Assembly: GCA_021323895.1 (NCBI GenBank) | Contig: JAJPKD010000162.1 | Span: 1-44,851 of the forward strand | Reading direction: 5' to 3' | DNA length: 44,851 nt | Source of the DNA: Acidobacteriota bacterium | Lineage (GTDB): Bacteria; Acidobacteriota; Blastocatellia; Pyrinomonadales; Pyrinomonadaceae | Shown: in pieces, positions 1 to 44,851 of the stretch | Layout of the letters: each line of letters starts with the position of its first letter | Numbering within the stretch: the stretch's first letter is position 1 | Translations under genes and position numbers: made by a program | Notes under the pieces: generated by a model | The model's input: only the letters and a program-made list of their open reading frames with translations | The model's database searches: none | Told to the model about the DNA's origin: nothing

Positions 1-1
1 A

Positions 2-187
2 GCCGAACCGACCGACAAGTACGCAGACATTCACGTCGATACAGAAAAGTCGCACGAGGTCTATAAGAAGTGGCTGGCCCAAACGCGACCTGCTGATCGA
101 TATTCGCCCAACGGCGAGCGCCGGCCCTACTGGATGCTGCGGCCACTGAAGCCGGCGCGGGAGTTTTACAAACTGCCGAAAAAGTAG
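2..187 (+). CDS. 3' end of an unidentified protein
   Basis: An open frame enters from the left edge and ends with TAG at 185-187, giving 61 residues of a C-terminus. It is rich in Lys, Arg, Tyr and Pro and ends in FYKLPKK. There is no recognisable motif or membrane segment. The frame is taken from the absence of stops and from its ending 33 bases before the next gene. The family is not recognisable from this fragment. Confidence 0.5.
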   Translation, partial: AEPTDKYADIHVDTEKSHEVYKKWLAQTRPADRYSPNGERRPYWMLRPLKPAREFYKLPKK

Positions 188-220
188 GACACACAGGTCC
201 ACGCGACCTATAATGCCGCC

Positions 221-1660
221 ATGTACTTCAAGCAATTTTATCTCGGTTGTCTCGCGCATGCTTCCTACTTGATCGGTTCGGATGGTGAAGCGGCCGTTGT
301 CGATCCACAGCGCGATGTCGATCAGTACATCGACGAAGCCGCAACGCAGAATCTAAAAATCAAATACATCATCGAAACGCATCTGCACGCAGACTTTGTC
401 AGCGGCCATGGCGAACTTGCCGACCGAACGGGAGCGGAGATCGTTTTTGGCAAAGAGGCGGGTGCGGCGATTCCGCATCGCGCCGTGAAAGATGGAGATG
501 AACTGGCGATTGGTCAGGTGAAGTTGCGGATCCTCGAAACGCCGGGTCACACGCCGGAGAGTATTTGTGTGTTGGTGAGTGAAACCGAAGATGCGGGCAA
601 GGATGCCCGCGCTCCAAGCGAGAACGCTGGCGCACCGAAACTTCTGACGGGGGACACGCTGTTCATTGGTGATGTCGGACGGCCCGATCTTGCGGGCGGC
701 CGCGGCTATACGTCGCAGGACATGGCCGCGATGATGTACGAGAGCTTGCACGAAAAAATTCTGAAGCTGGATGACTCGACCGAAGTTTATCCGGCGCATG
801 GCGCAGGCTCGATGTGCGGCAAGAATCTTTCGACCGAGACATCTTCGACGATCGGTCAGCAACGCAAATTCAACTACGCGTTGCAGCCAATGACGAAAGA
901 TGAGTTCGTCAAAATGATGACGACTGATTTGCCGGAAGCCCCCGCGTACTTCCCGAAAGATGCGGAGATAAATCGCACGGGCGCCGCGCCTTTTGAAGAC
1001 TTGCCGTCGCTCCGGTCGATGTCGCCTGCCGAAGTTGATGAATGCGCAAGACACGGCTCCGTGATTCTCGACGTGCGCACGGCCGATCAATTTGGCGCCG
1101 GCCATGTGCCGGGATCATTGAACATCGGCTTGGGTGGGCAGTTCGCATCGTGGGCAGGCACGTTGATTCCGATGACTGCGCCTATCGTGCTGGTTGCTGA
1201 ATCGGAAGAGAAAGCCGACGAAGCGCGCATGCGTTTGGCGCGCGTCGGTTTGGAGAACATCAAGGGCTATCTCGCGGGTGGCATTGAAGCGTGGCAGCAG
1301 TCCTCATTCGATGTGGCAACCGTTCCGCAGATCAGCGTGGCCGATTTGAAGAAGATGATCGAATCGCGTTCCGATCTGCAAGTGCTCGATGTGCGCCGGC
1401 CCGCTGCATATGAAAGTGGTCATGCGCCGCGCGCGGTAACAGCGCCATTGTCAAAGCTGCGCGAAGCGTGGACATCACTGAACTTCGATCCTACGAAGAC
1501 GACTGCGGTCATCTGCGCGGGCGGATATCGATCGAGCGCGGCCACGAGCATTCTGCAAGCCGCTGGATTCACGGATCTACTTAACGTGACTGGCGGAACG
1601 ACTGCGTGGATCAAAGCCGGGTACGATGTCGAGATGCCGGCGAAAGCGGCGGCGCATTAA
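221..1660 (+). CDS. MBL-fold hydrolase with two rhodanese domains (persulfide dioxygenase-like)
   Basis: This 479-residue protein has a metallo-beta-lactamase domain (about 1-250) of the ETHE1/persulfide dioxygenase type. The metal motif HLHADFVSGH is at residues 54-63, with further ligands near GDTLFIGDVGRPDL and YPAHG. Two rhodanese modules follow (about 270-360 and 370-470). The first lacks the catalytic Cys. The second keeps it as CAGGYRS (C432), so only one is likely a sulfurtransferase. Known relatives oxidise glutathione persulfide or move sulfane sulfur; the exact substrate here is inferred. Residues 125-132 (AGKDARAP) are encoded by a palindromic repeat also found elsewhere in the window, inserted in a loop before the GDTLF motif. 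The start at 221 gives the family-typical MYFKQF N-terminus; no strong ribosome site is seen. Confidence 0.9.
   Translation: MYFKQFYLGCLAHASYLIGSDGEAAVVDPQRDVDQYIDEAATQNLKIKYIIETHLHADFVSGHGELADRTGAEIVFGKEAGAAIPHRAVKDGDELAIGQVKLRILETPGHTPESICVLVSETEDAGKDARAPSENAGAPKLLTGDTLFIGDVGRPDLAGGRGYTSQDMAAMMYESLHEKILKLDDSTEVYPAHGAGSMCGKNLSTETSSTIGQQRKFNYALQPMTKDEFVKMMTTDLPEAPAYFPKDAEINRTGAAPFEDLPSLRSMSPAEVDECARHGSVILDVRTADQFGAGHVPGSLNIGLGGQFASWAGTLIPMTAPIVLVAESEEKADEARMRLARVGLENIKGYLAGGIEAWQQSSFDVATVPQISVADLKKMIESRSDLQVLDVRRPAAYESGHAPRAVTAPLSKLREAWTSLNFDPTKTTAVICAGGYRSSAATSILQAAGFTDLLNVTGGTTAWIKAGYDVEMPAKAAAH
590..616 (+). repeat. hairpin repeat, GCTCC-tail family, inside coding sequence
   Basis: GCGGGCA (593-599), loop AGGA, TGCCCGC (604-610), then GCTCC. 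It lies in frame within the MBL/rhodanese gene and is read as AGKDARAP. The same element recurs at 1662-1772, 11798, 17882, 23290 and 42949. Confidence 0.85.
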
Positions 1661-1661
1661 A

Positions 1662-1772
1662 GGAGCGCCGACATCCTTGTCGGCGGGTTGCGAGCATCCT
1701 TGCTCGCGTTTTGGCAAACTTCAAGGAGCAGGCAGGGATGCCGGCGCTCCGCAGGCAAGATGCCTGCGATCC
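1662..1772. repeat. cluster of four hairpin repeats, GCTCC-tail family
   Basis: Four related hairpins lie between the MBL gene and the aminotransferase gene. The first is in minus orientation (GGAGC, then GCCGACA-TCCT-TGTCGGC, 1662-1684). The second is GCGAGCA-TCCT-TGCTCGC (1690-1707). The third is GCAGGCA-GGGA-TGCCGGC-GCTCC (1728-1750, one mismatch in the stem). The fourth is GCAGGCA-AGA-TGCCTGC-GATCC (1751-1772). Stem sequences differ while pairing is kept. Together they fill almost the whole intergenic space. Confidence 0.85.
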
Positions 1773-1778
1773 ATTCAC

Positions 1779-3092
1779 ATGAACACAACTCAATTCCCTA
1801 GGCGCAACTTTCTTTCGCTCGCCGGCAAAGGCCTCGGCTTGGCGGCGCTGTCATCATCGACGGTCGCCTCGCTGCTCAAAGAAATTCAGGCGGCGACGAA
1901 ATCGATCGCTCATCTCACGCCCGAACAGGCGGCGATGGACGAAGACTATTGGTCCACGATTCAAAATTCCTTCACCGTCACGCGCGGCATTATCAATCTG
2001 AACAATGGCGGGGTCAGTCCCAGCCCGCGCATCGTTACCGAAGCGCTCGTCCGTTACATCTGGCAGCAGGAAGACGCAACCGCCTACACGATGTGGCAGA
2101 TTCTCGAGCCGCAGTCGGAAACGATCCGCACCGGCCTCGCGGAAGTGTTCGGCTGCGATCGTGAAGAGATCGCCATCACGCGCGGCGCGTCAGAGGGACT
2201 CGAAACGTTGTTGCTCGGAATGGATCTCAAGTCCGGCGACGAAGTCTTGACCACGACGCAGGATTACGGGCGTATGCTGACGACGATTCGTCAGCGCGAA
2301 CAGCGTGAAGGCATCAAGCTCAACCTTATCAAGATTCCGATTCCGCCGAAGGACATCAACGAAATCACCGCGGCCTTTGAACGGGCGATCACGCCGCGCA
2401 CGCGACTGATTCAGATTGCTCATCAGATCAATCTCACCGGGCAGATCACTCCGGTCAAAGCCGTCTGCCAGATGGCGCGGCGTCACGGTGTCGAAACGAT
2501 TGTCGATGGCGCGCATTCGTTTGCGCAGTTCTATTTCAAGCAGCCGGATCTCGATTGCGACTACTTTGCTACGAGTCTGCACAAATGGCTGTACTCGCCG
2601 AAAGGCACGGGACTGCTCTACATCAAGCGCGACAAGATCGCGAAGATTTGGCCGCTGTTCGCCGCGGAAGACAAACAGAAAGCCGACATCCGCAAGTTCG
2701 AAGAGATTGGTACGCATTCAGCTGCACCCAGGCTAGCGATCGGCGAATCGATTCTTTTTCACAACGCCATCGGCGGCAAACGAAAGGAGGCGCGCTTGCG
2801 TTATCTCTCGCGTTATTGGATGGACAAGCTGAAAGACGTGCCCAAGATTCGCTTCAACACTTCGTTCGATCCAAGCCAGATGTGCGCGATTGCGAATGTG
2901 CAAGTCGAAGGGCTCGATCAGGGAAAGATCGGCAGTTATCTGTTCAGCAAGCATCACATCTTCACGACCCCAATCGTTCACGAAGAGTTCGTCGGCATTC
3001 GCATCACGCCGAATGTCTATACCACGCTCTGGGAATTGGATCGCTTTTGCGAAGTGATGACGGACGTCGCGCGCAAAGGCTTGCCGGCTTAG
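1779..3092 (+). CDS. Tat-exported class V aminotransferase-fold PLP enzyme
   Basis: This 437-residue protein belongs to the aminotransferase class V family (isopenicillin-N epimerase/cysteine desulfurase-like). The N-terminus has a twin-arginine signal (RRNFLSLAGKG, then a hydrophobic stretch), suggesting folding with PLP before export. The PLP-binding region shows VDGAHSFAQ and SLHKWLYSPKG, with the Schiff-base Lys at about residue 269. NLNNGGVSPSP near the N-terminus fits the substrate-side glycine-rich segment of the family. The frame is open upstream to 1626, but that part is made of hairpin repeats. The ATG at 1779 puts the Tat motif at the correct distance, so it is preferred. Substrate unknown. 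Confidence 0.88.
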   Translation: MNTTQFPRRNFLSLAGKGLGLAALSSSTVASLLKEIQAATKSIAHLTPEQAAMDEDYWSTIQNSFTVTRGIINLNNGGVSPSPRIVTEALVRYIWQQEDATAYTMWQILEPQSETIRTGLAEVFGCDREEIAITRGASEGLETLLLGMDLKSGDEVLTTTQDYGRMLTTIRQREQREGIKLNLIKIPIPPKDINEITAAFERAITPRTRLIQIAHQINLTGQITPVKAVCQMARRHGVETIVDGAHSFAQFYFKQPDLDCDYFATSLHKWLYSPKGTGLLYIKRDKIAKIWPLFAAEDKQKADIRKFEEIGTHSAAPRLAIGESILFHNAIGGKRKEARLRYLSRYWMDKLKDVPKIRFNTSFDPSQMCAIANVQVEGLDQGKIGSYLFSKHHIFTTPIVHEEFVGIRITPNVYTTLWELDRFCEVMTDVARKGLPA

Positions 3093-3110
3093 TCACCTTC
3101 ACTTCGAACT

Positions 3111-3509
3111 ATGCCGCCCCGCTGGACGCACATCACGATTAACACTGCCGACATCGACGCGTCAGTTGATTTCTACACAAGCCTCTGCGGCCTTTCGATT
3201 GTTCGCGATCGCCGGCTTGAAGACCGCCACAACGTCTGGCTCGGTCCGGCCACGAATCCCGGTGAAGATCCAACCTTCGTTTTAGTGATCGTTCAGGACG
3301 AAGTTAAGTTCCGACTCGATCACTTCGGCTTTCAATGCGATTCGCGCGCAGAGGTCGATCGCATTGCGGAACTCGCCAGGCAAAAAGACTTTCTGGTCGA
3401 ACCGCCCACAGATGTTGGCGGCGTCGTCGGCTACTTCGTGATGGTTCGCGATCCCGATGGGCATCTTGTCGAGTTCACTTTCGGACAGCCGCTGAAGGGG
3501 TTAAGCTGA
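3111..3509 (+). CDS. VOC (glyoxalase/bleomycin-resistance fold) protein
   Basis: A 132-residue single-domain vicinal oxygen chelate protein. The opening THITINTADIDASVDFYTS matches the first beta-alpha-beta unit, with a possible metal ligand His near residue 7. FRLDHFGFQC starts the second unit, and VRDPDGHLVEFTFGQ carries the usual terminal Glu ligand. Such proteins are glyoxalase I, dioxygenase or antibiotic-binding types; the sequence does not decide between them. It starts 18 bases after the aminotransferase stop and ends 6 bases before era, so it may be co-transcribed with both. Confidence 0.85.
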   Translation: MPPRWTHITINTADIDASVDFYTSLCGLSIVRDRRLEDRHNVWLGPATNPGEDPTFVLVIVQDEVKFRLDHFGFQCDSRAEVDRIAELARQKDFLVEPPTDVGGVVGYFVMVRDPDGHLVEFTFGQPLKGLS

Positions 3510-3515
3510 CGGCGA

Positions 3516-4421
3516 ATGTCCACGAACCAATCTGATTTCCACGCCGGCTATGTCGCGCTCATCGGTCGTCCCAACGCCGGCAAATCAACTCTGCTTAACC
3601 GGCTGGTCGGCGAAAAGATCGCCGCCGTCTCAAACAAACCACAGACGACTCGCTTCAAGATTCTTGGCATTGTGACTCGACCGGACGGCCAGATCGTCCT
3701 GGTTGACACGCCGGGCGTGCACAAGCCGGGGTATGAGCTGAATCGGCGGATGATGGCGGCGGTGCACGATGCCTTGCTCAGCGTGGATTTGGTGTGCGTG
3801 ATTCGCGATGCGTCCGTGTCCACCGGCAATGGCGATCGATTCGTGCTCGATTTGGTGAAGCAATCAGAGAAGCCGGCGCTGCTGCTGCTGAACAAGAGTG
3901 ACAAGCTCAAAGAGAAATCAAAGTTGCTTCCGTTACTCGAATGGTATCAAGCCCAACACGAGTGGCAGGCGATCATCCCCGTGTCAGCTTTGAAGGGCGA
4001 CCAACTTGATCAGCTCCTCTCAGAAATGATTCATGCGCTGCCGGAGAGCGAACCAATTTTTGCTGATGATGAACTAACCGATCAGCCGCTGCGCGCGATC
4101 GTCGCCGAGATCGTGCGCGAGAAAATTCTCGAATCAACCGGCGAAGAACTTCCTTATGTCACCGCCGTGGTCACGGAAAAATGGGAAGAGGTGCGCGCGG
4201 ATTTCACGCGGATTTACTGCACGATTATTGTCGAACGCGAGTCGCAGAAGAAAATCATCATTGGCCATGGCGCACAACAGTTGAAGCAGGTCGGGATAAG
4301 GGCTCGCCACGAAATCGAGAAGCTTTTGGGCCATCGCTGTCATCTCGAACTATTCGTGAAAGTAGAAGCCGATTGGCGTGAGCGCGACCACTTGCTGGAT
4401 GAAATGGGAATCCGATCGTGA
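3516..4421 (+). CDS. era: GTPase Era, ribosome assembly factor
   Basis: This 301-residue protein is full length for Era, which binds the 3' end of 16S rRNA during 30S maturation. G1 is GRPNAGKST (17-25), G2 lies in KPQTTRFKI, G3 is DTPG (64-67), G4 is NKSD (126-129) and G5 is SALKG. The C-terminal KH domain contains KKIIIGHGAQQLKQVG, the GxxG-type RNA-binding loop, and ends in LELFVKVEADWRE, as is usual for Era. Its TGA stop overlaps the GTG start of prmA, so the two genes are translationally coupled. Confidence 0.97.
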   Translation: MSTNQSDFHAGYVALIGRPNAGKSTLLNRLVGEKIAAVSNKPQTTRFKILGIVTRPDGQIVLVDTPGVHKPGYELNRRMMAAVHDALLSVDLVCVIRDASVSTGNGDRFVLDLVKQSEKPALLLLNKSDKLKEKSKLLPLLEWYQAQHEWQAIIPVSALKGDQLDQLLSEMIHALPESEPIFADDELTDQPLRAIVAEIVREKILESTGEELPYVTAVVTEKWEEVRADFTRIYCTIIVERESQKKIIIGHGAQQLKQVGIRARHEIEKLLGHRCHLELFVKVEADWRERDHLLDEMGIRS

Positions 4422-5311
4422 ACTCATCGTCGCCAAAGACGTGGTTCGTCGTCGCCGTGAGCGCGATCGGCGACGCAAATGAAGCAATCGAATATGGACT
4501 GATGGAAGCAGGCGCTCTCGGCACTGAAACCGACGACCGCGGCGAACCGGTGACGGTGCGTGGGTATTTCGAAAACAAGCCTAATCTCGAAGTGATGCGT
4601 GAGAACTTGAACCGCGCGCTGCGAATTTATGAATTCGCTTCATCGGCGATCCTCAATCTTGATTTGCAGGAGATTGCCAATCACGATTGGCTGGCCGAGT
4701 GGAAAAAGTCGTGGCAGCCGGTTCAGGTCGGCCGCTTCGTTATTGCGCCGCCATGGTCAGAACCGCCTGCGGTAGCGGGCGGGCCAAACACTGAACCAAT
4801 CCTAATTCGCATCAATCCCGGCATGGCCTTCGGCACCGGCACACATGAAACAACGCGTCTCTGCCTCAAGGCGATCGAAAAATATTTTCGCGGTGGAAGT
4901 TTTCTAGACGTGGGGACTGGCACGGGAATCCTCGCCATTGCGGCCGCGAAGATGCGCCAGAAACCCGACCGTGAGGGAGGGCCGCTTGAGATACGGGCAC
5001 TCGACGTCGACGAGGACGCGATCACCATCGCCAAAGAAAACGCCGATTTGAATCGTGTCGCCGAGCAGATCGATTTTCGTATCGGCACCGTTGACGAGCA
5101 AACGCCTTCCGCAGATTTCGTTTGCGCGAATCTGACCGCGCCGGTGATTGTGGAGTTGTTACCCGCGCTGATCGCCGCAACCTGCGGCAGGTTGATCTTG
5201 TCCGGGATCCTGGACTCGCAGATTGAGATGGTCCGCTCCGGGTTAGCGAAACTTGGCGTTGCTGATGCTGAGATCGATCAGGACGGCGAATGGGTGGCGC
5301 TGATGATTTAG
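4418..5311 (+). CDS. prmA: ribosomal protein L11 methyltransferase
   Basis: A 297-residue SAM-dependent methyltransferase that trimethylates ribosomal protein L11. DWLAEWKKSWQPVQVG (about 90-105) is the PrmA N-domain linker. INPGMAFGTGTHETTR (132-147) is the family signature. FLDVGTGTGILAIAA (162-176) is the SAM site and CANLTAPVIVELLP is the NPPY-equivalent catalytic segment. The start is GTG overlapping the era stop (GTGA). Residues 116-123 (PPAVAGGP) come from a palindromic element in the loop between PPW and the FGTGTH signature. This loop varies in length in the family, so function is likely kept. Confidence 0.95.
   Translation: MNSSSPKTWFVVAVSAIGDANEAIEYGLMEAGALGTETDDRGEPVTVRGYFENKPNLEVMRENLNRALRIYEFASSAILNLDLQEIANHDWLAEWKKSWQPVQVGRFVIAPPWSEPPAVAGGPNTEPILIRINPGMAFGTGTHETTRLCLKAIEKYFRGGSFLDVGTGTGILAIAAAKMRQKPDREGGPLEIRALDVDEDAITIAKENADLNRVAEQIDFRIGTVDEQTPSADFVCANLTAPVIVELLPALIAATCGRLILSGILDSQIEMVRSGLAKLGVADAEIDQDGEWVALMI
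4763..4782 (+). repeat. palindromic repeat inside prmA
   Basis: CCGCCTGC, loop GGTA, GCGGGCGG: an 8-bp stem with one T:G pair. It is in frame and encodes PPAVAGG in a variable loop of PrmA. Its sequence differs from the GCTCC-tail family, so it is a separate palindrome type. Confidence 0.7.
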
Positions 5312-5324
5312 AAAGTTGATTAAT

Positions 5325-5378
5325 CGTTTAGAGTCGGCACTTGTGCCGACCGGGCGGGACAAGTCCCGCCTCTAAACG
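5325..5378. repeat. CGTTTAGAG-bounded composite palindrome
   Basis: Outer arms CGTTTAGAG and CTCTAAACG enclose two inner hairpins, TCGGCACTTGTGCCGA and CGGGACAAGTCCCG. It lies between prmA and rsmE. The same bounding word recurs at 19094-19117, and related forms occur at 6151, 9184 and 10956. Confidence 0.8.
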
Positions 5379-5389
5379 AAACAAAGATA

Positions 5390-6148
5390 ATGACTCGTCG
5401 CAGATTCTACGCACCACCGCCCGCCTTTTCGGACAATCGCCGAGACGTCACGCTGAGCCCGGATGAGACTCGGCATCTGCGCGACGTGCTGCGTCTCAAA
5501 GTTGGCGATGAAGTCTATGTGTTCGATGGAGAGGGCCGTGAGTTTCGCGGTGAGATCGCGGAAATCGATCGCTCTTCTGCGCACCTTACTATCGAAGCGG
5601 AAGTCGAGCCGGCGCGACCCGAGTCTCCGCTCCATCTCACCATTGCCGTCGCTTTGCTCAAAGGCGAGAAGTTTGATCTCGTGGTGCAAAAAGCCGTGGA
5701 ACTCGGCGTCAGGTCGATTGTCCCAGTCGCTACGTCGCGAGCTGACGTGAAGATAAAGAGTAAAACGGACGCTGACCGAAAGCTGGCGCGCTGGCAACGC
5801 ATCGCCCTGGAAGCCACGAAACAATGCGGGCGCGCGCGTTTGATGGAGATTGGTTCGCCGGTACTCTTCGCAGATTTGATTCAGCGATCGACGAACGATG
5901 ATTCGTTAAGACTGATGTTTGCTGAACGCGCTGGCGACTCGCTTGATAGTGCTATCGAGAATCAATCAGAGCCGCGCAACGTGATTGCCTTGATTGGCCC
6001 AGAAGGCGGATTCGCAGACGAAGAAATCGAGCAGGCTCGCGAGGCCGGCTGGAAGATCGTCACGCTGGGCGGACGCATCATGCGCGCCGAGACTGCGGCG
6101 ATTGCCTTGGCGGCGCTGCTGCAAAATCGATTTGGTGATCTGCGATGA
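5390..6148 (+). CDS. rsmE: 16S rRNA (uracil1498-N3)-methyltransferase
   Basis: A 252-residue SPOUT-class methyltransferase acting on U1498 of 16S rRNA. The N-terminal PUA-like domain (1-75) starts with RRFYAPPPAFSDN and includes LSPDETRHLRDVLRLKVGD. The SPOUT domain has KAVELGVRSIVPVAT, LIGPEGGFADEEI (about 205-217) and LGGRIMRAETAAIAALA-type knot residues near the C-terminus, all typical of RsmE. It follows prmA after a 78-base gap filled by a palindromic element, and forms a ribosome-maturation block with era and prmA. Confidence 0.95.
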   Translation: MTRRRFYAPPPAFSDNRRDVTLSPDETRHLRDVLRLKVGDEVYVFDGEGREFRGEIAEIDRSSAHLTIEAEVEPARPESPLHLTIAVALLKGEKFDLVVQKAVELGVRSIVPVATSRADVKIKSKTDADRKLARWQRIALEATKQCGRARLMEIGSPVLFADLIQRSTNDDSLRLMFAERAGDSLDSAIENQSEPRNVIALIGPEGGFADEEIEQAREAGWKIVTLGGRIMRAETAAIALAALLQNRFGDLR

Positions 6149-6150
6149 AT

Positions 6151-6177
6151 GGCGGGACGTAGCCCCGCCTCTAAGCG
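6151..6177. repeat. short palindrome related to the TCTAAACG family
   Basis: GGCGGGACGTAGCCCCGCC followed by TCTAAGCG, between the convergent rsmE and propeller-protein genes. The tail resembles CTCTAAACG of the 5325 and 19094 elements. It could act as a bidirectional transcription stop, although no T-run follows. Confidence 0.6.
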
Positions 6178-6181
6178 AAAC

Positions 6182-7129
6182 CTACTTTTTCTGTAGCACT
6201 CCCACGATTGCGATTCGATTTCCGCTCGAACTCACTGTGATGCGCGTAATTTTTGTCACGCCGGCGATTGAAAAGTTCGCAATCTCCTGCCAACCGGCTC
6301 CCCGCAACGGTACCACCGCAAACATCCTCGAGTCCTTACCCATGAGCAACTTTCCCTCCGGCAACCATGCGTAGTCTTCGACGCCGGGCAGTGTCGCGAT
6401 CAGCGATGAACTTGTAGTGACGCGCGAGTCGTATTGTTTTATCTCCCAATGATCGTTTGCAATCTTGTGCACATAACTAAAGTTCTTCTGATTCGGAATC
6501 TTGCGAATGATGCGGCCCGGATTTTCGGTAACGAATTGCGACTTGCCGCTCTTCAGATCATAAATTTCGAGAAAATTCGGTTTGCCCGTTCCGCCCAGGA
6601 TGAACAGCACCAGAGTGTGATCGTCAATCCAGTGGTGATAACCAACTGGCTGTACGTTCTCGAGAATCAACGAAGGCGCGCCGCCCGCGAGCGGAAACTT
6701 CCAGAGCCTTTGCGTCTTGCCATCAGCCTCGACGCGCACCACCGAAATATTTTTTCCGTCGGGCATCAGCGTCGGCGAGTATTCACTCTCGGGCGTATTG
6801 GTTACTTGCGTGGTCGCGCCGGTCTTGATGTCGTAGCGGTAAATGTCCGCCTGCTTATTTCTAATCGAAGTATAAAGAATCGAGTGGCCGTCCGGCATGA
6901 AGAAGGGTTGGTTGTTGTAGCCTTCGAAGTCGGTGATCTTCTTCGGCTGGCCCAGTTTCAGCTCGCCGCCTTCATGCCGCACATCGACGATGAAGATGTC
7001 GCTGGCGGGAGGCGCGGAGTTTGGCGTCGGCGAAGGCGAGGGCGTCTGAGCTTGATTCGCCGCGCAGGCCAGCACCAGCAATACGAAAATCGATGCGACT
7101 CGAAGCTTCACTTCTCTTATTTCGTCCAT
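6182..7129 (-). CDS. exported TolB-like beta-propeller protein
   Basis: A 315-residue protein with an N-terminal signal peptide (LRVASIFVLLVLACAANQAQ) and then a Pro/Ser/Thr linker. WD40/PD40-type blades follow, such as NQPFFMPDGHSILYTSIR, DIYRYDIKTGATTQVTN and YSPTLMPDGKNISVVRVE, which place it in the TolB-like six-bladed propeller group. It lacks a peptidase domain, so it is probably a periplasmic binding or scaffold protein; the ligand is unknown. The frame is open to 7234, but the ATG at 7129 places the signal peptide directly at the N-terminus and is preferred. Confidence 0.8.
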   Translation of the reverse strand: MDEIREVKLRVASIFVLLVLACAANQAQTPSPSPTPNSAPPASDIFIVDVRHEGGELKLGQPKKITDFEGYNNQPFFMPDGHSILYTSIRNKQADIYRYDIKTGATTQVTNTPESEYSPTLMPDGKNISVVRVEADGKTQRLWKFPLAGGAPSLILENVQPVGYHHWIDDHTLVLFILGGTGKPNFLEIYDLKSGKSQFVTENPGRIIRKIPNQKNFSYVHKIANDHWEIKQYDSRVTTSSSLIATLPGVEDYAWLPEGKLLMGKDSRMFAVVPLRGAGWQEIANFSIAGVTKITRITVSSSGNRIAIVGVLQKK

Positions 7130-7267
7130 GCTGGCGATATAACATGCAAAGTGGCGGGCTTCAAGCGCGCCTGGAGCCTCGCCTTGCACCGTCGCCGCTC
7201 CCTGTGTGATTATTGCGTCAATGAATTCATCCATTCACAAAACCAAGTATACGAGGAGTCGATAAGA

Positions 7268-8002
7268 GTGAAAGCGGAGTTAGCGCAGTTAATCGCTTTG
7301 CAGAATGCAGACACCAATATAAGAAACCTACAGGCCGAAATTGAAAGCATCCCAGAGAGGCGCGCCGAGATCGAAAAAGAATTCGATCAGCGCGCCTTTG
7401 AAATTCGCACGCTGGAACAACAACGCGATGCAGCTTTCCACGAACGGGCCCGCCTGGAAAAAGAGATCTTCGATCAGAAGCAACGCGCCGAACGCGCGGA
7501 CCGAAATTTGATGGCGGCGAAGAAGCCTGACGAATACACCGCCGCAATTCGCGAGGCCGACGCGGCGCGCAAACAAATTTCGGCGTTCGAGACGAACGTG
7601 CTCGAACAGATGGAAGCGTTCGAAACGGCCGAGAACCAGTTGAAAGAGCGCGCGCCGGAAGTTGAAAAGCTGCGGGTCGAAATGGAAGCGAGCTTCAAAG
7701 CATTCGATGAGCAGGTGCAACAACAGCAGAAAGAGGTGGAAGCCGCGCGGGCCGATCGCGAGCGCATTATCAATGAACTGCCAAAACCGATGGCCGCGAT
7801 GTTCAAGCGCATCAGCGCGCGGATTCGCGACGGCGTCGCGGTGGCCGAAGCTCGCAACGGCGCCTGCACTGCTTGTTACATGGCTTTACGGCCGCAAATC
7901 ATGGCCGATGTGCGGCGCGGCGACGAAGTAATCACCTGCGACAATTGCAACCGGATTTTGTATTACGCGCCGGACAAGAAAGCCGAACCGGTGGGAGTCT
8001 AG
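7268..8002 (+). CDS. coiled-coil zinc-ribbon protein (DUF164/CT398-like)
   Basis: A 244-residue protein starting at GTG, with GAGGAG nine bases upstream. Residues 1-180 form a long charged coiled-coil hairpin (ALQNADTNIRNLQAEIESIP and onward). The C-terminus carries two CxxC pairs, ACTACYMALRP and CDNCNRILYY, forming a C4 zinc ribbon. This matches the bacterial DUF164/zf-RING_7 family, whose members have been linked to flagellar or secretion functions in some bacteria; its role here is unknown. The frame is open upstream to 6434, but that part is the antisense of the propeller gene. Confidence 0.88.
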   Translation: MKAELAQLIALQNADTNIRNLQAEIESIPERRAEIEKEFDQRAFEIRTLEQQRDAAFHERARLEKEIFDQKQRAERADRNLMAAKKPDEYTAAIREADAARKQISAFETNVLEQMEAFETAENQLKERAPEVEKLRVEMEASFKAFDEQVQQQQKEVEAARADRERIINELPKPMAAMFKRISARIRDGVAVAEARNGACTACYMALRPQIMADVRRGDEVITCDNCNRILYYAPDKKAEPVGV

Positions 8003-8035
8003 AGTTTCGAGTTCTGAGTTTCGAGTTTATAGTTG
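8002..8035 (+). repeat. heptanucleotide tandem repeat (GAGTTTC type)
   Basis: Units GAGTTTC, GAGTTCT, GAGTTTC, GAGTTTA and TAGTTGT run in 7-base phase from the last base of the zinc-ribbon gene stop codon. It lies between convergent genes. Confidence 0.75.
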
Positions 8036-8071
8036 TGCGCGCCGTTAGGCGTGAACCGGGCGCACTTCAAA

Positions 8072-9157
8072 TCATTTCCGGCTAAGTTTCACTGCTTTGT
8101 TGCTGTAATCCACCAGCGAATTAGATTTCAAATACGCGCGCGCTTTGGTGTCGTCCTTCAAATAAGCATCCCAGAACGCGATACTGGCAATCTTCACATA
8201 ATCGAACACAGCTTTCTGATCTGTGCGCTGGGCCAAGCGAGAGATCAATGGCCGGCGCGGGCCTTGAGCTGCGGACGGCTGCGCCAGCGCGCCCGTGAAC
8301 GACATGTGAAACGCGCCATCGAGCCACACGAGATATTTGTCCGGCGGCGGCGAATAGGTGTAAGGATCTTCACGCCAACTCGCCAATTGTCCCATCACAC
8401 CGGCGTCGTTGCTGCCGGTCATCGACATCGTGGGCCGCGTCAAGCTCTTCCACGACGATTCGGTCAAGCCATTCTGGCTCTTCCCCTGCGGCGACAGCAG
8501 CAACAACGCCCGAGGTCGATTGTCGGCAAAGCTTTGCCCTTTCGGTTGATTCGGAATGTCGAGCGTGACACCGCCGATCATTTGCGTCGTGAAGGCGCCA
8601 TAGGAATGGCCACCGACGCCGATGCGCTTCGAATCGATCTTGTTCTTTAACTGCGGCAAGCCCTTTGACAAATCGCCAACTGAATCAAGCACGAGCTTGA
8701 TGTCATCCACGCGATTAATCCAATCGTCATAGTTGAATCGGTATTCTTCGACTAGTTCGCGGGCGCTACTTGGAGCCTGCTCGCCTCTTTCGCGTCGCAG
8801 AGCGATCGAATCGTTATGTGTCGGCTGAATGACGACGTAACCATGTGTGGCCCAGAACTCGGTCAACGGAAAATAGTTTTTGCCCGAGCCACCCGCGCCG
8901 TGCGAAAAGACAATCAATGGGAATGGTCCACCGGACTTGGGAACCAAAATACGAATCGGCAAGTCTTTGTTACGCCGCGAGTCGTGAATGACTTGATCGA
9001 TCGTTTCGACGCTGAAACTTCCGCCAGCAAGTTTATAAGCCTCTCCTGAAGCTTTCGGCTTCTGCGCGCGCGCTTTGCGATAGAGCACTGCGCCGCCGAC
9101 GCAAACCAGAATCAGAATCAAACTAACCAGAGCCCCAGTTTTGCGCTTGATGTTCAT
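8072..9157 (-). CDS. membrane-anchored alpha/beta hydrolase (PAF-acetylhydrolase/chlorophyllase-like)
   Basis: A 361-residue protein with an N-terminal signal anchor (ALVSLILILVCVGGAVLY). The catalytic fold shows the oxyanion segment PLIVFSHGAGGSG, then GYVVIQPTHND, and the nucleophile elbow GGHSYGAFTT with Ser in GHSYG. The later segments RPTMSMTGSNDAGV and GAFHMSFTG are plausible Asp and His contributors to the triad. It resembles large secreted lipase-like hydrolases rather than the small dienelactone hydrolases; the substrate is unknown. It stands alone on the minus strand. Confidence 0.82.
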   Translation of the reverse strand: MNIKRKTGALVSLILILVCVGGAVLYRKARAQKPKASGEAYKLAGGSFSVETIDQVIHDSRRNKDLPIRILVPKSGGPFPLIVFSHGAGGSGKNYFPLTEFWATHGYVVIQPTHNDSIALRRERGEQAPSSARELVEEYRFNYDDWINRVDDIKLVLDSVGDLSKGLPQLKNKIDSKRIGVGGHSYGAFTTQMIGGVTLDIPNQPKGQSFADNRPRALLLLSPQGKSQNGLTESSWKSLTRPTMSMTGSNDAGVMGQLASWREDPYTYSPPPDKYLVWLDGAFHMSFTGALAQPSAAQGPRRPLISRLAQRTDQKAVFDYVKIASIAFWDAYLKDDTKARAYLKSNSLVDYSNKAVKLSRK

Positions 9158-9183
9158 GTTGATTTAGACGCGCACAGAAACGA

Positions 9184-9207
9184 AAAGGGCGGACAAGTCC
9201 GCCCTTT
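9184..9207. repeat. perfect palindrome between two minus-strand genes
   Basis: AAAGGGCGGAC and GTCCGCCCTTT flank a two-base AA spacer, giving an 11-bp stem. The core GGACAAGTCC resembles the inner hairpin of the 5325 element. It could end transcription of the small exported protein gene or of the hydrolase gene. Confidence 0.7.
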
Positions 9208-9236
9208 AGATTCAACCAATTTTTCTGGAAGCTAAT

Positions 9237-9623
9237 CTACTTTCGTTTCAGAATTACGCGTACCGGATCGCCTAGTTGCTCAGCCGGCACTTCGATTTCC
9301 TGGCTTTGGTAACCCTTCGCTTTGATCCTCAGCTTCAGCGTGCCCATGTGCAGCGGCGGCAGCACGGTGATGCCGCGCTCGTTGGTGTTGTCCCAGCTTT
9401 CGCAGAAAAACCCGTCCGTGCGCGTCGATTCTAGTTTGACGTACGCGTCTTTGATAGGATTTCCGTTTTCGTCACGAACCCGAACATCGGCGCGGCCGAC
9501 ACCATTCATGACTTTCGGCGCGATTCCCTGGCTGGGCGGATCGTCTTTTCTTGATTGCTCCTGCGCCGTTGCTACCGCAAACGCGGCGAGAATAACAAAG
9601 AGGATTGAAAGAACTTTCGACAT
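9237..9623 (-). CDS. exported carboxypeptidase-regulatory-like domain protein
   Basis: A 128-residue protein with a signal peptide (SKVLSILFVILAAFAVATAQ) and one beta-sandwich domain. ADVRVRDENGNPIKDAYVKL followed by TNERGITVLPPLHMGTLKLRIKAKGY is characteristic of carboxypeptidase regulatory-like (Ig-like) repeats. The start at 9623 is chosen because AGGAGT lies a few bases upstream and the signal peptide follows at once. It probably acts as an envelope or surface accessory protein; no partner is evident. Confidence 0.82.
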   Translation of the reverse strand: MSKVLSILFVILAAFAVATAQEQSRKDDPPSQGIAPKVMNGVGRADVRVRDENGNPIKDAYVKLESTRTDGFFCESWDNTNERGITVLPPLHMGTLKLRIKAKGYQSQEIEVPAEQLGDPVRVILKRK

Positions 9624-9860
9624 TGGGTTAACTCCTAATTTTTGAACTTGTGATGCCGAAACGACGTTGTCAGGAATCCGCAACGGCTTTGTCAATCGAT
9701 GGGCAAGAACTGTGGCTCGGGGGAGATTCCCACGACAGCGATCGGATTATACGATACGGCGGACGATCGTGGAAGAGGATTTGGGCTCGAAAAAAATCTG
9801 GAAAGCGCGCATTGTAGTTCCTGAAAGTAAATCGCTACGATCTCTGAGGAGGGGGCACTC

Positions 9861-10133
9861 ATGCTGATTCAATTTTTATTGTTGCTGCTGATCGCCGGAG
9901 TTTGCGGAGCGATCGGACAAGCCATCGGCGGTTACTCGCACGGTGGCTGCCTGGTTTCAATCGCGCTGGGTTTCATCGGAGCGCTGTTGGGAAGCTGGCT
10001 CGCGGGCAAGCTTGGTCTTCCGGAAATTCTGGCGCTACCAGTGGGTGGCTGGCGCTTCCCGGTGATTTGGTCGATCATCGGCGCCGCGCTGTTTGTCGCG
10101 CTGATAAATTTAGTAAGCCGGCGGCGGGTGTGA
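9861..10133 (+). CDS. GlsB/YeaQ/YmgE-family small membrane protein
   Basis: A 90-residue protein with three hydrophobic segments: FLLLLLIAGVCGAIGQAIGG, IALGFIGALLGSWLAG and VIWSIIGAALFVALINL. The glycine-patterned GFIGALLGSWLA core is typical of the transglycosylase-associated/GlsB family of stress-related membrane proteins. A strong ribosome site, GGAGGGGG, sits eight bases before the ATG. Function in the family is poorly defined. Confidence 0.85.
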   Translation: MLIQFLLLLLIAGVCGAIGQAIGGYSHGGCLVSIALGFIGALLGSWLAGKLGLPEILALPVGGWRFPVIWSIIGAALFVALINLVSRRRV

Positions 10134-10196
10134 TTAGTGTCAGTACCGCGAACGATAGTGAGCGGATCAAGAAATCGTTAAGGTTATCTGATTCGG

Positions 10197-10865
10197 CTAA
10201 CCCTCGCTGCCAGTATTATCACGGTGCGCATCAAACCACCACGCCCACACCATCGTTAGCCACGTCAGCAGCGAGAACGCCGCCAGCTTTTTGACGCTCG
10301 ACGGAGGTGGGCCAAAGATAGTTCCCAGGTATCCGGCTAACAGGAACACAACGAACACGAGAAAAGCCCACAATCCGATTTTGTCTTTCGCGCGCGTCAC
10401 ACTCTGATAAATCAATGCGCCGGCAGCCAGCATCAAAACCTCGATGGCGATAGTCCACCAGCGATGATTCCACACGCTCAGACCGTACACGCGACCGTTC
10501 GCGATCAACGGCAAGTCAGGCACATGCACAATCCAATCGAGCACCCAATGACTGACGACCCCGATCCAAATCACAATCGCTCCCGCGACGTAACGCGTAA
10601 ATCCAAAATAGATCGACGCGAACAACGTGGCCCAACCAACCACTGCCACCAAGCCGTGTGAAATTGGATACGAATCGAACTGCAGGCGAAGAAAAGGATT
10701 GTTGCTTGGCACGATCGAAACGTGTTCCCAACCAATCAAAACAAAAATCGGCCAAATTAGATCAAGCAGGATCGGCGCAGCAATCAACAAACCGAGTGAA
10801 GTACGTGGTGCGAATTTTTTCGCAGCCAAGCCAATAGCATAGTGTCCGACAAACATTCGCGCCAC
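10197..10865 (-). CDS. polytopic membrane protein, YdjM/DUF457-like
   Basis: A 222-residue protein with about six membrane segments. MFVGHYAIGLAAKKFAP at the start, SYPISHGLVAVVGW in the middle and GVVSHWVLDWIVHVPDLPL carry conserved His/Asp positions of the membrane-bound metal-dependent hydrolase group (YdjM/DUF457). The catalytic role is inferred only from this pattern. The start may be the Met at residue 1 or at residue 4. It faces the respiratory operon divergently. Confidence 0.7.
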   Translation of the reverse strand: MARMFVGHYAIGLAAKKFAPRTSLGLLIAAPILLDLIWPIFVLIGWEHVSIVPSNNPFLRLQFDSYPISHGLVAVVGWATLFASIYFGFTRYVAGAIVIWIGVVSHWVLDWIVHVPDLPLIANGRVYGLSVWNHRWWTIAIEVLMLAAGALIYQSVTRAKDKIGLWAFLVFVVFLLAGYLGTIFGPPPSSVKKLAAFSLLTWLTMVWAWWFDAHRDNTGSEG

Positions 10866-11041
10866 TCTAACATTTTATTTCATTCGTCGATTGAAAAAAT
10901 CTTCACGTGCCGTTAAAGTAGGCAATCTGCAATTCATTCTGAGTTTAAGGAATGTCGTTTAGCTGCGGGTTACGACCCGCGTGCTCGCGAGGGGAGATGC
11001 GTTGTACTGCGCCTTCAATCGGGCACAAAGTCTGATTGGCG
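10866..11041 (+). promoter_or_regulatory. probable promoter and leader region of the act-cox operon
   Basis: A 176-base divergent gap between the YdjM-like gene and actA. It must hold the start signals of the respiratory operon, because actA is the first gene of a run of plus-strand genes with short gaps. I cannot pick a convincing -35/-10 pair. It contains a short hairpin element (GCGGGT-TACG-ACCCGC, 10965-10980) preceded by CGTTTAG, a word shared with the 5325 and 19094 repeats. Confidence 0.45.
10956..10980. repeat. short hairpin related to the CGTTTAG family
   Basis: CGTTTAGCT is followed by GCGGGT, loop TACG and ACCCGC. It lies in the actA leader, about 60 bases before the start codon. 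Confidence 0.55.
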
Positions 11042-11710
11042 ATGCCACAGATTTTTCGACACAGCACTAATTACTTAGCGCGAGCCACGATCTTTGGCGC
11101 GATCTTTATTTTGCTCGCCGCGCTTTGGGTAACTGCCGAGATTACTCGCTCTGGTTGGAACACCGGGCAGTACATCGAGCGGCAGCAACCAATTCAATTC
11201 AGCCACAAGCACCACGTGGGCGACGACGGCATCGATTGCCGTTACTGTCACACCACCGTCGAGACATCGGCCTCCGCCGGAATACCTTCGACGCAGATCT
11301 GCATGAATTGTCATAAACAGATCTGGGCGGACAGTCCTTATCTCGAACCTGTCCGCGCGAGTTTCAAGACCGGCAAGCCGCTCGAGTGGATTCGCGTGCA
11401 TGACTTGCCGGACTTTGCGTACTTCAATCACTCGATTCACGTCGCCAAGGGTGTCGGCTGTTCGACTTGCCATGGCCGCATCGATCAGATGCCGGTCGTG
11501 TCGCAGACTCAGTCGCTGCAAATGGAATGGTGTCTGGAGTGTCATCGCGCGCCGGAAAAATTCATTAGACCTAAGGATCAGATTTTCAATATGGAATGGC
11601 GCGAGCGAAATAGTTCGAAGGACGAAATCGCGCAGGGTGTTGATTTGAAAGCGAAGTATCACATTCAAGGAGCGAATCTTTTGACAAGCTGTTCGACTTG
11701 TCATCGGTAG
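11042..11710 (+). CDS. actA: alternative complex III subunit ActA, pentaheme cytochrome c
   Basis: A 222-residue protein with one N-terminal membrane anchor (ATIFGAIFILLAALWV) and five CxxCH heme sites: C66-H70, C87-H91, C140-H144, C164-H168 and C217-H221. Five hemes, a single anchor and position directly before actB define ActA of alternative complex III, the quinol:electron-acceptor oxidoreductase that replaces cytochrome bc1. The hemes face the periplasm and pass electrons to ActE or directly to the oxidase. A TTG two codons upstream (11036) is an alternative start. Confidence 0.94.
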   Translation: MPQIFRHSTNYLARATIFGAIFILLAALWVTAEITRSGWNTGQYIERQQPIQFSHKHHVGDDGIDCRYCHTTVETSASAGIPSTQICMNCHKQIWADSPYLEPVRASFKTGKPLEWIRVHDLPDFAYFNHSIHVAKGVGCSTCHGRIDQMPVVSQTQSLQMEWCLECHRAPEKFIRPKDQIFNMEWRERNSSKDEIAQGVDLKAKYHIQGANLLTSCSTCHR

Positions 11711-11720
11711 GCCTGGGTAC

Positions 11721-11737
11721 GCAGGCCTCTGGCCTGC
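11721..11737. repeat. palindrome between actA and actB
   Basis: GCAGGCC, loop TCT, GGCCTGC, followed by TCTTTT. It fills most of the 35-base gap and could be a weak terminator or processing site. Confidence 0.6.
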
Positions 11738-11745
11738 TCTTTTAG

Positions 11746-14955
<3,210 letters not shown>

Positions 14956-14982
14956 TTACTTGATTCTGAGGTTAGCTTTTTT

Positions 14983-15074
14983 GATCTTTGTACTTTGTTC
15001 TTTGTGCTTAGTCGATCGCTAGTTCCGTGATGTTGACATAGCGAACAAAGTACAACGCTCAAAGTACTAAGCAC
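14983..15074. repeat. inverted heptamer arrays between actB and actC
   Basis: The left arm has units GATCTTT, GTACTTT, GTTCTTT and GTGCTTA. The right arm ends GAACAAAGTAC, AACGCTC, AAAGTAC, TAAGCAC. GTACTTTGTTC (14990-15000) and GAACAAAGTAC (15043-15053) are an 11-base perfect inverted repeat, and GTGCTTA pairs with TAAGCAC. It fills most of the 129-base gap. Confidence 0.85.
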
Positions 15075-15084
15075 GTTATTACTA

Positions 15085-16467
15085 ATGGACGAACAGCGAC
15101 ACGACGAGCTTCATTCATCCGTTCACGCGACGCACCCGGTCGTGGGGACTGAGCTGACCTTTGGCTCGGTCACCGACAAGATCAGCGCGATCGTTTTGAA
15201 GCGCAAGACGCCGATTGGCTGGTTCATCGGCTTTGCGATTTCGTTCGCGCTGTTCCAGTTGATGATGCTGGCGATGGTGAAGCTCTTCTTCGTCGGCATC
15301 GGCGAATGGGGCGTCAATGTTCCGGTCGCCTGGGGCATGGACATCCTCAACTTCGTCTGGTGGATCGGCATCGGCCATGCGGGCACTTTGATCTCGGCGA
15401 TTCTGCTGCTGCTGCGACAGAAGTGGCGCACGTCGATCAATCGATTCGCCGAAGCGATGACTTTGTTCGCGGTCGCGCAAGCCGGCATGTATCCGATCAT
15501 GCACCTGGGCCGGCCGTGGCTCGCCTACTGGCTGTTCCCTTACCCAAACACGATGGGCATCTGGCCGCAATTTCGCAGCCCGCTCATGTAGGACGTGTTC
15601 GCGGTTTCGACTTATGCGACGGTGTCAGCGATGTTCTGGTTCGTCGGATTGATTCCGGATTTTGCGACGCTGCGCGATCGGGCGAACAGCAAAGCCTTCC
15701 GGTTGATCTACGGACTCTTGGCGATGGGTTGGCGCGGATCGGCCCGGCACTGGCATCGCTACGAAATGGCGTACCTGCTGCTCGCCGGACTGGCCACGCC
15801 GCTCGTGCTTTCAGTGCACACGATCGTCAGCTTCGACTTCGCAGTCGGCATCATTCCAGGTTGGCACGCAACGATCTTCCCGCCGTACTTCGTCGCCGGC
15901 GCGATCTATGCCGGCTTTGCGATGGTTTTGTTGCTGACGATTCCGCTGCGAAAGATTTATGGCCTCGAGAGCTTCATCACGATGCGCCACATGAACAACA
16001 TGGCAAAGGTGATGCTGGCGACCGGCCTGATAGTTTTCTACGGCTACCTGATCGAAGCGTTCTTCGGTTGGTACAGCGGCAATCATTACGAACGCTTCAT
16101 GATTTGGAACCGCATGCACGGCCCGTACGCGCCGTACTATTGGGCGCTCATTTTCTGTAACGGCCTGACGCCGCAGTTGCTGTGGTTCAAGAAGATTCGC
16201 GCAAACCTGGTGCTGTTGTGGATCATTTCGGTAATCGTGAGCATCGGCATGTGGCTTGAGCGGTTCGTAATTGTCGTGACGAGTTTGCATCGGGATTTTC
16301 TGCCCTCATCGTGGGGCATGTATCAGCCATCGCAATGGGATTGGGCAATGTATGTCGGCACCATCGGGTTTTTCTTTGCGCTCTTGTTCCTGTTCATTCG
16401 GTTCTTACCGATGATTTCGATCTTCGAGATGCGCACGATTTTGCCGGCTGCGGAAGTTGAAGAATAG
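15085..16467 (+). pseudogene. actC: alternative complex III subunit ActC (NrfD-like), interrupted by an in-frame TAG
   Basis: The frame encodes about 460 residues of an NrfD/PsrC-like quinol-binding membrane subunit. It is continuous except for TAG at 15589-15591 (codon 169). Before it: [13 protein letters not shown], the [20 protein letters not shown] helix, and [18 protein letters not shown]. After it: DVFAVSTYATVSAMFWFVG, LIPDFATLRDR, and further helices to MRTILPAAEVEE. In relatives the residue between SPL(M/V) and DVF is, to my knowledge, Trp, so TGG to TAG is a single-base change. All other helices look intact and codon use is unchanged. The gene sits in a complete operon where loss of ActC should disable the complex. 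A sequencing error, a recent nonsense mutation or a nonsense suppressor are all possible. Confidence 0.88.
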
Positions 16468-16539
16468 TGTCAGAAGCCCGCGCGTAAGCAAGGGCTCGCT
16501 TACAAAGGTTGCCCTCCCTGACGGTCGGGCTTCTGACAC
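16467..16539. repeat. 73-base inverted-repeat element, copy 1
   Basis: Outer arms GTGTCAGAAGCCCG (16467-16480) and CGGGCTTCTGACAC (16526-16539) are perfectly complementary. The interior resembles the second copy at 30136-30208. It begins at the last base of the actC stop codon and ends 18 bases before actD, so it forms almost the whole intergenic spacer. Confidence 0.9.
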
Positions 16540-16557
16540 GAACAGTCAATTGAGTTC

Positions 16558-17106
16558 ATGAAGCAAGGCAAGCCACACAAATCTCTCTACGGCGTGATGG
16601 CCCAGTTCGATAACCCGAGCCAGTTGGTGGCGGCGGCGAAAGAGACTTATGCCGCGGGTTATCGACAGATTAATGGCTACTCGCCGTTTCCGATCGAAGA
16701 GCTGTCGGAAGCGATCGGTTTCCGGCGCACGGCGCTGCCCTTGATCGTTCTGATTGGCGGAATCCTCGGCGGGCTGGGCGGATTTTTCATGCAGTACTGG
16801 ATGGAAGTGATCGACTATCCAATCAACGTCGGCGGCAAGCCGTTCAATAGTTGGCCGGCGTTCATTCCGATCACGTTTGAATGCACAGTCTTGGTGGCGG
16901 CATTTTCTGCCGTGCTCGGAATGCTTGCGCTGAACAAGCTGCCGCAACCGTATCATCGGGTTTTCAATGCGCCGCACTTTGCGCTGGCGACACGCGATAG
17001 TTTCTTTTTAGTGATCGAATCGAAAGATCCAAAGTTCGATCACGATGAAGCGGTTCGCTTCTTAAAGACTTTGGATCCGAGAGAAGTTGTTGATGTGGAA
17101 CTCTAG
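16558..17106 (+). CDS. actD: alternative complex III subunit ActD
   Basis: A 182-residue DUF3341-family protein. The N-terminal soluble part begins SLYGVMAQFDNPSQLVAAAK and includes GYRQINGYSPFPIEEL, a hallmark of ActD. Two membrane helices follow (ALPLIVLIGGILGGLGGFFM and TFECTVLVAAFSAVLGMLAL), enclosing the INVGGKPFNSWPAFIPI loop. It anchors the cytoplasmic side of the complex; no redox cofactor is expected. Its end overlaps the start region of actE. Confidence 0.95.
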   Translation: MKQGKPHKSLYGVMAQFDNPSQLVAAAKETYAAGYRQINGYSPFPIEELSEAIGFRRTALPLIVLIGGILGGLGGFFMQYWMEVIDYPINVGGKPFNSWPAFIPITFECTVLVAAFSAVLGMLALNKLPQPYHRVFNAPHFALATRDSFFLVIESKDPKFDHDEAVRFLKTLDPREVVDVEL

Positions 17107-17857
17107 AGAACAGAAGGCAGTTTGCAGAAATCAGAAAGCGGCATCAGCGGCTCGCCGCGTTGTTGTTTCCTGCCTCCTGCTTTTTGCCTTCTGCCTTCTG
17201 TCTTCCGGCTGCCGCCGCGACATGCAGGACCAGCCGAAGGCGATCGCCTATCGCGAGAATAAGTTCTACAAGGACGGCACGGGATCACGCCCGCTAGTTG
17301 AAGGCACTGTACCGCGTGGCTACTTGCGCGAAGATCGCGAGCTGTATCTCGGAAAGAAACTGACAGCGACTTCTTCGCAAACGGGCCCATTGATGACGCA
17401 ACCTGCGGGCGGACAATCTACCGCGCCGCAGACGCAGCTGCCGACTTCGCCGGTGAATCAAGCGAGCGCGAATCCATATCCGGATGACGTCGATACATTC
17501 CCGTTTGCGATTACGAAAGACGACATGAAGCGCGGCGAAGAGCGCTACAACATTTACTGTTCCGTCTGTCACGGCATGACAGGTTATGGCGACGGCATGA
17601 TCGCGCGGCGCGGATTCAACAAACCGGCGCCGGCCAATTATCACCAGGATCGTCTGCGACAAGCGCCGGTGGGCCATTTCTTTGACGTGATGACGAACGG
17701 CTGGGGCGCAATGCCGTCGTATGCATCGCAGGTTTCGGTGGAAGATCGTTGGCGCATCGCGGCGTACATTCGCGCGTTGCAGGTGAGCCAGATGAAGCCA
17801 GGCAGCAGCCCGACCGTTACGGAGGGCTCGAATACGCAGGCAGGAAAGACAAAGTAG
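17093..17857 (+). CDS. actE: alternative complex III subunit ActE, monoheme cytochrome c lipoprotein
   Basis: A 254-residue protein with a lipoprotein-type signal ending LLSSGC (lipobox Cys at residue 40) and one heme site, CSVCH (C156-H160). The following GMTGYGDGMIARRGF and MPSYASQVSVEDRWRIAAYI are typical of the ActE cytochrome c fold, with the axial Met in MPSYA. It is periplasmic and membrane-tethered, probably the exit heme toward the oxidase. The start ATG overlaps the actD end by 14 bases. Residues about 7-38, including the hydrophobic core of the signal, are encoded by heptamer repeats of CAGAAGG/CCTTCTG type. Confidence 0.92.
   Translation: MWNSREQKAVCRNQKAASAARRVVVSCLLLFAFCLLSSGCRRDMQDQPKAIAYRENKFYKDGTGSRPLVEGTVPRGYLREDRELYLGKKLTATSSQTGPLMTQPAGGQSTAPQTQLPTSPVNQASANPYPDDVDTFPFAITKDDMKRGEERYNIYCSVCHGMTGYGDGMIARRGFNKPAPANYHQDRLRQAPVGHFFDVMTNGWGAMPSYASQVSVEDRWRIAAYIRALQVSQMKPGSSPTVTEGSNTQAGKTK
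17111..17207. repeat. inverted heptamer arrays forming the actE signal peptide
   Basis: Left units CAGAAGG, CAGTTTG, CAGAAAT, CAGAAAG; right units CCTGCCT, CCTGCTT, TTTGCCT, TCTGCCT, TCTGTCT. CAGAAGGCAG (17111-17120) and CTGCCTTCTG (17191-17200) are perfectly complementary. The right arm encodes SCLLLFAFCLLSS. Confidence 0.85.
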
Positions 17858-17881
17858 GTTCAAGCGCGTTCCGCGCGCTTG

Positions 17882-17904
17882 GCGGGCAGGGATGCCCGCG
17901 CTCC
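17882..17904 (+). repeat. hairpin repeat, GCTCC-tail family, at the actF start
   Basis: GCGGGCA, loop GGGA, TGCCCGC, GCTCC, ending four bases before the actF ATG. It occupies the position of the ribosome-binding site. It is preceded by another small palindrome, AAGCGCG/CGCGCTT. Confidence 0.85.
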
Positions 17905-17908
17905 GTTT

Positions 17909-19093
17909 ATGAAGCAACTAGGTTACACACCGCCAACTGAACTGAAAGGCATCAGCATGCGCGCGCTGATCGTGGGTGTGGTGTTCCTAGTATTGCTCGC
18001 CATCGGCGCATTCGTCGATCGCGCCCAGTTCTTCCGCGCATACCTGGTCGGCTTTGTTTTCTGGAGCGGTATCACCCTCGGCAGTTTGGCGCTGCTGATG
18101 TTGCAGCATCTGACCGGCGGCGTTTGGGGATTGATCATTCGGCGCGTGCTCGAAGCCTCGACGCGAACGCTGCCGCTAATGGTGATTCTGTTTGTGCCCA
18201 TCATCATTGGGCTGAAATCGCTCTATCCGTGGACCGACACCGCGTTCATGCATCAGACGGAAGCGCTGGCGCAGAAGATCAGTTTCCTAAATCCGGGCTT
18301 CTTCATCATTCGCGCCGCGATCTATTTTGCGTTCTGGTCGGCATGCGCCGGACTCTTGAATTGGTTCTCGCTGCTCCAGGATCGCACCGATCAAAAGAGA
18401 CATCGCAAGCGCATGCAGATGGTCAGCGGTCCCGGCCTCGCGTTCTTGATCGTCTCAATCACGTTCGCGGCAATCGATTGGGTGATGTCGCTCGAACCGG
18501 GCTGGTCTTCAACGATCTTCGGTCTGATATTCGTCGCCGCGTGGAGCCTGAGCGCGCTGTCATTCACGATCCTGGTGATGTCGTGGCTAACGCGACGCGC
18601 GCCGATGAATGAAGTCGTGCAGCGATCGCATTTTCACGATTGGGGCAACCTGCTGCTGGCGCTCGTGATGCTGTGGACGTACTTCGCGTTCTCGCAATAT
18701 TTGCTGATTTGGTCGGGTAACTTGCCCGAGGAGACGGCCTGGTATGTCGCGCGCAAGCACGATGGATGGGGCGTAATCGCGCTCGCCATCGTGATTCTGC
18801 AATTCGCGTTTCCGTTTTTGACTTTATTGTCGCGCGCAGCAAAAAAGAGCGCCGATCGTTTGGCGACGTTAGCGCTACTGATTCTGATCATGCGGGTCCT
18901 GGACGTAATTTGGTTGATCGAGCCCGCATATTATCGCGAACATTTTCATTTGAGTTGGATGGACATCGTCGCGCCCATCGCGATGGGTGGATTGTGGATT
19001 GCGACTTTCGCGTGGCAGTTGCAGAAGCGATCGCTGATGCCGATTAATGATCCGCAGATCGAGCAGGCGTTGGAGCCGGTTCATGAGCATTGA
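17909..19093 (+). CDS. actF: alternative complex III subunit ActF (NrfD-like, truncated quinol subunit)
   Basis: A 394-residue polytopic membrane protein with about ten helices, related to ActC. ALIVGVVFLVLLAIGAFVD starts the first helix. GFVFWSGITLGSLALLMLQHLTGG is the conserved NrfD/ActF segment, and LDVIWLIEPAYYREHFHLSW the C-terminal signature. The frame opens at a TTG at 17879, but residues before MKQLGY come from a hairpin repeat (AGRDARAP), so the ATG at 17909 is preferred. ActF pairs with ActC in the membrane and may take part in proton translocation. It remains intact while actC carries a stop. Confidence 0.94.
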   Translation: MKQLGYTPPTELKGISMRALIVGVVFLVLLAIGAFVDRAQFFRAYLVGFVFWSGITLGSLALLMLQHLTGGVWGLIIRRVLEASTRTLPLMVILFVPIIIGLKSLYPWTDTAFMHQTEALAQKISFLNPGFFIIRAAIYFAFWSACAGLLNWFSLLQDRTDQKRHRKRMQMVSGPGLAFLIVSITFAAIDWVMSLEPGWSSTIFGLIFVAAWSLSALSFTILVMSWLTRRAPMNEVVQRSHFHDWGNLLLALVMLWTYFAFSQYLLIWSGNLPEETAWYVARKHDGWGVIALAIVILQFAFPFLTLLSRAAKKSADRLATLALLILIMRVLDVIWLIEPAYYREHFHLSWMDIVAPIAMGGLWIATFAWQLQKRSLMPINDPQIEQALEPVHEH

Positions 19094-19117
19094 CGTTTAG
19101 AGGCGGGCCTCTAAACG
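19094..19117. repeat. perfect CGTTTAGAGGC palindrome
   Basis: CGTTTAGAGGC and GCCTCTAAACG with a GG spacer, starting directly after the actF stop and filling most of the 36-base gap. It shares its outer word with the 5325-5378 element. Confidence 0.8.
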
Positions 19118-19129
19118 AAAATTAGGTTA

Positions 19130-19639
19130 ATGGCGGAGAAACATCACACCACCGAAACGCCGGACACTTCTTACATCAAGAACATTGATGTGACGCACGA
19201 AGTGAGCGACGTGCACGTGCCGGCGATTGCCAAGTTCGTCGTTGCGCTGGCTGTTCTGATGGTCTTCTCGTTCTTTTTGGTCTGGGGAATCTTTCGGATG
19301 TTCGCGGCTCAGACCGTCGAGCCGCCGCGCTCGCCCATGGCGTTGAGTGAAAAGGATCGGCTGCCGCCCGAGCCTCGTCTGCAAAGCGCGCCGGGCTTAG
19401 CTGGGGAATTGGAGAAAGCCGCGCAGAGCGGAAAGGAAAAGCGCGGCGGGCAAGCGAATGAAGTAACCAACAGGGCGCCCGCGCCCAAAGGTCCGCTGTG
19501 GGAAATTCAGATTCTGCGCGAACAATGGAACGACGTGCTGAAGAATGGACCAACCGATCAGAATGGTCAGCGCTATGGCATGCCCATTGAGCAAGCGAAG
19601 GAAGAAGCGTTGAAGCAGTTGAAAGTGAGGAAGCAGTAG
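19130..19639 (+). CDS. single-span membrane protein of the act-cox operon, unknown role
   Basis: A 169-residue protein with one membrane helix (about 40-62, AKFVVALAVLMVFSFFLVWGI). A Pro-rich segment (VEPPRSPMALSEKDRLPPEP) follows, then a soluble tail. The tail ends with an amphipathic motif YGMPIEQAKEEALKQL; a short domain with the same (M/I)PI-x-x-A pattern is common beside ActE and cytochrome oxidase genes. No heme or metal motif is present. Position between actF and SCO suggests an accessory or assembly subunit of alternative complex III or of the oxidase. The name is left open. Confidence 0.75.
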   Translation: MAEKHHTTETPDTSYIKNIDVTHEVSDVHVPAIAKFVVALAVLMVFSFFLVWGIFRMFAAQTVEPPRSPMALSEKDRLPPEPRLQSAPGLAGELEKAAQSGKEKRGGQANEVTNRAPAPKGPLWEIQILREQWNDVLKNGPTDQNGQRYGMPIEQAKEEALKQLKVRKQ

Positions 19640-19732
19640 CAGTATGCAGAAAGCAGTAAGCAGAAAACCGAGTCTCTTAGTTTGGCGATGCGTCGTTTTC
19701 TGCCTTCTGCTTTCCGCCTTCTGCCTTCTGGC
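19639..19732. repeat. inverted heptamer arrays forming the SCO signal peptide
   Basis: Left units GCAGTAT, GCAGAAA, GCAGTAA, GCAGAAA (19639-19666) include the SCO start codon. Right units TTCTGCC, TTCTGCT, TTCCGCC, TTCTGCC, TTCTGGC (19698-19732) encode FCLLLSAFCLL. The arms are partly complementary (GAAAGCAG and CTGCTTTC). Confidence 0.82.
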
Positions 19733-20558
19733 ACACGCCCAGCCCGGAGTGCCGCAGCCGAACTCGCCCCTGTACGGCGGCGGGATGCGCTCGGGCGATG
19801 TGGCGACGGGGCTGCCGCCGGTGCTGAAGAAAGTTGGCATCGATCAGAAGTTGAACGGGCAGCTTCCGCTCGACGCCGTTTTCAAAGACGAGCAAGGTAA
19901 TGAAGTTCGTCTGGGTCAGTACTTCAAAGGCAAGCCGGTAGTGATCGCGCTCGTCTATTACACGTGTCCGATGCTGTGCAATCAGGTGATGAACGGCATG
20001 CTCGGATCGTTTCGACAGATTTCTTTCAATGCCGGTGAACAGTTTGAAGTCGTAACCGTGAGTTTTGATACGAAAGACACACCGTCGATTGCGGCCGCCA
20101 AGAAAACGACGTACATCGCCGGCTATAACCGGCCGAGCGGGAACGCCGGCTGGCATTTCCTGACGGGCGACGATGCGAACATCAAGCGACTCGCGGAAGC
20201 AGTCGGTTTTCGCTACACGTGGGACGAACAGACGAAACAATATGCGCACGCCAGCGGCATCATGATCGCCACGCCCGGGGGAAAACTCGCGCGCTATTTT
20301 TACGGCATTGATTATCCGCCGCGCGATTTGCGGCTGGCGCTGGTCGAAGCTTCGGAAAACAAGATCGGCACGCCGGTCGATGCGCTGATGCTCTATTGCT
20401 ATCACTACGATCCGGCAACGGGAAAATACGGTGCAGTGATAATGAACATCATTCGCGTCGCCGGCATCATGACTTTGATTGTGATGGGTTTAATGTTTTT
20501 GGTTTTGAGAAAGATCGCGGCCCGGCGACAGTTGGTTGCGTCAGCAGCCCGACCGTGA
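19644..20558 (+). CDS. SCO1/SenC-family copper chaperone for cytochrome oxidase
   Basis: A 304-residue protein. The signal peptide is followed by a thioredoxin-fold SCO domain with the copper site TCPMLC (C108, C112) and the downstream His in QYAHASGIM. VVTVSFDTKDTP is the usual SCO strand. An unusual C-terminal membrane helix (GIMTLIVMGLMFLVL) ends the protein, a layout common for SCO proteins in act-cox operons. It should load the CuA centre of the adjacent CoxB. The start lies within a heptamer repeat four bases after the previous stop, so translation may be coupled. Confidence 0.93.
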   Translation: MQKAVSRKPSLLVWRCVVFCLLLSAFCLLAHAQPGVPQPNSPLYGGGMRSGDVATGLPPVLKKVGIDQKLNGQLPLDAVFKDEQGNEVRLGQYFKGKPVVIALVYYTCPMLCNQVMNGMLGSFRQISFNAGEQFEVVTVSFDTKDTPSIAAAKKTTYIAGYNRPSGNAGWHFLTGDDANIKRLAEAVGFRYTWDEQTKQYAHASGIMIATPGGKLARYFYGIDYPPRDLRLALVEASENKIGTPVDALMLYCYHYDPATGKYGAVIMNIIRVAGIMTLIVMGLMFLVLRKIAARRQLVASAARP

Positions 20559-20576
20559 GGCAAATAGAATTTTAGA

Positions 20577-21605
20577 ATGCAGTCCTGGTTACCAATTCCT
20601 GAAAGTGCTTCGACGCTATCTGGCGAAGTTGACGCCCTCTATTACTACATCTGGGGCGTGACGGTTTTCTTCACGCTGCTGATTTCCGCGGTCGTGATCT
20701 TCTTCGTCATTCGTTATCGTCGTCGCAATCCGTTTGAAATTCCACGTCCGATCGAAGGCTCGACGAAACTTGAGACGCTCTGGTCGGTGATTCCCCTGCT
20801 GATCGTCATTACGTTCTTTGCCTGGGGCGCGAAACTTTATTTTGCGCAATACCGGCCGGCGCAAAACGCGATCGAGGTTTACGTCGTCGGCAAGCAATGG
20901 ATGTGGAAGTTTCAGCACGCTACCGGCCAGCGCGAAATCAACGAACTGCACGTCCCGGTCAACCGCAAGGTCAAGCTGATCATGACGACCGAAGGCGTGA
21001 TTCACGACGTTTTCGTTCCCGCATTTCGGATCAAAGCCGACGTCGTGCCCGGCAAGTACACGACGGAATGGTTCGAAGCGACGAAGCCGGGGACTTATAA
21101 CTTTTTCTGCGCTGAGTATTGCGGCATGAATCATTCCGGCATGCGCGGCTATGTCGTCGTGATGGAGCCGACGGAATATGAAAACTGGTTAAGCGGAAAC
21201 GCCGGCCAAACGTCGCCAGCCGCGGCGGGAAGAAATTTGTACGAGTCGCTCGGCTGCGTTTCGTGTCATGGCGCAAACGCTGAAGGCGGGCGCGGGCCGG
21301 CTTTGCTTGGCGTTTATGGCAGCAAAGTTGTGCTGAATAACAACGCATCAGTCACAGCCGATGAGGGCTACCTGCGTGAATCAGTTTTGAATCCGCAGGC
21401 AAAGCTGGTGACTGGCTTCGGTCCGATCATGCCTTCGTTCCAGGGCCAGATTAGCGAAGAGCAGTTGTTGCAAGTCGTCGCGTACATCAAGTCTTTATCG
21501 ACGTCCAAACCGGAACAGGCCACCGCGAAACCGGCGCCGTCGGCGACGCCGAGCGCGGGAGCGAAACCGAGTCCGACGGCGAAAACAAGTTCGTCACCGA
21601 AATGA
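20577..21605 (+). CDS. coxB: cytochrome c oxidase subunit II with fused cytochrome c domain (caa3 type)
   Basis: A 342-residue protein with two N-terminal helices (about 26-46 and 68-90), then a cupredoxin domain with CuA ligands H143 and [12 protein letters not shown] (C178, E180, C182, H186, M189). A cytochrome c domain follows, with heme site CVSCH (C227-H231) and a likely axial Met in GPIMPSFQG. It ends in a Pro/Ser/Thr-rich tail. The fused heme lets the oxidase receive electrons directly from alternative complex III, without soluble cytochrome c. No lipobox is seen. Confidence 0.96.
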
Positions 21606-21615
21606 TGTAATTCAC

Positions 21616-23283
21616 ATGGAAGAATTCGTAATACCAAAACAGCCAGGCTCGAATTATCTCAACGCTGAGTACGGGTTGAAGTCCTGGTTGCTGACGAAAG
21701 ATCACAAGCGCATCGCACTGCTCTATCTCGGCGCGATCACCTTTTTCTTTTTCATCGGCAGCCTGTACGCAATGATGATCCGGCTCGAGTTGCTCACGCC
21801 GCAGGGCGACTTGATGCAGTCGAGCACTTACAACAAGACCTTCACGCAGCACGGCATCGTGATGGTCTTCTTCTTTTTGATCCCGGCCATTCCCGCGACG
21901 CTCGGAAACTTTTTGATTCCGATGATGATTGGCGCGAAAGACCTCGCCTTCCCGCGCATCAATTTGTTGAGCTGGTATATCTACATGGCCGGCGGCATCA
22001 TCACGATTTACGCGCTGCTCGCCGGCGGCGTCGATACTGGCTGGACGTTTTACGTCCCCTACAGCACGACGTTCTCGAACTCGTACGTTATCGCCACCGG
22101 TGTCGGGATTTTCATCAACGGATTCTCGTCGATCCTCACGGGCCTGAATTTCATCGTCACGATTCACACGATGCGCGCGCCGGGCATGACGTGGTTCCGG
22201 ATGCCGCTGTTCGTCTGGTCGCATTACGCGACGAGCTTGATCATGATTCTCGGCACGCCGGTCGTCGCGATCACGATTTTGTTGGTCGCGCTCGAACGTC
22301 TGGCGCACATCGGAATTTTCGATCCGGCCGCCGGCGGTGATCCCGTCTTGTTCCAGCACCTTTTCTGGTTTTATTCGCACCCGGCGGTGTACATCATGGT
22401 GCTGCCGGCGATGGGAGTCGTCAGCGAACTGATCGCGAACTTCTCGCGCAAGAACATTTTTGGCTACAAGTTTGTCGCGTTCTCGAGTCTGGCGATCGCC
22501 GTGCTCGGTTTCCTCGTCTGGGGCCATCACCTGTTCGTCGCGAGTCAATCGGTTTATGCGGGAATGATTTTTTCGTTCCTGAGTTTCACCGTTGCGATTC
22601 CTTCTGCAGTGAAAGTTTTCAATTGGACGGCGACGCTTCATAAGGCATCGATCTCGTATGACACGCCGATGCTTTATGGTCTCGGCTTCATCGGTTTGTT
22701 TACGATTGGCGGACTTACCGGAATGTTTCTGGCAACGCTCGCCGTGGACGTTCACGTAAGCGACACGTACTTCGTGGTCGCGCACTTTCACTACATCATG
22801 GTCGGCGGGACTTTGCTGGCCTATCTCGGTGGCCTGCGTTACTGGTGGCCGAAAATCAGCGGGCGGATGTACCCGGAAGGTTGGGGCAGATTCTCAGCGC
22901 TGGTGGTTTTTGTCGGATTCAACCTGACGTTTGCGCCGCAGTTCCTGCTCGGCTACATGGGCATGCCGCGCCGCTACCACACTTACCCGGTCGAATTGGT
23001 GTCATGGCAAGTGCTTCACGTTTTATCGACGGCGGGAGCATCGATTCTTGGCGTGGGTTTGATGATTCCGTTGATTTATCTCGTATGGTCGATGCGCTAC
23101 GGACGAATTGCCGAAGCCAACCCGTGGCACTTGCCGGGGCTCGAGTGGCAGACGCCTTCGCCACCGCCGACTGAGAATTTCTTGACGACCCCGATCGTCA
23201 CGCATGAGGCGTATGAGTTTGCGCCACCGGAACACAAGGAAGTTGTAGGTAAGTTTGAAAGACAACAACCGGCTGAGAGTTGA
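21616..23283 (+). CDS. coxA: cytochrome c oxidase subunit I
   Basis: A 555-residue heme-copper oxidase subunit I with twelve expected helices. [15 protein letters not shown] carries the low-spin heme His. [19 protein letters not shown] holds the CuB His and the cross-linked Tyr position, with the YSHP variant of the K-channel used by type A2 oxidases. WGHHLFVAS provides two further CuB His, and [16 protein letters not shown] the high- and low-spin heme His pair. It pumps protons and reduces oxygen. It follows coxB by ten bases. Confidence 0.97.
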
Positions 23284-23289
23284 TACGGC

Positions 23290-23334
23290 GCCGGCACGAT
23301 GCCGGCGAACCGCAGGCAATGATGCCTGCGCTCC
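23290..23334 (+). repeat. two hairpin repeats of the GCTCC-tail family, between coxA and coxC
   Basis: GCCGGCA-CGA-TGCCGGC followed by GAACC, then GCAGGCA-ATGA-TGCCTGC followed by GCTCC. Again the stems differ from the other copies while pairing is kept. The element fills the 57-base gap. Confidence 0.85.
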
Positions 23335-23340
23335 AAAATT

Positions 23341-24090
23341 ATGCCTGAGGGATTAGCAGCAACACACGAACACGCGTCGCATCCGGCGCTGCGGCATCAT
23401 TTAGAAAACATGGAGCAGCAGCGCGAGGCCGGCACGCTCGGCATGTGGGTCTTTCTCGTCACCGAAATCATGTTCTTTGGCGGGATGTTCCTGGCCTACA
23501 CGCTCTTTCGTTACGAGTATCCGGCGGCGTTCGTCAGCGCCAGCAACCACCTGGACATCAAGCTCGGCGCCCTCACCACAGGCGTCCTCATCGTCAGCAG
23601 TTTCACGATGGCGATGGCTGTCTATAGCACGCAGATCGGGCGACAAAAAGCGACGATCATCTGTCTGATCCTGACGATGATCTTGGGCGCGACGTTCCTC
23701 GGCGTGAAAGCAATCGAGTATCACGACAAGTACAACGACCAACTCATTCCAGGCCAGTTGATTCCGTGGCGACCCTTCAATCCGGAAGTTGCCAAACCCG
23801 GCGATACCGATCCGCACAAGCTGCACTTGATCGAAGGCGCCACGACACAAAATGTTCAGTTGTTCTACTGGATCTATTTTGCGATGACCGGCATGCACGC
23901 GCTGCACATGATTATCGGCTTGGGAATAATGACGGTGATTTTGATCATGGCGTGGCGCGGCAAGTTCAGTCCCGAATATCACGCGCCGGTGGAAATCTCA
24001 GGACTCTATTGGCACTTTGTCGATATCATTTGGATATTTCTCTTCCCGCTGCTGTATTTGTTGGGAAGGCATCTGGAACATGGCGGCTGA
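23341..24090 (+). CDS. coxC: cytochrome c oxidase subunit III
   Basis: A 249-residue membrane protein. LGMWVFLVTEIMFFGGMF is the first-helix signature of subunit III. MTGMHALHMIIGLG and ISGLYWHFVDIIWIFLFPLLYL are the conserved C-terminal helices with His and Asp residues. A polar loop (residues about 135-175) is longer than in mitochondrial forms, as is often seen in caa3 subunit III. It probably stabilises subunit I and proton uptake. Confidence 0.96.
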   Translation: MPEGLAATHEHASHPALRHHLENMEQQREAGTLGMWVFLVTEIMFFGGMFLAYTLFRYEYPAAFVSASNHLDIKLGALTTGVLIVSSFTMAMAVYSTQIGRQKATIICLILTMILGATFLGVKAIEYHDKYNDQLIPGQLIPWRPFNPEVAKPGDTDPHKLHLIEGATTQNVQLFYWIYFAMTGMHALHMIIGLGIMTVILIMAWRGKFSPEYHAPVEISGLYWHFVDIIWIFLFPLLYLLGRHLEHGG

Positions 24091-24112
24091 TCTCTGATCT
24101 CAGACTGTTTTT

Positions 24113-24409
24113 ATGAGCGAGCACATAGTCCAACCAAGAATTTACATCATGATTTTTCTGGCTCTAATGCTGGGGACGGGATTAACTGTGCTCGCAGCTT
24201 TCTATGATTTTCCCGGTCCGCTGAACGCGGTCGTAGCACTCACCATCGCCTGTCTGAAGGCGACCCTCGTCGTCCTTTACTTCATGCACGTGCGGTACAG
24301 CGGCCGTCTGATTTGGCTCGTGATCATCGCGGCGATCTTTTGGCTGGCAATCATGTTCGCCATCACGTTCAGCGATTACTGGACGCGCAACTGGCTCCCG
24401 ATCAGTTAA
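24113..24409 (+). CDS. cytochrome c oxidase subunit IV (caa3/CyoD-like)
   Basis: A 98-residue protein with three helices: IYIMIFLALMLGTGLTVLAAF, LNAVVALTIACLKATLVVLYFMHV and LIWLVIIAAIFWLAIMFAIT. The central ACLKATLVVLYFMHV motif is diagnostic for bacterial COX IV. It is the last gene of the act-cox operon. It is separated from coxC by 22 bases containing two TGATCTC heptamers (24088-24101). Confidence 0.9.
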   Translation: MSEHIVQPRIYIMIFLALMLGTGLTVLAAFYDFPGPLNAVVALTIACLKATLVVLYFMHVRYSGRLIWLVIIAAIFWLAIMFAITFSDYWTRNWLPIS

Positions 24410-24423
24410 TAATCAGTAAAATT

Positions 24424-24777
24424 TTATGCCGCCAGAAACAACTGCCGATCGCGAACATTGATGATGTGCTCGCAGTTTTGGCATCTGAGCTGGAGCGTAG
24501 CATCTGAAGTTCTGATCGTAGCGCCGCAGCTCGGGCACGGGGCTTTGATCCCGGCTGGCTGCAAGAGGTCGCGCAACATGATAACCGGCATGATCAGCCC
24601 CGCCACCAACAGCGGAATTCCGACGATCAATCCCAGGCTCGTACCTTGGCCGACCGTCAGGCTGATGATGAGCCCGGCGATAAACAGAACCAGGCCAACC
24701 GCGACGCTGAAAGAAAATCCGTAAGCACTGTCAAACGTGCGGCGCGGCCGCGCCTCGACCGTTTTGTTTGCTTCCAT
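24424..24777 (-). CDS. two-helix membrane protein with C-terminal zinc ribbon
   Basis: A 117-residue protein with two hydrophobic helices (FSFSVAVGLVLFIAGLIISL and GLIVGIPLLVAGLIMPVIML). A rubredoxin-like four-Cys ribbon follows: CPSCGATIRTSD and CQNCEHIINVRD. The start at 24777 is preferred because AGGAGAA lies eight bases upstream; an upstream Met at 24804 is possible. Function unknown. It converges on the oxidase operon, with 14 bases between the stops. Confidence 0.75.
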   Translation of the reverse strand: MEANKTVEARPRRTFDSAYGFSFSVAVGLVLFIAGLIISLTVGQGTSLGLIVGIPLLVAGLIMPVIMLRDLLQPAGIKAPCPSCGATIRTSDATLQLRCQNCEHIINVRDRQLFLAA

Positions 24778-24933
24778 CGAGAACTTCTCCTGCTCGGTTT
24801 TCAATGATTTGAGGTGAATGATTTCTACTCCTGCGCGCGCGCGTTTGTCAATCCGGTCGAAACGTTTGAGTGAACGGCGTCGAGACTGCTAAACTCTCCG
24901 TTTCTATTTGAGCGAATTATCACGACAATCGAC

Positions 24934-26010
24934 ATGCAAAACGAAAATTCATTCGAACAATTCCTAAGCCAACAGGACGAAGAGGCCTGGTCGGCGGCGC
25001 TGGCAACCCTGCTGCGGTCGATCCACGAGGTCGATCGTAACGCTACGCAAATCTGGTTTGCGTTTTATCCGCTGTCGCTGTGGCGCGCGCTCGCGCACGC
25101 TGATGATCGCGTACGTCTAGCGCAGCAACTTCTGTTGCAGGGCGATTACGAACTAACCGATCAAATCGATAGCTCGCATGCGTTTCTTTATGGACATCGC
25201 TTTTGGCCGCAGGTGAAGAACGCTGTGGAGCAACATGCGGAACAGTGGCATAGACTTCAGTCTGTGTCAGCCGAGCAATCACAGACTAGAGTCTATGCTA
25301 CGACTCTGGCCGATCAGATTCTTTCGGTAGCGCGCAGCGGCGCAGCGGAGTTAAAGCAGGACGAATCCTTACTCGTGGGCATCACCGCCGTCGCTTTCAT
25401 GACCGTTCAGCAGGTGGGACTCGCCGCATTCAAAGCTGCGCCAGGTAAGATTCAAATCGATTCGAATCACGCAAACAAGTCTCCCGAGCAAATTCTGCGG
25501 GAACGCGCGAAAGATGACAGCCAGGGTTTGTTTGGCTTCCTGAAAACGGTGAACAAGGAATGGACCGTGACCTGGGACGAAAACGACAATCGCGCGAAGT
25601 ACAAACTGCGCGAGGGTCAGGACTTGGCATGGGGCGCCGCCTCCGATCAGTCGCGTGATTGGCGAGCCATCGATCCGCGTCGTGTCGAAGGACCCATTCC
25701 GGTCGAATGCCGATCCGCGTCGTGCGGAACCTGCTGGGTTGGCGTGCTGGGCGGCGCCGAGAAACTTTCCGATGTTGGGGCGCGCGAAGGCAAAAAGATC
25801 AAAGAGTTCGGCTACATCGACACGGCTGAGCCGAAACCGCTGATTCGTCTTGCGTGCCAGGCGCAAGCGAATGGCGCCGTCTCGGTAGTCATCCCGCCAT
25901 GGAACGGGCAGTTTGGAAAATATCTGAAGTCGCTCGACAAGGGCGAGCGCGAGAAACCGAGCCCGAAGCCAGAGGCGGATCGCATTGAGCAACACGAAGC
26001 CGTGAACTAG
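24934..26010 (+). CDS. uncharacterised protein with C-terminal [2Fe-2S] ferredoxin domain
   Basis: A 358-residue protein. The N-terminal 200 residues are helical, with no family I recognise (FWPQVKNAVEQHAEQWHRL, a hydrophobic SLLVGITAVAFMTVQQVGLAA). Residues about 205-340 form a plant-type ferredoxin domain: IPVECRSASCGTCWVGVLGG supplies three Cys in CxxxxCxxC spacing, and LIRLACQAQANG the fourth. TWDENDNRAKYKLREGQDLAWGA is the first beta hairpin. It is probably a cytoplasmic electron carrier or cluster sensor placed after the oxidase genes; the link to respiration is inferred from position only. Confidence 0.75.
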   Translation: MQNENSFEQFLSQQDEEAWSAALATLLRSIHEVDRNATQIWFAFYPLSLWRALAHADDRVRLAQQLLLQGDYELTDQIDSSHAFLYGHRFWPQVKNAVEQHAEQWHRLQSVSAEQSQTRVYATTLADQILSVARSGAAELKQDESLLVGITAVAFMTVQQVGLAAFKAAPGKIQIDSNHANKSPEQILRERAKDDSQGLFGFLKTVNKEWTVTWDENDNRAKYKLREGQDLAWGAASDQSRDWRAIDPRRVEGPIPVECRSASCGTCWVGVLGGAEKLSDVGAREGKKIKEFGYIDTAEPKPLIRLACQAQANGAVSVVIPPWNGQFGKYLKSLDKGEREKPSPKPEADRIEQHEAVN

Positions 26011-26019
26011 CCTCCGACC

Positions 26020-26934
26020 GTGGTCAAACACTTCGACTCGCTGAAAAGAAAAGCGCACGTTTCACCGCTGCTGCTCGTCCTCGGCGCCGCGATGCTCTGG
26101 AGCACGGGCGGCCTTTTCATCAAAGCCAGCAGTCTCTCTGCCTACGAACTCTCTTTCGGCCGATCCTTGCTGGCCGCGATCACGATCGCCATCTTCACCC
26201 GCCGCGAAGGCTTCGGCATCAACCGGATCAGCGCAATCACGTCGATTCTCTACGCGGCGCTGCTCATAATGTTCGTCCTCGCGACCAAGTTGACGACCGC
26301 CGCCAACGCGATCTTTCTGCAATACACCGCACCGGTTTATGTGCTGATCCTCGAACCGCTGTTCTACAAAGAAAAGTTTCGCGCGCGCGACTTTGTGACG
26401 GTCGCTGCCTGCATCGCCGGCATGTCGTTGTTTTTCATCGGCAAGCTGCGCCCGCAGGACGTGAGCGGCAATCTCTTTGCGTTGGCTTCGGGAGTTTGTT
26501 TCGCGCTCTTCTTTTTGCTGCTGCGTCATGCAAAGGCGCGCAAGGTCAATCGCGCCTCATCAGCGATTTACGGCAACTTGATCGTCGTCGCGCTTTGCGC
26601 GCCGGCTTTCTTTGGCGCAGTGCAGCGAGGGATTAGCGCGGCGGACTTTGGGTGCATCACCTATCTTGGCGTCGTGCAGATCGGCTTCGCGTATCTACTG
26701 TTCACGCTCGCAATGGCGCGCGGCGTGCGGTCGCTTGATGCGGGCATCATTGGCTACATCGAACCGGTTTTGAATCCGGTCTGGGTGTTTCTCTTTATCG
26801 GTGAGCGGCCTGCGGGTTGGGCGATCATCGGTGGCGTGATCATTATCGCTTCGGTCATCGTGCACATGTTGCTCGAGACGCGCACGAGACCCGCCAATCT
26901 GCCGGCCGACGGAACGGTCATTCCGCACGAGTGA
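26020..26934 (+). CDS. EamA/DMT-superfamily transporter
   Basis: A 304-residue protein with about ten helices in two EamA repeats. The first contains LLVLGAAMLWSTGGLFIKASS and NAIFLQYTAPVYVLIL. The second contains LDAGIIGYIEPVLNPVWVFLFIGERPAGWAIIGG, the usual end of a DMT protein. Substrates of this group are amino acids or small metabolites and cannot be told from sequence. It starts with GTG nine bases after the [2Fe-2S] gene, so co-transcription is likely. Confidence 0.88.
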   Translation: MVKHFDSLKRKAHVSPLLLVLGAAMLWSTGGLFIKASSLSAYELSFGRSLLAAITIAIFTRREGFGINRISAITSILYAALLIMFVLATKLTTAANAIFLQYTAPVYVLILEPLFYKEKFRARDFVTVAACIAGMSLFFIGKLRPQDVSGNLFALASGVCFALFFLLLRHAKARKVNRASSAIYGNLIVVALCAPAFFGAVQRGISAADFGCITYLGVVQIGFAYLLFTLAMARGVRSLDAGIIGYIEPVLNPVWVFLFIGERPAGWAIIGGVIIIASVIVHMLLETRTRPANLPADGTVIPHE

Positions 26935-26950
26935 GATCCCAAACGAAACG

Positions 26951-27595
26951 TCACAACATCCACTGATGCCGGTTCGGATAATACGATGGCGAGCGATCGG
27001 GAAAGCGCTTCTTATATTTTTTGTAGCGCTCGTGCCAGTAATCATATCGCCGATCAGATGACTTCAGTTTCTGATGCGGCATGGCGCGGAGATGGTCTTC
27101 AATCTTGTGCATGTTGCGCGCGTTGAAACGCCAATCGTAGTTGCCGAGGTCATAAAGCGAAGTGAGGCCGCATCCTTTGATTCGACCAGTCATGTCGATG
27201 TATGGATCAAAGTAACTCCAAACCAGATCCCGCAAACTTCGAAAAACGGGTTTGCGGCCGTGGAGCCCAATGTCACGCGAGCGCGCAATCGAGCCCCACC
27301 TGCCTCGTTCCTGAAACACGAAGATCACATGATCGAGCAGATCGATCGATTCCAGATCGAGCAGCAGTGGCGGGTAACCATGCTGTTCGAGGATGACCGC
27401 AGCCGCGACGCAGGCCTCCAAACAATGCGCCTCGTTTCGTTTCATCACTTCCCGAAACGAACGCATCGTGCCGCCGCGACGCTCCCAGTTGTAAGGCATC
27501 TCAGTCAACCAGCGCTGCACCTTGGCGGGCGTATTCAAGCGCTGAATCAGCTTCCATTCTGTGGCGGTGAAAGCCGCGCGCGGCGACGGGTTCAT
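26951..27595 (-). CDS. transglutaminase-like Cys-His protein, unknown role
   Basis: A 214-residue soluble protein. EAHCLEACVAAAVILEQHGYPPLLLDLE followed by DHVIFVFQERGRWGSIARSRD resembles the Cys-helix then His-strand order of transglutaminase/papain-like folds, with Cys and His as candidate catalytic residues and Asp in ARSRD. The C-terminal 60 residues are very rich in Tyr, Arg, His and Lys (RYDYWHERYKKYKKRF). The Met at 27595 (NPSPRAAF) is preferred; the frame is open to 27682. It is divergent from pckG. The catalytic assignment is inference. Confidence 0.7.
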   Translation of the reverse strand: MNPSPRAAFTATEWKLIQRLNTPAKVQRWLTEMPYNWERRGGTMRSFREVMKRNEAHCLEACVAAAVILEQHGYPPLLLDLESIDLLDHVIFVFQERGRWGSIARSRDIGLHGRKPVFRSLRDLVWSYFDPYIDMTGRIKGCGLTSLYDLGNYDWRFNARNMHKIEDHLRAMPHQKLKSSDRRYDYWHERYKKYKKRFPDRSPSYYPNRHQWML

Positions 27596-27707
27596 GCGAT
27601 TCAAGTAGCATATAACTTCGTGCTCTGTAAACTTGATTCTGCCACTTGCTGATGTCACACTTACGTTCAATTTACACCGCAATTAATAGATACAGATCGG
27701 AGTCACG

Positions 27708-29552
27708 ATGAGTTCTCCTGTTACTCAGAAAACAATCACACTCGATCCGTCGAAGCCGCTCAGCACGAATGTTCACCTCTTGAATTGGGTCGAAAAGATG
27801 GCGAATTTGACCAAGCCGGCCGCGATCCATTGGGTCGATGGCTCAGTCGAAGAGGACGAAATGCTGAAGGCCCAAATGGTCGAAAGCGGCACCTTCATCA
27901 AGCTCAACGAGGAGCTTTGGCCGGGTTGCTACTACGCTCGCTCACACCCGAGCGACGTCGCGCGTGTGGAAGATCGGACGTTCATCTGCTCGCTGTCTAA
28001 GGATGCCGCCGGGCCGACCAACAATTGGGAAGAACCGTTTGCGATGCGCCGCAAGTTGAAGGAGCTGTTCGATGGATCGATGGCCGGCCGCACGATGTTC
28101 GTATTGCCGTTCAGCATGGGGCCAATTGGATCACCAATGTCGCAAATCGGCGTGCAGCTCACCGACTCTCCTTACGTTGTCGTCAACATGCGCATCATGG
28201 CGCGCATCGGCATGCCCGTCTATGCGGAAATCGACAAGGACTACAAGCGCGTCGTGCCGTGCATGCATTCGGTGGGCGCGCCTTTGGACCACGGACAAGC
28301 GGATGTTCCGTGGCCGTGCAACAACGAGAAATACATCGTGCACTTTCCCGAGACCCGCGGGATTTGGTCCTACGGATCGGGCTACGGCGGTAACGCACTA
28401 CTCGGCAAGAAATGCTTCGCGCTACGCATCGCTTCGAATATTGCGCGCGACGAAGGCTGGATGGCCGAACACATGCTAATCGTCGGTGTGGAAAATCCGC
28501 AGGGCGAGAAAACTTACGTGACCGCCGCTTTCCCCAGCGCCTGCGGCAAAACCAATTTCGCAATGCTGATCCCACCCGCAGGTTTCGAAGGCTGGAAGGT
28601 TTATACCGTCGGAGACGATATCGCCTGGATCAAGCCGGATGCGAACGGCTGCCTGCGTGCGATTAATCCTGAATACGGATACTTTGGGGTCGCGCCCGGC
28701 ACTTCCGAAAAGACGAATCCAAACGCGATGAAGACGCTCGCGACTAATTCCATCTTCACGAATGTCGCGCTAACGCCGGAAGGCGGTGTCTGGTGGGAAG
28801 GCATGACCGACGAGCCGCCCGCGGAATGCACGGACTGGCAAGGCAACAAGTGGACGCCGGCGATCGCAAAAGAGACTGGCGCGAAGGCTGCGCATCCGAA
28901 TGCCCGCTTTACTGCTCCGGCGTCGCAGTGTCCGACGATCGATCCTGATTGGGAAAACCCGAACGGCGTTCCGGTAAGCGCGATCATTTTCGGTGGCCGC
29001 CGCGCGACGACGATGCCGCTGGTCTATCAATCATTCAACTGGACGTCCGGCGTTTACACCGGCGCGACCATGGGATCGGAAATGACTGCGGCGGCGTTTG
29101 GCGCGATCGGCAAAGTGCGTCGCGACCCAATGGCCATGCTGCCCTTCTGCGGCTACCACATGGGCGATTATTTCCGTCATTGGATCAAGATGCAGCGCTC
29201 GTTGAGCGAAACTCCCAAGATTTTTCACGTGAACTGGTTTCGCAAAGACAAGGATGGAAACTTCATGTGGCCGGGCTTCAGCGAAAATATGCGCGTGCTG
29301 AAATGGGTCGTCGATCGCGCTCACGGCCGAACCCTCGGTAAAGAAACGCCTATAGGTTGGACGCCACACTACGACGACATTGAATGGCAAGGGCTGAATT
29401 TTTCGAAAGAGAACTTTGATGAGCTGCAAGCTTTCGACCTCAACGCGTGGCGCCAGGAAGTGCTCGGACACGAAGAGTTGTTCCTGGATCTTCACGACCG
29501 CTTGCCGCCTGAGATGGTCTATGAGCGCGAGTTATTGATTTGCAGGTTGTGA
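27708..29552 (+). CDS. pckG: phosphoenolpyruvate carboxykinase (GTP)
   Basis: A 614-residue protein, full length for GTP-type PEPCK, which converts oxaloacetate plus GTP to PEP, carbon dioxide and [15 protein letters not shown] is the P-loop with the reactive Cys at residue 279. [18 protein letters not shown] precedes it, and [19 protein letters not shown] and [23 protein letters not shown] are family signatures for nucleotide and guanine binding. It points to gluconeogenesis. A GGAG ribosome site lies 7 bases upstream and a strong terminator follows 28 bases after the stop. Confidence 0.97.
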
Positions 29553-29579
29553 GATTTTGAGACTGCGCTGCAGCATAGG

Positions 29580-29608
29580 GCGGCGAGGCTAAGCCTCGCC
29601 GCTTTTTT
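29580..29608 (+). terminator. rho-independent terminator after pckG
   Basis: GCGGCGAGGC, loop TAA, GCCTCGCCGC, then six T. A perfect 10-bp GC-rich stem with a T-run, placed just after pckG and before the convergent thioredoxin-like gene. Confidence 0.93.
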
Positions 29609-29636
29609 GTTTGAGCGTACGCGGAGAGCCGATGAC

Positions 29637-30113
29637 TTAACCTACCTGCGCCGCTTCCGCGGTGCCCAACATCCTTTCCAAAGCCGGCTCCATTACTTTC
29701 GTTCCGTATTCGCCCGCGGCGAATGCTTTCAACTTGTGCTGCTCATCGAACAGATAGTACGCGGGCACATATCCTTTCTCGTTCTGAAATGCGTCGCGCA
29801 ACTTATGTTCGTTGTCGATCGCGAGCGCGTCGTTAATTTCGTATTTCGTCACCGCTTCGCGCACCGCATCAACGTTCGTGTCTTCAGGATAACGCGGCAT
29901 GTGAACCGCAACTATGCGGAGTTGACCGCGGTGCTTCTCTCGCCATTCGGCAACGCGCGGCAGGTTGTCTTTGCACATGCCGCAGCTCACTGACCAAAAG
30001 TGAATCAGGATGGGATGGCCCTCGGCGTCTTGCAGAACTTCTTCGGCTGATCCGCTGAGCCATTCAGTCGCGCCTTCGAGCGAAGGCATGGGGGTTCCAA
30101 TTCTCATGGACAT
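29637..30113 (-). CDS. thioredoxin/TlpA-like redoxin
   Basis: A 158-residue protein of the TlpA/AhpC-TSA thioredoxin class. The active site is FWSVSCGMCKDNLP (C44, C47), CGMC instead of the usual CGPC or CPPC. IRIG TPMPSLEGATEWL at the start resembles the redoxin N-terminus, and VPAYYLFDEQHKLKAFAAGEYG contains the cis-Pro (VPA). There is no signal peptide, so it is cytoplasmic. It lies downstream of ahpC on the same strand and is probably a reductant or companion of the peroxiredoxin. Confidence 0.85.
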   Translation of the reverse strand: MSMRIGTPMPSLEGATEWLSGSAEEVLQDAEGHPILIHFWSVSCGMCKDNLPRVAEWREKHRGQLRIVAVHMPRYPEDTNVDAVREAVTKYEINDALAIDNEHKLRDAFQNEKGYVPAYYLFDEQHKLKAFAAGEYGTKVMEPALERMLGTAEAAQVG

Positions 30114-30135
30114 GATAGATCTCCGAGAGAGAACT

Positions 30136-30208
30136 GTGTCAGAAGCCCGCCCGTTAGGGAGAGCACGCTCGATAAAGCTGCCCTGCCTTACGCGCGGGCT
30201 TCTGACAC
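30136..30208. repeat. 73-base inverted-repeat element, copy 2
   Basis: GTGTCAGAAGCCCGC (30136-30150) and GCGGGCTTCTGACAC (30194-30208) form a perfect 15-bp stem. The interior retains an AGGG / GCCCT pair set similar to the copy at 16467. It sits between ahpC and the thioredoxin-like gene and is the same length as the actC-actD copy. Confidence 0.9.
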
Positions 30209-30215
30209 GACTTAT

Positions 30216-30794
30216 TTACGCACCAATCGTCTTCTGACCCGGCCGCCACTCGGCCTGGCAAAGTCCGCCGGTTTGCAGCGCCTGGATCACACGCAGCGTC
30301 TCTTCTGCGCTGCGACCGATGTTCAGATCGTGCACAACCTTGTAACGCAGCACGCCTTCGGGATCGATCACGAACAGGCCGCGCAGCGCGATGCCCTTCT
30401 CATCGATCAGCACGCCATAGTCTTTCGACATTTGCTTGGTAATATCGGCTCCGAGCGGAAAACGCAGTCCTTCGACGCCCCCTTTTTCACGCGGCGTTTG
30501 CAGCCACGCGCGATGCGAATAAACCGAATCGGTCGAGATGCCGATGACTTCTGCGCCGATGCCCTCGAAGTCCTCGTAACGATCGCTGAACGTCGTCAAT
30601 TCAGTCGGACACACGAACGTAAAATCTAACGGATAAAAAAGCAGAACGACCCACTTGCCCCGATAATCCGAAAGCTTGACCGGCTCGTTAAGTTTCTCAA
30701 TGTTCTTGGTTGATGGAATTTCAAAATCGGGCGCGGGCTTGCCCACTTGCGCCGATTCGTATTGAGTTGCGATTGCTGTTCCTACTGCTGACAT
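30216..30794 (-). CDS. ahpC: 2-Cys peroxiredoxin (AhpC/Prx1 type)
   Basis: A 192-residue typical 2-Cys peroxiredoxin reducing hydrogen peroxide and organic peroxides. The peroxidatic Cys is in FYPLDFTFVCPTELTTF (C62), and the resolving Cys in TGGLCQAEWRPG (C179). The motif GVLIDEKGIALRGLFVIDPEG is standard for the family. It lies 71 bases downstream of the perR-like gene on the same strand, so peroxide-dependent control is likely. An AGGAGG-like ribosome site sits just upstream of the start. Confidence 0.95.
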   Translation of the reverse strand: MSAVGTAIATQYESAQVGKPAPDFEIPSTKNIEKLNEPVKLSDYRGKWVVLLFYPLDFTFVCPTELTTFSDRYEDFEGIGAEVIGISTDSVYSHRAWLQTPREKGGVEGLRFPLGADITKQMSKDYGVLIDEKGIALRGLFVIDPEGVLRYKVVHDLNIGRSAEETLRVIQALQTGGLCQAEWRPGQKTIGA

Positions 30795-30865
30795 TCTTCC
30801 TCCTATTGGTTGTTAATGCCGCGCGGATTTACCAGCGCGACGTTTCAGAATTAAGACAAACTATT

Positions 30866-31291
30866 CTATTTACTGTCGCGACAATCGGGACACAGACCAT
30901 AAAGCGTCAGATGCACCGACTCTGCCTGAAACCGCGACGCGCGCGCCGCCGCGCGTTGTAATGCGACCGTGCCCGGCAAATCAAAATCAACGAGTTTGCC
31001 GCACGAAGAGCAGACCGCGTGATCGTGACGGTAAGTCTCGCTGTCGTAACGGCTCGGGCTCTTGCCAAACGAAGCAATCTCGCGAATCAGCCCCGCGTCT
31101 TTCAAATACCGCAGTGAGTTGTAAACGGTGGCGAAGCTGATGCCTGGCATCTTCTCCTTGGCCCGCTCGAAAACTTCGGTGGCGGTCGGATGCTCGTCCC
31201 GCATCCGCACCAACTCCAGCACGAGGCTGCGCTGTCGCGTCAGACCCGGACTCCGCTGCTTTGTCTTCGTTGATTGTTTCCGATTAACCAC
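30866..31291 (-). CDS. perR: Fur-family peroxide regulator, PerR-like
   Basis: A 141-residue Fur-family repressor. The winged helix covers about 15-85 (LTRQRSLVLELVRM, HPTATEVFERAK, SFATVYNSLRYLKDAGLI). The structural zinc site is CSSC (94-97) and CPDC (134-137). Regulatory metal ligands at H34, D83, H89, H91 and D102 match the positions PerR uses; Asp rather than Glu at the last position is the feature that separates PerR from Fur. It is flanked by ahpC and the selenoperoxiredoxin gene, which supports peroxide sensing. A PerR-box-like palindrome lies 14 bases upstream of its start. Confidence 0.88.
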   Translation of the reverse strand: MVNRKQSTKTKQRSPGLTRQRSLVLELVRMRDEHPTATEVFERAKEKMPGISFATVYNSLRYLKDAGLIREIASFGKSPSRYDSETYRHDHAVCSSCGKLVDFDLPGTVALQRAAARASRFQAESVHLTLYGLCPDCRDSK

Positions 31292-31304
31292 GACTGATTA
31301 GATT

Positions 31305-31319
31305 TACAATAATTCTAAA
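31305..31319. promoter_or_regulatory. PerR-box-like operator
   Basis: TTACAATAATTCTAA matches the Bacillus-type PerR box TTATAATNATTATAA at all but two positions and keeps the dyad. It lies between the divergent perR-like and selenoperoxiredoxin genes, 14 bases from the perR start, where it could control perR itself and perhaps both directions. Confidence 0.7.
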
Positions 31320-31506
31320 TAGTAAGTCAAGCGAAGCGGCGTGACTTTCGATGAGCGCGCCTAACCGAGAGCGATTCCCCGTCCCGTCTCCTCAACTCAA
31401 GACCAACCTTCTGAAACTCCGCAGTTTGAGTCTTGAATAGCACGGCAAAACGCGTTAGCCTTAACTCGTAAGCAATACAACTGAATCATCAACAGGAGGA
31501 ATCGAC

Positions 31507-31971
31507 ATGCCTGAAGTTGGAGATATGGCTCCGGATTTCGAGCTGAAGAGTCACCTCGACAAAGACAAGAAGGTGAAGCTCTCGGATTTCCGTGGCAAGA
31601 AAAATGTAGTAATCGCGTTTTACCCGCTCGACTGGACGCCGGTCTGAACGGCGCAGATGCCCGCATACGAGGCCGACCTCGAACGCTTCGCGGGCTATGA
31701 TGCTCAGGTTCTGGGCATTTCAATTGACAGCGTTCCCTGCCACATAGCCTGGGCCAAGAGCCTCGGCGGAATTTCCTACGATCTTCTCAGCGACTTTCAT
31801 CCCAAAGGCGAAGTAGCCCGGAGCTTCGGCGCTTATCGTGAGAACGATGGCATTGCTGAACGCGCGCTTTTCATCGTCGATAAAGAAGGCAAACTCGCTT
31901 ACAAAGACATTCACGACATTTCCGATCAGCCGGACAACGAAGAGTTGTTTGAGGTGCTGCGGAAGTTGTAA
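31507..31971 (+). CDS. selenocysteine peroxiredoxin (in-frame TGA read as Sec47)
   Basis: This is a 154-residue AhpE/BCP-like peroxiredoxin if the TGA at 31645-31647 is read through. The active-site motif is YPLDWTPV[14 protein letters not shown]; cysteine homologues have TPVCTAEMP, so the TGA is exactly at the peroxidatic residue. Upstream residues ([23 protein letters not shown]) and downstream ones ([39 protein letters not shown]) are intact. AGGAGG lies six bases before the ATG at 31507. Just after TGA, CGAGG-CCGA-CCTCG (31668-31681) inside GCCCGC...GCGGGC could be the bacterial SECIS hairpin, with its loop about 25 bases downstream. A conventional gene call would start only at 31657 and lose the active site. 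Prx-like selenoproteins are known in bacteria. Confidence 0.9.
31668..31681 (+). promoter_or_regulatory. candidate bacterial SECIS hairpin of the Sec-peroxiredoxin
   Basis: CGAGG, loop CCGA, CCTCG, flanked by complementary GCCCGC (31659-31664) and GCGGGC further out. Its distance from the TGA fits the window described for bacterial SECIS elements. If the last G:C pair opens, the loop begins with G, as in the consensus. Confidence 0.5.
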
Positions 31972-31972
31972 A

Positions 31973-32005
31973 AGCAGAAGTCAGAGATCAGATGTCAGAT
32001 GTCGG
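31973..32005 (+). repeat. heptamer tandem repeat (GTCAGAT type)
   Basis: AGCAGAA, GTCAGAG, ATCAGAT, GTCAGAT, GTCGG in 7-base phase, starting right at the stop of the Sec-peroxiredoxin gene and merging into the terminator hairpin. Confidence 0.75.
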
Positions 32006-32038
32006 AATCGACGTTCCGGCATCTGGCATTTTTCTTTC
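31996..32038 (+). terminator. terminator hairpin after the Sec-peroxiredoxin gene
   Basis: CAGATGTCGGAA (31996-32007), loop TCGACG, TTCCGGCATCTG (32014-32025): a 12-bp stem with one T:G pair, followed by GCATTTTTCTTT. It is partly built from the heptamer array. Confidence 0.75.
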
Positions 32039-32066
32039 TCAAGCCCACTAAGCTAACATCTGGTTC

Positions 32067-32798
32067 ATGACCATTTCCCGCAAATGCGTTCCGTTCACGC
32101 CATTCGATCGTGAACTTGCGAAGAGCACAATCGCTATCGTTACCGCCGGCGGTGTGCACCTGAAGGATCAGGAAGCCTTCAACATCGCTGACGAACTCGG
32201 CGACCTCACTTATCGCGAGATCCCGCCAGATGTTGATTCGGCCGATCTAATGGTGACGCATCACCATTACGATCATCGTGACGCCGATGAAGATATCAAC
32301 GTCGTGTTCCCGATCGATGTGCTGCGCGATCTTCAAGCCGAGGGCTTCATCGGGGGCATCGCTAAAAAACACATCGGCTACATGGGTTACACGATGCAGT
32401 TGAAAGCAATGTACGAAGGCACGGCGCCGGAAATCGCCAACGAGATCGACAAAGGTTCGCGCGCTGATGCGGTCGTGCTCACGGGTGGTTGACCGAGCGT
32501 CTGTCACCGCACGGTCGTCGCGGTCCAACGCGAAATCGAAATGAAAGGGATCCCGACGGTTCTCATCACCGTCAGTCCGGAAGTGTCTGCGCAAATGCGT
32601 CCGCCGCGCGCGCTCTATCCGAAAGGATTTAAAATCGGGAACAGCCTGGGCCGGCCCGGCATGCGTGATTTGCAGAAGCAAGTTCTGCGCGACGCCTTGA
32701 ATCTCATGACGCAGAACACGCGGCCCGGCGAGGCAGTCACGATCGAATATCCAGAATATGGAGAGCAATACGAACCGCCGCACGTGAAGAAGATCTGA
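32067..32798 (+). CDS. GrdB-family selenoprotein (glycine/sarcosine/betaine reductase selenoprotein B-like), TGA read as Sec142
   Basis: The frame gives 243 residues if the TGA at 32490-32492 is read as Sec: DAVVLTGG-Sec-PSVCHRTVVAVQ. The N-part IAIVTAGGVHLKDQEAF, MVTHHHYDHRDADEDIN and FIGGIAKKHIGYMGY, and the C-part EIEMKGIPTVLITVSPEV and PRALYPKGFKIGNSLG, match the short GrdB-related family that exists outside clostridial Stickland pathways. The Sec and C146 form a UxxxC pair. A hairpin, ACCGC (32506-32510) / GCGGT (32520-32524), with its loop about 18 bases after TGA, is a candidate SECIS. No other glycine reductase subunits are nearby, so the role is probably redox or thiol-related rather than glycine reduction. 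It follows the Sec-peroxiredoxin by 95 bases. Confidence 0.88.
32506..32524 (+). promoter_or_regulatory. candidate bacterial SECIS hairpin of the GrdB-like gene
   Basis: ACCGC, nine-base loop ACGGTCGTC, GCGGT. Its distance from the TGA at 32490 fits a bacterial SECIS. The stem is short and the loop does not begin with G, so support is moderate. Confidence 0.4.
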
Positions 32799-32846
32799 CG
32801 TGACGCACATCACAGCCAGACAATCATTCCACCAAAACTGCTCGAC

Positions 32847-33377
32847 ATGAGCGAATCAGGCGGCGTAGAATTGCCCACAGTGAGGGCTGCCGTTAACAAA
32901 ATTATCCAACCTCGTTCGCTGCTGGCCATGGCGCTGATGTTCTGGTGCGCGGGCACGGGTTGCATGATGGTCAGTTACGCGCGTGCTTCAATGAGCGACG
33001 CTGACTCGTCGTCGGCGATCGCCAACGAACAGCCAATGGCGGGGATGTCCGCCGCGATGGATTCGCACGCGTGCTGCAAGGCGAAGCACAGGGCTCTGAA
33101 GCATTCAGCCGCCGCTAAAGAACCTTTCAATCGCGAGTTGACGCAAGTCATGCTGCCATCGCCGGCGCAGGGTGATGCGATGAGTTGCTGTCCGTTGACG
33201 AGCGGCTCGATAGTTGTCGCGTCACGCTCGCAAACCAACGACGGCGCGTCACAAGTAGCGCACACAAATTCTTCCTCACCGAAATTGGAAAACTCGAATC
33301 AAACACCGGTCGCAATTCCACCGCGACTACCTGACCAAGCGCATTCGTATTTACTCGGTTGTGCCTTCCTAATCTAG
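32847..33377 (+). CDS. exported small Cys-containing protein of the copper island
   Basis: A 176-residue protein with an N-terminal hydrophobic segment (SLLAMALMFWCAGTGCMMVSYA) preceded by about 25 polar residues. A Met-rich stretch (EQPMAGMSAAMDSHACCKAKHR) and a second CC (MSCCPLTSG) follow. It ends with PDQAHSYLLGCAFLI. The C-terminal pattern, a Pro-rich tail then (S/T)YL ending LI, resembles that of the gene at 34000. Cys, His and Met content and position suggest periplasmic metal binding. No known family recognised. Confidence 0.7.
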   Translation: MSESGGVELPTVRAAVNKIIQPRSLLAMALMFWCAGTGCMMVSYARASMSDADSSSAIANEQPMAGMSAAMDSHACCKAKHRALKHSAAAKEPFNRELTQVMLPSPAQGDAMSCCPLTSGSIVVASRSQTNDGASQVAHTNSSSPKLENSNQTPVAIPPRLPDQAHSYLLGCAFLI

Positions 33378-33435
33378 AAATCTGCCTGCAAATAACTTCG
33401 CACGCGGTCGATCGAAACTCGATTGACTGAACTAC

Positions 33436-33455
33436 GCATCAGACCATTCTGATGC
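33436..33455. promoter_or_regulatory. hairpin upstream of the Cys-rich protein gene
   Basis: GCATCAGA, loop CCAT, TCTGATGC, an 8-bp perfect stem 32 bases before the start. Around it ATCTGCCTGCA (33380-33390) and TGCAGGCAGAT (33453-33463) form a longer 11-base inverted repeat overlapping the hairpin arm, so two alternative foldings are possible. A metal-responsive operator or leader structure is a guess. Confidence 0.45.
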
Positions 33456-33487
33456 AGGCAGATATTTCTTTAACAGGAGAACTAGCT

Positions 33488-33895
33488 ATGAATACTTTTA
33501 GACGTTTTATTCCCGCCCTCGTGCTGGGACTGACAATTGCGCTGGCCGGTGTTTCGGTGGCGCAGAACGCGAGACAAACCAGCGGCGACAAGAAAGCCTC
33601 GTGCTGCAGTTGCTGTACTGATTCGTGTCCGATGATAAAAAAGGATGCGATGAAGAATCACACGATGGCCACTGACAAGGACGGCTGTTGCGGCGATTCA
33701 TGCGACATGAAGAAGAAAGACAGCATGAAGAACCACACCATGGCGACTGACAAAGACGATTGCTGTGGTGATTCGTGTGACATGAAGAATCACGCGAAAT
33801 CCGGCACGACAATGAAGATGTCTTCCGAAAAGCATGACTGCTGCGGCGATTCGTGCAATATGAAAGACATGAAGGAGATGAAACCAAAACCGTAG
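33488..33895 (+). CDS. exported Cys-rich repeat protein, putative copper-binding
   Basis: A 135-residue protein. The signal peptide (RRFIPALVLGLTIALAGVSVAQ) is followed by a hydrophilic domain with 14 Cys. CCSCCTDSC (39-47) is followed by three CCGDSC motifs at 67, 92 and 118, plus Met/His-rich linkers. A 25-residue unit starting MKNHTMATDKD is repeated exactly in tandem (units starting at 55 and 80, 75 bases apart). The pattern fits a periplasmic metallothionein-like metal sponge next to copper efflux genes. AGGAGAA lies upstream of the ATG at 33488. No named family. Confidence 0.82.
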   Translation: MNTFRRFIPALVLGLTIALAGVSVAQNARQTSGDKKASCCSCCTDSCPMIKKDAMKNHTMATDKDGCCGDSCDMKKKDSMKNHTMATDKDDCCGDSCDMKNHAKSGTTMKMSSEKHDCCGDSCNMKDMKEMKPKP

Positions 33896-33910
33896 GTCCA
33901 TCTCTTTGCA

Positions 33911-33950
33911 CAAACTGGGCGCGGCGCTGCGTCAGGCCGCGCCCAGTTTG
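33911..33950. terminator. strong 15-bp hairpin after the Cys-rich gene
   Basis: CAAACTGGGCGCGGC and GCCGCGCCCAGTTTG are perfectly complementary around a ten-base loop, 16 bases after the stop. There is no T-run (AAGTAAACC follows), so it may be a hairpin-only terminator or an RNA-stabilising 3' structure. Confidence 0.6.
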
Positions 33951-33999
33951 AAGTAAACCTTGACGCTGATTTAGAGTTGGTTCTAGAGTAGTTTTGGCG

Positions 34000-34386
34000 A
34001 TGAAGCAACGTCTCGCATCATTGGTCCTTTTGCTCGTGCTTTTCGGCGGCGCGTTCGCCGGAGTGCCAATGAGCTTTGGCGAGAACCAATGCAGCATGGG
34101 CAACATGGACATGGAGTGCTGCAAGGCGATGCTCTTGCTGCAGAGCCGAACGAAGTTGACAAGCGATGAAGAGTTGCTGTGCCTGCTCAACTGCGCGCAG
34201 AACGGAACAACGTTGCCGGCGAGTGTCGTGCGCGTGACTGCACCGGCGCAAACGATTCAGCCTTTGCTTCCGGCTTTGACCCAACCTCTTTCGATTCCAA
34301 TTTCAGTTTCAAGAGCCGCTACGCAAGCGCACAGTCCGCCCGGTTCGCCACCAACCTATCTCCGTAATCTCACCCTTCTAATCTGA
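34000..34386 (+). CDS. exported small Cys-containing protein, second copy type
   Basis: A 128-residue protein with a signal peptide (RLASLVLLLVLFGGAFAGVP). Five Cys follow in CSMGNMDMECC (31-41) and CLLNC (61-65), with Met residues nearby, then a low-complexity Thr/Pro/Ser tail ending PPTYLRNLTLLI. Its tail resembles the end of the gene at 32847. Probably a periplasmic metal-responsive protein; no family recognised. ATG 34000 is preferred over a TTG two codons upstream. Confidence 0.68.
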   Translation: MKQRLASLVLLLVLFGGAFAGVPMSFGENQCSMGNMDMECCKAMLLLQSRTKLTSDEELLCLLNCAQNGTTLPASVVRVTAPAQTIQPLLPALTQPLSIPISVSRAATQAHSPPGSPPTYLRNLTLLI

Positions 34387-34410
34387 TTCCACCCAGGCCG
34401 TGGTGTGTCT

Positions 34411-34437
34411 TCTGTAGGTTTGAGAAAACCCTGCAGA
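34411..34437. other. imperfect hairpin before the YtkA-like gene
   Basis: TCTGTAGGTTT, loop GAGA, AAACCCTGCAGA: eleven pairs with one bulged C and one T:G pair. It could be a leader structure or the end of the preceding transcript. Confidence 0.4.
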
Positions 34438-34492
34438 GGTTGGTCTATTCGTGTGTGCCTTGACGCGCACAGAATCTGTTTGGAGGAATCAG

Positions 34493-34915
34493 ATGAAGAA
34501 ATCTCTCGTGGTAATCACAATCTTAGTCGCGGCGCTTGTATTCATCGCCGCCTGCACTAAGTCAACCACCGTTTCCAACGGCAAACCGATTGCCTCGACG
34601 ACCGTCAACAACCTGACGGCGACGCTTTCGAATTCAAGCGGTCAACTCAAGACAGGCGATCAGGAAGTCACGCTCGCGTTCACTGATTCATCAGGTAAGA
34701 ACGTCGACGTCGGCGCGGTGTCACTGAACTTTCACATGCCCGCGATGGGCGGCATGGCCGCGATGAATGATGCGGTGACGTTGACGACGACCGCGACGCC
34801 TGGTGTGTACAGCGGCAAGGTGAACATCTCGATGGCCGGTGAATGGCAAGGGCAACTTGCGTTCGAAGGGCCAGCCGGTAAAGGCAAAGCGACGTTCAGC
34901 GTGACGGCCAGGTAA
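34493..34915 (+). CDS. YtkA-like domain lipoprotein
   Basis: A 140-residue protein. The lipoprotein signal (SLVVITILVAALVFIAAC, lipobox Cys about residue 20) is followed by one beta-sandwich domain. NLTATLSNSSGQLKTGDQEV, then VSLNFHMPAMGGMAAM, then GVYSGKVNISMAGEWQGQL, match the YtkA/FixH-like family. The HMPAMGGM Met/His motif suggests copper binding in the periplasm. GGAGG lies eight bases before the ATG at 34493; the frame is open to 34451. It immediately precedes cusA. Confidence 0.86.
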   Translation: MKKSLVVITILVAALVFIAACTKSTTVSNGKPIASTTVNNLTATLSNSSGQLKTGDQEVTLAFTDSSGKNVDVGAVSLNFHMPAMGGMAAMNDAVTLTTTATPGVYSGKVNISMAGEWQGQLAFEGPAGKGKATFSVTAR

Positions 34916-34919
34916 AGAT

Positions 34920-35001
34920 TTGTCCGTTGTCAGAGTTGTCCGTGGTGGTTGCATAGGCCACGGGAGAACCAGACTACTGACAACTGACTACTAACAACTG
35001 A
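34920..35001. repeat. inverted heptamer arrays before cusA
   Basis: Left units TTGTCCG, TTGTCAG; right units CTACTGA, CAACTGA, CTACTAA, CAACTGA. TTGTCAG pairs with CTGACAA (34977-34983), and CCGTGG with CCACGG inside. The right arm ends one base before the cusA GTG start, so it overlaps the ribosome site region. Confidence 0.8.
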
Positions 35002-35002
35002 C

Positions 35003-38000
35003 GTGATTCAGAAGTTAATTGAAGTCGCAATGCGCAATCGCGGTCTGGTGATCGCGATCTATCTCGGGCTCGCCGCCTGGGGTTATTGGGCATTGCTGCG
35101 CACGCCGATCGATGCGATTCCCGACCTGTCTGAGAACCAGGTCATCGTCTTCACCGATTGGCCGGGCCGTTCTCCGCAAGAGGTCGAAGATCAGGTGACC
35201 TATCCGCTGGTGACGAACCTGCAAGGTTTGCCCGGCGTGCGCGTGGTGCGCGCAAGTTCGGCGTTCGGCTTTTCGATGATCAATATCATCTTTGAAGACA
35301 ACGTCGATCTTTACTGGGCGCGTACGCGCGTGCTGGAGCGTTTGAATCTTGTCACCGCGCAGTTGCCGCAAGGCGTCACTCCCACGCTCGGCCCGGATGC
35401 AACCGGCGTCGGTCAAATCTTCTGGTACACGTTGGAGAGCGATCAGATGAGCCTGCGCGACCTGCGCAGCTTGCAGGACTGGTTCGTTCGCTATCAGTTG
35501 AACTCAGTGCCCGGTGTCGCCGAAGTCGCCAGCGTCGGCGGCTACGTCCAGCAGTACCAGGTCGACGTAGATCCGAACAAGCTGCGCTCATACGGCCTGC
35601 CACTGTCGATGGTCGTCGAAGCTGTCGAACGATCGAACCGCAACGTCGGCGGCAACGTAGTCGAGCAGGCGGGCCAGTGGTCGGTCGTTCGGGGCGTCGG
35701 CCTAATCGAATCAAGTGCGGACATCGAGAACATCCCGCTGACGGCGCAGAATGGCATTCCGATTTACGTCAAGAACGTCGCGACAGTGAAACTCGGCAAT
35801 GCGTTTCGTCAGGGAGCGCTGGACAAGAACGGCAAAGAGGCAGTCGGTGGGGTCGTCATCGCGCGATATGGCGTGAACACGCTGGCAGTCATCGATGCGA
35901 TTAAACAGAAGATCGCAGCCATTCAAAGCGGCCTGCCAAAAGGCGTTCAGGTCGTTCCCTTCTACGATCGCACGCAACTGATTCAACGCGCCACGCACAC
36001 TTTGAAGCGCGCGCTGATTGAAGAGCTGATCCTCGTCACGCTCGCGCACATCCTGTTTCTCGCGCACTTCCGCTCGATTCTGATCGTCACGATTCCTTTG
36101 CCGCTCGCAGTACTGCTCGCGTTTCTGTTCATGTACTACGCCGGAATCAGCTCGCATCTAATGTCGCTGTCGGGTATTGCGATCGCGATTGGCGTGCTGG
36201 TTGACGCGGGAATTGTCGTCACGGAAAACGCTTTTCGCTTCATCGAAAAGCGAAAGATCGACACGAGGGATCGGCCGCTGGTCTGGCAAACGGTTCTGGA
36301 GTCAACGCGTTTGGTTGGTCGTCCGATTTTCTTCTCGATGGCGATCATTATCCTCGCATTCGTGCCCGTGTTCGCGCTGACGGGCGAAGAAGGAAAGCTG
36401 TTTCATCCGCTGGCATTCACCAAGACGTTCGCGATGGTGGGCGCGACGATCATCGCCGTGACGTTGGTGCCGGTGCTCTGCACTCTGCTTTTGCGCGGCA
36501 AATTCCATGCAGAGCAAGCCAATCCGGTGATGCGCGCGCTGCACTTCATTTATCGCCCGGTGTTGCGATTTGCATTGAACCATCGGCTTATCACAGTGGC
36601 GCTCGCCGTGCTGCTGTTCGCCGGTGCGTTGTTTCTCGCCACGGGCATCGGCAAAGAGTTCATGCCGCCGCTCAACGAAGGCGACTTAATGTTTATGCCG
36701 GTGACCGATCCAGCGATCTCGATCGATGAAGCGCTGAAGATCACGCAACGTCAGGACGAAATTCTCAAGACCGTTCCCGAAGTCGAATGGGCCGTCGGCA
36801 AAGCCGGCCGCGCGGAAACTTCAACCGATCCGTCGCCGATCAATATGACGGAAACGGTGATCCACTTGAAAGATCCGGCGCAGTGGCGAGCAGGCATGAC
36901 GCGCGAATCGCTGATCGCTGAGCTGGACGAGAAGTTGCGCATGCCCGGCGTCACAAACATTTGGACGCAGCCGATTAAGAACCGGATCGACATGCTTTCA
37001 ACCGGCATTCGTTCGCAGGTTGGCATCAAGATCTTCGGAAACGATCTGAAGACGCTCGAAGACTTATCACGCCGCACTGCCGAACTTTTACGCAATGTTC
37101 CTGGCGCGAAAGACGTGTACCCGGAACAAATCAGCGGCGCGCCTTACATCGACATCAAAATCAATCGCACCGCCGCCGCGCGCTACGGTATCGACCAGCA
37201 AACCATCAACGAGGCCATCGAAAAAGGCATTGGCGAAACAAACCTGACGGTGACGATTGAAGGCCGGCGTCGCTTCCCAGTGCGCGTGCGTTTCGCGCCG
37301 GAGTTTCGTGGCAACGTGCCGGCGATCGGAGCAATTCCGGTTACTTCGCCGACAGGCCAGCCGATTCCGCTTTCACAACTCACCGAGATTACCCAAGTGC
37401 AAGGGCCGACGATGATTTCAAGCGAGAACGGACTGCTGCGCGGCACGGTTCTGTTGAACGTGCGCGGTCGCGATGTCGGCGGGTTTGTTGACGAAGCCAA
37501 AGCCGCAATCGCGCGGCAAGTGCAGATGCCGACCGGTTATTACGTCGAATGGAGCGGCGAATACGAAAACCAACAACGCGCGCGCAGCCGTCTGCTTCTG
37601 GTTGTCCCGATCGTGCTGATTGTGATCTTCGCGTTGCTTTACATCACTTATCACTCGGCGCTCGAAGCAGCGCACGTGCTGATGGCCGTTCCTTTCGCTT
37701 TGACCGGCGGCATCTATTTGCTCTGGGCACTGGGTTACGACTTCTCAGTCGCGGTGTGGGTTGGCTTCATCGCGCTATTCGGCACGGCAGTGCAGACGGC
37801 GGTGGTTATGGTGATCTATTTGGAAGAGGCAGTCGAGCGAAAGAAGGCCGAAGTCGGTCAATTGGATCGATCTTCACTGATCGAAGCGGTAATGGAAGGC
37901 GCGCTGCTGCGTTTGCGGCCAAAGGTAATGACGGTTTCGACCGTGGTCGCTTCGCTGCTTCCAATTATGTGGAGCACGAGCGCAGGCGCGGAAGTCATGA

Positions 38001-38122
38001 AGCCGCTGGCGACGCCAGTCCTGGGCGGAATGGTTTCCAGCCTGCTGCATGTCTTGGTGGTGACGCCGGTGATTTTTTTCTGGTTGCGGGAGCGTGAGTT
38101 GAAGCGAGAGATCGGGACCTGA
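35003..38122 (+). CDS. cusA: heavy-metal RND efflux pump, CusA/Ag-Cu type
   Basis: A 1039-residue inner-membrane transporter of the HME-RND family. [20 protein letters not shown] is the family N-terminus. The TM4 proton-relay motif is [15 protein letters not shown]. Three Met positions of the E. coli CusA copper/silver pathway appear conserved, in LMFMP, INMTET and [10 protein letters not shown], which favours Cu(I)/Ag(I) over zinc/cobalt. It ends in a typical TM11-12 segment ([16 protein letters not shown]). The start is GTG at 35003. It works with the TolC-type protein and CusB that follow. Confidence 0.95.
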
Positions 38123-38129
38123 ATTCAAG

Positions 38130-39740
38130 ATGAGAAGTTCGCGCCAACCAGCCCACCAAGTGGGCGGCAAAGTAATAGCCCCGGGCGTCAGCCCGGGGTT
38201 AGGGGTTTTGTTTTTGTCTGAGCCCGCAAAGCGGGCGACAGATCTCTGCAACGGTGTCAATAAACGACTATTGGTCTGTCGCCCCTTCGGGGCTCGCAAT
38301 GTCTATTCAATCGGCTACCCCGGGCTTACGCTCGGGGCTATATTCTGCCACCTGCTTCGCAGGCTCGTTGTCGCGTTTCTGCTGACCAGCCTCAATGGAA
38401 CAACAGTTTCTGCGCAACTTATTAAGATCCCGGAGGTCCCAGTCCCTGCACTAGCCGTCACGCAAAACTCAAACGGTTCGCAACCGCAATCACCACTCTC
38501 TGGTTATCTCGATCAAACCAACGGCATGACTGCGGATGAGGCGGTTGCCTACGCGCTCGCTCACAACGCTGAACTCGAGGCCGCTCGCAAGGAAATCGAT
38601 GCGGCGCGCGCCATGGTCAAACAAGCGCGCCTGCGCGCGAACCCGATGCTGGACGTGGAAGGCACGCGCCAAATTCCGCCGGGCAAAGACAACAGCATCA
38701 TGGCCGGCGTGACGCTGCCGCTCGAACGCGGGGGCCGCGTGCCGGCGCGCATCGCGGTGGCCGAACGCGAAGTGGAAGTGCGCGAGCGTGAAGTTGCGAA
38801 TCGCGAGCGCGTGTTGGCAGGCGACGTGCGAATGAAGTTTGGTGAAGCTCTAGCCGAAGCCTTGAAGCTTTCGTTCACCAATCAACTGATCGAAGCGAAC
38901 CAACAGAGTCTTAATCTTATTGCCGCACGTGTTAACGAAGGCGCAACGCCACCGCTGGAACAGAACATGGCGCTCGTTGAGTTGAATCGATTGAAGTCGA
39001 AGCGCGAAACCGCGGAAGGCAAAGTCGAAGTAGCCATGCTCGAACTGCGGAACTTGATCGGCATGCCGCCGGAACAGGCGCTGCGTCTGCGCGGCGACTT
39101 CGATCACTTGATCGACCAATTGCCGCCGGTCAGTGATGCAACTGTGCAATCGGTGCGCGAGCGTCCGGACATTCAGGGATTTCGCGCGATTGAGAGTCTC
39201 GCGGCGGCGCGCATCGAACAAGCGCGGGCGGAAGGCCGCTGGGACGCGAGCATCACCGCCGGCTATCAACGGATGAATTCGAGTTTTCCGGTCTTTGGTG
39301 TTGACGAGCACCGCGGATTGCAGCCGGTGAAGGACGTGTTTCATTTTCTCAAGCTCGGCGTCTCGATCAATTTGCCGGTGCGCAACAAGAACCACGGAGC
39401 GATCGAGGCTGCTGGCGCTGAATCCGAAGCAGCAAAGTCGCGACGCGAATTCGCCGAGCTGACTGTGCGCCGCGAAGTCGCATCCGCTTACGCGCAATAC
39501 GATCGCGCGGTCAAGGCCGAAGAGATCTTTCGCGTCGGCGTGCGCGACGCCGCCAAAGCTAATCTTGATGTCGTGCGGCAGACCTATGAACTTGGATCGA
39601 AGAGTTTGATCGATTACATCGGCGAGCAGCGTCGCTTCATCGAGTTGGAAAATGATTTCATCGACGCACAGCTTGCGGTTTACAACGCCCGCGTCGAAAT
39701 CATGCGCGCCACCGCTTCACCGGAGTTAATAAAGAAATGA
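38130..39740 (+). CDS. CusC/TolC-type outer membrane efflux protein
   Basis: The frame encodes 536 residues. Residues from about 115 on are a TolC-family protein: MTADEAVAYALAHNAELEAA, then long alpha-helical stretches with Ala and Glu, and ESLAAARIEQARAEGRWDAS starting the second repeat. It forms the outer-membrane duct of the Cus pump. The first about 80 residues are encoded by an array of palindromic repeats (38147-38370). The true signal peptide is probably LLRRLVVAFLLTSLNGTTVSAQ at about 75-96. The repeat therefore seems to have inserted between an original start (38130, seven bases after cusA) and the signal peptide, or the real start is internal and non-ATG. Confidence 0.88.
   Translation: MRSSRQPAHQVGGKVIAPGVSPGLGVLFLSEPAKRATDLCNGVNKRLLVCRPFGARNVYSIGYPGLTLGAIFCHLLRRLVVAFLLTSLNGTTVSAQLIKIPEVPVPALAVTQNSNGSQPQSPLSGYLDQTNGMTADEAVAYALAHNAELEAARKEIDAARAMVKQARLRANPMLDVEGTRQIPPGKDNSIMAGVTLPLERGGRVPARIAVAEREVEVREREVANRERVLAGDVRMKFGEALAEALKLSFTNQLIEANQQSLNLIAARVNEGATPPLEQNMALVELNRLKSKRETAEGKVEVAMLELRNLIGMPPEQALRLRGDFDHLIDQLPPVSDATVQSVRERPDIQGFRAIESLAAARIEQARAEGRWDASITAGYQRMNSSFPVFGVDEHRGLQPVKDVFHFLKLGVSINLPVRNKNHGAIEAAGAESEAAKSRREFAELTVRREVASAYAQYDRAVKAEEIFRVGVRDAAKANLDVVRQTYELGSKSLIDYIGEQRRFIELENDFIDAQLAVYNARVEIMRATASPELIKK
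38147..38370. repeat. array of palindromes, CCCCGGGC/GAGCCCC type
   Basis: Hairpins in order: GCCCACCAAGTGGGC; CCCCGGGC-GTCA-GCCCGGGG (38179-38198); GCCCGC-AAA-GCGGGC; GCCCC-TTCG-GGGC near 38281; CCCCGGGC-TTAC-GCTCGGGG; CCTGC-TTC-GCAGG. Several are in GAGCCC...GCGACAG and GGGGCTATATTCTGCCACC contexts that I recognise as a dispersed repeat type in soil bacteria. It lies within the open frame of the outer membrane gene. Confidence 0.85.
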
Positions 39741-41014
39741 GCGAAGAACCTAAACAAGTTTCCCCAACCAGTGAATCGCCACCAAAGCGCGGTTCACGGC
39801 GAACCGGAATCATCGTTGCAATCGTTGCCCTGGTCGCCATCGTCGCGATTGTTGTTGTCTGGCTGCTGTGGCCTAAGCCAACCGGCAAACCTGTCGCCGC
39901 GCCGCGCACAGTTTCTTTTGAGCAATCATCCGAGACACCGGCGCCAACGGGGGAACAGAAGCTAACGCTGACGGCTGAGCAACTTCGCAGCGTGCAACTG
40001 AAGATCGAAACCGTTGGTGAAGCGCCGGCAACAGAAGCCGCCGGCCAGATGGCCACCGGCGTCGTGCAGGCGAACAGTTACAAAGAAACGCCCGTCATAT
40101 CACTCGTGGCCGGCATCGTGCGCAGCGTCAGCGCGGAACTCGGACAAAACGTGCGGCGCGGTCAACGTGTCGCGGTTGTCTTTAGTAATGAACTCGCTGA
40201 TGCGCAATCGCGTTACTTAACGGCGGTTGCGGTCTTGGATGAACATCATCGGCATCACATGCGCACGGCGAAGCTCGTCGAGATTGGCGCGGCCAGCCGA
40301 CAGGAACTCGAGATGGCCACGTCGCAACTGAGCGATGCTGAGTCGAACCTTGCGAACCTTCGTCAGAAACTGATGCTGCTTGGATTGTCGGCTCAACGAA
40401 TCGACGCGTTGAAGTCTGTTTCGCAAATCAGTTCTGAAGTCGCCGTGAACGCACCGAACTCAGGGACAATCACCAGCCGCACCGTCAACCCAGGTGAAGT
40501 GATCGAAGCGAACAAAGAACTGATGCGCGTGACAGATTTGTCGACCGTTTGGGTCGTCGGACAGGTTTACGAAAAGGACCTTGCGACGGTGCGTGTCGGC
40601 AGTGGGGCGAACGTAAGTTCAGACGCTTATCCGGGGCAGCTGTTTCGCGGGCGCGTGACGTACGTCGATCCGAAGATCGATCCGGCGACGCGCACCGCTC
40701 AAGTCAGAATCGAACTGGCGAATCCGCGTCAGATATTCAAGATTGGCATGTTCGTTAACGTCGCATTCGGCGCGCTCGGTGTGGCCGAGAAAACGATGCC
40801 GATGGTCTCGAAAGATGCGGTCCAGACGATTAACAATCAGCAGATTGTGTTTGTCGCAACCGAGAAGCCGAACGAGTTTCTCGTACGACCAGTTCGCGTC
40901 GGCACTGAGACGAACGGGTTTTATCCCGTGATTGAAGGACTGCATCCAAGAGAGCGCGTCGTGACGCAGGGAAGCTTCTTACTGCGGGCTGAATGGTTAA
41001 AGACGCGCGCATAA
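39737..41014 (+). CDS. cusB: CusB-type periplasmic adaptor (membrane fusion protein)
   Basis: A 425-residue protein with an N-terminal anchor (GIIVAIVALVAIVAIVVVWLL). A lipoyl/barrel-sandwich hybrid follows (SLVAGIVRSVSAELGQNVRRG and SGTITSRTVNPGEVIEANKEL), with a helical hairpin between them (LDEHHRHHMRTAKLVEIGAA). A beta-barrel domain (VWVVGQVYEKDLATVRVG) and C-terminal YPVIEGLHPRERVVTQGSFLL complete it. It links the RND pump to the outer-membrane duct. It overlaps the previous gene by four bases (ATGA). The HHRHH cluster in the hairpin tip is unusual and may bind metal. Confidence 0.92.
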   Translation: MSEEPKQVSPTSESPPKRGSRRTGIIVAIVALVAIVAIVVVWLLWPKPTGKPVAAPRTVSFEQSSETPAPTGEQKLTLTAEQLRSVQLKIETVGEAPATEAAGQMATGVVQANSYKETPVISLVAGIVRSVSAELGQNVRRGQRVAVVFSNELADAQSRYLTAVAVLDEHHRHHMRTAKLVEIGAASRQELEMATSQLSDAESNLANLRQKLMLLGLSAQRIDALKSVSQISSEVAVNAPNSGTITSRTVNPGEVIEANKELMRVTDLSTVWVVGQVYEKDLATVRVGSGANVSSDAYPGQLFRGRVTYVDPKIDPATRTAQVRIELANPRQIFKIGMFVNVAFGALGVAEKTMPMVSKDAVQTINNQQIVFVATEKPNEFLVRPVRVGTETNGFYPVIEGLHPRERVVTQGSFLLRAEWLKTRA

Positions 41015-41104
41015 GATAGTATGTTTGTACTGGCCTCCAACCATTTCAACTCGCGTTCCGCGGAAAGCCGCGGGATCCAATTTACATTTTTGAAAGGCAA
41101 AGCG

Positions 41105-42697
41105 ATGCATTGTGGTGTGTGTTTGAGAATTCTAGTGTTGATAACTGTGATGGTCTCTGCGATACAAGCGCAACATAAGCACACAATGCCGATGCCTTCG
41201 CCGGCGCCAAAAGCCTCGCCTTCACCGACACCCGCGCAAACACAGATGCCTGAGATGCAGATGCCCGCGGCCTCGCCGACTCCGGCTGCATCTCCGCAAA
41301 TGCAGACGAACCCGCCGGGAATGAACATGCCGATGCCTGCGGCGAGTCCCTCCCCCAGTCCGATGGAGCAAATGCCCGGCATGAATATGGGCGGAACCAG
41401 CAGCACCATGAACTTGGGACCGTTGCTCGTGATGAATGGCGATGACATGGGCATTCGCATCGGCTCGAGTGAAAAGAATTCGATGTCGATGGGCGCGATG
41501 GGGTCGGGAACGTCGTGGCAGCCTTCATCCGCGCCGATGTACATGCAGCATTGGAACAAGAATGACTGGCTGCTGATGTTTCACTACAACGTCTTTGTCG
41601 ATGTAAATCATCAAGGCGGTCCGCGCGGCGTGACGAAATTCGAATCGGCGAACTTGTTTATGCCGATGGCCTATCACAAGCTTGGCCCCGGCACGATTCA
41701 GTTACGCGGTATGTTTAGCGCTGAGCCTTTCACCTTTCCCCGTGGCGGATCACCGCTGCTGTTTCAGACTGGCGAGACTTACAAAGGCCGGCCATTGATC
41801 GATCGACAGCACCCGCACGATCTCTTCATGGAGTTGTCAGCGCAGTACACTCTGCCGCTTGGCGAGCGCAGCACGTGGTTCGCGTACTTTGGTTATCCGG
41901 GCGAGCCGGCGCTCGGACCGGTCGCTTTCATGCATCGCGCGTCGGCTTCCGAGAATCCATCCGCGACGCTGTCGCATCACTTGCAGGATTCGACACACAT
42001 CAGCTTTGGCCTGTTGACGACGGGGCTCACTTATCGTTGGTTCAAGTTGGAAGGGTCGATCTTCAACGGGCGCGAGCCCGACGAGAATCGTTACAACTTT
42101 GACGCGCACAAATGGAACTCGCGTTCGGCGCGGGTTTGGTTTATGCCAAACAAGAATTGGGCGCTGCAGATCAGCCACGGCTTCCTCCGCAGCCCGGAAG
42201 CCCAGGAACCCAACGCCGACATTCGACGCACGACGGCGTCGCTTCAATACAATCGCAAAATCAATCGCGGCAACTGGGCGGCGGCTCTGGTTTGGGGACG
42301 CAATCATGTTAGCGAGCCCGGCGAGATCAAGAACCTCAATGGCTACACCGCAGAATCAACGGTTCAGTTTCTCGACAAGAATTATTTGTACACGCGACTC
42401 GAGCTGGTGGACAAAGACGACCTTCTGCGTGCGTCAGATCGCGCGTTGCTCGGCATCACTCAACGTCATCCGTCGTTTCGCATCGGCGCGTACACGTTCG
42501 GAGGCGCGCGGGATATTTGGAATAATGACAAAGTCTCAATGGCGATCGGCGGTGATGTGACTTTCTATTCGACGCCGAGCATTCTGGACCGCATTTACGG
42601 AAATAATCCGGTGTCGTGGAAACTATTCGTGCGACTAAGACCTGCGAAGATGGATATGACTTCCCACACAACTCATGGCAACATGAAGATGCCATAG
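41105..42697 (+). CDS. outer-membrane beta-barrel protein with Met-rich N-terminus
   Basis: A 530-residue protein. The signal peptide ([18 protein letters not shown]) is followed by about 100 residues rich in Met, Pro, Ala, Ser and His ([37 protein letters not shown]), a likely Cu(I) capture tail. Alternating beta-strand-like stretches follow, such as [31 protein letters not shown] and [15 protein letters not shown], consistent with a barrel. It ends in Met/His (TTHGNMKMP). The start at 41105 puts the signal peptide first; the frame is open to 41021. No named family. It is probably part of the Cus system. Confidence 0.83.
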
Positions 42698-42703
42698 ACC
42701 AGT

Positions 42704-44851
42704 GTCCGAACAAGTAAACCAAAACCCCTCCATCGATCCTGTCTGCGGGATGAAGGTCGAGCCGCAAAAGGCCGCGGGTTCCTTCGACTACAAAGGGCAA
42801 ACCTACTACTTCTGCGCCTTGGGTTGTCGCGAAAAGTTCAAAGCTGATCCGGAGAAGTACTTAGCACCAAGACCAATCAATCCGATTGGGATAAGCCGCG
42901 CGAGACATGCGCCAGTCGCAACTTCGCGAGACGCGGACGCAAGGGAAAGCGGCCAGGGATGGCCGCGCTCCACTGACTACACCTGTCCGATGCATCCGGA
43001 AGTAAAGCAAGTCGGGCCCGGCTCGTGTCCAAAGTGCGGTATGGCTTTGGAACCTGCCACGATTGCCGCACCACAAGAGAAGATCGAATACACCTGCCCG
43101 ATGCATCCTGAAATCGTGCGCGACGCGCCCGGCAGTTGTCCGATCTGCGGGATGGCGCTTGAGCCGCGCACGGTAACGCTGGAAGAAGAAAGGAATCCTG
43201 AACTCGTCGAGATGACGCGGCGATTCTGGGTGGGTGTCGTGCTATCACTTCCCCTTCTACTGATTGCGATGAGCGAAATGCTGCCGGGCAATCCGGTTAT
43301 GCGAATTCTGCCAATGCGTTCGGTCATCTGGATTCAGTTGGCGCTGGCTACGCCGGTGGTTCTTTGGGGCGGCTGGCCTTTCTTCGTGCGGTTCTGGCAA
43401 TCGCTCGTCAATCGCAGCCTGAACATGTTCACGTTGATCGGGCTCGGCGTTGCGGTCGCCTATGTGTATAGCCTGATCGCCACGCTTGCTCCCGGAATTT
43501 TCCCTGCTTCATTTCGCGATCACATGGGCAATGTGCCGGTTTACTACGAAGCGGCGGCAGTAATTACGACGCTCGTGTTGCTCGGACAAGTACTAGAATT
43601 GAAAGCGCGCAGCGCGACGAGCACCGCGCTTAAGTCTTTGCTTGGCCTAGCGCCGAAAACTGCGCGTCGCATTTCACAAAACGGCTCGGAACATGACGTG
43701 CCGTTGGATCAAGTTCAAGTCGGCGATCGCCTGCGCGTGCGTCCCGGCGAGAAGGTGCCGGTCGATGGTGTCGTTGTAGAAGGCCGAAGTTCGATCGATG
43801 AATCGATGGTTACAGGCGAACCGATTCCGGTTGAGAAGCACGAAAACGATCAAGTTATCGGCGGCACGATCAATGGCAACGGCTCGTTCGTAATGCACGC
43901 AGAACGTGTCGGCGCGGAGACATTGCTGTCACAGATCGTGCAGATGGTGGCTGACGCGCAACGCAGCCGGGCGCCGATTCAAAAGCTCGCCGATATCGTG
44001 TCGGGTTATTTCGTGCCGATCGTGGTTCTGATTGCCTTGGTTACACTTGCAGCCTGGGCGACATTTGGGCCTGAGCCACGCGCGGCGTATGCGATCGTTA
44101 ACGCGGTTGCGGTTCTCATCATCGCGTGCCCGTGCGAGCTAGGGTTGGCGACGCCGATGTCGATCATGGTGGCGACCGGAAAAGGCGCGCAGGCCGGCGT
44201 GCTGTTCCGAAACGCCGAAGCGATCGAAGTGCTTCGGCAGATCGACACTCTGGTAGTTGATAAGACGGGAACGCTGACTGAGGGCAAACCGAAATTGGTT
44301 TCGGTTTCGGCTGCAAATGGATTCGATGAACGCCAACTGCTGCGGCTGGCGGCGAGTCTTGAGCGTGGCAGCGAACATCCTCTCGCCGCGGCCATCGTTA
44401 ATGGCGCAAACGAACGCGGGATTGAACTATCCAAAACTGAATCGTTCGAATCGCTAACGGGCAAAGGGGTGAAAGGGAAGATCAACGGACGATCGGTCGC
44501 GCTCGGTAATCGCGCTTTGCTGGATGAATTGAAGATCGATGCGACTGAGTTCATCGATCAGGCTGAGAAATTTCGAGCCGACGGCCAAACGGTCATGTTC
44601 GTCGTCGTCGATAACCAGGTTGCGGGACTGTTGGGCGTCGCCGATCCAATCAAGCAAAGCACGCCCGAAGCAATCAAAGAACTGCACGCCAACGGCATCC
44701 GCATCGTGATGCTGACGGGTGACAGCCGCACCACCGCGCAAGCCGTCGCCAAGAAACTCAACATCGATGAAGTCGTCGCCGAAATTCTTCCAAATGAAAA
44801 AGCAGAGGCTGTGAAGCGTTTTCAAAGTGAAGGTCACAAGGTGGCGATGGC
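42704..44851 (+). CDS. copper P1B-type ATPase, 3' end cut by window edge
   Basis: The frame starts at GTG 42704, six bases after the barrel gene, and runs out of the window after about 716 codons. The N-terminus carries a YHS domain ([33 protein letters not shown]) and two YTCPMHPE...CPxCGMALEP heavy-metal-binding domains. The ATPase core follows: [11 protein letters not shown] (TGEP variant of TGES), [20 protein letters not shown] (CPC metal site), [13 protein letters not shown] (phosphorylated Asp), [12 protein letters not shown] and [15 protein letters not shown]. It exports Cu(I)/Ag(I) from the cytoplasm. A hairpin repeat encodes part of the linker between YHS and the first metal-binding domain. 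E in CPCE replaces the more usual A. Confidence 0.93.
42949..42971 (+). repeat. hairpin repeat, GCTCC-tail family, inside the copper ATPase gene
   Basis: GCGGCCA, loop GGGA, TGGCCGC, GCTCC. The stem differs from the other copies (GCGGCCA/TGGCCGC) but is perfectly paired. It is read in a different frame (SGQGWPRS) from the copies in the MBL gene and actB, and lies exactly in the linker between two domains. Confidence 0.85.

Follow-up and report, generated by a model that had tools for sequence, protein, structure and literature searches.

Rickettsia palindromic elements (RPEs) are the classic case of palindromes inside protein-coding genes. They form defined families of about 100-150 bp that are conserved in sequence through the loop and inserted at many protein positions. 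The repeats described here resemble RPEs in being palindromic, dispersed DNA that lies in frame inside genes, but their loops are unrelated as judged by eye, each arm is an array of heptamers, and signal peptides are the preferred site. With REP/BIME and RAYT elements they share the dispersed hairpins and the presence of a Y1_Tnp gene in the source genome, whereas the period-7 arms set them apart; no conserved tetranucleotide foot or unit was noticed, and the flanks of the Y1_Tnp genes showed no strong heptamer arrays. The TAACTGA heptamers of Beggiatoaceae, Cyanobacteria and some Bacteroidetes are direct repeats located mostly just upstream of start codons, and their coding copies (LSVISYQ) survive at protein peripheries; signal peptides do not appear in the text of that study (MacGregor 2015, PMC4679880). 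Common to both systems are dispersed period-7 arrays that are mostly intergenic and near start codons, and MacGregor's version (TTATCAG)n occurs in three leaders of the cytochrome subunit ActE (L054, L056, L074). However, MacGregor's repeats are mainly single direct arrays of one conserved heptamer, whereas many heptamers, often two-armed, recur here in signal peptides. The units of the source genome are CTGCYWT and many others rather than TAACTGA, and TTATCAG was seen only in some relatives. A search of the open-access literature for repeat-built signal peptides, heptamers in Acidobacteria and repeats in Pyrinomonadaceae returned nothing direct, and the recurrent supply of signal peptides by heptamer repeats at one locus appears to be new with respect to this literature.

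The analysed window, a stretch of 44,851 nt, is part of the genome of a soil member of the Pyrinomonadaceae (Acidobacteriota; 4.4 Mb in 322 contigs) and contains an alternative complex III cluster according to profile matches to Pfam. The following features are relevant to the leader repeats:

16558..17106, + strand, actD (Pfam ActD 4e-66)
17093..17857, + strand, actE, monohaem cytochrome c subunit of alternative complex III, lipoprotein precursor of 254 aa (Pfam Cytochrome_CBB3 2e-12; adjoins ActD)
17093..17209, + strand, leader built from the repeat, MWNSREQKAVCRNQKAASAARRVVVSCLLLFAFCLLSSG, 39 codons preceding that of the lipobox Cys
17104-17106, + strand, actD stop codon, left border of the insert zone
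17110..17139, + strand, purine arm of the inverted heptamer repeat, encoding the positive n-region (REQKAVCRNQKA)
17170..17205, + strand, pyrimidine period-7 array (CTGCCTT)5 found by TRF, encoding the hydrophobic h-region (SCLLLFAFCLLS)
17210..17212, + strand, lipobox Cys codon, conserved in the family (CRRDMQDQP)
19638..19733, + strand, second heptamer inverted repeat (AGCAGAA ... TTCTGCC)
19644..20558, + strand, SCO1/SenC-like protein (Pfam SCO1-SenC 1.6e-8), signal peptide MQKAVSRKPSLLVWRCVVFCLLLSAFCLLAHA^Q built from the heptamer repeat

The assignment of actE is based on its monohaem CxxCH domain, its position after actD and its lipobox leader, and the closest solved chains are the ActE subunits 8k9e_E and 6f0k_E. 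Its ATG at 17093 lies inside the 3' end of actD, with an overlap of 14 nt. The leader MWNSREQKAVCRNQKAASAARRVVVSCLLLFAFCLLSSG^C precedes RRDMQDQP and ends in LSSG^C, where the residues before the cysteine (S-S-G) form an imperfect lipobox, although the cysteine is invariant across 18 aligned relatives. A positive n-region, a hydrophobic h-region and a cysteine near the N-terminus are all present as features of a lipoprotein signal. ActE of Rhodothermus marinus has been proposed to be a lipoprotein at Cys24 with a short leader (PMC5928083). From the sequence and the homology to this protein, we infer that the leader in the window would be a working export and lipoprotein signal.

The original prediction held that a heptamer repeat underlies the ActE signal peptide and that its pyrimidine arm translates into a Leu/Phe/Cys-rich hydrophobic peptide ending at the lipobox. 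The repeat is real: TRF reports the unit CTGCCTT at 17170-17205 with period 7, 5.1 copies and 79% matches, and a repeat search places inverted arms of 30 nt each, 77% complementary, at 17110-17139 and 17172-17201. The residues given at that time, CLLLFAFCLLSS, are exact, and the proposal that a repeat arm encodes the h-region is supported, with the export function being predicted. The proposal can also be widened, since the entire leader rather than one arm is repeat-built and the purine arm encodes the n-region. Therefore, the leader is very probably a period-7 inverted repeat of the dispersed class in the 5' end of actE that would now serve as its Sec/lipoprotein signal peptide. A second case in the window is the SCO1/SenC-like gene, whose leader peptide at 19644 is MQKAVSRKPSLLVWRCVVFCLLLSAFCLLAHAQ.

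ActE was detected in 106 of the family's 119 genomes, which are mostly represented by MAGs. Each leader was taken to begin at the start codon that overlaps actD and to end at the lipobox Cys; this start codon was identified in 98 of the 106 loci. Tested against 100 dinucleotide shuffles, period 7 reached significance (p <= 0.02) in 66/106 leaders, compared to 1/106 controls of equal length from the start of the mature protein and 1/105 from the actD end. A significant inverted repeat was detected in 34/106 leaders and either measure in 70/106, compared to 2/106 and 2/105 in the respective controls, so that many of the leaders without a significant inverted repeat are single arrays or decayed hairpins. 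At scores of at least 16/21, period 7 occurs in 49 leaders, period 14 in 47 and period 8 in 9, with 0-1 for any other period. The heptamers vary (CTGCYWT, CTGCTCA, TTTTKMC, CTGATAA read as TTATCAG, TTTGGAC, TTTCCCC and others) and are unlike between genera and even between sister species, while 8-mers or GC-rich palindromes are found in the leaders of L040, L047, L051, L053 and L120.

About 36-40 leaders are repeat-free and mostly short, for example that of L063 (MLKNRLLGLLTVMLLFLGAG^C) and those of L062 and L065, and the repeats are therefore dispensable. These leaders end at the same lipobox Cys and keep both this residue and RxDMQDQP, which appears in one large genus as the variant CGxRxDMQDQP. 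Relatives that lack the repeat and yet encode the same signal peptide residues, which would speak against a repeat origin, were looked for and are absent, as the repeat-free leaders are short and different. Only the lipobox Cys and RxDMQDQP are common to the compared N-termini, and many leaders consist of other repeats.

The seven leader classes are coarse, and some of their weak period-7 calls (13-15/21) may be due to chance. Mapped on a tree of 104 mature ActE sequences, these classes require no fewer than 46 changes, of which the starred branches alone force 12 in the CTG class and 12 in the class without repeats. Compared to its sister L113 with a short leader (MYLNKTQTYTLLVVAIAVVSSAC), L115 carries an additional 36 nt of a CCAAAGT-like heptamer right behind the actD stop codon and retains the native h-region. 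In the same way, L120 has an 8-mer insert at this place that its sisters L116 and L123 lack. In the close sisters L044 and L049, the heptamer is unlike in both arms. The sister pairs are unrooted as to gain or loss, and no target-site duplication was seen in them. Their borders indicate that the insert zone is bounded by the actD stop codon on one side and the lipobox on the other. By sequence comparison, the same leader spot is thus repeatedly filled by different heptamer-type repeats across the family.

The repeats are not confined to these leaders. The unit CTGCCTTCTGCCTTCTG, with at most two mismatches, has 84 matches in the source genome compared to 2 for a reversed control, and the 7-mer family of the ActE leader occurs at about 29 places. 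This survey covered targeted stretches around pattern matches and a 576-kb sample. At the places that were read, a purine arm on the 5' side and a pyrimidine arm on the 3' side of a hairpin enclose a loop that is unrelated between copies. Most of these hairpins are non-coding; the few within leaders belong to actE, to the SCO1/SenC-like gene (19644), to a protein in L020 that is large and secreted, and to one in L010 with a leader of prepilin type. The 576-kb sample holds 50 head-to-tail period-7 arrays, as in dispersed heptanucleotide repeats, compared to 1, 15, 2, 5 and 4 for periods 5, 6, 8, 9 and 10, with the masked contig L244 contributing one false element to every period. The period-7 arrays are mainly intergenic or situated at the ends of genes, and four lie inside genes.

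Several individual copies were observed in addition. The hairpin at L010:1959-2042 forms a type IV pilin leader, with the prepilin-like sequence LPSAYCLLPSG^FTLLELMIVISI. Two in-frame period-7 inserts of the same genome, at L246:4424-4471 and L233:4143-4185, lie in cytosolic-looking proteins (RRSEFQVSSLKSQAAG and HQRQGSGVRGQGSEK, respectively). Within actB, the arrays at 13340-13386 and 13567-13602 encode 16 and 12 residues inside the mature protein, probably in linkers. Further period-7 arrays with other units are located at gene borders (34970-35003, 7995-8034, 14977-15014 and 31974-32008), the first of them directly 5' of a GTG start at 35003.

A genome-wide survey of signal peptides for period-7 DNA had been suggested by the original prediction. 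Based on the 576-kb sample of the source genome and a simple home-made rule for signal-peptide-like leaders, 4 of 59 such leaders contain period-7 DNA compared to 0 of 364 other N-termini; without the two cases from the window the difference is only marginal (2 compared to 0, p ~0.02). A comparison of 80 named loci, restricted to the in-frame N-terminal part that precedes the conserved core, found arrays in 37/74 ActE and 15/68 SCO N-termini, compared to 13/353 in six other cluster genes (Fisher 2e-20, indicative only because the loci are related). ActE and SCO are the two signal-peptide genes of the cluster. Heptamer-built ActE leaders also occur in loci titled Ignavibacteriae or Bacteroidetes, namely L203 (ATTACGA / TTCTTAC), L187 (TTCTTAA) and L219, which suggests that they extend beyond Pyrinomonadaceae and Acidobacteriota if the bins are correctly named.

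A possible reason for this preference is the composition of the repeats. In the two-armed CTGCYWT elements of this genome, the purine-rich arm precedes the pyrimidine-rich one, whichever strand is read. Purine codons yield K/R/Q/E/G, suited to an n-region, and pyrimidine codons L/F/P/S/A/C, suited to an h-region, and since the purine arm comes first on both strands, any such palindrome reads as charged and then hydrophobic. As 7 is not a multiple of 3, all three frames give one cyclic heptapeptide (LPSAFCL for CTGCCTT, KAEGRRQ for AAGGCAG), so that the phase is nearly irrelevant. In 14 two-armed hairpins of the same genome, most of them non-coding, a module of positive n-region and h-region was found in 18 of 84 frames, compared to a mean of 1.26 in random windows (maximum 5, 100 trials) and 0 with the arms swapped. 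Repeat-built and repeat-free leaders have h-regions with KD values of 2.65 and 2.82 and n-region charges of +5 and +3, respectively. The coding frame is open in 63/63 repeat leaders, compared to 9/63 and 2/63 for the other frames, which shows that the frame is maintained. Arrays of units like TAAGCAG run into a stop at every third unit whatever the frame, and this would explain why the purine arms of coding copies are decayed. The mechanism, in which a purine arm and a pyrimidine arm spell charged and then hydrophobic residues, we infer in part.

The stretch between the actD stop and the lipobox Cys would be the only one that neither gene needs at the sequence level, and repeats could therefore be repeatedly tolerated, replaced or expanded there. 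They may insert or expand at the junction through transposition or replication and would persist because they are tolerated, not because of a function as RNA. The resulting ActE leader peptide would be exported and lipidated. This suggests that scattered 'junk' palindromes can act as ready-made signal peptides. Whether purine-pyrimidine heptamer palindromes are signal modules whose spread is a general, repeated bacterial route for replacing or creating export signals, in Acidobacteriota as well as in the Ignavibacteriae- and Bacteroidetes-titled MAGs (e.g. L203, L187), is a tentative proposal to which we give slightly less than even confidence. Such a route would link the heptamer hairpins, which are abundant in bacterial genomes and lack an explanation, with the rapid turnover of signal peptides, two subjects which have until now been treated apart. 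The geometry of purine arm, loop and pyrimidine arm would offer a simple reason why an n-region followed by an h-region can be read in any frame, and with dozens of natural replacements, this one locus makes the repeat origin of export signals testable.

Alternatively, the repeat might be kept as an RNA hairpin at the actD/actE junction, acting in translation coupling, mRNA stability or attenuation, with the peptide merely tolerated. The RNA fold of the leader beats 200 of 200 dinucleotide shuffles (z = -3.4), the heptamer change between L044 and L049 affects both arms, and most copies elsewhere are non-coding hairpins. In addition, translational regulation has been proposed for TAACTGA heptamers upstream of starts (MacGregor, PMC4679880). 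Nevertheless, this explanation is unlikely, though it deserves some weight, because a significant inverted repeat is far less frequent among the leaders (34/106) than period 7 (66), about a third of the leaders have neither repeat type, frame and hydrophobicity are strictly kept, and the arrays avoid the other genes in the operon.

The hairpins could also be REP- or MITE-like elements that a tyrosine (Y1/RAYT-type) transposase mobilises and that landed in leaders by chance. The genome has Y1_Tnp matches, the empty and filled sister pairs resemble insertions, and the leader of L047 contains a GC-rich REP-like palindrome. However, the loops are unrelated between copies, unlike those of copies of one mobile element, strong period-7 arrays are absent from the Y1_Tnp flanks, and the sister pairs are without target-site duplications, leaving this explanation rather improbable.

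Signal peptides are compositionally biased, and Leu/Phe/Cys-rich hydrophobic peptides could in principle yield period-7 DNA by themselves, without any repeat element. Such a convergence is highly improbable, and none of the results speaks for it. When the peptide of the ActE leader was recoded synonymously, only 1 of 2000 sequences equalled its period-7 score (18/21), so that the peptide alone cannot account for the DNA period, and that of the SCO leader (17) by 6 of 2000. Furthermore, periods beyond 7, 14 and 8 are absent, the purine n-region contains the same 7-mer as its reverse complement, identical 7-mers occur in non-coding DNA of the genome, and repeat-free leaders are just as hydrophobic. 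A chance period arising from amino-acid composition was ruled out for the strong cases by synonymous recoding. A true ActE start downstream of the repeat, which would make the repeat only a spacer, has no observation in its favour and can hardly be reconciled with the data, since the frame that starts at 17093 contains no further ATG, GTG or TTG ahead of the lipobox Cys, so that a downstream start could not remove the repeat, an AGGAGG lies just 5' of the homologous ATG in many relatives, and frame 0 is open in all of the repeat leaders.

Two further observations concern other genes in the window. The 460-aa frame of actC (15085-16467) is interrupted by a single in-frame TAG at 15589-15591, which is present in 0 of 71 relatives with a match spanning that point and is likely an assembly error or a nonsense change. 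The ORF at 33452-33895 contains a 75-nt tandem repeat (33650-33789) and encodes a small secreted protein, rich in Cys, Met and His with a repeated DCCGDSCDMK, which is perhaps metal-binding.

Follow-up and report, generated by a model that had tools for sequence, protein, structure and literature searches.

The window analysed here, a 44,851-nucleotide stretch of an Acidobacteriota genome (Pyrinomonadaceae), holds two consecutive forward-strand genes that are each interrupted by an in-frame TGA, and raises the question of whether the second gene is a genuine selenoprotein gene and, if so, what its product does beside the first. A first-pass annotation had read it as a complete, stand-alone GrdB-like selenoprotein with a role outside Stickland metabolism. 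The features at issue are as follows.

31507..31971, + strand: peroxiredoxin (Prx) gene, Sec47 in WTPV-U-T (TxxU), in-frame TGA at 31645-31647, no other conserved Cys
32067..32798, + strand: PrdB-like selenoprotein gene, 243 aa, Sec142-x-x-x-Cys146 (U-P-S-V-C), stop TGA at 32796-32798
32490..32492, + strand: in-frame TGA, predicted Sec codon, TGA in 45/46 non-redundant orthologues and TGC in one natural Cys homologue
32506..32524, + strand: bacterial SECIS hairpin, ACCGCAC-GGUC-GU(N)GCGGU, 7 bp with one bulged base and GU in the loop

Recoding of the in-frame TGA

Under the standard code the listed PrdB-like open reading frame stops at 141 aa; with the TGA read as Sec it yields 243 aa, the same frame running from the ATG at 32067 through TGA 32490-32492 to the TGA at 32796-32798 and placing Sec142 in the context TGG-U-PSVCHRT. 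A PrdB-model search of 60 relatives recovered 22 clade orthologues (own genome counted), of which 21 carry TGA here and the other (L016, genome G037) carries TGC. Scanning a named genome collection with two peptide patterns added 50 loci, nearly all from Acidobacteriota MAGs (Pyrinomonadaceae/Blastocatellia), and over both sets the codon is covered by 69 PrdB-like loci, 64 of which have TGA there. The remaining five have Cys, namely L016 in the main clade and the outgroups L114, L117, L118 and L119, which supplies the Cys homologues that the first-pass annotation had proposed to look for. Locus L110 was left out as an extension to a further phylum; it lies on a 3-kb contig binned as Deltaproteobacteria, the scaffold name belongs to a soil series common to several Acidobacteria loci, and a binning error is no less likely than transfer. 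In one MAG (L035) an additional in-frame TGA stands at residue 178, an Arg codon elsewhere, and is probably a sequence error or the mark of a decaying copy.

Codon-position difference rates among the 46 non-redundant orthologues are.202/.136/.551 before the TGA and.196/.129/.534 after it, and since the rates are equal on both sides, the downstream part is under the same protein-level selection. The SECIS loop starts 21 nt past the TGA. Codons +5, +6, +7, +8 and +10 after Sec are near-fixed synonymously (CAC, CGC, ACG, GTC and GCG), with synonymous differences of 0-0.13 at these frozen codons versus family means of 0.40-0.61; codon +9 is synonymously free, and its third base is the SECIS bulge. 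RNAalifold applied to 45 sequences independently yields the same hairpin, with the free base as the bulge and a loop of GGUC in 42 sequences and AGUU in 3. In the Cys homologue L016 the loop is altered to GATT and the stem is weaker (-5.5 vs -7.8 kcal/mol), and in the other Cys homologues the hairpin does not fold. Single-sequence folding of 32493-32530, the range named in the first-pass annotation and within which the hairpin falls, does not favour it (z 0.42), and an Rfam gathering scan of the window gave no match, SECIS included. As thermodynamics alone is unconvincing, the case for the SECIS rests on frozen synonymous sites and the alignment and not on energy. For the corresponding region of the Prx gene RNAalifold found no common fold and single-sequence folding gave z -1.6, so that its SECIS is supported to a lower standard than that of the PrdB-like gene.

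The genome also encodes tRNA-Sec (selC) with a TCA anticodon, SelB (375 bits), SelA (530 bits) and SelD (362 bits), the last of which itself contains an in-frame TGA (SG-U-AAKLAPG as read from the sequence). A complete set of selA, selB, selC and selD is thus present in one genome with the PrdB-like gene. Homologues ending before the TGA and a lack of selB or selC, either of which had been named beforehand as speaking against recoding, were looked for, and neither was found. A true stop or a sequencing error, leaving a truncated gene or pseudogene that would end at 141 aa as in standard annotation, is refuted by the same-codon TGA in 45/46 orthologues, equal purifying selection past it, the SECIS and the complete Sec machinery, and we give it practically no weight. 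The comparative evidence confirms the PrdB-like gene as a true selenoprotein gene, with UGA 32490 predicted to be decoded as Sec. The earlier reading of an unshifted frame continuing past the TGA is therefore borne out, as is the argument that two consecutive TGA-bearing genes are very unlikely to be errors, the TGA of the neighbouring Prx being conserved too. Annotation that ends at the TGA cuts both genes short.

Family assignment and structure

The D-proline reductase PrdB model (TIGR04483) matches residues 10-230 of the product with 193.2 bits, a span of 221 residues that takes in nearly the whole model, and the equivalog cut-off of 300 bits is not reached. GrdB-type models score 57-67 bits, among them TIGR01918 with 66.8 bits and TIGR01917 with 63.7 bits (cut-off 602). 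PF07355 is matched with 49.2 bits, above its gathering threshold of 22 bits, though only over profile positions 213-345, the C-terminal part, of a full GrdB of about 430 model positions. By these profile scores the product of 32067-32798 is classed as a PrdB-like member of the PrdB/GrdB superfamily, neither GrdB proper nor a certified PrdB. The GG-Sec-PSVC motif given in the first-pass annotation stands, whereas the GrdB name gives way (PrdB 193 vs GrdB 67 bits), and the claim of a full GrdB fails because only the C-terminal part of that model is covered.

The protein resembles PrdB in length, in the domain and in a Sec in the equivalent motif, and differs from it in its score, in the absence of PrdA from the genome, in having a Prx partner and in its spacing, UxxxC (U-P-S-V-C) in place of the UxxC of PrdB. 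With GrdB, GrdF and GrdH of glycine, sarcosine and betaine reductase (PF07355) it shares the Sec-bearing half by distant homology; in contrast to these it has no N-terminal half, and the genome lacks GrdA and the pyruvoyl subunit (PF09338).

The orthologues cluster as a single group with 98/96 support in a 66-sequence tree, and closest to it stand L114 and proteins of the Korobacter/Acidobacteriaceae type with U or C spaced as UxxC/CxxC. Among the sequences aligned, the extra residue of U-P-x-V-C occurs in this group alone, and Cys146 is invariant (46/46), as are the pocket-like residues HHHYDH and RKCVPFTP. The AlphaFold2 model (mean pLDDT 92.4) places Sec142 in a loop preceding helix 145-159 and Cys146 in the first turn of that helix. 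Sequence searches of the PDB, run with the protein and with a 36-row profile, turned up no real relative; the top match of the profile was a designed protein and was judged to be chance. Foldseek returned nothing below 0.001 for the model, and the best VIA-align hits (Z 8.1, Rossmann/LacI-like folds) were set aside as being at the level usual for unmatched models.

Two further members of the superfamily were noted. Another contig of the same genome (C150, L002:1414-2217) carries a second, Sec-less paralogue of the PrdB/GrdB family, in which Ser takes the place of Sec (PASPLCH); in the same family TGA-free relatives are common. In the PrdB-like gene of locus L043 (genome G040) the motif contains a pair of in-frame TGA codons (U-P-I-U, UxxU), at translated positions 140 and 143 (0-based), possibly a double-Sec active site.

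Pairing with a selenocysteine peroxiredoxin

The upstream gene matches AhpC/TSA peroxiredoxins with 133 bits. Column 47 is its only conserved Cys/Sec position: at column 78, 25 of 44 sequences have Cys, 18 have Ser and 1 has Thr. With a peroxidatic Sec and no conserved resolving Cys the protein is of the 1-Cys(Sec) type. It shares the TxxU active site with the Sec peroxiredoxin PrxU (NF040737), from which it differs in scoring 79 bits against a cut-off of 270 and in having no conserved resolving Cys.

Among the relatives, a Sec-Prx gene lies directly upstream on the same strand, with a gap of 72-533 bp, in all 21 loci that reach that far (own genome counted), and the same arrangement is found in main-clade loci of the named collection wherever the contig extends far enough. 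In this Acidobacteriota clade the PrdB-like gene thus follows a Sec-Prx wherever the contig reaches. By genome, the PrdB-like gene occurs in 22 of the 60 relatives, in every case together with the Prx; a further four carry only the Prx and none carries only the PrdB-like gene, although these genomes are phylogenetically related and the pairing counts are not independent events. The survey of related genomes that the first-pass annotation had suggested therefore finds the pair kept, and makes its term "stand-alone" misleading, as the PrdB-like gene never occurs without an upstream Sec-Prx where this can be seen. Of the Prx-only genomes, G003 and G044 have Sec and G012 and G033 have no TGA. More distant Acidobacteriota PrdB-like genes (L037-L069), with UxxC, lack a Prx within 1.5 kb.

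In G037 both genes of the pair have Cys and SelB is kept, and in G048 and G056, of the same family, both have Sec; this double switch is one event only. L114 has a Cys PrdB-like gene next to a Sec Prx, which indicates that the Sec/Cys states of the two genes are not strictly coupled.

Absence of Stickland reductase partners

PrdA (TIGR04480), the PF09338 pyruvoyl subunit and GrdA are absent from the genome under study and from 20 of the 21 other carriers of the PrdB-like gene, which extends genome-wide the earlier remark that no glycine reductase operon lies nearby. The exception, G051, serves as a positive control: its glycine reductase genes are on contig C53 and its Prx-PrdB-like pair is on contig C44. 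The C53 genes (30214-36140) comprise GrdA with an internal TGA, two PF09338 subunits and two TGA-bearing matches to PrdB/GrdB models, likely a glycine/betaine-type reductase cluster in an Acidobacteriota member of the same class.

The window also encodes cytochrome oxidase subunit I. A subunit of D-proline, glycine, sarcosine or betaine reductase working in Stickland fermentation would explain the matches to PF07355 (49 bits) and TIGR01918 (66.8 bits); against it are the missing partners, the score under the PrdB equivalog cut-off and the cytochrome oxidase subunit, which points to respiration. Unless the partners were lost in gaps of the draft assembly, their absence refutes such a role, which we consider highly improbable, in line with the first-pass view that the protein is not a Stickland enzyme.

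Gene neighborhood

Upstream of the pair are genes of the peroxide response, and a strong terminator-like hairpin stands between the two selenoprotein genes.

29637..30113, - strand: thioredoxin/TlpA-like protein, which adjoins the pair in L096 too
30216..30794, - strand: AhpC-type 2-Cys peroxiredoxin, a peroxide-stress neighbor
30866..31291, - strand: PerR/Fur-family regulator, divergent from prx
31990..32031, + strand: terminator-like hairpin and T run between prx and the PrdB-like gene

L074 keeps the window order of perR, ahpC and the Trx-like gene beside the pair. In L096 all are on one strand in a new order, perR-ahpC-prx(U)-prdB-like(U)-trxlike, which suggests a peroxide-response cluster together with a candidate final reductant. 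Nine other window genes were tested, and none adjoins the pair in most relatives.

The terminator-like hairpin was detected by script in all four genus members that carry the pair (the window, L024, L027 and L030). In L018, L021, L031, L026 and L033 small ORFs lie between the two genes (about 100-160 aa of coiled-coil type, or 44 aa), and in most cases a GGGCTGAA..TTCAGCCC-type hairpin precedes them. Given the terminator-like hairpin and the intervening ORFs, prx and the PrdB-like gene may be transcribed separately.

Downstream of the pair, 32847-33377 and 33452-33895 encode Cys-rich proteins, one with CCGDSCDMKK repeats; they precede a YtkA-like gene and an AcrB/CusA-type efflux set (35003-41014), and copper or other metal handling is possible for this region.

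Proposed function of the pair

The constant pairing suggests that in these soil bacteria the two selenoproteins work as one antioxidant pair and not in amino-acid fermentation. Our main reading, to which we give a probability of about 0.5, is a peroxide-reduction pair in which the UxxxC PrdB-like protein services the 1-Sec Prx. SelB and tRNA-Sec would insert Sec at UGA 32490 under the direction of the hairpin 32506-32524, and the PrdB-like protein and the upstream Sec-Prx would form one functional unit. The Prx selenolate (Sec47) would reduce peroxide and become a selenenic acid. 1-Cys peroxiredoxins are expected to need an external reductant, and the same is expected of this Prx since it has no resolving Cys; for the oxidized form, Sec142/Cys146 of the PrdB-like protein would serve as that reductant. 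Lying at a helix N-terminus, these residues could close to a U142-C146 selenenylsulfide, which a thioredoxin-type reductant would then reopen. Taking as observed the conserved recoded TGA, its SECIS, the Sec machinery, the fixed pairing and the absence of both a Prx resolving Cys and proline/glycine reductase partners, we infer both the final reductant and the passage of electrons between the two proteins, the simplest reading being that the PrdB-like protein reduces, or repairs, oxidized Prx.

In favor of the peroxide-reduction pair, prx stays upstream while other neighbors change; the peroxide-stress neighbors perR, ahpC and the Trx-like gene occur in the window, L074 and L096; the Prx has no second conserved Cys where the PrdB-like protein has its invariant Cys146; both genes switched to Cys in G037; and PrdA, PF09338 and GrdA are missing from the genome, the pair in G051 lying apart from the glycine reductase contig. 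Against it, gene pairing by itself does not show electron transfer, the genes are separated by 72-533 bp in the relatives and by a terminator-like hairpin in the window, L114 is mixed and the Cys switch is a single event. Moreover, the Prx survives without the PrdB-like gene in G003 and G044, where another reductant must serve. More specifically, and more tentatively, the UxxxC protein might be a dedicated selenol-based reductase of the 1-Sec Prx, outside the thioredoxin, glutaredoxin and AhpF families and recruited from the Stickland-enzyme superfamily, with two selenoproteins acting in series to reduce peroxide.

A serious alternative, which we hold to be plausible though less likely than not, is that the PrdB-like protein is an independent reductase cleaving a C-N or other bond of some small molecule without a pyruvoyl subunit, and that the Prx protects its oxygen-sensitive selenol or clears a by-product. 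In its favor are near full-length homology to the D-proline reductase Sec subunit and the invariant pocket-like HHHYDH and RKCVPFTP, and the Acidobacteriota UxxC relatives without a nearby Prx indicate that the fold has other uses. That the PrdB-like gene is not found without the Prx, while the Prx is found alone, fits protection and the peroxide-reduction pair alike. The missing pyruvoyl partner and the failure of any of the nine other window genes to stay beside the pair argue against an independent enzyme.

Mere co-regulation of two non-interacting proteins in a peroxide or selenium stress regulon, which would account for perR and ahpC adjoining the pair in the window and in L074 and L096 and for the terminator-like hairpin between the genes, is unlikely, because the pair persists across Blastocatellia where perR and ahpC do not, and because co-regulation alone leaves the absence of Prx-less PrdB-like genes unexplained.

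Relation to known selenoproteins and significance

Since 2005 it has been known that PrdB selenoproteins occur on their own outside Stickland organisms. They were the third most abundant selenoprotein family in the Sargasso Sea set, with 42 genes (PMC1088965), and number 235 members with the motif UxxC in GOS (PMC2398784); Anaeromyxobacter and Geobacter, too, are listed as having proline-reductase selenoproteins (PMC1794560). These are alike in being PrdB-family members that are abundant or non-clostridial, and differ from the present clade in their reported UxxC motif, the proteins described here having UxxxC and being paired with a Prx. That part of our finding is accordingly not new, having been published already (PMC1088965, PMC2398784). 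Adjacent selenoprotein pairs listed earlier are Prx/SelW, Prx/Prx-like 2 and Prx-like 1/AhpD-like (PMC2398784), and published pairs include prdB-prdC, grdA-grdB and Prx-SelW (PMC13188914, PMC2398784); neither the Prx-PrdB pair nor the UxxxC clade turned up among the open-licence papers searched. The selenoprotein itself varies a known family, and the part worth following is its pairing with the Prx.

In the literature searched, no function beyond proline reductase is named for the PrdB-like selenoproteins abundant in sea water. A clade tied to one peroxiredoxin makes PrdB-like function directly testable with two small proteins, and if the peroxide-reducing chain proves true, a fold of amino-acid fermentation would gain an aerobic antioxidant use.
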